Shown piece after piece: positions 1-31,929 of a stretch of DNA of 31,929 nt; the first letter of the stretch is position 1, and each line of letters opens with the position of its first letter. The translations under genes and the position numbers were made by a program. The notes under the pieces were generated by a model that saw only the letters and a program-made list of their open reading frames with translations, ran no database searches and was not told the DNA's origin. Source of the stretch: a virus; the IMG/VR virus record IMGVR_UViG_3300032288_004831, positions 1-31,929 of that record, one strand, 5' to 3'.

Positions 1-123
1 GAAAGACGGAAGAATTATTATTGACCCGAAGTGTAAAAGACTGATTCAAGATTTTGAAAAAGTTGTTTGGGATGGACAGGATTTAGATAAAAGAAGTGAC
101 GCATCATTGACCCACATTTCAGA
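1..123. repeat. Terminal redundancy, left copy (identical to 31807-31929)
   Basis: The first 123 bases are repeated without a difference as the last 123 bases of the window. The large terminase reading frame is open across the join in the same phase, so the two ends are one locus read twice. This is what a circular assembly or a circularly permuted headful genome looks like. It may reflect assembler overlap length and not a physical terminal repeat. Confidence 0.95.
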
Positions 124-196
124 TGCCTTGGGGTATTGGTGTTGGTCACTTGATAATATGGTTTACAGGACTCCGACTGCAATCAAATTAACGTGA
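2..196 (+). CDS. terL: Terminase large subunit, C-terminal 64 residues (continues from 31929)
   Basis: This is the 3' end of the large terminase gene that begins at 30734. The frame is open from base 2 to the TGA at 194-196. Joined across the 123-base overlap (30734-31806 plus 1-196) the protein is 422 residues. The tail contains RSDASLTHISDALGYWCW, a typical end of terminase nuclease domains with a conserved Asp in the SDALGY stretch. The gene ends 8 bases before the portal start codon, so terminase and portal are probably co-transcribed. It looks partial only because of where the circle was opened. Confidence 0.9.
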   Translation, partial: KDGRIIIDPKCKRLIQDFEKVVWDGQDLDKRSDASLTHISDALGYWCWSLDNMVYRTPTAIKLT

Positions 197-204
197 GGAA
201 AAAT

Positions 205-1731
205 ATGCTTAATGAACAAGACTGCCAAAATCTTTTGAGTGAGATTGAATTGAAAGAAAACCAAGAACGAAAACGGGCTTGCTATGATTCTTTTCAAATA
301 TATGAAGGGAACCTTAGGTATTATGTGCAAGAAAAAATGAAAGAAATGTACCCAGAAACATATGGAATGTTTCAAATTTCTGATTATTCTTGTTTGAAAA
401 AGATTGTTGATAAGAAGTCAAAGTCATACAAAGAAAACCCAATTAGAAAATTAGACACTCCTGAGGAAACAAAACTATATCAAGACCTAGTTAAAAAATT
501 CGGTCTAAATAAAGGCATGAAAAAATTTGACCAGTATTTTAATCAACATAAATACTGCTTAATGGCTATATTCTATGAAAGAGAAAAAGAAATATCTGGT
601 AAAGTCGAAGAAAAGTGGAAATTTATCCCATTGGCTCCATACGAGTTCGACATTGTTTTAGATGAAATGGGAAACCTTGAAACAGTCATTCTTTCCTACC
701 CTGATGAGCAAGTTGTTAGTGGACCGACAACAGATAGAATTGACACAACCATTGCAGGTGCAATTCAAGACGCAAATCTTGATGTAAAAACCTACGCAAT
801 ATGGACAAAGACACAACACATTATTTATCAGGGTTCTAAAAAGTCTGATGGTTCAATGAAATTTAATAAAATTGTTAATGGTTCAAACATTAATGATGTA
901 AACCCTTACGGAGTAATTCCATTTGTATATGTTCCAGAAGATTATTCTGCTGATTATCCTGTTAACTCTCCATTGGCTTACCAGACAACAGAATTAAATT
1001 CTGAAATGTCGACTTATTACACATCTGGTTCACTCCAGATTGGAACACTTGTTTTAAAATACCCAAGTTCACAAGCAATTGAAGCTGTTTCAAATGGTTT
1101 GTTTACTGGAATGAAGCTTCCACAATCCGAAAACCCTGATGCACCTGAAACGACTGCAGAATTTATTGCACCTAGTCCAAACATGAGTGGTCACAGAGAA
1201 GCAATCATTACTCATATGCAGGCAATTCTTGACGAGCAAGGCATTAATTCAAATCAAATCATTCAACCAAATGAAAAATTTTCTTCAGGTTTTGACAGGT
1301 TGCTAGCTAGTGCAGACATTCAGGACATTATTTCCGACAATCAACAGAATGTTTATCATGCAGTTGAAATGAAGATTTATAACATTATTAAGGCGATTTA
1401 TAAAAACTTCATAAAGAAAGAAATTTATAAGTCTGAAGAAATTTCCATATATTACACGAAACCAAGAATTATGATTTCTGACACGGAAAAATTGGCAAAT
1501 ATTGAAAAAATGGACCAACTTGGCTTGGTTGCGCCATGGGAAAAGTTTATGCTGATGGACCCGAACCTTTCAGAGGAAGACGCAAAAGTAAAATACTTTG
1601 AGGTTCAAAACTTCAAAATGAAAAACGCTTCGGACTTGGCTGACATATTAAGCGAAGATGAAGTGACTAATTCGGAGTCAACTACGGAAAAGTCAGAAGA
1701 ATCTGAAGACATAATGGAAGAGGAAGCTTAA
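205..1731 (+). CDS. Portal protein
   Basis: About 508 residues, directly after terL and before the head genes, which is the standard place for the portal. The portal dodecamer forms the DNA entry channel at one capsid vertex and docks the terminase. The protein is hydrophilic, with an N-terminal helical part, a central beta-rich part (about residues 130-240) and a long helical C-terminal part ending in an acidic tail rich in Glu and Ser. No membrane segment or signal is visible. I chose ATG at 205 because GAGGA at 196-200 lies at good spacing; a GTG at 193 in the same frame overlaps that site and the terL stop. Family assignment is by position, size and general resemblance to siphovirus portals, since portals are poorly conserved. 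Confidence 0.82.
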   Translation: MLNEQDCQNLLSEIELKENQERKRACYDSFQIYEGNLRYYVQEKMKEMYPETYGMFQISDYSCLKKIVDKKSKSYKENPIRKLDTPEETKLYQDLVKKFGLNKGMKKFDQYFNQHKYCLMAIFYEREKEISGKVEEKWKFIPLAPYEFDIVLDEMGNLETVILSYPDEQVVSGPTTDRIDTTIAGAIQDANLDVKTYAIWTKTQHIIYQGSKKSDGSMKFNKIVNGSNINDVNPYGVIPFVYVPEDYSADYPVNSPLAYQTTELNSEMSTYYTSGSLQIGTLVLKYPSSQAIEAVSNGLFTGMKLPQSENPDAPETTAEFIAPSPNMSGHREAIITHMQAILDEQGINSNQIIQPNEKFSSGFDRLLASADIQDIISDNQQNVYHAVEMKIYNIIKAIYKNFIKKEIYKSEEISIYYTKPRIMISDTEKLANIEKMDQLGLVAPWEKFMLMDPNLSEEDAKVKYFEVQNFKMKNASDLADILSEDEVTNSESTTEKSEESEDIMEEEA

Positions 1732-2190
1732 ATGACTGCGCCAAGCAAATTTTTCTATGAATTAAAGCCTGAAGGCATTGATGAACTCACCAAAAAAGAG
1801 AGAGAAGAATTACTTGACGCAGTTGGTGAATATTTAAAGTTTACCATTCTAGATTTTGTTGGACAGTCAGAATCTCCAGTAAATAGGTCACCAAACTTTA
1901 AAGAAAAGAAAAATGGAGACCCTTCAATTCTTGACGATAATGGCGACTTGCTTGACTCGCTTGATTTTAAAGTAAGTCGTGATGCTAAAAAATTATCAAT
2001 TGGGTTCTTCGATAAACTAGAGGCGGCAAAGGCATTTGGTCATGCCTCAAGAATGGAAGGTCACCCATGGCTTGAAAACAAAGTTCCAAGAAGGCAAATC
2101 ATTCCATTTGAAGATCAAGTTTTTAAAAAAGAAATTCGTGATGGTATTGATGAGATTGTTCAGGAGTTTTTAGATGCCAATAAAGATTAA
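1732..2190 (+). CDS. HK97 gp10/Mu gpG-like head-tail completion protein, copy 1
   Basis: 152 residues, starting immediately after the portal stop. It shows features of the virion-morphogenesis or gp10-like family: an early SPV motif, a central stretch ending LLDSLDF, then an alternating hydrophobic strand (KLSIGFF), an Ala-containing turn and PRRQIIPFE. In known phages such proteins act at head-tail joining or tail completion. The next gene carries the same motif order (SPV, SLRF, KLFIEF, PKRKLLPV), so the two look like diverged tandem paralogues. Its 3' end overlaps the start of that gene by 17 bases. Placement before the scaffold and capsid genes is earlier than usual for this family. Confidence 0.55.
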   Translation: MTAPSKFFYELKPEGIDELTKKEREELLDAVGEYLKFTILDFVGQSESPVNRSPNFKEKKNGDPSILDDNGDLLDSLDFKVSRDAKKLSIGFFDKLEAAKAFGHASRMEGHPWLENKVPRRQIIPFEDQVFKKEIRDGIDEIVQEFLDANKD

Positions 2191-2635
2191 AACTGATTTA
2201 AAAAAACTAAAAAACTATACCAAAGAAGTGAAAGAGAAGTTTCACGAGGAGCTTAACTCTGGTGCGGCAGGTTATGAATTAATCAGAACACTTCAGGACA
2301 TTATTAAAAAGGGTATTTCTCCAGTAGATGGTGAAGGGCGTTTCCAAAAATATTCAGAATCATACCGCAATGCAATTAAAAGTGGTCGTTACCCAAGTAA
2401 AAAAGTGTCACCAGTCAACATGACATTATCAGGTGAAATGCTTGGCTCGCTTCGATTTGTAAAAAAGAATGATAAGTTATTTATTGAGTTTGAAGACGAA
2501 AAAGCATATTGGCATCAAAACGGAAAAGGCAGGCTTCCAAAAAGAAAATTGCTTCCAGTCAGTAGGTTTGATAGTTTCAATAAAAGAATAACCCAATTAT
2601 TAATTAAAGCATTGAAGACCGCATTAAAAAAGTAA
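2174..2635 (+). CDS. HK97 gp10/Mu gpG-like head-tail completion protein, copy 2
   Basis: 153 residues, basic. The start ATG at 2174 lies inside the preceding gene and is served by AGGAG at 2162-2166. The middle reads SGEMLGSLRF, followed by KLFIEFEDEKAYWHQNGKG and RLPKRKLLPV. This is characteristic of phage virion-morphogenesis (gpG-like) proteins, in which a short strand, an aromatic-His turn and a PxRxxLP motif occur in order. It is the better family match of the tandem pair. It probably acts in the head-tail interface; a direct role is inferred from family and position only. Confidence 0.6.
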   Translation: MPIKIKTDLKKLKNYTKEVKEKFHEELNSGAAGYELIRTLQDIIKKGISPVDGEGRFQKYSESYRNAIKSGRYPSKKVSPVNMTLSGEMLGSLRFVKKNDKLFIEFEDEKAYWHQNGKGRLPKRKLLPVSRFDSFNKRITQLLIKALKTALKK

Positions 2636-2678
2636 TTGATTTCCTGCTAGTTGGGAATCTAAAATAGGAGATAGAAAA

Positions 2679-3266
2679 ATGTCAGAAGAAGTTTTGACTA
2701 CCAAACCCGAAGGGGAACCGAAAACAGTTGATTATGAAGCTGAGTTTAAAAGACTCAAAGCAACAAATGAAAGACTGCTTGAGGAATCAAAGAAAAATAA
2801 AGAAAAATATAGAACAGTTGAGTCCGAGCTAGAAAGAATTAGCGAAGAATCTACTGGGAAAGAAAAGGACGTTAACAAGATTCTATCTGAAAAAGAAAAG
2901 AAACTTGAGAAAATTGCTAATGAAAACAAAAAACTTAAGGCAGAAACTTTAAATTCAAGAATCAGGGCTTCAGTTTCTCGATTTGCTGAAGACGTAGTTG
3001 ATATTGATGACTTATTGAATCAGCCAAAGTTTAGTGATATTCTGAAGCGAGGCATTGACGTTGATGAGCTTTCAGTTGATGATGATGTTATCAAAGAATA
3101 TGTGGAAACAGTTTTAAAAGCTAAACCACATTTCAGAAAACAGGCTGAAGCAACTACTATGATGACTAAAAAACCTGGGTTCTCGACTTCAAATAATAAA
3201 TCTGTCGAGCAAATGACAGCAAAAGAACTAGAAGAATTGGCGTACCAATTATACGGAAAAAAATAA
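2679..3266 (+). CDS. Scaffolding protein (coiled coil)
   Basis: 195 residues, very rich in Glu and Lys. It has a long predicted coiled coil at about residues 20-95, an acidic middle (VDIDDLLNQ, IDVDELSVDDD) and a short C-terminal segment ending near the capsid gene. This composition, and its position immediately before the major capsid gene, is typical of internal scaffolds (DUF4355/GPO-like) that guide procapsid assembly and then leave or are degraded. AGGAG at 2666-2670 precedes the ATG. The 43-base gap upstream contains a weak inverted repeat (2638-2644 with 2653-2659). No protease motif is seen, so it is probably not a fused maturation protease. Confidence 0.75.
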   Translation: MSEEVLTTKPEGEPKTVDYEAEFKRLKATNERLLEESKKNKEKYRTVESELERISEESTGKEKDVNKILSEKEKKLEKIANENKKLKAETLNSRIRASVSRFAEDVVDIDDLLNQPKFSDILKRGIDVDELSVDDDVIKEYVETVLKAKPHFRKQAEATTMMTKKPGFSTSNNKSVEQMTAKELEELAYQLYGKK

Positions 3267-3275
3267 GGAGTATCT

Positions 3276-4124
3276 ATGACAGTTATTGCTAATACACAAA
3301 TGGCACCAACAAAGATGGATTTGATTGTTGCTATGGCACAAAGAGAACTTAAAGCAAATGCACAACTCGCAGGATTTTTCAGCGACAAGTCACAATTTGC
3401 TATCAAAGGCTCAAAAAGCATTTCATTTCCAAAATTGAGTTCATTTTCAGCACTTGATCGTGCTTCAGGCGTTGCAGGGACAGAACAAGTTGTAACAGCT
3501 TCTGTTGATCAGCTTTTGCTTGATAAAAATAAGCAAGTTCTTTGGGTTATTGACCCTTCTGATGAAATTCAGTCAACTTTAAATTGGGAACTTGAGACAG
3601 TAAAACTTGCCTCATCGGCGCACGGCAGACAATTTGATAGCGACCTAGTTGCGGCTGCTATGACTGCACGTACTGAAGTTTCTGTTTCTGGAAACATCAC
3701 TCGTGACCTAGTTTTAGAAATGATTGAATATCTTTCAAAAAACTTCGCTAATAAAAACCAAATTGCACTTTTCATTTCACCTGCTCAAAAAACTGCAATG
3801 CTTAAAATTTCAGAATTTACGCAAGCACAAATTTTTGGAAATGCTGTTATTCCTTCTGGCACAATCGGTTCAGTTTACGGCGTGCCAGTCGTTGAAGCTC
3901 CAATTCTTTCTGATGCTCAATTCTTCATGGCTGACAAAGATGGTCTAGCCTATGGACTACAAAAGGTTCCTGCCTATGATGAGCAAAAAGCAATAGAATA
4001 TGGTGCAGGGGCTATGAAGAGAACCCTTGATCAACTTTACGGTGTGAAGGCTCTCCAAATTGCCCAAGGTACTGCGGCGGCAGGTAAATCTGCGCTTATC
4101 ATCGGTTATAATGACGGGGTATAA
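3276..4124 (+). CDS. Major capsid protein (HK97 fold expected)
   Basis: 282 residues, well folded in composition, rich in Ala, Ser and Gln and low in Cys. It sits straight after the scaffold gene, with a strong AAGGAG site that overlaps the scaffold stop. The N-terminal arm, followed by FPKLSSFSALDRASG, then a long helix region around residues 105-125 (spine-helix-like) and a beta-rich end, fits the P22/HK97-type coat proteins of siphoviruses. The strong ribosome binding site fits a protein made in hundreds of copies. The final TAA shares its last A with the next ATG. Confidence 0.82.
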   Translation: MTVIANTQMAPTKMDLIVAMAQRELKANAQLAGFFSDKSQFAIKGSKSISFPKLSSFSALDRASGVAGTEQVVTASVDQLLLDKNKQVLWVIDPSDEIQSTLNWELETVKLASSAHGRQFDSDLVAAAMTARTEVSVSGNITRDLVLEMIEYLSKNFANKNQIALFISPAQKTAMLKISEFTQAQIFGNAVIPSGTIGSVYGVPVVEAPILSDAQFFMADKDGLAYGLQKVPAYDEQKAIEYGAGAMKRTLDQLYGVKALQIAQGTAAAGKSALIIGYNDGV

Positions 4125-4354
4125 TGTCTCGTTTAAGATCGGCTGATATTTCACCTGATTTTATCACTGCCTCTTCTCCTAGTGAGTTGAGGCAGTTGTT
4201 ATTTTTAAATCAACAAGCACTAGGTGGAGAAGTCAAATACATTTCAATTGAATTTGATGGGAAAAACTGGGTCGCTTGGTTTTTTAACCACATTGATGGA
4301 ATGGCTTTAACCGAGTCATTAATGAACCAAAAGAAAAAAAGCTCTAAAAAATAG
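4124..4354 (+). CDS. Small protein after the capsid gene, unknown function
   Basis: 76 residues, starting in a TAATG overlap with the major capsid stop, which suggests translational coupling. The sequence has a mixed alpha/beta look (a strand around VKYISIEFDGKNWVAWFF) and ends in a lysine-rich tail (QKKKSSKK). The position would fit a capsid accessory or head-completion factor, but no family is recognised. A basic tail might contact DNA or the negatively charged capsid interior; this is speculation from composition. Confidence 0.55.
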   Translation: MSRLRSADISPDFITASSPSELRQLLFLNQQALGGEVKYISIEFDGKNWVAWFFNHIDGMALTESLMNQKKKSSKK

Positions 4355-4362
4355 GGAGCAAT

Positions 4363-4617
4363 ATGAAGTCAAATATTGACGAGCGCAAATATGACTCATA
4401 TCGTGATGCGTCTAATGACAAATCTAAAGTCGCAGTTACACTTGAAGGCGACACTGGTTTACTTCAGGGAATAACCTACGACGATATTCAGGCAGAATTT
4501 CCAAGCTCAACAATCACCAATTATAAATATTATTCAAGTTCTGTTTTGGTTGCTACAATTGAAGTGACTTTTACAGATAGTGCTCACTCTGATGTTTTAA
4601 GGGCGAGAAGAATATGA
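4363..4617 (+). CDS. Small virion-region protein, unknown
   Basis: 84 residues, with GGAG at 4354-4357 before the ATG. It begins with a charged segment (SNIDERKYDSYRD) and then alternates polar and hydrophobic residues as in a small beta-rich domain (SSVLVATIEVTFTD). Its stop overlaps the next start (ATGA), so it belongs to the same translational unit as the two following genes leading into the long fibre. Short proteins like this sit upstream of fibre genes in other siphoviruses, but I cannot name a function. Confidence 0.5.
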   Translation: MKSNIDERKYDSYRDASNDKSKVAVTLEGDTGLLQGITYDDIQAEFPSSTITNYKYYSSSVLVATIEVTFTDSAHSDVLRARRI

Positions 4618-4811
4618 GTGTTGTTTTTAATCCATTCACAGGAACTTTTGACTTCACTGGTTCGGGCGGTGGCGGTTCAACACTCACAAAAAAAGATGTA
4701 ATAAAATCAATTCTAGTTGAATCTAATCAATCATTGACGCTTCCGATAGCTTCAATTCTTTTTGATGAAGATTCAATTTTGTACAATGATGATGACCAAG
4801 GGATCGCATGA
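4614..4811 (+). CDS. Short glycine-rich protein preceding the long fibre
   Basis: 65 residues, coupled by ATGA overlaps on both sides. The start MSVVFNPFTGTFDFTGS is followed by a Gly run, then a lysine-containing helix and an acidic end (LYNDDDQGIA). The N-terminal FNPFTGxFDFTG pattern is one I associate with the first part of phage fibre or neck-appendage proteins. Its tight coupling to the 1085-residue fibre suggests an adaptor or collar peptide for that fibre. Alternatively it was once the N-terminus of a single fibre gene. Confidence 0.5.
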   Translation: MSVVFNPFTGTFDFTGSGGGGSTLTKKDVIKSILVESNQSLTLPIASILFDEDSILYNDDDQGIA

Positions 4812-7800
4812 ACAACCCACACATAGTCAGAAAAACCACTTCACCAACATCAGCACCGCCTGAAACAGGGATTCATTGGATCAACACAGCAACCAATGAA
4901 GAGTTTTTTTCGATTGGCACAGTAAGTGTTTCTGATTGGATTCGTCGTGGTTTATCAAGCTCTGCTGATTCACTTGTCACAACTGCATATAACCAAACAG
5001 GTGCGACAATTCCTGCGTTCAGTGTTGTTTATATCAATGGCGCACAAGGTTCACTTCCTACAATTACACTTGCGCAAGCTAACTCGGAAACAACCTCGTC
5101 AAAAACTTACGGCATTACTGCAACATCAGTCACAAATAACAATCAAGTGACAATTGTTTCAATGGGTTTATTGGCAAACGTAAACACAAGCGGATTTGTT
5201 GATGGTGATGCTTTATGGCTTTCACCAAGTGTTGCAGGTGGAGTGACTACAACCAAGCCAACTGCGCCAAATCATGCCGTGTTTATCGGTTTTGTAACTA
5301 GGTCGCACCCAACACTCGGGCGCGTGGAAGTAAAAGTCCAGAATGGCTACGAATTGAACGAATTGCACAATGTGTTAATCAATGGTGTAGCAAACAGACA
5401 ACCATTAGTTTATGATTCTGCAACATCATTGTGGAAAAACTCAAGCTTAACTAAATCCGATGTTGGCTTGAATAATGTGGATAATACTAGCGATGCTAGC
5501 AAACCTGTTTCAACTGCGACCCAATCAGCTATTGATGGGAAGCAAGATTTGATTTCTGGTGGAGCATCAACAATCACTACCACTGACCTTACACCATCAA
5601 AAGTTCTAGTTTCAGATATATCAGGAAAAGTCGCTGTTTCACCTGCAAACGCAACAAGCTTGGCTTTTCTTGACGCTACATCAAGCATACAAACACAATT
5701 AGATGCAAAAGCACTTGAGTCACAGGTAATAAAAAAAGATGGTTCTGTTTCTTTTACTGCAAACCAATCAATGGGAAATCACAGAATAACTGATGTGACT
5801 GACCCTTCAAATGCTCAAGATGTTGCAACAAAATCATTTGTTGAAAATTTAGTTTCTGGCTTAGACTGGAAACAAGCCGTTCATGCCGCATCAATTGGAA
5901 ATGTAAACATTGCATCAGCACCTGCTTCGATTGATTCACACACACTAGACCCTCTTCAAAGAGTTCTTTTAAAAGATCAATCTACACCATCACAAAATGG
6001 TATTTATGTTTTTAATGGTGCAGGTAACGCCCTTACAAGGTCAAGTGATGCTGACACATGGGACGAATTAGTCGGCGCAGTTGTTTATGTTGAACAAGGC
6101 ACAACAAACCAAGGTGCTAAATTTAATGCTACTATTGTGAGTGGTGGAACATTAGGCGTTACACCTGTGACTTTTACAGTATTTTCAACTGCAAGTTCAC
6201 TCACTGGTGTTGGAACAACAGGGTACAATGCCTATTGGAATGGTTCAGCAAATATTTCTTCAGAGCAATATGTAAACCAATCTCGTGGTGGGTTTGGAAC
6301 TGACACGACTGCGTTCAATGGATATGTAAAAGCAACCTCGGGAGTGTTTACAGCTTCAACATTGACAAGCGGTGATGTTTCAAACTCATCAAGTGTGACA
6401 GGTGCGAGTGTTACAAATGCACTAAATACTTTGGACACAGGAAAAGTCAGCAAGTCAGGCGACACAATGACCGCAGGACTTACAATAAATTCTGCAGGAA
6501 ATTCAAATTATCTTTATAGCGGTGGCTCACAATTAAACACAACAAATCCTGCCAATTATGCAGGTTATTTTAATAATAGTTTCGGTGTTACCAATGGTGA
6601 AAATTTTACCGATGGAACAGCGACCTATTTTTCACTTGGGAATGATAATGCTCTAACAGGAGCTTATTCTCGTGTTGTTTTGTATAACGATAAAATAAAA
6701 ATGTTCTACAATGATGGCATCACAACAATGCCAATTCTACCAACTGCCAATGATGAAGTGGTTGTAAAAAAATATGTTGATGACACATTTTTACCACTTG
6801 CAGGTGGCACATTAACTGACAACCTTATTTTTCAGACTGGAATTTTCACAGAAAAATCGACTCACAATAGATTCGGAATAACTCACGAAAACACAGTTGA
6901 CCCAAACACTTATTCTTCACTAACAACAAACGAAATAACTTTTAATACTGTTGTGGGTTTAGATGCAAAAAGTGTCACGGCGACTGCGTACAACATTCAA
7001 GTTCAAAATGACACTGATGCAAGTGGAATTTTTAGAACCACAGTTGAACCTGCACGAATCAGAATTTATAATGCAGTAAGTGGTATAGGAACAATTCCAA
7101 CAACACCAATCGATCCCGAAGAGGTGACAACTAAATTCTACACCGATGCGACTTTTGCAAAACTTTCAGGTGCAACTTTCACAGGTTCAGTTTCTGCTAC
7201 TAATTTAAGTGGAACAAACACTGGTGATGAAACTGCTACGACAATCAAAACAAAGCTTGGTGCATCATCAGCTTCGAATGATGGCTACTTATCCCAAACT
7301 GATTGGTCTACTTTCAATAACAAAGAGCCACTTCACTTTATTCCTGCACTAGATGGAACAGAAACATTTAGGGGTTATTTAACTCAAAACAATTCAACCA
7401 CTATCACAGCGCAGAACATTGCGGCTATTGCGGCAAACGGAACCGCTACCGCTAGAGCGGTGGCATCAACCAACATGCAAACCAAACAAGTAAGAGCGGC
7501 TTACGCTGTTTCTACACCTGCGGCAAACGGGCTTTGTGGGTTAAGAGCGACACAACTTCTTTGGTCTATTGGGTCGGGCTTTAAGTTCCACACAACTTTT
7601 GCTTATACCGATTCAGCTTATAATGCAGGAGCATTGCAATATTATGGTCTTCATTCTGTTGCGGGAGGACAAAACATTTCAACAACTATTTCAGTTTCAT
7701 CACTCACAAATATTATTGCAATTGGCTCTGATTCAGGTGACACAGCTTTGTCAATTTTTCATAATGATGCGACTGGCACGGCAACAAAGATTACACTTAA

Positions 7801-8065
7801 TGCGACTGACTTTCCTGCAAACAGAACAGCCGGTGCGGCATCAACTGATATTTTCTCAATTGAATTTTATAATGCACTTGGTTCTTCAGAAGTTAAATAT
7901 CGTGTTGTAAACCTCACGACTCAGGTTACAGCCCAAGGAACTTTAACAACAGATTTGCCATTATCATCACAGCTTTTAACTTTTCAATTGGTGAGAACTT
8001 CGGGTTTATCATCGAACGCTTGTTCTATGGATTTCACAAAAGCAGGAATTTGGTCAATAAACTAA
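4808..8065 (+). CDS. Long modular fibre or appendage protein
   Basis: 1085 residues and dominated by Ser, Thr, Asn, Gly and Ala, as in trimeric fibres. Modules seen in order: an N-terminal part with an NxxGATIPAFSVVYINGAQG-type domain (about 65-180); a shaft repeat SDVGLNNVDNTSDASKPVS (about 215-250); a DWKQAVHAASIGNV domain with the LLKDQSTPSQNGIYVFNG motif (about 350-455), widespread in phage fibres; a second shaft with GDVSNSSSVTGASVTNAL; the SGTNTGDETATTIKTKLG shaft (about 805-840); and a C-terminal beta-rich head (about 860-1085) likely to bind receptor. It lies between capsid and connector genes instead of after the tail genes, so it could be a head or neck fibre. No intramolecular chaperone signature was recognised. 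Confidence 0.75.
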   Translation: MNNPHIVRKTTSPTSAPPETGIHWINTATNEEFFSIGTVSVSDWIRRGLSSSADSLVTTAYNQTGATIPAFSVVYINGAQGSLPTITLAQANSETTSSKTYGITATSVTNNNQVTIVSMGLLANVNTSGFVDGDALWLSPSVAGGVTTTKPTAPNHAVFIGFVTRSHPTLGRVEVKVQNGYELNELHNVLINGVANRQPLVYDSATSLWKNSSLTKSDVGLNNVDNTSDASKPVSTATQSAIDGKQDLISGGASTITTTDLTPSKVLVSDISGKVAVSPANATSLAFLDATSSIQTQLDAKALESQVIKKDGSVSFTANQSMGNHRITDVTDPSNAQDVATKSFVENLVSGLDWKQAVHAASIGNVNIASAPASIDSHTLDPLQRVLLKDQSTPSQNGIYVFNGAGNALTRSSDADTWDELVGAVVYVEQGTTNQGAKFNATIVSGGTLGVTPVTFTVFSTASSLTGVGTTGYNAYWNGSANISSEQYVNQSRGGFGTDTTAFNGYVKATSGVFTASTLTSGDVSNSSSVTGASVTNALNTLDTGKVSKSGDTMTAGLTINSAGNSNYLYSGGSQLNTTNPANYAGYFNNSFGVTNGENFTDGTATYFSLGNDNALTGAYSRVVLYNDKIKMFYNDGITTMPILPTANDEVVVKKYVDDTFLPLAGGTLTDNLIFQTGIFTEKSTHNRFGITHENTVDPNTYSSLTTNEITFNTVVGLDAKSVTATAYNIQVQNDTDASGIFRTTVEPARIRIYNAVSGIGTIPTTPIDPEEVTTKFYTDATFAKLSGATFTGSVSATNLSGTNTGDETATTIKTKLGASSASNDGYLSQTDWSTFNNKEPLHFIPALDGTETFRGYLTQNNSTTITAQNIAAIAANGTATARAVASTNMQTKQVRAAYAVSTPAANGLCGLRATQLLWSIGSGFKFHTTFAYTDSAYNAGALQYYGLHSVAGGQNISTTISVSSLTNIIAIGSDSGDTALSIFHNDATGTATKITLNATDFPANRTAGAASTDIFSIEFYNALGSSEVKYRVVNLTTQVTAQGTLTTDLPLSSQLLTFQLVRTSGLSSNACSMDFTKAGIWSIN

Positions 8066-8074
8066 GGGAGAAAA

Positions 8075-8869
8075 ATGCTTAAAATATTTAAAAACACCAT
8101 AGAATTAACTTTGCTTCTCGAAAATTATATTGCTGAAGGATATGCTGCACCATTCACAACTTCAGATTATTTTTATGTGGGGTATTATAAGCCAATTAAT
8201 TCTTTATACTTAGAATTGACTGCACAAAACCAAGCAAATGACTTGATAATTCAGTATTGGAATGGTTCTTCTTGGGTTAATATTTCAATTGTTGATAAAA
8301 CATTTGGTCTCAAAAAATCAGGATTTATAACTTGGGAAAGAAATATCTCTGACATTAAAGAAAATATGGTCAATGGTCATTCTCTTTATTGGTACAGGGT
8401 CAGCATTTCAACAAACAACATTACAAGTCTGGCATTGAAGGGAATAAACCTAGTTTTTTCTGATGATAATGATTTAAAAGAATCATATCCTGATGTGATG
8501 AGTTATCTTCCAGATGGCGCAACTTCATTCATTTCATATCACCAATCAGCAAGAAACACCATTTTGACCCACATGAGAAACAAGGGAAAGTCAGTTCAAA
8601 ACCTTGGCGTTAACAAAATGCTAGACCAGTTTGACCTTCACCATTATGAGGAAGTCAGGCAAGCTTCAAAATATAAAGCATTGGCATCAATCTTCTATAA
8701 CGAATCAGATAATGTTGATGACAAGTGGTATCAAAAAGCAAAAGACTTCGATAAGCTTTATGGAGATTCAATAAACTTGAATTTTCTTTCCTTAGATTCA
8801 AATGATGATGGAATTGAAGAAAACTACGAAAAGCAAAAAATTCAATACATCAAAATTCAGAGGTTATAA
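8075..8869 (+). CDS. Two-part virion protein, candidate head-tail adaptor
   Basis: 264 residues, with GGGAG just before the ATG. Residues about 1-130 look like a beta-sandwich with YYKPINSLYLELTAQNQAND and WNGSSWV, reminiscent of small adhesion or carbohydrate-binding folds. Residues about 145-264 are helical and charged (RQASKYKALASIFYNESDN, YQKAKDFDKLYGDSI), resembling siphovirus head-tail connector (gp6/adaptor) helices. It lies directly before the tail terminator, where adaptor and stopper genes usually are. I infer an adaptor with an added surface domain; it could instead be a neck or fibre-attachment protein serving the long fibre upstream. Confidence 0.5.
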   Translation: MLKIFKNTIELTLLLENYIAEGYAAPFTTSDYFYVGYYKPINSLYLELTAQNQANDLIIQYWNGSSWVNISIVDKTFGLKKSGFITWERNISDIKENMVNGHSLYWYRVSISTNNITSLALKGINLVFSDDNDLKESYPDVMSYLPDGATSFISYHQSARNTILTHMRNKGKSVQNLGVNKMLDQFDLHHYEEVRQASKYKALASIFYNESDNVDDKWYQKAKDFDKLYGDSINLNFLSLDSNDDGIEENYEKQKIQYIKIQRL

Positions 8870-9306
8870 TGAGCATGGTCGAAGAAATTAAAGATGCGTT
8901 AGAAGCCTATGTCAACACATTGGTTCCGACCTATGAAAAATCACAATATGTCTGGGATTCTTCTTTAAATTCTGACTCAAAGACTAAGGCATACTACGCC
9001 ATTAGACCAAATTCATGCCGATTTATAGCAGGAACCTGCAGAACAATTACACTTGAGCAAGATTTCACTTTGGAAATTGGAAATGTTTATAGAAACAAAG
9101 GCGACACAGATTATAACGCTGATGAAAAAGTCTATGAAATATACCAACTCCATGAAACAATCTACAAGGAAGTTCTACGGGACAACTTCAACATTCAAAG
9201 AGTTCAAGTAGTTTCTGATTTTAGTTTGAATGAACCAGTTATCGACAACGATAATAAAAGTGTTAAAATCGAAGCAATATTCACTGTTAGATATAGAACG
9301 GAGTAA
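8869..9306 (+). CDS. Tail terminator-like protein
   Basis: 145 residues, starting in a TAATG overlap with the previous stop. Size, alpha/beta composition and the final strand EAIFTVRYRTE resemble minor tail or tail-terminator proteins (lambda gpU-like fold), which cap the finished tail tube and join it to the head. It sits immediately before the tail tube gene, as terminators usually do. No motif is diagnostic; the call rests on size, order and the C-terminal strand. Confidence 0.6.
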   Translation: MSMVEEIKDALEAYVNTLVPTYEKSQYVWDSSLNSDSKTKAYYAIRPNSCRFIAGTCRTITLEQDFTLEIGNVYRNKGDTDYNADEKVYEIYQLHETIYKEVLRDNFNIQRVQVVSDFSLNEPVIDNDNKSVKIEAIFTVRYRTE

Positions 9307-9309
9307 AAT

Positions 9310-10488
9310 ATGGGATTTGTAGTTAAAAATAGTACATCAATTTATTTAAAAGAAGAATCAACTGAAGGCGTTTATGTTGCCCCATCAGCTTCAGATGCGA
9401 TTGAAGTTCTTTCCGATGGTGCAGGGTTTGAATATACCAAAGAAGAGGTAACAAGAAACCTTTTGACCTCAACAATTGAAGTTGTGGCTTCTCGTGTTGG
9501 TATGGCTTCAGTTTCTGGAAATGTGCCAGTTGAATATAAAGCAGGTTCTGTTGAGGGTGCTTATCCTCGTGAGAAAGTTCTCTATAAATCACTTCTTGGA
9601 GGTGCTAGACAAATCACAACCAACACAACTACAAAAACTGGAAACACTGCAACAGTTTTACAAATTCAAGACGCTGACATTTCTAAATTTCATAAAGGCG
9701 ACATCATTGTTGTTAAACAATCTGGAGCATACGAAGCTAGACCAATTTCTGCGGTTACAACCACACTAGGCTCTGCTTCAATCACCCTTGCAATTGCTTT
9801 AACTTCAGCACCTGCTGATAACGTAGTCATTTCTAAATCAACTGTTTATTACCATGCTGATGGTGCCCCAACATTTTCAGCGACTCAATATCTTGGTGGA
9901 ACAATCAAAGAAGAAGTTTCTGGTTGCCGTTCAATCTCAGCTTCCCTTGAATCTTGGGAAGGTGGTGCGGTTGCAAATTTTAACTTTTCTGTTGAAGGTC
10001 TTGATCTTATTCAATCAGACGAAAACCTACCTTCTCCATTAACTCCAAGCTTTGTTGGTGATGCACTTCCTCCAGTTATCCTTAATGCTTGCGTATGGAT
10101 TGATGGGGTAAAAGTTGCCTATAATTCATTGAGTCTTTCACTTGAAAATACAAAAGCAGAAATTCTCTCAGCTTGTGCCGCCTCTGGAAAATCTGGTTCA
10201 AGATTCACTCAGTTTGTTTGCTCTGGTGAAATTGCTCCATACATGGAAGATAACAATGTTGATCGCTTCACATCTTTCAATAATAACGATTCAATCAGCA
10301 TTTTTGGTTATGCTTATAACCCTACATCAACTGTTGGGCAAATTGAGCAAGTCGTAGCATTTTGGGTTCCTCAAGCAAAGATCACATCAATGCCAAATGG
10401 TGACCAAGATGGAATTATGACCAACCAAATTTCTTTCAAGGCATACAGGGTTGACGGAAGTGACACTGTTTTCCTTGGCTTCATTTAG
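9310..10488 (+). CDS. Major tail tube protein
   Basis: 392 residues, with GGAG upstream and a start only three bases after the previous stop. The opening, in which a KEESTEGVYVAP segment is followed by two beta-rich halves, is typical of long siphovirus tail-tube proteins that stack as hexameric rings around the tape measure. Residues about 100-180 form a Thr/Ser/Ala-rich inserted domain (SKFHKGDIIVVKQSGA), possibly surface-exposed or Ig-like, which explains a length well above the usual 150-250 residues. A strong intrinsic terminator follows 44 bases downstream, as is common after highly expressed structural genes. Confidence 0.82.
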   Translation: MGFVVKNSTSIYLKEESTEGVYVAPSASDAIEVLSDGAGFEYTKEEVTRNLLTSTIEVVASRVGMASVSGNVPVEYKAGSVEGAYPREKVLYKSLLGGARQITTNTTTKTGNTATVLQIQDADISKFHKGDIIVVKQSGAYEARPISAVTTTLGSASITLAIALTSAPADNVVISKSTVYYHADGAPTFSATQYLGGTIKEEVSGCRSISASLESWEGGAVANFNFSVEGLDLIQSDENLPSPLTPSFVGDALPPVILNACVWIDGVKVAYNSLSLSLENTKAEILSACAASGKSGSRFTQFVCSGEIAPYMEDNNVDRFTSFNNNDSISIFGYAYNPTSTVGQIEQVVAFWVPQAKITSMPNGDQDGIMTNQISFKAYRVDGSDTVFLGFI

Positions 10489-10511
10489 GTTTGTCCTCCC
10501 ACAAACATATA

Positions 10512-10529
10512 TGAGTCTTCCATGACTCA
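10512..10529 (+). repeat. Short hairpin ahead of the tail-tube terminator
   Basis: TGAGTC at 10512-10517 pairs perfectly with GACTCA at 10524-10529 around a 6-nt loop. It lies between the tail tube stop and the stronger terminator hairpin, and has no T-run of its own. It may protect the 3' end of the tail tube message. Confidence 0.5.
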
Positions 10530-10532
10530 GCG

Positions 10533-10559
10533 AGCCCCAAGTAAAATTGGGGCTTTTTT
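10533..10559 (+). terminator. Intrinsic terminator after the tail tube gene
   Basis: AGCCCCAA (10533-10540) pairs perfectly with TTGGGGCT (10547-10554) around the loop GTAAAA, followed by a run of six T. This is a classical rho-independent terminator, and the most GC-rich hairpin I found in the window. Genes beyond it must be served by read-through or a new promoter, so it likely lowers minor tail gene expression relative to the tail tube. Confidence 0.9.
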
Positions 10560-10588
10560 ATTTCTTTTTTCTTTGTTACGAATTATTT

Positions 10589-10786
10589 ATGGATAATGTG
10601 ACCAATCTTGAAACTAATCCTCATCATTTTCTTAAACATTTTTTGGGTGAGAAATATATTGCGATTGGTTATGATGAAGGCTCTTCAAGAATAATAACTG
10701 GGGACCTTACTACAATGGAATTGGCTTATCTTGTTTCTATTTTATCAATGTTTAGTGAAGACCAAATAAGACTATCGGGAGAATAA
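10589..10786 (+). CDS. Small protein between tail tube and tail chaperone, unknown
   Basis: 65 residues from the ATG at 10589. A longer frame opens at a TTG at 10547, but that codon lies in the terminator hairpin and would add a hydrophobic artefact, so it is rejected. The product is acidic, with HHFLKHFLGEKYIAIGYDEG and a helix-like end. It ends one base before the tail chaperone start, so it probably shares its transcript. No clear ribosome binding site is visible. The function is unknown. Confidence 0.55.
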   Translation: MDNVTNLETNPHHFLKHFLGEKYIAIGYDEGSSRIITGDLTTMELAYLVSILSMFSEDQIRLSGE

Positions 10787-10787
10787 A

Positions 10788-11174
10788 ATGAAAATACTAA
10801 AATGTTCTGATTTAATTAAATTAACACCACAAACCGAAAATAAGTTTTCTGTGACTGTAAAACCACTTTCAGTTTCTGAAAAAATGGAAGTCGCATCAAA
10901 AGTTAAAATGAACAAAGGCGAGGAAGTGGCAGACAATCAAGCCCAAGCCCTTCTGTGCATTAAATATGCTGTGAAAAAAATTGAAGGCGTAAAAAACCAT
11001 GATGATTCTGAATATGAGCCCACATTTATTGATGGTGTGCTTGATGAAACTTCAGCCGATGATATTCTTTCACTTTTGTCTGACACAAATTTATTAGTCC
11101 CAGTAATTTTGTCGGCTAATAAAAATATAAACCAACTTCAAGGTGTTGAGGTCGAAGTTAACCCAAAGCATTAA
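10788..11174 (+). CDS. Tail assembly chaperone, G-like product
   Basis: 128 residues between the tail tube and the tape measure, the standard position for lambda gpG-type chaperones that coat the tape measure during tail assembly. The sequence is acidic and helical, with an N-terminal strand pair (FSVTVKPLSVSEKMEVASK). Its last codons contain the heptamer C CCA AAG (11162-11168) in the correct phase for a -1 shift, and the next frame is open exactly from that point. Most ribosomes should stop at TAA 11172-11174; a fraction should continue into the T-like frame. Confidence 0.8.
   Translation: MKILKCSDLIKLTPQTENKFSVTVKPLSVSEKMEVASKVKMNKGEEVADNQAQALLCIKYAVKKIEGVKNHDDSEYEPTFIDGVLDETSADDILSLLSDTNLLVPVILSANKNINQLQGVEVEVNPKH
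11162..11168 (+). promoter_or_regulatory. -1 ribosomal frameshift site CCCAAAG
   Basis: In the G-like frame the codons read AAC CCA AAG CAT TAA, giving a perfect X XXY YYZ heptamer. After a -1 shift at AAG, reading continues GCA TTA ATT ACC GCT. The -1 frame is closed by a TAA at 11159-11161 just upstream, so slippage has to happen within these few codons. A perfect 6-bp hairpin (GCTAAA 11194-11199 with TTTAGC 11206-11211) lies downstream, but 25 nt is further than the usual spacing for a stimulator. Confidence 0.82.
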
Positions 11175-11638
11175 TTACCGCTTTGGACTATGTGCTAAAT
11201 GAAATTTTAGCCATTTCTGAAGTCGGTAACCAAGAATATATACATTTAGTTTCAACTTATTGGTACAAAGCAGACAAGAATTTTAATTGCTTTCATTGCA
11301 AAAAAGAAGCGTCCTTTACTGTGAGAGATAAAAGAAAAGCTTGTTCAACCAAAAAAGAAAAAGAAATTGTGAACTACAATGGGGTGATAAAATACTTTGT
11401 ATGCCCGAGTAATTTCTTCAACCCTGCATATTCTCAATTGATAGATATGTTTCGACTTTTTCAACGAGGTGCCTTACCATTTGAGGGAGGGTTATTTGAT
11501 CAACCTTCCAAGATAATCGAAGTTTTTTCATTGCTTGAAGGTCTTGATATTGAAAGAGCAAAAGACCTAGAGAGGAAACAAAAATGGCAGACGGGTCAGT
11601 CCAAGTCGAACTCTCGGTCGACGAACAAAAAGCATTAA
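11168..11638 (+). CDS. Tail assembly chaperone, T-like extension reached by -1 frameshift
   Basis: This frame has no ribosome binding site and no good start codon, and follows the slippery heptamer in the -1 phase. The fused G-T product would be about 283 residues: 127 from G and 156 from this frame. It has a Cys pair (CFHC, about 33 residues into the T part), a further Cys about 22 residues later and another before PSNFFNPAY, suggesting a zinc-binding knuckle. The tape measure gene starts inside it (11584), overlapping by 55 bases. By analogy with lambda gpGT, the fusion would bridge tape measure and tube protein during assembly. Independent initiation at TTG 11183 or GTG 11192 is possible but unlikely. 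Confidence 0.78.
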   Translation, partial: ALITALDYVLNEILAISEVGNQEYIHLVSTYWYKADKNFNCFHCKKEASFTVRDKRKACSTKKEKEIVNYNGVIKYFVCPSNFFNPAYSQLIDMFRLFQRGALPFEGGLFDQPSKIIEVFSLLEGLDIERAKDLERKQKWQTGQSKSNSRSTNKKH

Positions 11639-13668
11639 AAGCTCTTACTTCACTCACAAAAAAGTTTGAAGATTTTGGCGATTCTGCAAAAAATGCTATC
11701 AAAAAAGGTGATATTGCACTTGCTACTTTCGCAGGAAACATTGCATCATCGGCTGTTTCAAAAGGTTTTGACCTTCTTACTGGTGGTGTTAAATCATTGG
11801 TAGGAAATATTGAGGACGCAATTATTTCCGCAGGTGAAAGCCAAAAAGCAATCAATAATTTAAATGTAACACTTGCTCAAACTGGTGCATATACAAAGCA
11901 AGGTGCAAAAGCATTTGCTGAATATGCTGACGCAGTTGAGAAAACAACTGGTATTTCAGGTGAGGCAGTTCTTCAGACTGCTTCTTTCATTCAGCAAGTA
12001 AATAAACTTTCCCAAAAAGAATTAAAGCAAGCAACCCAAGCGACTATTGATTTTGCTTCAGCCTATGATATTGACCTAAACACTGCGACAAATATTGTAT
12101 CAAAAGCTATTGATGGGAATGTTTCTTCATTGAAGAAATATGGCATTGAAGTTAATAAATCCATAGATAGTTCAAACCAATTTTCTTCAGTCATAACAGC
12201 ACTAAGTAGCGTTTCTGGTTCTGCATCAGAAAAAGTAAAAACATTTTCTGGTGGTTGGGATTTATTTAAAACAACTATTGATGATTTTAGAAAATCTATT
12301 GGGTTTTTGATTGTAGATAACCCAGCCGTTGTAAAAGCATTATCTATTTTGAGTGGAGGTATTAGCTCTTTTGCAAATATTATTAATGAAAATAAATCCA
12401 CAATAATTCAGCTAATAAATTCTGCATTTGTTCCATTAATTACAATTGGTTCATCTGCAACATTAGTCATTATTGAATTGGCTGACTCATTTATAAGGCT
12501 CACAGAAGCAGTTCGTGGAAATGCTATGGAGTCCTCCCTTGAAGGTCTAAAAAATCAATTAAAAGAAATTAGGGAAGTTTCTCAGAATTTTATAGACCCA
12601 AATACTGGTGAAAAAATAAAATCAACAGGCGAGCAATGGCTTGAAATTCAAATTCAACAAGCAGAAACCGCATTAGCAGAACAACGTGGTTATGCAAAAA
12701 AGAGAGCAGAACTTTTTGACACAATTACTGAAAAGGTAAAAGAAGTCGAAAACGGTTTAGTTACTGTATTGTCGGAGAGTGTTACAAAGCAAAATGAAGC
12801 TTATCAGGCTGGTGTGAATAAAAGGCTTGAATTAATAAATAAGCAAGCAGATGAAGAAAAGAAAATTGAAAATGATAAGTTGATTTCATTAGAACTATTA
12901 AAATTAAATGCTATTGAAAGAGAAAAGTCAGCTGAACAAAATACTGTTTTAGAGAAACAATTAAAGGCTGAAGAGAGTTACCAATTTCTTGCTGATAACC
13001 TTGGAAGAGAAGAAGCCCTTAGAGAAATTGCAAGGGCAGAAGATTTGGCAAAAACATCTGGAACAAATGCGGCAAAACTTTCTCTTAATGCGGCATACTA
13101 TAAAGCGCAACAAAACCAAGTCGGTTTTTATAAAAAGTGGGAAGATCAAACAAATAAAGAAAGAGTTTCAACAATACAAAGCACGTTGGGTGCAATAAGC
13201 ACTTTGACTGCTAGTTCAAATGCAGAACTTTTTGAAATAGGAAAAGCGGCGGCAGTTGCTCAAGCTACTACTGATGGAATTTTAGCTGTGCAAAAAGCAT
13301 ACGCATCAGCACCACCACCATTTGGTTTTGCATTGGCGGCACTTGTCGGTGTAGCAACTGCGGCAAACGTGGCTAGAATTGCATCACAAAAACGACCTAA
13401 ATTTGCTCAGGGTGGTATTGTTGGTGGAACTTCAACATCAGGCGATAAAATCACAGCACAATTAAATTCTAGGGAAATGGTGCTTACGCAATCACAACAG
13501 GCAACACTATTTAACATGGCAAACAATGGTGGAAGTGGTAATGGAATGATTGAAGCAATAGATAGACTAGGGCAAAAAATTCAAAATATGACTTTAATTG
13601 TTCAAGCCGATGGAAGAGAAATCGCTAAGCTTGTTCGTGACCAAAAACAAGCAGGGTTTGTTTTATGA
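11584..13668 (+). CDS. Tail tape measure protein
   Basis: 694 residues, mostly helical with Ala, Ser, Lys and Glu, starting inside the chaperone T frame after AGAGG at 11571-11575. Hydrophobic segments lie around residues 280-305 and 575-600 (FGFALAALVGVATAANVA), and the end has the FAQGGIVGGTSTSGD motif common near tape-measure C-termini. The protein sets tail length; at about 0.15 nm per residue a tail of roughly 100 nm is expected (inference). A long charged coiled-coil region covers about residues 390-530. No lysozyme or peptidase domain was noticed. Confidence 0.88.
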   Translation: MADGSVQVELSVDEQKALKALTSLTKKFEDFGDSAKNAIKKGDIALATFAGNIASSAVSKGFDLLTGGVKSLVGNIEDAIISAGESQKAINNLNVTLAQTGAYTKQGAKAFAEYADAVEKTTGISGEAVLQTASFIQQVNKLSQKELKQATQATIDFASAYDIDLNTATNIVSKAIDGNVSSLKKYGIEVNKSIDSSNQFSSVITALSSVSGSASEKVKTFSGGWDLFKTTIDDFRKSIGFLIVDNPAVVKALSILSGGISSFANIINENKSTIIQLINSAFVPLITIGSSATLVIIELADSFIRLTEAVRGNAMESSLEGLKNQLKEIREVSQNFIDPNTGEKIKSTGEQWLEIQIQQAETALAEQRGYAKKRAELFDTITEKVKEVENGLVTVLSESVTKQNEAYQAGVNKRLELINKQADEEKKIENDKLISLELLKLNAIEREKSAEQNTVLEKQLKAEESYQFLADNLGREEALREIARAEDLAKTSGTNAAKLSLNAAYYKAQQNQVGFYKKWEDQTNKERVSTIQSTLGAISTLTASSNAELFEIGKAAAVAQATTDGILAVQKAYASAPPPFGFALAALVGVATAANVARIASQKRPKFAQGGIVGGTSTSGDKITAQLNSREMVLTQSQQATLFNMANNGGSGNGMIEAIDRLGQKIQNMTLIVQADGREIAKLVRDQKQAGFVL

Positions 13669-14426
13669 GTATGAGGTTTTATGTTAACAATCTTGTCAAA
13701 GATGCGGTTATTACAGCGAGTGAAAATAATGCTCAATTCCCTTCGGAAAACCTTAAAGACGATAGACGAAGCAAAGTTTATCGTTCTCTCACATCTTCTT
13801 GTAATATTGTTTTTGATTTTGGTAGCATAAAAGACATAAACGCAATCGCAATTGTTGACTCAAAGCAAAGCAGTTTTGGTTTTACAGCCGCCACAATTCA
13901 ACTAAATTCTACAAATTCTTGGGGTTCACCTGCAGTTTCTCAGGCATTAACAATAGATTCACAGACTGGTTGGGTCAATTTCAACTGGTCATCAACACAA
14001 AGCTATAGATATGCAAGAATTGTTCTTACGAACCCTACGGCACCAATTGAGCTTTCAAAATTATTTATTGGGAAAGATACTTTTATTGAAGGTGTATGTT
14101 TCAGTTATCCTATTAACTTTCGTTATAATAATCGTTCTACTGTGGTATCTAATCGATACGGGCAAAAATTCATTGATGAGATTCTTTCTCAAAAAGAATT
14201 AAGTGGTCAAATTCCTTCAATGACAAAAACAGAGCTTGATGTTCTCCTTGAGGTTATTGATTACGCATCATATACAAAGCCAATTTGGTTTTACATGGAC
14301 GCAACAAATTTGATGGTTGATGTGAACAGAATGAATGGCTACTATTACCTAAATGATGACCCAGAAATGGTTTTGAACACTGGAAACTATTGGAGCGTTT
14401 CACTTAATCTTGTGGAAGGTACTTAA
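13665..14426 (+). CDS. Minor tail protein with discoidin-like N-terminal domain (distal tail candidate)
   Basis: 253 residues, coupled to the tape measure stop through ATGA. Residues about 15-130 resemble an F5/8 type C (galactose-binding-like) beta-sandwich: a signature FPSENLKDDRRSKVYRS, IVFDFGSIKDINAIAIVD, and SYRYARIVLTNPT. The second half (about 135-253) has the beta-strand character of tail-tip proteins. It follows the tape measure, where distal tail proteins lie in siphoviruses, so it probably forms the ring at the end of the tube and may touch surface sugars. Confidence 0.65.
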   Translation: MSMRFYVNNLVKDAVITASENNAQFPSENLKDDRRSKVYRSLTSSCNIVFDFGSIKDINAIAIVDSKQSSFGFTAATIQLNSTNSWGSPAVSQALTIDSQTGWVNFNWSSTQSYRYARIVLTNPTAPIELSKLFIGKDTFIEGVCFSYPINFRYNNRSTVVSNRYGQKFIDEILSQKELSGQIPSMTKTELDVLLEVIDYASYTKPIWFYMDATNLMVDVNRMNGYYYLNDDPEMVLNTGNYWSVSLNLVEGT

Positions 14427-14596
14427 TGAATAACGAGCAGGAATGGCGTGCTCATTTGTTTGAGCAAATTAAAGACCTTCAAAAAGATGTTAAAGAAATG
14501 AAGTCTGAAATTATGACTTTAAAAATTAAAATAGCATCAATCAGTGCACTTGTTGGCTCGGTTGCTAGTGTTATTTTAAATAAAATACTAGGGTAA
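14426..14596 (+). CDS. XhlA-like small membrane protein (coiled coil plus C-terminal membrane segment)
   Basis: 56 residues, short enough to be missed by ORF filters. It starts in TAATG overlap with the previous stop. Residues 1-37 are a charged amphipathic helix (FEQIKDLQKDVKEMKSEI), and about 38-54 form a hydrophobic segment (IASISALVGSVASVIL). This layout matches the hemolysin XhlA family, which in PBSX-type phages works with holin and endolysin at the membrane. Here it is inside the tail operon, far from the lysis genes, so it may instead help anchor or inject. It stops one base before the next ATG. Confidence 0.65.
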   Translation: MNNEQEWRAHLFEQIKDLQKDVKEMKSEIMTLKIKIASISALVGSVASVILNKILG

Positions 14597-14597
14597 T

Positions 14598-17138
14598 ATG
14601 ACTTTTGAAGAGGCATCTTTATTGACTTCAAGCGAAAAGGTAACACTTGTCACACTCGAATCAGAGAGGTTGGTCAAGCTTTTTACTTTATTATCTGGAA
14701 GTGTTTATTACAAAGATGTTCCTTTCTATGTTTCAAACGTAAAACAAAATGGCGTGCCACTAGAATATGTTGCAAATGTCGGTTTGATTGATATTGGAAC
14801 TTGGACTTATGACCCTGTGATTGGTCGTGTTTATGTTCACATCATTGGGAGTCTAGACCCAAAAACAACTGACCTAAGTATTGTTTACAAGCACTTCTTT
14901 TCAAACTGCCCAGTGAGTCTTCCAAATGATTTGAGTTCTGGTGTATTAGTTGAATGGTTGCCATATATCAACTCAATTGGTTCTGTTGGTCAGCAACTTG
15001 ACGACCAAAATACTGGAATCGCACTTGAATCCAATTCAAACATAGATTTATTGAATAATGGTTTTTTCGATGAGGTTTATGACTCCCATATTTTCGAGAA
15101 TAAACCAGTCAATTTTTATCTATGGTATAAAGAAACTCCAATCACTGAAGCTAGAAAAATATTTGAAGGCGTAATTGAATCAAAAGATTATGCACCTGAA
15201 AAAGTTGTCTTCAGAGTAAAAGATTTTATTTTTAAACTCAGAAACATTGTGAACCTTAGCACATTTTCAGCACTTGATGGAAAAGTTCAAGACTCACTTC
15301 TTGGAACACCAAAAAGAAGGGTCTACGGTCAAGTGAAGCAAATGAAACTTGCAGGAATTGACCAAGTTCTTGATGGTTTTAATTTGTCTGGTCTTGTTTC
15401 TGTTTCTGTTGGTTCAACTACATTGACTGGAGCATCAACATTATTTTTAAAAGAATTAAATCCTGGTGATGAAATTTCATTTTCATGGCTTGGCGTTACA
15501 TACAAATTTGGTATTGAGTCAATAACTAGCAACACGGTTGCGGTTCTGAATAAAGAAGTCGAAGTTGCGGCACTGAATGTAACTGCATTAAACTCTCCAA
15601 AATATTCTTATAGACACCTGAATAGAATTTGGCACATTGCTGGTCACAAATTAAGGGAGCCAACAACTGAGGTCACTTCCATTGTTGCAAATAACCGTTT
15701 CATTCTTGATTCTGTTCTTGACTTGTATGCTGATGATCAAGTTCTAGTTAACAGTGATTTGGTGACAATCAGAAGAATTTCTGGCTCCGAAATGGTGACT
15801 GAAAATGCAATATCACCAGTTCCGATGGTTGGGGACACTGTGAAAAAGTTGCCAATTCAAAAAGTTTATTTTGGTGCAACCGAATTAATATATGGAAGAG
15901 ATTGGACTTACGATAATACAACAGAAGCAAAAATAAATATTCTTCCACTTGCTGAGTTTAACGTCACACAAGAAAGACTTGCTGGTGTTTCAATTACATT
16001 CACAAATGGAAGTAATAACCTAACAACTACCGCAACCGTTGACCTTAGGACTATTTTAAGCCCAAGAGATTGGGTTAAGAAAAATACAATTGTTTCTGGT
16101 CAAGGTGATTGGTATGAGATTCTTGAAGTTGCAGAGCAATCAATAAAAATAAGGGCAAATTACACTGGTACAACTGCGACAACTACGGCTTTAATTAAAA
16201 ATGTAAACTACATTAAAGATGATTCACTTATTACTTGTAACTGTCTTGGGTTTGAAAAAGACGGTGCTTGGGTGAGGACTCCATCCGAAGTTGTAAGGCA
16301 CCTTCTTTTGAATGATGCGGTTTTCTATACTGTGAATGAAGCTTCTTTTACACAAGCAAAAGCAGACTGTGATTATACTGTTTCAATGGTTATTCCAGAA
16401 GATTTAGGAAACGGAAGCCCAAAGATTCGTGACGTAATAACAAAAATAAATGAATCGGTCTTCGGCTCATTGTATGGCGATAGTTCAAGCTCAATTTCAT
16501 ATAGTATTTTAAATTCTACCAAACCAGAAAATATAGATATTCTTCGAGATGATGATATTATTTCTTTCAGTTCTGCATCAAAACCTGAAATATTTAATAA
16601 AATTGTTTTAAGCTATAGACCTTTCGTTGACCACAACAATGGAGAAAATGCCTATGAAACAATTTCTTATAATTCTGGTTTTGTTGATTATTATGTTGGA
16701 ATTGAAAACACACTGACACAAGTTGTCTATTTATACGAATCAGACAAAGTTGAAATAATTGCTCAACGTCTCGCATTATTTAAATCATTATCAAACACAA
16801 GTGTAACAATTAGGTCAAAAATAAATCTTTTTACCAAATCAGTGAATGACAAGGTTATGATTCTTCTTGATAGACTTTATAAACGCTATGGTGGAAATGA
16901 TAGAAGAAAAATTGGGGTAATTTCCTCAGTTAAAAGAAGCCAAACCGAGGTTGAAATAGTGTTTCAAGACTTGGGAAATGTTTATAACAGGGTTCCATCA
17001 ATTGCTCCTGATTCTGCATCAAATTATTCTGGTGCAGACCAAAATGCAAAAGTACAATATGGTTATGTGGTTGATGATGATGTTTTGACACCTGATGCAA
17101 CTTCAGAAGAAAATCTCGGAAATAACATAATAGGTTAA
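14598..17138 (+). CDS. Tail tip hub / baseplate protein
   Basis: 846 residues, the largest gene after the distal tail candidate, and therefore in the Tal/hub position. The first 220 residues have the beta-rich style of tail hub proteins (VEWLPYINSIGSVGQQL, FLYWYKE-like strands). The middle contains repeated Ser/Thr-rich strands (about 275-560), and residues about 560-800 look like a second hub domain with charged turns. No peptidase, lysozyme or collagen-like motif was recognised. It likely closes the tail tube and carries the receptor-binding proteins encoded next. The call rests on size, order and fold style. Confidence 0.65.
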   Translation: MTFEEASLLTSSEKVTLVTLESERLVKLFTLLSGSVYYKDVPFYVSNVKQNGVPLEYVANVGLIDIGTWTYDPVIGRVYVHIIGSLDPKTTDLSIVYKHFFSNCPVSLPNDLSSGVLVEWLPYINSIGSVGQQLDDQNTGIALESNSNIDLLNNGFFDEVYDSHIFENKPVNFYLWYKETPITEARKIFEGVIESKDYAPEKVVFRVKDFIFKLRNIVNLSTFSALDGKVQDSLLGTPKRRVYGQVKQMKLAGIDQVLDGFNLSGLVSVSVGSTTLTGASTLFLKELNPGDEISFSWLGVTYKFGIESITSNTVAVLNKEVEVAALNVTALNSPKYSYRHLNRIWHIAGHKLREPTTEVTSIVANNRFILDSVLDLYADDQVLVNSDLVTIRRISGSEMVTENAISPVPMVGDTVKKLPIQKVYFGATELIYGRDWTYDNTTEAKINILPLAEFNVTQERLAGVSITFTNGSNNLTTTATVDLRTILSPRDWVKKNTIVSGQGDWYEILEVAEQSIKIRANYTGTTATTTALIKNVNYIKDDSLITCNCLGFEKDGAWVRTPSEVVRHLLLNDAVFYTVNEASFTQAKADCDYTVSMVIPEDLGNGSPKIRDVITKINESVFGSLYGDSSSSISYSILNSTKPENIDILRDDDIISFSSASKPEIFNKIVLSYRPFVDHNNGENAYETISYNSGFVDYYVGIENTLTQVVYLYESDKVEIIAQRLALFKSLSNTSVTIRSKINLFTKSVNDKVMILLDRLYKRYGGNDRRKIGVISSVKRSQTEVEIVFQDLGNVYNRVPSIAPDSASNYSGADQNAKVQYGYVVDDDVLTPDATSEENLGNNIIG

Positions 17139-17152
17139 AGTTGAGGTAAAAT

Positions 17153-17668
17153 ATGGCTTTCAGTTCAATTTCATCGCTCGCCATTGCAGTCGGTGCCGCC
17201 ATAAAAGCTGAATTGTGGGGAAAAGTAAAAAATAACTTTGATGACCACGAAACCAGAATCAATAACATTGAAACAGTTTCAAATAAAATTCCCATCATTA
17301 AATTTTACACACTAAACGCCTCAAGCTTTTCGACTGCAACAGGACTTTATTATTGGGAATCAAACGATAATTTCACCATTACAAATGCGTATGTTCAAAT
17401 TTTTGAAAAGGGTTCGTTGACAGGAACTTTTCAAGTGGACATTTTGAAAAGCACAACAAACTTAGATGGTGCATCATTTTCAACAATCTTCACGACAAAG
17501 CCGTCAATTGATTATTCAACCGCTTCAGACTACGCAAAAAGTACAAACCAAGTTTTTGACCCGACAAAGATTTCGATTGTCTCGGGGAATTATTTGCGTT
17601 TTGATATAACTCAAACACCTACTGGTGGTGTGATGAGCAAATTCTTAATCACCGTCTACGGAGAGTAA
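17153..17668 (+). CDS. Distal tail or receptor-binding accessory protein
   Basis: 171 residues, with GAGG before the ATG. The N-terminus has a helical segment (SSLAIAVGAAIKAELWGKV), then a coiled-coil-like attachment part (NNFDDHETRINNIETV), followed by a beta-rich domain (about 50-171). A helical anchor followed by a beta-sandwich is the usual shape of small baseplate-attached fibres. Codon use matches the upstream structural genes. The exact role is not determined. Confidence 0.5.
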   Translation: MAFSSISSLAIAVGAAIKAELWGKVKNNFDDHETRINNIETVSNKIPIIKFYTLNASSFSTATGLYYWESNDNFTITNAYVQIFEKGSLTGTFQVDILKSTTNLDGASFSTIFTTKPSIDYSTASDYAKSTNQVFDPTKISIVSGNYLRFDITQTPTGGVMSKFLITVYGE

Positions 17669-17671
17669 AAA

Positions 17672-18328
17672 ATGTCTGCACCATTCATAATACCTTTCGA
17701 TAATAACCCTTCTAGTACTTCGATTAAAACAACGGCTTACACTATTCCTGCAGGGAAGTATGCTAGAGTTAAGAACGTACTAGGGGACTTAACAATAAAC
17801 GGAGTGGATGCTTTTTTTACGGTTAGATCTTTTAGCAGGTCTTACTCTGCAACAAATGGGACTACTGATATTTTTCCTCCAGAAAATTGCGATATGCTTA
17901 TTTGCGTATCGTCAGCCACTGTATCAAACGCAAATAACAGGACAGCCTGCGGACCATTAGGGGTATTTCTTGCCGACGCAGGGGCTATAGGTGGTGGTTA
18001 TTTTACTAATTATCATTTTATGGGGCAGGGTAAGCCAGGATCTATTTACACAAACGCAACCTTCACTGGGACTAGAACTTTTTATATGGCTGGCTCTATG
18101 TATAACGGAACCGCTAACATTTCCACGACTGGGAACGTGAGTATTAGTAATACAACCCCTGCTTTGCTTAACTATTCTGGGATAGCATTTTACACGGAAA
18201 GAATCAGTGGGACTGTTACTCACTCCGCTAAAGCGATAAAGTTTTCTAGCGATGACATATGGGTGGCTTCTGGCACAGTGCTTGACGGAGGTCAATACAT
18301 AGTTACTGAGTACAACGTAATATCTTAA
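17672..18328 (+). CDS. Candidate receptor-binding tip protein with atypical codon use
   Basis: 218 residues, almost entirely beta and turn residues, rich in Gly, Ser, Thr and Asn (AGAIGGGYFTNYHFMGQG, SMYNGTANISTTGNVSIS). This is typical of trimeric receptor-binding heads. GGAGAG lies before the ATG. Codon use differs from the neighbours: by hand count nine of seventeen Ile codons are ATA, Ser is mainly TCT, and GGG and GTA are frequent, whereas the gene upstream uses ATT, TCA and GGT/GGA. That suggests recent acquisition of the host-range determinant. No catalytic motif is visible. Confidence 0.55.
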   Translation: MSAPFIIPFDNNPSSTSIKTTAYTIPAGKYARVKNVLGDLTINGVDAFFTVRSFSRSYSATNGTTDIFPPENCDMLICVSSATVSNANNRTACGPLGVFLADAGAIGGGYFTNYHFMGQGKPGSIYTNATFTGTRTFYMAGSMYNGTANISTTGNVSISNTTPALLNYSGIAFYTERISGTVTHSAKAIKFSSDDIWVASGTVLDGGQYIVTEYNVIS

Positions 18329-18336
18329 GGGGCTTT

Positions 18337-18675
18337 ATGTTTGCAATATTTAAAAACGATGCATTATTAAATTTCTGGGGTAATAAACCTAGTGAGATTT
18401 TCATTCAAGCGACTTGCCGAGGTTTAAAATTAAACGAAGGCGAGATTGATCTTAATTTCTATTTCGGTATTGATTCGGTTCCAGCGTTTTACGAGTTCGA
18501 TCAAGATAAAAAGCTTATTGTTAAAAAAGAAATTATCACAATCAATGAAGTTGTGACTCAAAACGAACTTGGTGAAGAGGTAGTTTCTCAAGAAGAAATT
18601 AAAACTTACGAAATTGAAAAGATCATTGAGCCGATTGTTTATTTTGCAAAAGGTGTCACGGTCAAGCCGTGTTAA
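18337..18675 (+). CDS. Small acidic protein after the tip genes, possible fibre assembly factor
   Basis: 112 residues, with AAGGGG before the ATG. It is rich in Glu, Ile and Val with a repetitive middle (ITINEVVTQNELGEEVVSQEEIKTYEI). It directly follows the putative receptor-binding gene, the place where tail-fibre assembly chaperones often lie, but there is no recognisable chaperone motif. The stop overlaps the ribosome binding site of the next gene. Confidence 0.45.
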   Translation: MFAIFKNDALLNFWGNKPSEIFIQATCRGLKLNEGEIDLNFYFGIDSVPAFYEFDQDKKLIVKKEIITINEVVTQNELGEEVVSQEEIKTYEIEKIIEPIVYFAKGVTVKPC

Positions 18676-18682
18676 GGAATTT

Positions 18683-18826
18683 ATGCCACTAAAAAAAGGC
18701 TACTCAAAAAAGACCATTTCTAAAAATATAAAAACAGAAATGAGTCACGGGAAAAGCCAAAAACAATCAGTCGCCATTGCTTTGAATGTTGCTAAAAAAG
18801 CCAAAAAAGGCAAAAAGAAAAAGTGA
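18683..18826 (+). CDS. Lysine-rich small protein (DUF6496-like)
   Basis: 47 residues, from ATG 18683 with TAAGGA at 18673-18678. A longer frame beginning at 18614 overlaps the previous gene and has no support. The sequence MPLKKGYSKKTISKNIKTEM, then HGKSQKQSVAIALNVAKKA and a lysine tail, matches small phage proteins of the DUF6496 type found near lysis and tail genes. It is very basic and may bind nucleic acid. Its function is not known to me. The stop overlaps the endolysin start (GTGA). Confidence 0.7.
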   Translation: MPLKKGYSKKTISKNIKTEMSHGKSQKQSVAIALNVAKKAKKGKKKK

Positions 18827-19194
18827 TAACACCAGAAGACTATTTAATGGGAAGAGATAAAGAATTTCCATTAGACATAAACCAAACTAGAAACATGGCT
18901 GATCTTCTTTGTAGGGTCAATCATTTGCTAGGTTCTCATAAAATTCATGGAGCAGTTTCATCAGGCTATAGACCATCAGCAATTAATAAAAAAGTTGGTG
19001 GTGCAAAGATGAGCACCCACTTAGTTTGCATGGGTGTTGACCTTTATGATGCAAAAGGTGAGATAGCTAATTTTCTAAAATCAAATCCAAAAATTCTTGA
19101 AGAATATGGTTTATGGATGGAAAGCCCTGACAAGACTAAGGGCTGGGTTCATCTTGATACTAAAAAAAGAAAAAATAGAATTTTCATTCCCTAG
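18823..19194 (+). CDS. Endolysin, M15-family zinc D,D-peptidase
   Basis: 123 residues, starting with GTG in a GTGA overlap. The zinc-ligand pattern of M15 peptidases is clear: SSGYRPSAINKKVGGA leads to H66 and D73 in STHLVCMGVDL, and H110 in GWVHLDT. These enzymes cut D-alanyl peptide bonds in peptidoglycan stems and release progeny. The N-terminal TPEDYLMGRD is typical of phage M15 endolysins. No signal peptide is present, so export depends on a holin; the next gene encodes a candidate. Confidence 0.88.
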   Translation: MITPEDYLMGRDKEFPLDINQTRNMADLLCRVNHLLGSHKIHGAVSSGYRPSAINKKVGGAKMSTHLVCMGVDLYDAKGEIANFLKSNPKILEEYGLWMESPDKTKGWVHLDTKKRKNRIFIP

Positions 19195-19202
19195 GAGGAA
19201 AC

Positions 19203-19346
19203 ATGGAAGTAGTGATTGCAAACAAAGTCGTTATTTTAGGTTTTTTATTTGCATTAAGTGAAGTTCTTGCACTTATTCCAAGCATTAAATCAAACTCAGT
19301 TTTTCAACTTGTTGTTAATGTTTTAAAGAAAGTTTCAAATAAATGA
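19203..19346 (+). CDS. Small holin-like membrane protein
   Basis: 47 residues with a very strong AGGAGG site (19194-19199), directly after the endolysin. One hydrophobic segment (residues about 3-26, IANKVVILGFLFALSEVLALI) is followed by a short polar part and a basic end (LKKVSNK). A single membrane segment with a positive C-terminus next to an unexported endolysin fits a small holin, though it lacks the two or three segments of classical ones. It overlaps the next gene by ATGA. Confidence 0.6.
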   Translation: MEVVIANKVVILGFLFALSEVLALIPSIKSNSVFQLVVNVLKKVSNK

Positions 19347-19579
19347 TCGAGCTTGCGACTTTGGTTTTGGCAGTATTGAAAGCAGTTCCTTCCATTGAGA
19401 AAATCTTTGTGAAGACAATTGAACTTTATTACGCTCAAATCGAAGTCGCAGACCAAAACTCAGTCAATAAAAATGCTAAAAAAAGAGATGCTTTGCTTGC
19501 CTCTCTTCACCTTCAAGGGCTATCGGATGACCAAAAAAATCAAATTCGCCGTATGCTTTATGATATTTCTCGGAACTAG
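19343..19579 (+). CDS. Candidate inner-membrane spanin subunit (Rz-like)
   Basis: 78 residues. The N-terminal hydrophobic stretch (ELATLVLAVLKAVPSI) is followed by an amphipathic charged helix that runs to the end. The 3' part overlaps, in a different frame, the start of a lipoprotein gene, exactly the Rz/Rz1 arrangement of two-component spanins. The pair would span the periplasm and fuse the membranes in the last step of lysis. The membrane segment is rather weak, and similar small proteins are also annotated as holin-like, so the assignment relies on the overlap with the lipoprotein. Confidence 0.5.
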   Translation: MIELATLVLAVLKAVPSIEKIFVKTIELYYAQIEVADQNSVNKNAKKRDALLASLHLQGLSDDQKNQIRRMLYDISRN

Positions 19580-19781
19580 TTGCGTCACAAAACCAAATAG
19601 ACCAGACTCCCCAATTTGCTTGCACAATTCAGATGGCTGGGTTTGCACTGACTCACGTGGCGATTTCAATGAGCAAGAAAATAATTTGATTTGCTCAACT
19701 ATAAACGGTTATTCATCACTCGAAAGATATGTTGACCAACTTGAATTAAGAATTAGACAACTTGAAAGATCATGTCGATAG
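19527..19781 (+). CDS. Outer-membrane spanin lipoprotein candidate (Rz1-like)
   Basis: 84 residues from ATG 19527. The N-terminus MTKKIKFAVCFMIFLGTSC is a short basic lipoprotein signal with the lipobox LGTSC, predicting a lipid-anchored Cys at about residue 19. The mature part has several further Cys residues and ends in a coiled-coil-like segment (LERYVDQLELRIRQLERS). The overlapping start inside the preceding frame and the lipobox fit an o-spanin. A longer frame from 19419 would destroy the signal peptide and is rejected. This gene is the main evidence for a Gram-negative host. Confidence 0.72.
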   Translation: MTKKIKFAVCFMIFLGTSCVTKPNRPDSPICLHNSDGWVCTDSRGDFNEQENNLICSTINGYSSLERYVDQLELRIRQLERSCR

Positions 19782-19960
19782 ACAAAGACAAAAAAGCCTC
19801 AATAGAAAGAATAAAAAATCAACTCGAACAAGCCAAGTTGAACTTGCGACTTGCATCAGAACATGATGATAAATGCGAGATAAGGGCATGGTCAAAACAA
19901 GTTAGACTGATTCAGGCTGTACTACAAAGAGTTCAGGAAATTTCGTCAAAGAAACCCTAA
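19772..19960 (+). CDS. Small coiled-coil protein, unknown
   Basis: 62 residues, starting inside the end of the spanin gene. It is almost wholly a charged amphipathic helix (KASIERIKNQLEQAKLNLRL), without a membrane segment. Its last 59 bases overlap the end of the oppositely directed rusA gene, so the two transcripts are convergent. It may be the last gene of the lysis operon. No function can be given. Confidence 0.5.
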   Translation: MSIDKDKKASIERIKNQLEQAKLNLRLASEHDDKCEIRAWSKQVRLIQAVLQRVQEISSKKP

Positions 19961-20375
19961 AAACCATTGTCGGCAAGTCATTAGTCGGTATTTTTTCAGT
20001 TATTATTTTCGTCACCTGCGAATCATCAATTTCAATCCACCTAAAAATTTGGTCAAAAGAAACTTTTATCATGTTGTCTAAATCCATTGATTTTTGACTT
20101 ACAGTTTTGAAGCCCTTTTTAGGTTTTGTGAAGAAGTCTGCTTCATTTAAGTAAAAGTACGCCTCAACTTGAATTGAGAACATTCTAGGGTCATAAACCT
20201 CAAGGATATGACTTTTCAATTCGCTGTATTGTCTTAGGTGCAGAAGAAATTCCTTCTCAAATTCGACCGCTTTTTCAGTCTTAATTCTTGATGCTCGCTT
20301 CCCAAATTTAACAATTCTATGAGATGCGTTAACCGAGATGGGCTTCATTGGTATTTGAAAAGAGATTGAAGTCAT
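19902..20375 (-). CDS. rusA: RusA-family Holliday junction resolvase
   Basis: 157 residues from the ATG complementary to 20373-20375. The catalytic signature of RusA is visible: D98, D100 and N101 in SMDLDNMIKVSFDQI and D117/D118 in IEIDDSQVTKI. Early residues PMKPISVNASHR and a basic stretch also fit. RusA homodimers cut four-way junctions, here likely resolving replication or recombination intermediates before packaging and complementing the RecT protein at 25.0 kb. It is separated from the main leftward block by a rightward gene, so it needs its own promoter or antisense read-through. A longer start at 20423 would overlap the neighbour. Confidence 0.9.
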   Translation of the reverse strand: MTSISFQIPMKPISVNASHRIVKFGKRASRIKTEKAVEFEKEFLLHLRQYSELKSHILEVYDPRMFSIQVEAYFYLNEADFFTKPKKGFKTVSQKSMDLDNMIKVSFDQIFRWIEIDDSQVTKIITEKIPTNDLPTMVFRVSLTKFPELFVVQPESV

Positions 20376-20421
20376 GCAACAATTAATACATGGATTATTC
20401 CAGAAAGCAAGGATGCTCACC

Positions 20422-21270
20422 ATGGAAAAGACAACTGTCCTGCCTCCACCGTTGCAAGGGATTGATACGTACTTCGTAGCATCGGACTGGCACTCATTTC
20501 ACATCAATCCTGCCTGTATATCAATTTTGATTCAGCACGCACTTCTCCACAAACCAGAAAACCGTCGGTTGATTATCAATGGTGACTTCCTTGATTTAGA
20601 ATTTTTCATGAAGAAAATGGAGAGTTATAGGAAACATATCTCAAGAATTGAGGGAATTGAAGACTATTTTCTTCCACTATATGAAGATGAAATTGAGTGG
20701 GGTAATAAATGCTTGGACTATCTGCAAAAGATTTTTACTGAAGTTATTTTCATTTCAGGAAATCACGATAAGCCAAGGGTAACCCAATTTTTGCACGACT
20801 GCCCCCAAGGTTATCACCACAACTTTGATTTTGAAAAATCACTAAAATTAAAGGAAAGAAAAATCACTTTTGTTGAGTATAACAATTGGCTTGATATTGG
20901 AGATGTTTCTTTGACTCATGGAATGTTTCACGGAACTTCAGCCATGAAGAAACATTACCTTGCTTGCGGTGCTAGGTCGTGCATATTTGGGCACATTCAT
21001 CATGACAATAAAGAATCTTTCATGGTTCGAGGAAAGACAAGACAAGTTTATTCCCTCCCAGCAATGTGCAATTTGAACCCTGAATATATTAAGAATCAGG
21101 AAACAAATTGGACAAATGGTTACGCTGTTTTAAATGTGAAGCAAAATGGACATTTCAACTATCACAGTTTCACAATTTGGGATAATCAGCTTGTTCTTCC
21201 AAGTGGAAAAGTACTTGAGTTAAAAGATGATGAAGTTGTGAAACTTTTATGTGAAGATAAAAATGGGTAG
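20422..21270 (+). CDS. Calcineurin-like metallophosphoesterase
   Basis: 282 residues. All five metallophosphatase motifs are present: D22-W-H24, NGD55FLDL, GNH115D116, H166 (LTHGMFH) and GH191-I-H193H. These bind two metals and hydrolyse phosphodiesters or phosphomonoesters. The closest shape is a stand-alone phage phosphoesterase; the substrate (nucleotide, DNA end, RNA) cannot be told. Start ATG 20422 is chosen for AAGGA at 20409-20413; ATG 20374 or 20413 would be alternatives. The gene points right while its flanks (rusA and 21332-26708) point left, so it could be a moron-type insert. Confidence 0.88.
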   Translation: MEKTTVLPPPLQGIDTYFVASDWHSFHINPACISILIQHALLHKPENRRLIINGDFLDLEFFMKKMESYRKHISRIEGIEDYFLPLYEDEIEWGNKCLDYLQKIFTEVIFISGNHDKPRVTQFLHDCPQGYHHNFDFEKSLKLKERKITFVEYNNWLDIGDVSLTHGMFHGTSAMKKHYLACGARSCIFGHIHHDNKESFMVRGKTRQVYSLPAMCNLNPEYIKNQETNWTNGYAVLNVKQNGHFNYHSFTIWDNQLVLPSGKVLELKDDEVVKLLCEDKNG

Positions 21271-21332
21271 TGAGCGCATCGCTACCCAATCGGGATCGAA
21301 GGCAAGGCAGTCATGGACGGTTGTCTTGTCTT
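21264..21332 (+). terminator. Two hairpins after the phosphoesterase gene, terminator candidate
   Basis: TGGGTAG (21264-21270) pairs with CTACCCA (21282-21288). A second stem of 11 bp with two G-T wobbles follows (21299-21309 with 21322-21332). The first covers the stop codon. The T-run after the second is short (TTT), so termination is plausible but not textbook. It separates convergent transcripts. Confidence 0.45.
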
Positions 21333-21445
21333 TAAAAAACCCTGAAGTCTAAAATCTTTTTTAATTTAACCCAAATTTTATGAAGCACAACACCGAAGAA
21401 AAGCCCGAGTGAAAAGCATTTTATTGCATACCATTCAACAATCAT
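21332..21445 (-). CDS. Tiny membrane protein, unknown
   Basis: 37 residues (MIVEWYAIKCFSLGLFFGVV, then LHKIWVKLKKILDF), read on the minus strand. Its ATG overlaps the stop of the metalloprotease gene as ATGA, which argues for real, coupled translation. Residues about 5-22 form a hydrophobic segment followed by a basic amphipathic tail, as in small inner-membrane proteins. The stop lies at the edge of the terminator-like stem of the opposite strand. No function is assigned. Confidence 0.5.
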   Translation of the reverse strand: MIVEWYAIKCFSLGLFFGVVLHKIWVKLKKILDFRVF

Positions 21446-21927
21446 AAAATAGCCTTGTAGATTTTCTTCCCAATTTCTGCAAAAATGTATGGCACTGACT
21501 TAGATTTATCTGCAAAATTACCAAGCATTTTGGCTCTCAAGCCATTTGGAAAGTTATTTCCATGCCCATAACCAAAAGGGTAATGACCAATTTCATGCAA
21601 TGCGTTTTCAAGATAGTCACCAGTCATTCTGTTTTCGGCACCATTCAAATTCACAAATATTTTATTATTTTGGGTCAATCCAATTACATTTGGATTTTTA
21701 TAAAAATATGGCTCAACTTCAATTTCAATTTTTGAAGCTTCAATCAAGTAAATCCACCTCAAGTAAACATCATTTGGGGTGTCTTTTGTGTATGTGAATG
21801 AATTAAATTTCAAAATTTCAGCACCAAAAAGAGGGTGATTTATAACTGATTCAGCGACTTTGTAGCCAATAGAAACATGAGTTAAGTTTTTATCTTCAAA
21901 TTGTTTTGAAATATTAAATTTTATCAT
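21442..21927 (-). CDS. Candidate zinc metalloprotease (HEIGH motif)
   Basis: 161 residues from the ATG at 21927, which has AGGA five bases before it; a longer frame from 21951 adds residues encoded by that ribosome binding site. The sequence H111-E112-I-G-H115, followed by G119 and H122, gives a zinc-protease HExxH pattern with a third His. Metzincins have HExxHxxGxxH; here the third His is one residue further, so it may be a divergent or matrixin-like member. The upstream part is beta-rich. There is no signal peptide. It is flanked by coupled tiny membrane proteins on both sides. The substrate is unknown; a host-interaction role is inference. Confidence 0.6.
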   Translation of the reverse strand: MIKFNISKQFEDKNLTHVSIGYKVAESVINHPLFGAEILKFNSFTYTKDTPNDVYLRWIYLIEASKIEIEVEPYFYKNPNVIGLTQNNKIFVNLNGAENRMTGDYLENALHEIGHYPFGYGHGNNFPNGLRAKMLGNFADKSKSVPYIFAEIGKKIYKAIL

Positions 21928-22082
21928 CTTTTTCCTATTGCTTCGAAGCATTGGTCAATTTTAATTTGAGCCAATTCCCTGTCAAAATAATTTTGTTCTG
22001 CTCCCTCAATGAAACCAAACCTGTATGTTAAAAGGCAAATTAAAAATCCTATCAAAAATTTAAATAATGTTACAAAGTTCAT
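21924..22082 (-). CDS. Small membrane protein upstream of the metalloprotease
   Basis: 52 residues on the minus strand, starting MNFVTLFKFLIGFLICLLTY. Residues about 3-20 are a strong hydrophobic segment, followed by Arg and then a charged C-terminal part (EGAEQNYFDRELAQIKID) likely in the cytoplasm or periplasm depending on orientation. The stop overlaps the metalloprotease start (ATGA), so translation is coupled. The ribosome binding site is weak (GGGA). It could localise the protease at the membrane. Not previously recognised by me. Confidence 0.55.
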   Translation of the reverse strand: MNFVTLFKFLIGFLICLLTYRFGFIEGAEQNYFDRELAQIKIDQCFEAIGKR

Positions 22083-22100
22083 TTTTTATTCCCAGTTTAT

Positions 22101-22250
22101 TTAAATAAACCCAATAAACTCATAGTTGTCCTGAAAAAAATCATAATTTTCATAATATTCATTTTCGTTGTCCGATAAGATAATGCAGAAATGATCATAG
22201 TCATAAAAAGCTATTTCAATTAAACCATATCTTTCATTGTAAAAAATCAT
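22101..22250 (-). CDS. Tyr/Asn/Asp-rich small protein, unknown
   Basis: 49 residues on the minus strand, with a very good GGAGGAG site and an ATGA overlap with the upstream gene stop. The product is acidic and aromatic (ERYGLIEIAFYDYDHFCIIL, then NENEYYENYDFF). Size, charge and position in an early operon fit small DNA-mimic or host-interaction proteins of phages, but no family is recognised and this is only a composition argument. Confidence 0.55.
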   Translation of the reverse strand: MIFYNERYGLIEIAFYDYDHFCIILSDNENEYYENYDFFQDNYEFIGFI

Positions 22251-22570
22251 TTCTCCTCCAATTCTTTTAATGCTTGTCTGGCAACCTCAAAAATTGAACC
22301 TCTGCTCATTGACATATATTCATCTCTTTTATAGTTCAAAATATACTCAACACACTCTCTCAGCTTTGCATTTTCATCTTGGAGTTTTTTAATTTTCTCA
22401 TCTCTTTCTATGTAGCAATCAATTGAATCAATCTCTTTCTGCTTATACTCGCAAGCGGCTTGCCATGCTTTACTTGGTGCTCCCATATTTAGTTTAACAA
22501 CCCTTTCAAGATGTGTCTCACCCAGTAGTCCAAACCATTGATCAAACGCTTCTCTGTCTTTATCGTTCAT
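22247..22570 (-). CDS. Early-region helical protein, unknown
   Basis: 107 residues with AGAGG before the ATG. It starts with NDKDREAFDQWF and has a WQAACEYKQKEIDSI segment, then a coiled coil (IKKLQDENAKLRECVEYIL) and ends RQALKELEEK. This combination is common in small accessory proteins of phages of Gram-negative bacteria, where a conserved AWQAAC-type stretch is followed by a leucine-zipper-like helix. No function is established to my knowledge. It is the first gene of the leftward segment following the 22571-22752 control region. Confidence 0.6.
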   Translation of the reverse strand: MNDKDREAFDQWFGLLGETHLERVVKLNMGAPSKAWQAACEYKQKEIDSIDCYIERDEKIKKLQDENAKLRECVEYILNYKRDEYMSMSRGSIFEVARQALKELEEK

Positions 22571-22752
22571 AAAACCTCTGTATTTTTGTCACATCTTTTG
22601 TGTAAAATTTATGTAATTTTATTAGTTAAATTCCAGTATGTGACCACTTTTGTCACTTAGTAGAAAATGAACCACCGCAAGACGCAACGGTGGCTAACAC
22701 ACATTAACCGAAGTTATGTCTCAAGCTTAAAAAGCACGCCTCTTGAGTTTTT
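22571..22752. promoter_or_regulatory. Non-coding control region with repeated TTTTGTCAC boxes and a hairpin
   Basis: This 182-base gap lies within the leftward block. TTTTGTCAC occurs at 22584-22592 and 22648-22656; the second is part of the inverted repeat GTGAC-N7-GTCAC (22640-22656), so both could be sites for the XRE protein encoded at 23239. CCACCG (22672-22677) pairs with CGGTGG (22688-22693) in a stable hairpin. A plus-strand terminator follows at 22720-22754. An AT-rich stretch between the boxes could hold the leftward promoter for 22570; I see no convincing -35/-10 pair. Confidence 0.5.
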
Positions 22753-22754
22753 TT
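22720..22754 (+). terminator. Rightward intrinsic terminator candidate inside the leftward block
   Basis: CTCAAG (22720-22725) pairs with CTTGAG (22742-22747) around a 16-nt loop and is followed by seven T on the plus strand. Every neighbouring gene reads the other way, so it could end a short plus-strand RNA starting in 22580-22680, or block antisense transcription. Confidence 0.5.
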
Positions 22755-22980
22755 ATTCAATTTTATGACCGTATTTAATTAAAATTTCTTTTGCCTTTTC
22801 GCCTTCATCATCCAAAATTCTAGGGTAACCATAACCTTCTCTTTCGTTCCAATTATTTTTATCTTGATAGAACCATAGGACATCAAATAATTGTGAAATT
22901 TGAAACTGTAATTTTTTTATTTCTGCTTCTCGAATTTGAATAATTTTTTCAAATGCCTCGCACTTGTCATGCAATATCAT
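22753..22980 (-). CDS. Small helical protein downstream of the XRE gene
   Basis: 75 residues from ATG 22980, with GAGG upstream; a TTG start four codons earlier lacks spacing. It has a coiled-coil N-terminal half (CEAFEKIIQIREAEIKKLQF) and a Trp/Tyr-rich middle (LWFYQDKNNWNEREGYGY). The start lies inside the XRE gene end, so expression is coupled with the regulator. No function is recognised. Confidence 0.55.
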   Translation of the reverse strand: MILHDKCEAFEKIIQIREAEIKKLQFQISQLFDVLWFYQDKNNWNEREGYGYPRILDDEGEKAKEILIKYGHKIE

Positions 22981-23239
22981 TGTAAACCTCAAGGTATAAA
23001 GCTCGTTTATAGTCTTCGCACATTGCTAGAATGATTTCCTCAACTGGAACACCAAGAGCAAGTGAAAGACTTTTTACAGACTTTGAAGGGAGTTGGCACT
23101 TTCCTTTTTCAATGTTGCTAATGTATTGAGCGTTTTTATTATTCCACCCCAACTTGCTACCAACATCGTACTGACTCATTTTTAATTCAGTTCTTTTTTT
23201 GAAAATTAGATCACTAACAGAATGTGATTTCAGAATCAT
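22967..23239 (-). CDS. XRE-family helix-turn-helix regulator
   Basis: 90 residues. Residues about 10-65 match an XRE/Cro-CI HTH: LIFKKRTELKMSQYDVGSKL (helices 1-2), NNKNAQYISNIEKGKC (recognition helix region) and SVKSLSLALGVPVEEI (end of the domain). GAGGT precedes the ATG with good spacing. It lacks the C-terminal cleavage domain of lambda-type CI repressors, so it is a Cro-like or small regulator. Possible operators are the TTTTGTCAC boxes at 22584 and 22648. With no integrase in the genome, it is not proof of lysogeny. Confidence 0.85.
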   Translation of the reverse strand: MILKSHSVSDLIFKKRTELKMSQYDVGSKLGWNNKNAQYISNIEKGKCQLPSKSVKSLSLALGVPVEEIILAMCEDYKRALYLEVYNDIA

Positions 23240-23552
23240 CTTGTACCTCGGATAATTTAATTGGTTTTTCTAGTGTTGCCTTATCTACTACTTTATAACC
23301 GTATTTTCTTTGAAATTCGTTGTAACATTCAACATATAAAAGATGAAGGTCTGCAATAACATCATCTTTATTTTCAAACTTTCCTTGTTTATTTCTTTTG
23401 AAAACTTCTTCACACATAGATAATGAACCACCAAGATAAGAACATTCAAGATCACCATTATAAATGTTTTTTGGAAGCTTCACGTTAAAACTATTTTTGT
23501 ATCTCGTTTGCATAAAACCATTAATAAATTTTCTCATTTCATTTAAAAACAT
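23214..23552 (-). CDS. Early protein following the structured leader, unknown
   Basis: 112 residues with AGAGG before the ATG. It starts NEMRKFINGFMQTRYKNSF and contains a helical middle (IADLHLLYVECYNEFQRKYG) and an acidic end. The 5' leader is the 23553-23662 region with two hairpins, including a terminator just upstream of the ribosome binding site, so its expression may be attenuated. Its end overlaps the XRE start by 26 bases. No family is recognised. Confidence 0.6.
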   Translation of the reverse strand: MFLNEMRKFINGFMQTRYKNSFNVKLPKNIYNGDLECSYLGGSLSMCEEVFKRNKQGKFENKDDVIADLHLLYVECYNEFQRKYGYKVVDKATLEKPIKLSEVQDDSEITFC

Positions 23553-23567
23553 AATTCCTCTTTTTTT

Positions 23568-23594
23568 AAAAAAGGCAGTCGGGAACCTAGCCTT
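23568..23594 (-). terminator. Leftward intrinsic terminator in the 23.6 kb leader
   Basis: On the minus strand AAGGC (complement of 23590-23594) pairs with GCCTT (complement of 23572-23576) around a 13-nt loop and is followed by six T (23568-23573). The stem is short, but the T-run is clean. Its loop contains CCCGACT, complementary to the loop of a hairpin further upstream. Confidence 0.55.
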
Positions 23595-23658
23595 AATTCA
23601 GTTCTGGAGTTTGGCAAAAAAAAGGAGTAATTTTGCCTCAGAAGCCCGACTCTTCTGA
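23568..23658 (-). ncRNA. Structured leader with predicted kissing loops
   Basis: Read on the minus strand: stem 1 TCAGAAG/CTTCTGA (23638-23644 with 23652-23658, 7 bp, loop AGTCGGG); stem 2 GGCAAAA/TTTTGCC (23613-23619 with 23631-23637, 7 bp); then the terminator stem, whose loop contains CCCGACT (23577-23583). The 7-nt loop of stem 1 and this loop are perfectly complementary. This occupies the whole gap between two genes of the leftward operon. Confidence 0.55.
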
Positions 23659-23662
23659 ATGA

Positions 23663-23869
23663 TCAATTTAATTTAAAAATGTCAGCACTCCACCTTTTTG
23701 GTGTTGAGTCTTTTTTCTGGTATTTGTAATTCTTTCTCAAAAAGCCCTGAGTGACTCGCTGTTCTTCATTAGTTTCTGGGTCAATTATTACCGCATTAAT
23801 TGCGTCAATTCTTCTGACATAAAACTTTTTTCCTGAAGTAATTTCTTTATAAACCAATTTGTTTTTCAT
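23663..23869 (-). CDS. Small basic protein after the HNH gene
   Basis: 68 residues. Its ATG overlaps the HNH stop (ATGA). It is basic and beta-rich at first (KLVYKEITSGKKFYVRRIDA, INAVIIDPETN), with a KNYKYQKKDSTPKRW segment later. This could be a small DNA- or RNA-binding protein. It ends just before the structured leader. No family is recognised. Confidence 0.55.
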   Translation of the reverse strand: MKNKLVYKEITSGKKFYVRRIDAINAVIIDPETNEEQRVTQGFLRKNYKYQKKDSTPKRWSADIFKLN

Positions 23870-24144
23870 GCTTCCCTCGATTTATGAACCCATTTTTTAA
23901 GTGAATTTAATCTCATCCAATTATTTTGTTCCAACCATCTTTCAACTGACTTGTATTTTGATGCCATAAAATCAATTCCCTTGCTGTGAAATTGGTTGTG
24001 ATGTTCTTGGCATACTGAAATTTTATTCCAGATTCTTTCTGAAAATTCTGGATGCGCTTTTCTAGTGTATAGATGGTGGTAGCAAACAAAACCAGATTCT
24101 TGTCGCCCACAACATACACAAGGTTCGGTTGATTCATAACTCAA
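23866..24144 (-). CDS. HNH-like zinc-binding nuclease
   Basis: 92 residues from a TTG start at 24144 that overlaps the upstream stop (TTGA) and has GGAGG five bases before. It has a metal-binding and HNH-like layout: C9, C11 and C12, C21, H23-H24, then C45 and H48-H49 with N50 and H53 (CQEHHNQFH). Such small proteins in recombination operons are usually structure-specific or nicking endonucleases. ATG 24137 in another frame gives a shadow ORF without this pattern. It is in the RecT operon, so a role in recombination or replication is likely. Confidence 0.72.
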   Translation of the reverse strand: MSYESTEPCVCCGRQESGFVCYHHLYTRKAHPEFSERIWNKISVCQEHHNQFHSKGIDFMASKYKSVERWLEQNNWMRLNSLKKWVHKSREA

Positions 24145-24392
24145 ACAACCCTCCAAAACTTTTCCATCTTCCCAAATTCACCCATTATTTCTTCTCCAGT
24201 TTGCTCGATAATTCCGTGTGCTTCCATCGGAGCAAAATGTTTGTTTAAATGAACATAGTATCTCCAACCAATTTCAATCATCTCTTCTTTGTTAAAGTTA
24301 TTAATGTCATCCTGATATAAGGAATCTATCACTTGGTTGATTGTCGCTTTTCTTAGTTTTTGCAGTCTTAGAACGAGTCTTTTTCTTTTCAT
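24141..24392 (-). CDS. Small winged-helix-like protein, unknown
   Basis: 83 residues from ATG 24392, overlapping the end of the exonuclease gene by 86 bases. The basic N-terminus (MKRKRLVLRLQKLRKATINQ) leads into helices ending PMEAHGIIEQTGEE, which resembles the third helix and wing of winged-helix DNA-binding domains. It could be a replication-initiator fragment or a recombination accessory. The long overlap leaves the start uncertain; GTG 24332 is a shorter alternative. A frame from 24500 would overlap far more and is not supported. Confidence 0.5.
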   Translation of the reverse strand: MKRKRLVLRLQKLRKATINQVIDSLYQDDINNFNKEEMIEIGWRYYVHLNKHFAPMEAHGIIEQTGEEIMGEFGKMEKFWRVV

Positions 24393-25002
24393 CGGTGTTG
24401 TCCGAAAGCTCAATAAAGTTTGTAAATCCATCGTTTGCTCCCTGTGAGTGTAAAATCTTGAATAATTCTTGGCACGCATTTCTGTCCGAGTCAGCATCAT
24501 GATGCTTCAGTTCAATTCCGTAGTGTTTGCACAAAGAATCTAAACTGAATGACTCGCATTGCACTTTTGCACTTTGAGCCATTGTCAAAGTTGAAACTGT
24601 TTTGCCAATATATTTTCTTTTTTCCCAAATCTCATTAGTCAAGAAAAGTTGGCAGTCAATGAAAGCAGAATCAAAATATTTCCCAAACCACTTCGCATGA
24701 CAAACCATCAACTGAGGTTTTGATGCGTATGCTTTCAGAAAATTAAGAAACCGTTTCATTTCTTTTCTTTGTTCTGTAAACTTCATGGCTTGATCGAGTG
24801 AAATGCCATGGATTTCTTCAGACTCTTGTGAAAAGAATTTTGGTCGGGTTGGTCTAAATTGGAAAAGTTCTTTATCAAGCTCATTATATCCATCAATTTG
24901 CATTGCAGAGACTGAGAGGGTTAAAATCTCATTTCTCCAATAATCTAGACCAGTCGTTTCAATATCAATCACAAAAGCCAAATCAATCCATGGGGAAAAC
25001 AT
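24307..25002 (-). CDS. DnaQ-like DEDDh 3'-5' exonuclease
   Basis: 231 residues from ATG 25002, three bases after the recT stop and with GAGGT upstream. Motifs: D13 and E15 in VIDIETTG (Exo I), D111 in KYFDSAF (Exo II), and H168 with D173 in HHDADSDRNAC (Exo III), the DEDDh set. EEIHGIS at about 62-68 is also typical. The C-terminal 40 residues are lysine-rich and disordered. The protein digests DNA or RNA from the 3' end; next to recT it could prepare single strands for annealing, although classical RecT partners are of another fold. Confidence 0.9.
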   Translation of the reverse strand: MFSPWIDLAFVIDIETTGLDYWRNEILTLSVSAMQIDGYNELDKELFQFRPTRPKFFSQESEEIHGISLDQAMKFTEQRKEMKRFLNFLKAYASKPQLMVCHAKWFGKYFDSAFIDCQLFLTNEIWEKRKYIGKTVSTLTMAQSAKVQCESFSLDSLCKHYGIELKHHDADSDRNACQELFKILHSQGANDGFTNFIELSDNTDEKKKTRSKTAKTKKSDNQPSDRFLISG

Positions 25003-25003
25003 T

Positions 25004-25945
25004 TTAGACCTCAATCTTGAAAGAAGGTTTTGCGTGAATGGTTGCTTCTCTCAATTTTCGTTCTTTAATGTTTTCGTGAATTTTATTGGTAATTAATTTA
25101 AGTTCTTCAATTGGCTTTGAATCGAGTTCTGAAAACTTATTTATGCCACAAAATTCTTTCATTGCTGAAGCTTTGTCTGAAGCTGGCTTTCCTTCAGTCA
25201 ACTCTCCAAGAAGGTCTCTAATTCCTGCAATTAAAGATTTAATTTCTGCAACTGATTCAGGTTTTGATTTTTCTAAAATAGCCTCAACCTTTTCAACTCT
25301 CTGAATTGCTTTTACTTCAATTGCATTATTTTCAGCCGACTTATCAAATTCATTTGTGACAGCTTCCATTTCCTCTTCACAATACATTCCAGATAAAGCT
25401 TCGGGGAAAGCCCTGCGTAATGCACCAGATAAGGCACACTTTTCAATCATCATGTAAGGCTTTGATGCCCAAGTTCCTGATGCTTCCATTCTTCCGTTTG
25501 ATTTGTTTTCTTTTGTTTGAACATACTCATCAAAATAAGCCGTGTATGGAAACTCCCTTCCCCTTCTTTTTACAACGCAAGTTGATGCCAACATTTTTTT
25601 TGCTTCAAAAGTGTTTATGTCAAACTTATCCACGAGGTCAGTTTTGAGAGTATAACCCTCATAGTCACCCGTTTGGTTTGCAATTGCTTGAATAAAATTG
25701 TATGAGAATACAACAGTGCCGACTTTTTTCCACTCAAAACCGACTTTTGTATTTCTTTCAATCAAGAAAATTTGATTCAAACTTGGGTTTGCTCCAGTTT
25801 GTTGAGCTTTGTGAATGAACTCGATAATATCCGACTTCGGAAGTTCTTTGTGTTTTTCAAAAAGCATTTTGAGATAATTTTCTTCAAAAGACCTTTTTAC
25901 ATCTTGAGTCAATTGTATGTTTGAAAATGTTGTGATGTTGCTCAT
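25004..25945 (-). CDS. recT: RecT/Red-beta family single-strand annealing protein
   Basis: 313 residues with AAGGA before the ATG. The N-terminal two thirds carry the RecT fold pattern: ANPSLNQIFLI (about 52-62), VVFSYNFIQAIA (about 78-89), and the diagnostic WASKPYMMIEKCALSGALRR with AFPEALSGMYCEEE (about 159-192). The C-terminal third is helical and charged and may interact with a host SSB or a partner exonuclease. RecT-like proteins bind single strands and anneal complementary DNA during phage replication or circularisation. It is encoded with exonuclease, HNH and Gp157-like genes in one leftward operon. Confidence 0.93.
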   Translation of the reverse strand: MSNITTFSNIQLTQDVKRSFEENYLKMLFEKHKELPKSDIIEFIHKAQQTGANPSLNQIFLIERNTKVGFEWKKVGTVVFSYNFIQAIANQTGDYEGYTLKTDLVDKFDINTFEAKKMLASTCVVKRRGREFPYTAYFDEYVQTKENKSNGRMEASGTWASKPYMMIEKCALSGALRRAFPEALSGMYCEEEMEAVTNEFDKSAENNAIEVKAIQRVEKVEAILEKSKPESVAEIKSLIAGIRDLLGELTEGKPASDKASAMKEFCGINKFSELDSKPIEELKLITNKIHENIKERKLREATIHAKPSFKIEV

Positions 25946-25946
25946 A

Positions 25947-26189
25947 TTAATCCTTAAAATTTATTAGAATGTTTGCCACGCTTGAACCAAAGTATTTTTT
26001 TAAATCAAGCGGTGGAATTTCTTCTGGGTTTGCTTGTTCTGAAGCAGTGAAACCTAGATCACCAGAACAGTGATATAAGCCCTCGTGAAGGTTTGCCACT
26101 GTCACCTTATAAATTCCCAATGTGACACATATTGCTTCACACTTTAACCCTGCTGATGATGTATAAGTACCTTTTTTAATTTCTAACAT
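25947..26189 (-). CDS. Small recombination-operon protein, unknown
   Basis: 80 residues with AAGGAG before the ATG, between the Gp157-like and recT genes and one base from the latter. It is beta-rich at first (GLKCEAICVTLGIYKVTVAN), with HEGLYHCSGDLGF and a Pro/acidic segment. Conserved placement suggests a role with RecT, but no domain is recognised. Confidence 0.6.
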   Translation of the reverse strand: MLEIKKGTYTSSAGLKCEAICVTLGIYKVTVANLHEGLYHCSGDLGFTASEQANPEEIPPLDLKKYFGSSVANILINFKD

Positions 26190-26198
26190 AATTTCTCC

Positions 26199-26708
26199 TT
26201 ATTTTAATGAGTATTGAATTGAAGTTTTACCGTCCACTAGTCTTGCACCTTCGATAATTTCACCAGCTTTCAAACAACGAGCAATTTCAGCTTTCATGAT
26301 TATCGGTTTTGGTTCTGGTATTTTAATGAACTCTATTGGAATTTTTGTTTCATCCACAATTTCGACCGCTGGTGTTGGCTTCCGTTTTTTAATTTTGCAA
26401 AATTTGCCTTCAAAAGTGTCTTTGTCATGAATAGCCATGCAGTTTGAAACATACGCATCAAATCTTTCCATCTTCTTTTGAATTTGGTCTTCACGAGCAA
26501 TTAGTTCATCAATTTTTTCAGTCAATAATTCAGAATAAGCTTTCAGCGATTCTCGGTAATGTGCAACTTGATCGGTTTTTTCCATCAGGGCAACCGACAA
26601 AGAAACCAAGCGATTGTTTTCTTCATCTGAAGTTGTGGTTAAATTTTCGAGATTTTCGAGCAGGTTTTTGATTTCTAACTCAATGTGGAATAGCGACATT
26701 TCATTCAT
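26199..26708 (-). CDS. Siphovirus Gp157-like protein
   Basis: 169 residues with AAGGAG upstream, the first gene of the leftward operon. Residues about 1-95 form a long coiled coil (ELEIKNLLENLENL, AREDQIQKKMERFDAYVSNC) followed by a beta-rich basic part (FEGKFCKIKKRKPTPAVEIV) and ends KTSIQYSLK, matching the Sipho_Gp157 layout. The family occurs beside recT or erf genes in many siphoviruses and has been proposed to act as a host-nuclease inhibitor or recombination accessory; the mechanism is not established here. Confidence 0.82.
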   Translation of the reverse strand: MNEMSLFHIELEIKNLLENLENLTTTSDEENNRLVSLSVALMEKTDQVAHYRESLKAYSELLTEKIDELIAREDQIQKKMERFDAYVSNCMAIHDKDTFEGKFCKIKKRKPTPAVEIVDETKIPIEFIKIPEPKPIIMKAEIARCLKAGEIIEGARLVDGKTSIQYSLK

Positions 26709-26938
26709 AACTTCTCCTTGTGTGTTTGTGTGTTGAAAGCTTTTTACACATATATATATGAGAAGAAAACCATAAAATTTGACGGGTGTATTTATTACAT
26801 TATAACAATTTCAATAGTTTAGGAAAGTCAAATTATGAGATAACTCATTGAATTTATACGAGATTTTGAACATTTTTTACACTTGGTTTTAATTGTATAG
26901 TATAATTATATTATTCAACACAAACAATGAGGTATTAA
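26709..26938. promoter_or_regulatory. Divergent early control region
   Basis: 230 bases between the leftward recombination operon and the rightward genes, very AT-rich. Rightward promoter candidate: TTTACA (26876-26881), 19 bases, TATAAT (26901-26906), about 33 bases before the next ATG. Leftward: a TATAAT read on the minus strand near 26800 with a poorly spaced TTGACT. A perfect 14-bp palindrome, ATGAG-ATAA-CTCAT (26835-26848), lies between them and is a good operator candidate. An alternating AT tract is at about 26748-26759. Confidence 0.6.
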
Positions 26939-27106
26939 ATGAATTTTACAAAAAAAGAACTTGAATTATTAGCCTATGTTTTAAGGGAAAAAATGGTAGA
27001 CCTTGAAGACAGCATGGATGAAGAAGCAAGTGAAAAAGATGAAGGCGTTAAAAAAGGTTGGGCATTAGTTAAAAAGTTAAAAGAAGAAGCAAAAAAAGCA
27101 GAATAA
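26939..27106 (+). CDS. Small acidic helical protein
   Basis: 55 residues, with GAGGT five bases before the ATG. The sequence is highly charged (LREKMVDLEDSMDEEASEKD, then KKLKEEAKKAE) and predicted helical throughout. It is the first gene after the divergent promoter. The charge pattern could suit a regulator or protein-protein adaptor. Short length explains why it is easily missed. No function is assigned. Confidence 0.6.
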   Translation: MNFTKKELELLAYVLREKMVDLEDSMDEEASEKDEGVKKGWALVKKLKEEAKKAE

Positions 27107-27150
27107 TTTTTTGCAATGAAATTTTAAAAACAAATGTCTGGGAGGACAAC

Positions 27151-28092
27151 ATGGCTCATGAATTTGAATCTGGTTTTTTAGTAAAAGAAGCGGCATGGCA
27201 CAAACTTGGGACTGTTATACAAGAAGCCCCAACAATCGAAGAGGGAATCCGACTTGCAGGGCTTGACTGGAAAGTTAGCATGGAAAACCTTTTTCTTGCT
27301 GATGGAAGAATCACGACTCAAAAAGCTGTCATCCGTGAAACTGATAAAAGAATTTTAGGCTATGGTGGAGAAAATTGGACACCGTTACAAAACACTGAAG
27401 CATTTGCGTTTTTTGATGAATTTCTTAAAACCAATGAAGTTCAACTTGAGACTGCAGGTTCATTACGTCAGGGTCAAAGGATTTGGGTCTTAGCACGAAT
27501 TAAATCAGCAATTGGTGAAGTCATAAAGGGTGACCCAATACAACGGTATTTCATGCTTTCTAACGCCCATACTCGAGGTTTTGCGGTGAGCGTAGGTTTT
27601 ACGGATGTTCGAATTGTATGTAAAAACACTTTAGCCATGGCTGAACAATCGGGAAATTCTAAACTTTTGAGGATTCATCATTCAAGAAATGTGGCTCAAA
27701 ATTTGGATGAAATCAAATCAATCATTAATTTTTCAACCCAAGGATTTCAGGCTGATTTGCAAAAAATGGAAAGATTGACTAAAAAAGGAATAAATCAAAA
27801 AGATATTCAAAAATTTGTTGAAACAATATTTTTTGACCCAAGAACTCTCGACTCAAAAAGGTCACAAAACAAACTTGGGTTTATTACTGACAAAATAAAT
27901 GAACTCATCGAAGTCGGTCTGGGTGCAGAAATTTCAGGTGTAAAAGGAAACGCATACGGATTATATCAAGCCACAACTGAATATTTGACGCATTATGACG
28001 GCAAAGACTATGAGCAAAGACTCGATAAACTTTGGAATGGTGCAAACAAAAGCAAAAACGAAAAAGCATTAGAATATTTGCTAGTTGCATAA
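27151..28092 (+). CDS. DUF932 phage/plasmid-like protein
   Basis: 313 residues with GGGAGG before the ATG. It starts AHEFESGFLVKEAAWHKLGT, contains YGGENWTPLQNTEAFAFFDE, then RYFMLSNAHTRGFAVSVGFT and VRIVCKNTLAMAE, the hallmarks of the DUF932/TIGR03299 family carried by many phages and plasmids. The family is associated with replication or recombination neighbourhoods, but its activity is not established. It is the first large rightward gene of the early region, which suggests early expression. No truncation is apparent. Confidence 0.9.
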   Translation: MAHEFESGFLVKEAAWHKLGTVIQEAPTIEEGIRLAGLDWKVSMENLFLADGRITTQKAVIRETDKRILGYGGENWTPLQNTEAFAFFDEFLKTNEVQLETAGSLRQGQRIWVLARIKSAIGEVIKGDPIQRYFMLSNAHTRGFAVSVGFTDVRIVCKNTLAMAEQSGNSKLLRIHHSRNVAQNLDEIKSIINFSTQGFQADLQKMERLTKKGINQKDIQKFVETIFFDPRTLDSKRSQNKLGFITDKINELIEVGLGAEISGVKGNAYGLYQATTEYLTHYDGKDYEQRLDKLWNGANKSKNEKALEYLLVA

Positions 28093-28132
28093 AAACAAAG
28101 CCACGGAAGGCTATTTATAAAAGGAAAACAAA

Positions 28133-28327
28133 ATGAAAACGAATGAAAAAAGAAAAGTCGGAAGACCAAAAATCGACAAATCAGTCAAAAAAGAATTGAG
28201 AACAGTTTATATTTCCAAAGAGGTTTATGAATTTTATTTCATCAATGGCGGTGAAAACTTCTCAAAAGGTGTTGAGATGATTGCTAAAAAGCTTCAAGCA
28301 TTGCACAACGAGTCAAAACAAAATTAA
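28133..28327 (+). CDS. Small DNA-binding protein candidate (GRPK motif, ribbon-helix-helix-like)
   Basis: 64 residues, with AAAAGGAA upstream. The N-terminus has an AT-hook-like VGRPKIDKS segment. Next comes LRTVYISKEVYEFYFINGG and FSKGVEMIAKKL, a strand-helix-helix pattern like Arc/MetJ ribbon-helix-helix regulators. It likely binds AT-rich DNA. It is followed by a terminator and then by the long structured region, so it may regulate either the divergent promoter or the downstream module. Confidence 0.6.
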   Translation: MKTNEKRKVGRPKIDKSVKKELRTVYISKEVYEFYFINGGENFSKGVEMIAKKLQALHNESKQN

Positions 28328-28339
28328 TCCATCTAATTA

Positions 28340-28371
28340 TTGTATCAATTATTGATGACTATACAATTTTT
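28340..28371 (+). terminator. AT-rich intrinsic terminator candidate
   Basis: TTGTAT (28340-28345) pairs with ATACAA (28361-28366), followed by five T (28367-28371). An inner palindrome (ATCAAT-T-ATTGAT) fills the loop. The stem is AT-only apart from one G-C pair, so strength is uncertain. It would separate the DUF932 operon from the RNA and module downstream. Confidence 0.45.
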
Positions 28372-28429
28372 ACAACAATCCACTTTTTAGTTTTAATTCC
28401 AAGCCAAAATCATTAAATATAAATTATCA

Positions 28430-28706
28430 ATCGGGGGGCTCCACAAGCCTCTCCCTATTACGTGTGATTGATGCTAACGGGATAAATTGTGGTTGGACGA
28501 CTGAAGCCGAAGGGTTGAAAGAAGTTCAAGGGTGAACTTGCACCCAATTAGAATTATCAAGTCGCTAATCCAAATAGGGTCAAATTAGAAAGCACTTCCA
28601 ACTTAATGACATGATGTCGGTACACTTTACGGTGGCGATTGGAACGAGAAAGCAATACCAATAAAAGCTTTAATGAAATGTTATTAAAGCGGTATTTTGG
28701 AACTCC
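28430..28706 (+). ncRNA. Candidate structured RNA upstream of the ParB-TET/JBP module
   Basis: No coding frame is visible in 28328-28780, yet the stretch from 28430 is less AT-rich and holds several good stems: 28433-28440 with 28446-28453 (8 bp, two wobbles); 28522-28528 with 28533-28539 (7 bp perfect, loop AGGG); 28547-28551 with 28565-28569, inside 28542-28545 with 28577-28580; 28596-28601 with 28639-28644; and 28654-28659 with 28691-28696 enclosing 28667-28674 with 28683-28690 (8 bp perfect). A TATAAA at 28418-28423 could be the -10 of its own promoter. I do not recognise a known RNA class. Confidence 0.5.
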
Positions 28707-28778
28707 TTTGCCTCAGAATTGAAAAAAACTTTTACAACATCATTTTTCTTTGTTCACATCAAAAATTATCGGGAGTTC
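28697..28778 (+). promoter_or_regulatory. Possible ribosome-binding-site sequestration before parB
   Basis: GAACTCC (28700-28706) is perfectly complementary to GGAGTTC (28772-28778), which contains the GGGAG ribosome binding site of the ParB-like gene; a G-T pair extends it to 8 bp. TTGGAA at 28697-28702, overlapping the same sequence, can instead pair with TTCCAA at 28596-28601 in the upstream RNA, so the two pairings exclude each other. Confidence 0.45.
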
Positions 28779-28780
28779 AA

Positions 28781-29395
28781 ATGGAAATCAAATCAACTGA
28801 AATTCAAATTGTAGATATAAACGCATTAATTCCAAATCCAAAAAATAATAACAAACACCCAAAAGAACAAATTGAAAGACTTGCTCAATTGATCAAATAC
28901 CAAGGATTCAGAAACCCATTGGTAGTTTCAAAAAGATCAGGTTTTGTTTTGTGTGGTCATGGTCGAATTGAAGCCGCTAAATTAGCAGGATTAAAACAAG
29001 TTCCAGTCATGTTTCAAGAATTTGAAAGTGAAGCTCAAGAATATGCTTATTTGACAAGTGATAATGCCATAGCTTCTTGGGCTGAGTTAGATTTGAGTAT
29101 GGTTAATTCAGAAATGCTAGACCTTGGACCAGATTTTGAAGTTGGTTTGTTGGGTATTAAAGACTTTTCAATTGAACCTTTTGAAAAATACGAAAGCTCA
29201 AATGAAGAGAACGGAAAAGGTGCGCTTGATAAACTTGAAAAGTATTTAGATAAAGACTTTTTAGAAGTCAAACTGGAATTTAACAAAGAAGAATATGATG
29301 AATTTATTTTTCTAGCTTCTGAAGTTATGAAAGAAATGAACAGCGAAATAATGAGTGATGCACTTCTTGGGTATTTAAAAAAATGGAAAGAATAA
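28781..29395 (+). CDS. ParB-like nuclease-fold protein
   Basis: 204 residues from ATG 28781 with GGGAG upstream; a TTG start at 28697 would fall in the structured leader. Residues about 8-85 are a ParB/Srx-type domain: IPNPKNNNKHPKEQIERLAQ, GFRNPLVVS, the signature GHGRIEAAKLAGL, then VPVMF. A helical region (about 85-110, AYLTSDNAIASWAELDL) and an acidic C-terminal part follow. In phages this domain is often tied to DNA modification or methylase genes. Here it is followed, with a 13-base overlap, by the TET/JBP-like dioxygenase. Whether it binds DNA or cuts it is unknown. Confidence 0.88.
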   Translation: MEIKSTEIQIVDINALIPNPKNNNKHPKEQIERLAQLIKYQGFRNPLVVSKRSGFVLCGHGRIEAAKLAGLKQVPVMFQEFESEAQEYAYLTSDNAIASWAELDLSMVNSEMLDLGPDFEVGLLGIKDFSIEPFEKYESSNEENGKGALDKLEKYLDKDFLEVKLEFNKEEYDEFIFLASEVMKEMNSEIMSDALLGYLKKWKE

Positions 29396-30240
29396 CAATT
29401 GAACCAGTAAAAACACATTTTAAAGCTGGGGACTACCCTTCAAAACCAACTGGCAAACTCATTGATTATGAAGTTGAGGTATTTAATAATTCTGGTGAAC
29501 TTATTTTGGGTTATTATAAGTGTCCAGAAAATATATTTAAGATAGCAAAAGAAATTTGCAAAAACACAAAACCAACAAAAAGCACAAGAACAAGACATGG
29601 GGTTCCACAATTATCAACAGTTTATGGACCACTTCCACGAATTCCAATTAGAGAAGACTACTGTAGGTTTTCAGCAAAAAGCAAAGAAGAAAAAAACAAC
29701 TATTTAAAAGCCATAAAATTAAATGAGTTGCTTGCAGAATTTTACAAAGAAAAACACAATTCACTTTATGAAAAGGCATTTAAAAAAGTTAAAGAAGAAG
29801 TAAACGCTGATTATTTCACAGCAAATACGCCTTGGACAAATGTGAACATAAACCTAAACCAAGTTATTAAATACCATGTAGACAATGGGAATAACCCCGA
29901 AGACCTTTCAAATGTTTTAATTGTCAAAGAAGGTGTTGATGGTGGTTTTCTTGACTGCCCAGAACTTGGTCTTACTTTGCACCAAGGAAACGGTTGGATT
30001 TGTTTTTTTAGGGGTCAAGAACTTTTGCACGGTGTGACGCCATGTTCTTTTAAAGGTAAAACCTCTTTTCGGTGCTCAATTGTAAACTACACTTTGAAAA
30101 ACTTAAAACATTGCTACCCTTACGAGCAGGAATTAAAGAGACTTAAAGAAGTAAAAACAAGACAAGCTTTGAACAAAAAAGAAAGCCTATTGAAACTGAA
30201 AGAGTATTATAACAGAGCAAAAGCCAAGAAAAATACATAA
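29383..30240 (+). CDS. TET/JBP-family 2-oxoglutarate/Fe(II) dioxygenase
   Basis: 285 residues. The core lies at about residues 145-240: WTNVNINLNQVIKYHVDNGN gives the iron ligands H165 and D167 after an N-x-N strand, H216 in ELLHGVTP is the third ligand, and R230 in SFRCSIVNYTL is the 2-oxoglutarate-binding Arg. The N-L-N then H-x-D-x-x-N spacing is characteristic of TET/JBP enzymes, which oxidise the methyl of 5-methylcytosine or thymine in DNA. The C-terminus is a basic helix. It is coupled to the ParB-like gene and lies before terS, suggesting action on DNA before packaging. No methyltransferase is encoded. Confidence 0.82.
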   Translation: MERITIEPVKTHFKAGDYPSKPTGKLIDYEVEVFNNSGELILGYYKCPENIFKIAKEICKNTKPTKSTRTRHGVPQLSTVYGPLPRIPIREDYCRFSAKSKEEKNNYLKAIKLNELLAEFYKEKHNSLYEKAFKKVKEEVNADYFTANTPWTNVNINLNQVIKYHVDNGNNPEDLSNVLIVKEGVDGGFLDCPELGLTLHQGNGWICFFRGQELLHGVTPCSFKGKTSFRCSIVNYTLKNLKHCYPYEQELKRLKEVKTRQALNKKESLLKLKEYYNRAKAKKNT

Positions 30241-30339
30241 AGATAAATTTTTAAAAATTGTTTTTCTTTCAAAAAATGATAAATTTAATTAAGACCGAAT
30301 GGTCAAAAACCAAAAAAACGAATGTTTTAAAGGTGCAAA
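30241..30339 (+). promoter_or_regulatory. Late promoter candidate and palindromes upstream of terS
   Basis: Candidate promoter: TTGTTT (30258-30263), 16 bases, then TG-A-TAAATT (extended -10, 30277-30285). A 14-bp AT palindrome lies at 30246-30259 and GACC-GAAT-GGTC at 30293-30304, both just before the small terminase gene, where pac or cos sites often lie. Confidence 0.4.
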
Positions 30340-30750
30340 ATGTCAGATGAAATTAAGCGTCAAAAGAAGCATGGCTTCCAAGGCACACTGTATAAAGACG
30401 AATATTGTCAAGAATTGATCAAACACATGAGTCAGGGTTATTCCTTCGAGTCGTTTGGTGCAGTCATTAATTGTGGCAGGAAAACACTTTTTGAGTGGTG
30501 TCACAGCCACCCTGAATTTAAAGAAGCCAAATACATTGGGCACGAAAAAGCTAAAAAGATATTTGAAACAATTCTTTTAACCAAGTTAACTGGAAAAGAC
30601 TCTCCAAGTGTTAACGTCAAAACATCTTCAGACAGGCTTCTCGAATTTGCTTTAAAAACGAGATTCAAAGAATCTTATTCTGAAAGAATTGAAGTTGCCC
30701 AAGCTGGTGAAATAAAAATTGTCATTGACCAGAATGACTCAGAGCTTTAA
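30340..30750 (+). CDS. terS: Terminase small subunit
   Basis: 136 residues. An N-terminal helix-turn-helix (HMSQGYSFESFGAVINCGRK, then TLFEWCHSHPEFKEA) is the DNA-recognition domain typical of small terminases. A helical oligomerisation part follows (about 65-115), and the acidic C-terminus likely contacts the large subunit. It recognises the packaging site and starts genome cutting. The last 17 bases overlap the terL start. Only a weak AAGG site (30331-30334) precedes it. Confidence 0.88.
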   Translation: MSDEIKRQKKHGFQGTLYKDEYCQELIKHMSQGYSFESFGAVINCGRKTLFEWCHSHPEFKEAKYIGHEKAKKIFETILLTKLTGKDSPSVNVKTSSDRLLEFALKTRFKESYSERIEVAQAGEIKIVIDQNDSEL

Positions 30751-31929
30751 AAAAACAGAAAGACAGAATCAGGCTATTAATTTATTAAGCAATCCACTTG
30801 CTCGGTATATTATGCTTTTCGGTGGTTCAAGGTCAGGGAAGACTTTTATCGCTATTTATGCTTTATGTGTCAGAGCCGCAAAAGAAAGATCAAGGCACGT
30901 TATTCTAAGGCTGAAATTTAACCACGTTAAAACTTCAATATGGATGGACACACTTCCAAAAGTTCTTCGGTTGTGTTTTCCAGACTTGAAAGTTGAATTT
31001 CGTTACTCGGACTTTTATGTTGTTTTCCCAAATGGTTCTGAAATATGGGTCGGAGGTCTTGACGATGCGGCACGAGTTGAGAAAATTCTAGGGAAAGAAT
31101 ATTCCACAATCTATTTCAATGAGTGCTCACAAATCCCATATAAGTCGGTTGAAATTGCTTTGACTCGTTTGGCTGAAAAAAACAATCTTAAGAAAAAAGC
31201 TTATTTTGATGAAAACCCTCCGACTAAAAAACATTGGTCGTATTGGATTTTTATTAAAGGTGTCCACCCTGAAACTTCTGATAAAATAGACTTAGAAAAA
31301 TACCAATCAATTCTAATGAACCCAAAAGACAATCTTGAAAATATTGATGAAGAGTACATTTCTGAGGTTCTCAATAATCTTTCAGAAAACGAGAGAAAAC
31401 GTTTCCGTGATGGGGAGTTCCTTGACTCGGATGAAGGTCAAGCATATTACGCTTTTCAAAGAGAAATCAATGTTCATTCATTCGATAAAAGAAATGCTTC
31501 TGGCACAATAATGATAGGCATGGACTTTAACGTAAACCCAATGACTGCGGTTGTCGGGTATTATCAAGACAATAAGTTCAATGTAATTGATGAAGTTTGG
31601 TTGGAAAACAGTGATACTTATAAAATGAGCATCGAGCTCATAAAACGTGGATACAAAGGTGCTTGGATTTTTCCTGACTCAACTGGTAAAAATAGAAAGA
31701 CCTCGGGAAAGTCAGACCACTTGATTTTGAAAGATGATGGGTTCATTGTTAAAGATACCAGAAACCCATTTGTGAAAGACAGAATCAACAATGTTAATAG
31801 ACTTTTGAAAGACGGAAGAATTATTATTGACCCGAAGTGTAAAAGACTGATTCAAGATTTTGAAAAAGTTGTTTGGGATGGACAGGATTTAGATAAAAGA
31901 AGTGACGCATCATTGACCCACATTTCAGA
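30734..31929 (+). CDS. terL: Terminase large subunit (runs off the window; ends at 196)
   Basis: Starts at ATG 30734 inside terS and stays open to the window end; the full 422-residue product is completed by 2-196. The ATPase domain shows a variant Walker A, GGSRSGKT at 30-37, and a Walker B ending STIYFNE at 124-130. The RNase-H-like nuclease domain begins with D264 in IGMDFNVNPM, with WIFPDST further on. The protein packages DNA by ATP hydrolysis and cuts concatemers, docking on the portal encoded next. Routine ORF listing misses it because it has no stop in the window. Confidence 0.95.
   Translation, partial: MTQSFKKTERQNQAINLLSNPLARYIMLFGGSRSGKTFIAIYALCVRAAKERSRHVILRLKFNHVKTSIWMDTLPKVLRLCFPDLKVEFRYSDFYVVFPNGSEIWVGGLDDAARVEKILGKEYSTIYFNECSQIPYKSVEIALTRLAEKNNLKKKAYFDENPPTKKHWSYWIFIKGVHPETSDKIDLEKYQSILMNPKDNLENIDEEYISEVLNNLSENERKRFRDGEFLDSDEGQAYYAFQREINVHSFDKRNASGTIMIGMDFNVNPMTAVVGYYQDNKFNVIDEVWLENSDTYKMSIELIKRGYKGAWIFPDSTGKNRKTSGKSDHLILKDDGFIVKDTRNPFVKDRINNVNRLLKDGRIIIDPKCKRLIQDFEKVVWDGQDLDKRSDASLTHIS
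31807..31929. repeat. Terminal redundancy, right copy
   Basis: Identical to bases 1-123; see the left copy. It lies in the terL nuclease domain and should be counted once in the genome. Confidence 0.95.

Follow-up and report, generated by a model that had tools for sequence, protein, structure and literature searches.

An overlapping ParB-like and TET/JBP-like gene pair before the phage terminase genes: a putative adaptor and writer of DNA base oxidation

What might a TET/JBP-like dioxygenase do in a phage whose genome holds its gene overlapped with that of a ParB-like protein, just before the terminase genes, and in which no methyltransferase or glycosyltransferase is recognised? The locus lies in the window, by which we mean the whole 31,929-nucleotide stretch of viral DNA analysed here. 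The first and last 123 bp of the window are identical (direct repeat at 1-123 and 31807-31929), and it is therefore a complete circular contig with a unit of 31,806 bp. The best explanation overall, whose chances we put somewhat above even, is a module of adaptor and writer in which the ParB-like protein would direct the dioxygenase, and thymine would be converted to 5-hydroxymethyluracil (5hmU) before packaging. The features on which this proposal turns are the following:

28781-29395, plus strand: putative ParB-like adaptor, 204 aa (PF02195, 1.2e-8; model nearest 6sdk)
Residues 1 to about 145 of that protein: ParB N-domain, common to ParB::methyltransferase fusions
Residues about 146-204 of that protein: ParB tail, of the type seen with TET partners (tail profile)
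29383-29395, plus strand: 13 nt shared by the end of ParB and the beginning of TET (sequence)
29383-30240, plus strand: predicted TET/JBP 2-oxoglutarate/Fe(II) dioxygenase, 285 aa (PF12851, 5.1e-12; alignment of 100 relatives; model; Foldseek)
30340-30750, plus strand: terminase small subunit, terS (phrog_309, 3.3e-13), the neighbour that fixes the slot of the pair
30719-31929 and on across the circular join into 1-196, plus strand: terminase large subunit, terL (profile match, 8.6e-87, and the 123-bp end repeat)

The nearest relative of the window is L002/G001, a 32.1-kb contig with similar gene content, although several structural proteins are only 27-57% identical between the two and TerL is 64.7% identical. 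Matches to the window TerL and to its DUF932 protein are distant and taxonomically mixed, so no host is assigned; a scan of bacterial genomes returned a single Brevibacterium locus. Neither Rfam nor a tRNA search found anything in the window.

The product of 29383-30240 is, judging from its sequence and its predicted structure, very probably a TET/JBP DNA dioxygenase, as the original prediction held. The Tet_JBP profile search (PF12851) proposed with that prediction matches the 285-aa open reading frame at 45.8 bits, over a cut-off of 34.9. The residues that had been named, H165, D167, H216 and R230, which form the HxD...H iron site and the 2-oxoglutarate arginine, are exact and conserved: in an alignment of 100 dereplicated relatives H165, D167 and H216 are invariant along with N157, and R230 and Y236 are invariant in every row in which the column is filled. 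This conserved Y236 aligns with the base-stacking aromatic residue of TET2 and NgTet1. A structural model built from 50 relatives (mean pLDDT 87) retrieves NgTet1 first from the PDB with Foldseek (E 2.5e-12), and ranks 1-26 are all NgTet1, CcTet, TET2 or CMD1, with AlkBH3 and FTO only after them. Membership of an unrelated 2-oxoglutarate family, the finding that was to overturn the prediction, is thus rejected, the TET/JBP folds being nearest. A profile search against PDB sequences likewise retrieves TET2, CcTet, NgTet1 and CMD1; profiles were required here, as plain phmmer with the single window TET gave chance matches only. In the TET tree, the window and L002 (81% identical) make one deep, isolated branch, and the enzyme is therefore a divergent form and no trimmed copy of the actinophage module.

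The ParB-like partner that had been claimed is confirmed by both profile and fold. PF02195 (ParB_N) matches at 35.3 bits (cut-off 26.3), and the nearest fold to the model is a chromosomal ParB with CDP bound (6sdk, E 5.6e-7). The gene opens with an ATG at 28781, with GGGAG just 5' of it, and has an alternative, longer TTG start at 28697. No helix-turn-helix was matched in the protein by Pfam, nor was ParA among the Pfam hits of the scanned window reading frames. The Box-II arginine of ParB is required for nucleotide binding (PMC12704722), and the window protein keeps it (Box II GHGR), as do 30 of 30 marine-type ParBs vs only 5 of 60 others; most non-marine relatives have Thr, Gln or Leu in its place, and nucleotide binding is therefore no general feature. 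Between the window and L002, ParB is 82% identical, and the low dN (0.12 for ParB, 0.15 for TET) with saturated dS for both indicates that both genes are strongly constrained by purifying selection.

Coordinates, the 13-nt overlap and the place just before terS all agree with the original prediction, and the overlap would imply translational coupling. The same prediction regarded a pair tied to the terminase as unusual, a view that does not survive comparison. We assembled 100 dereplicated TET loci from viral contigs, scanned with three alignments, and from annotated phages. Of the 97 that are testable, 93 have a same-strand ParB as the gene immediately upstream of TET, and 79 of the 100 have terL downstream, in the same orientation and no more than about 5.5 kb away. 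As the loci were retrieved through their TET sequences, starting from seeds most of which had a ParB, these proportions describe the clades sampled rather than all phage TETs. Two more loci have ParB upstream at a short distance, three are untestable, and two, in Nonlabens phage P12024L and Caulobacter phage Cr30, have no ParB beside TET. ParB presence was settled by six-frame search; an apparent absence at 14 loci was mostly an artefact of the simple gene caller, which missed ParBs in high-GC DNA. Among the adjacent pairs, 79 of 83 overlap by 1-44 nt. Isolated phages with the pair include Terij, Tonitrus, Prince, Klevey, Nigel, Kharcho, Altadena and HTVC112P. Across 48 loci, TET and ParB distances correlate with r 0.93, and with a partial r of 0.79 given TerL distance (0 of 999 permutations). 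The locus thus holds a TET/JBP-fold gene with all catalytic residues and an overlapping, co-inherited upstream ParB-fold gene, in a fixed slot before terS, and we think it highly likely that the two proteins act together.

The less common part of the locus is only the absence of a further enzyme. Of the 69 loci whose flanks are long enough, 61 have at least one accessory gene, which is in almost every case a TAGT glycosyltransferase (PF20691), FkbM (PF05050), a P-loop kinase (PF18751) or an amino acid:DNA transferase (ADDT, PF18724); the window joins the eight long loci with none. The lack of a methyltransferase and a glycosyltransferase had been claimed from the outset, and the searches bear it out: PF00145 (C5-methyltransferase) was absent from all six frames of the window and PF20691 was not found in it, no DNA methyltransferase or glycosyltransferase exceeded the Pfam cut-off among its 30 proteins, and home-made profiles of TAGT, FkbM, the PF18751-type kinase and ADDT had no match anywhere in the window, which is the whole genome. 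Mycobacterium phage Nigel was considered as an exact ParB-TET-terS-terL match and dropped, the gene annotated there as 'terminase small subunit' (L008 1786-2382) being a PF18751 P-loop kinase (242 bits), likely a base-modification kinase.

What, then, is the substrate? The original prediction left a choice between thymine and 5-methylcytosine (5mC) supplied by the host; the thymine option is now favoured, with the host-5mC option kept as its rival. No C5-methyltransferase was found in 45 of the 50 ParB-TET records searched, nor any by motif within the sampled TET loci. Enzymes downstream of TET in relatives include the PF18751 kinase and ADDT, which we take to be parts of the proposed thymine-type (5hmU) hypermodification. 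Eight residues after the 2-oxoglutarate arginine, TET2 (RISLVFYQH) and NgTet1 (RIGLVYFAH) have a histidine that we assume to be a base contact; the window has Leu238, its larger sister group Leu, Lys, Ile or Met, and the marine group Arg, with never a His in 99 aligned rows. On these three indirect grounds the substrate is probably thymine rather than 5mC. The rival is that the host, or a phage enzyme that escaped recognition, makes 5mC, which TET then oxidises to 5-hydroxymethylcytosine or beyond, as mammalian TET does. Its appeal is that the nearest solved folds are 5mC oxidases, that the residue three after the iron-site aspartate (D+3) is Asn as in TET2, where it presumably has a role, and that many TET relatives carry TAGT glycosyltransferases, enzymes also found in cytosine-type TET systems. 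The missing methyltransferase, the base-contact position without His, and the kinase and ADDT of relatives, which indicate thymine, all speak against 5mC, and we consider this rival unlikely.

The role of ParB was probed by a second search, started from ParB rather than from TET. L002 aside, the nearest N-domains to that of the window belong to N6/N4 methyltransferase fusions and not to TET loci; identity to window ParB residues 1-145 is 77% in the fusion of L255 and 68% in that of L256. In L255, ParB::methyltransferase is followed by terS, which has 85% identity to its L002 counterpart. At the DNA level, L002 and L255 are 85-92% identical over the ParB N-domain (L002 781-1140), near chance over about 1170-2220, where the ParB tail and TET face the methyltransferase domain, and back at 72-92% over most of terS (2221-2520). 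This is a natural exchange between ParB tail plus TET and a methyltransferase domain, flanked by the same ParB N-domain and terS, clear in one relative (L255) and supported at lower identity by L256. In close relatives, then, the same adaptor is joined to a different DNA-modifying enzyme, which gives it the look of an interchangeable part for bringing such enzymes to phage DNA.

Writers other than TET occupy the same position. Of 80 ParB loci, 50 are long fusions of ParB to a writer, with a [DNS]PP[YF] motif in 49 of the 50. Separate partners assigned with Pfam (n=23) are Mom (7), Tet_JBP (6), TAGT (3), ABC_tran (3), C5-methyltransferase (2), N6/N4 methyltransferase (1) and FkbM (1). Nearly all classified partners are DNA- or base-modifying enzymes or their accessories. 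In isolated phages, ParB precedes DpdA/QueCDE in Hedgerow and Sour, Psychrobacter phage Y8A has the order ParB, Mom, terS, terL, Daisy has ParB with a PAPS-reductase-like enzyme and terminase, and Vincenzo has a ParB-like protein with a weak methyltransferase match below the cut-off. DpdB is itself a ParB-like ATPase partner of DpdA (PMC12839542, PMC6392294), phage ParB domains, which bind various NTPs, are frequent fusion partners of DNA methyltransferases (PMC12704722), and ParBc proteins accompany phage carboxymethyltransferases, with a function given there as unknown (PMC12783734). A profile of the TET-linked tail matches 8 of 8 separate TET-partnered ParBs (E 5e-17 to 0.03), a set of loci some of which are mutually related and one of which (L254) is the same contig as L002, itself in the profile; it matches none of the Mom-partnered ParBs (E >= 0.5) and 0 of 50 fusions at E 0.01. 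Four ParBs followed by TAGT or an unclassified gene match it weakly (E 0.005-0.011). A common N-domain and a tail that tracks writer type fit the adaptor model.

In that model, the ParB N-domain would bind DNA, and probably nucleotide too, and would set the time or place of modification, while the tail would dock the writer; through both, ParB would load or hold TET on replicated phage DNA. Whether ParB gives the choice of site is, in our judgement, evenly balanced. TET would then hydroxylate the C5-methyl of thymine to 5hmU at a subset of sites in replicated phage DNA, and the modified DNA would be packaged by the adjacent terminase. As the module has no glycosyltransferase, kinase or amino-acid transferase, the end product would be 5hmU or a further oxidised form, and the benefit would likely be the shielding of virion DNA from host nucleases. 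A wider version, tentative and as a whole more apt to fail than to hold, would make the ParB N-domain a general adaptor for unrelated writers (N6/N4 and C5 methyltransferases, Mom, DpdA, PAPS-reductase-like enzymes and TET), with docking by the tail and recombination of writer and tail as a cassette, and here with thymine oxidised to 5hmU at ParB-chosen sites by no other modification enzyme than TET.

Two further readings compete with the adaptor model. ParB could serve the terminase region in partition, in regulation or at a packaging site, with TET acting alone and the two being neighbours by position only. The slot after ParB near the terminase does hold varied genes and the N-domain fold is nearest to a chromosomal ParB, both of which suit such a role; yet almost all of the classified genes in the slot modify DNA or bases or assist enzymes that do, the writer is fused to ParB in the majority of ParB loci, the tail tracks the writer, ParA is missing from the window's Pfam hits, and the TET-ParB distance correlation exceeds that expected via TerL, which together make neighbourhood by position quite improbable. 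That the dioxygenase acts on RNA or protein, or is inactive, draws on the varied substrates of 2-oxoglutarate enzymes and is, to our minds, very improbable indeed in view of catalytic residues retained in 100 relatives, a gene under purifying selection, nearest folds that are DNA-acting TETs, and an exchange in place with a DNA methyltransferase.

How does the pair compare with known systems? Phage TET/JBP enzymes and their ParB neighbours are known already. In actinobacteriophages (Microbacterium Terij, Mycobacterium Prince and Nigel, Arthrobacter Kharcho) ParB likewise overlaps or adjoins TET upstream of the terminase, with no C5-methyltransferase near, and some of these TETs are annotated 'Tet-like J-binding protein' or 'thymidine hydroxylase'. 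Unlike the window, these modules as a rule include a PF18751 kinase, ADDT or glycosyltransferase as well; their TETs are 21-28% identical to that of the window, and their ParB Box II is mostly GNHx rather than GHGR. Pelagibacter phage HTVC112P-type modules share the overlap of ParB and TET ahead of terL but add an FkbM enzyme, which the window is without, and their TET has Asp at D+3 and Arg at R+8, where the window has Asn and Leu. The ParB::N6/N4 methyltransferase fusions (L255, L256; PHROG 498; survey PMC12704722) have the same N-domain in the same place before terS, with a covalently attached methyltransferase domain as the writer in place of a separate TET. In the DpdA-DpdB 7-deazaguanine systems a ParB-family partner adjoins the base-modifying enzyme, as in the window (PMC12839542), and the Hedgerow and Sour DpdA loci have the same order of gene 1 and gene 2; the writer there is a transglycosylase that exchanges guanine rather than a TET, and Pfam gave no transglycosylase or preQ0 match in the window. 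The eukaryotic JBP1/JBP2 pathway to base J likewise has a TET/JBP oxygenase for which thymine is the proposed substrate, along with a J-binding domain and a glucosyltransferase, neither of which is in the window. From the phage C5-methyltransferase-TET-glycosyltransferase hypermodification systems the window differs in having neither the methyltransferase (PF00145) nor the TET-associated glycosyltransferase (PF20691). As far as the literature searched shows, what is new is the divergent enzyme-only pair in this phage group, the writer swap at sequence level and the correspondence of tail and writer.

If the adaptor model is true, ParB beside many phage DNA-modification enzymes would be explained as a common targeting part. 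The L255/L002 swap offers matched modules of one ParB N-domain and two writers, in which any ParB-set sites become directly comparable. A two-gene module for thymine to 5hmU, if true, would also give a simple means of oxidising and labelling DNA at chosen sites.

Several smaller observations concern relatives of the two genes. Phage TET genes (e.g. L008 776-1744) are widely labelled 'queuine tRNA-ribosyltransferase', a label that stems from PHROG 6059; this family contains TETs (the Nigel TET scores 553 bits against it), and the label looks like a transferred error. A TET relative also occurs at NZ_CP027794.1 13810-14430 (hit H161), in the record of a 92-kb Prescottella equi plasmid, possibly a phage-plasmid. 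In Pseudoalteromonas phage SL25 (L253 2423-4026), ParB overlaps an ABC-ATPase and GNAT-like protein right before terS and terL, with similarly sized pairs in L283, L320 and L326; the SL25 protein is a possible candidate for a further DNA-modification writer. In L266 and L294 a TAGT-type glycosyltransferase directly follows ParB.

Around the pair itself, the roughly 450 nt between a small open reading frame and ParB (28328-28780) hold no open reading frame of 60 aa except the TTG-extended ParB start, and have no Rfam match; they might house a promoter or a packaging site. Upstream, 27151-28092 encodes the DUF932 protein (PF06067, 8.7e-41; phrog_1221), which is frequent in unrelated phages. The early module on the minus strand (19902-26708) comprises a RusA resolvase, an HNH protein, a DnaQ-like exonuclease, a RecT annealing protein and Sipho_Gp157, and suggests recombination-dependent replication.
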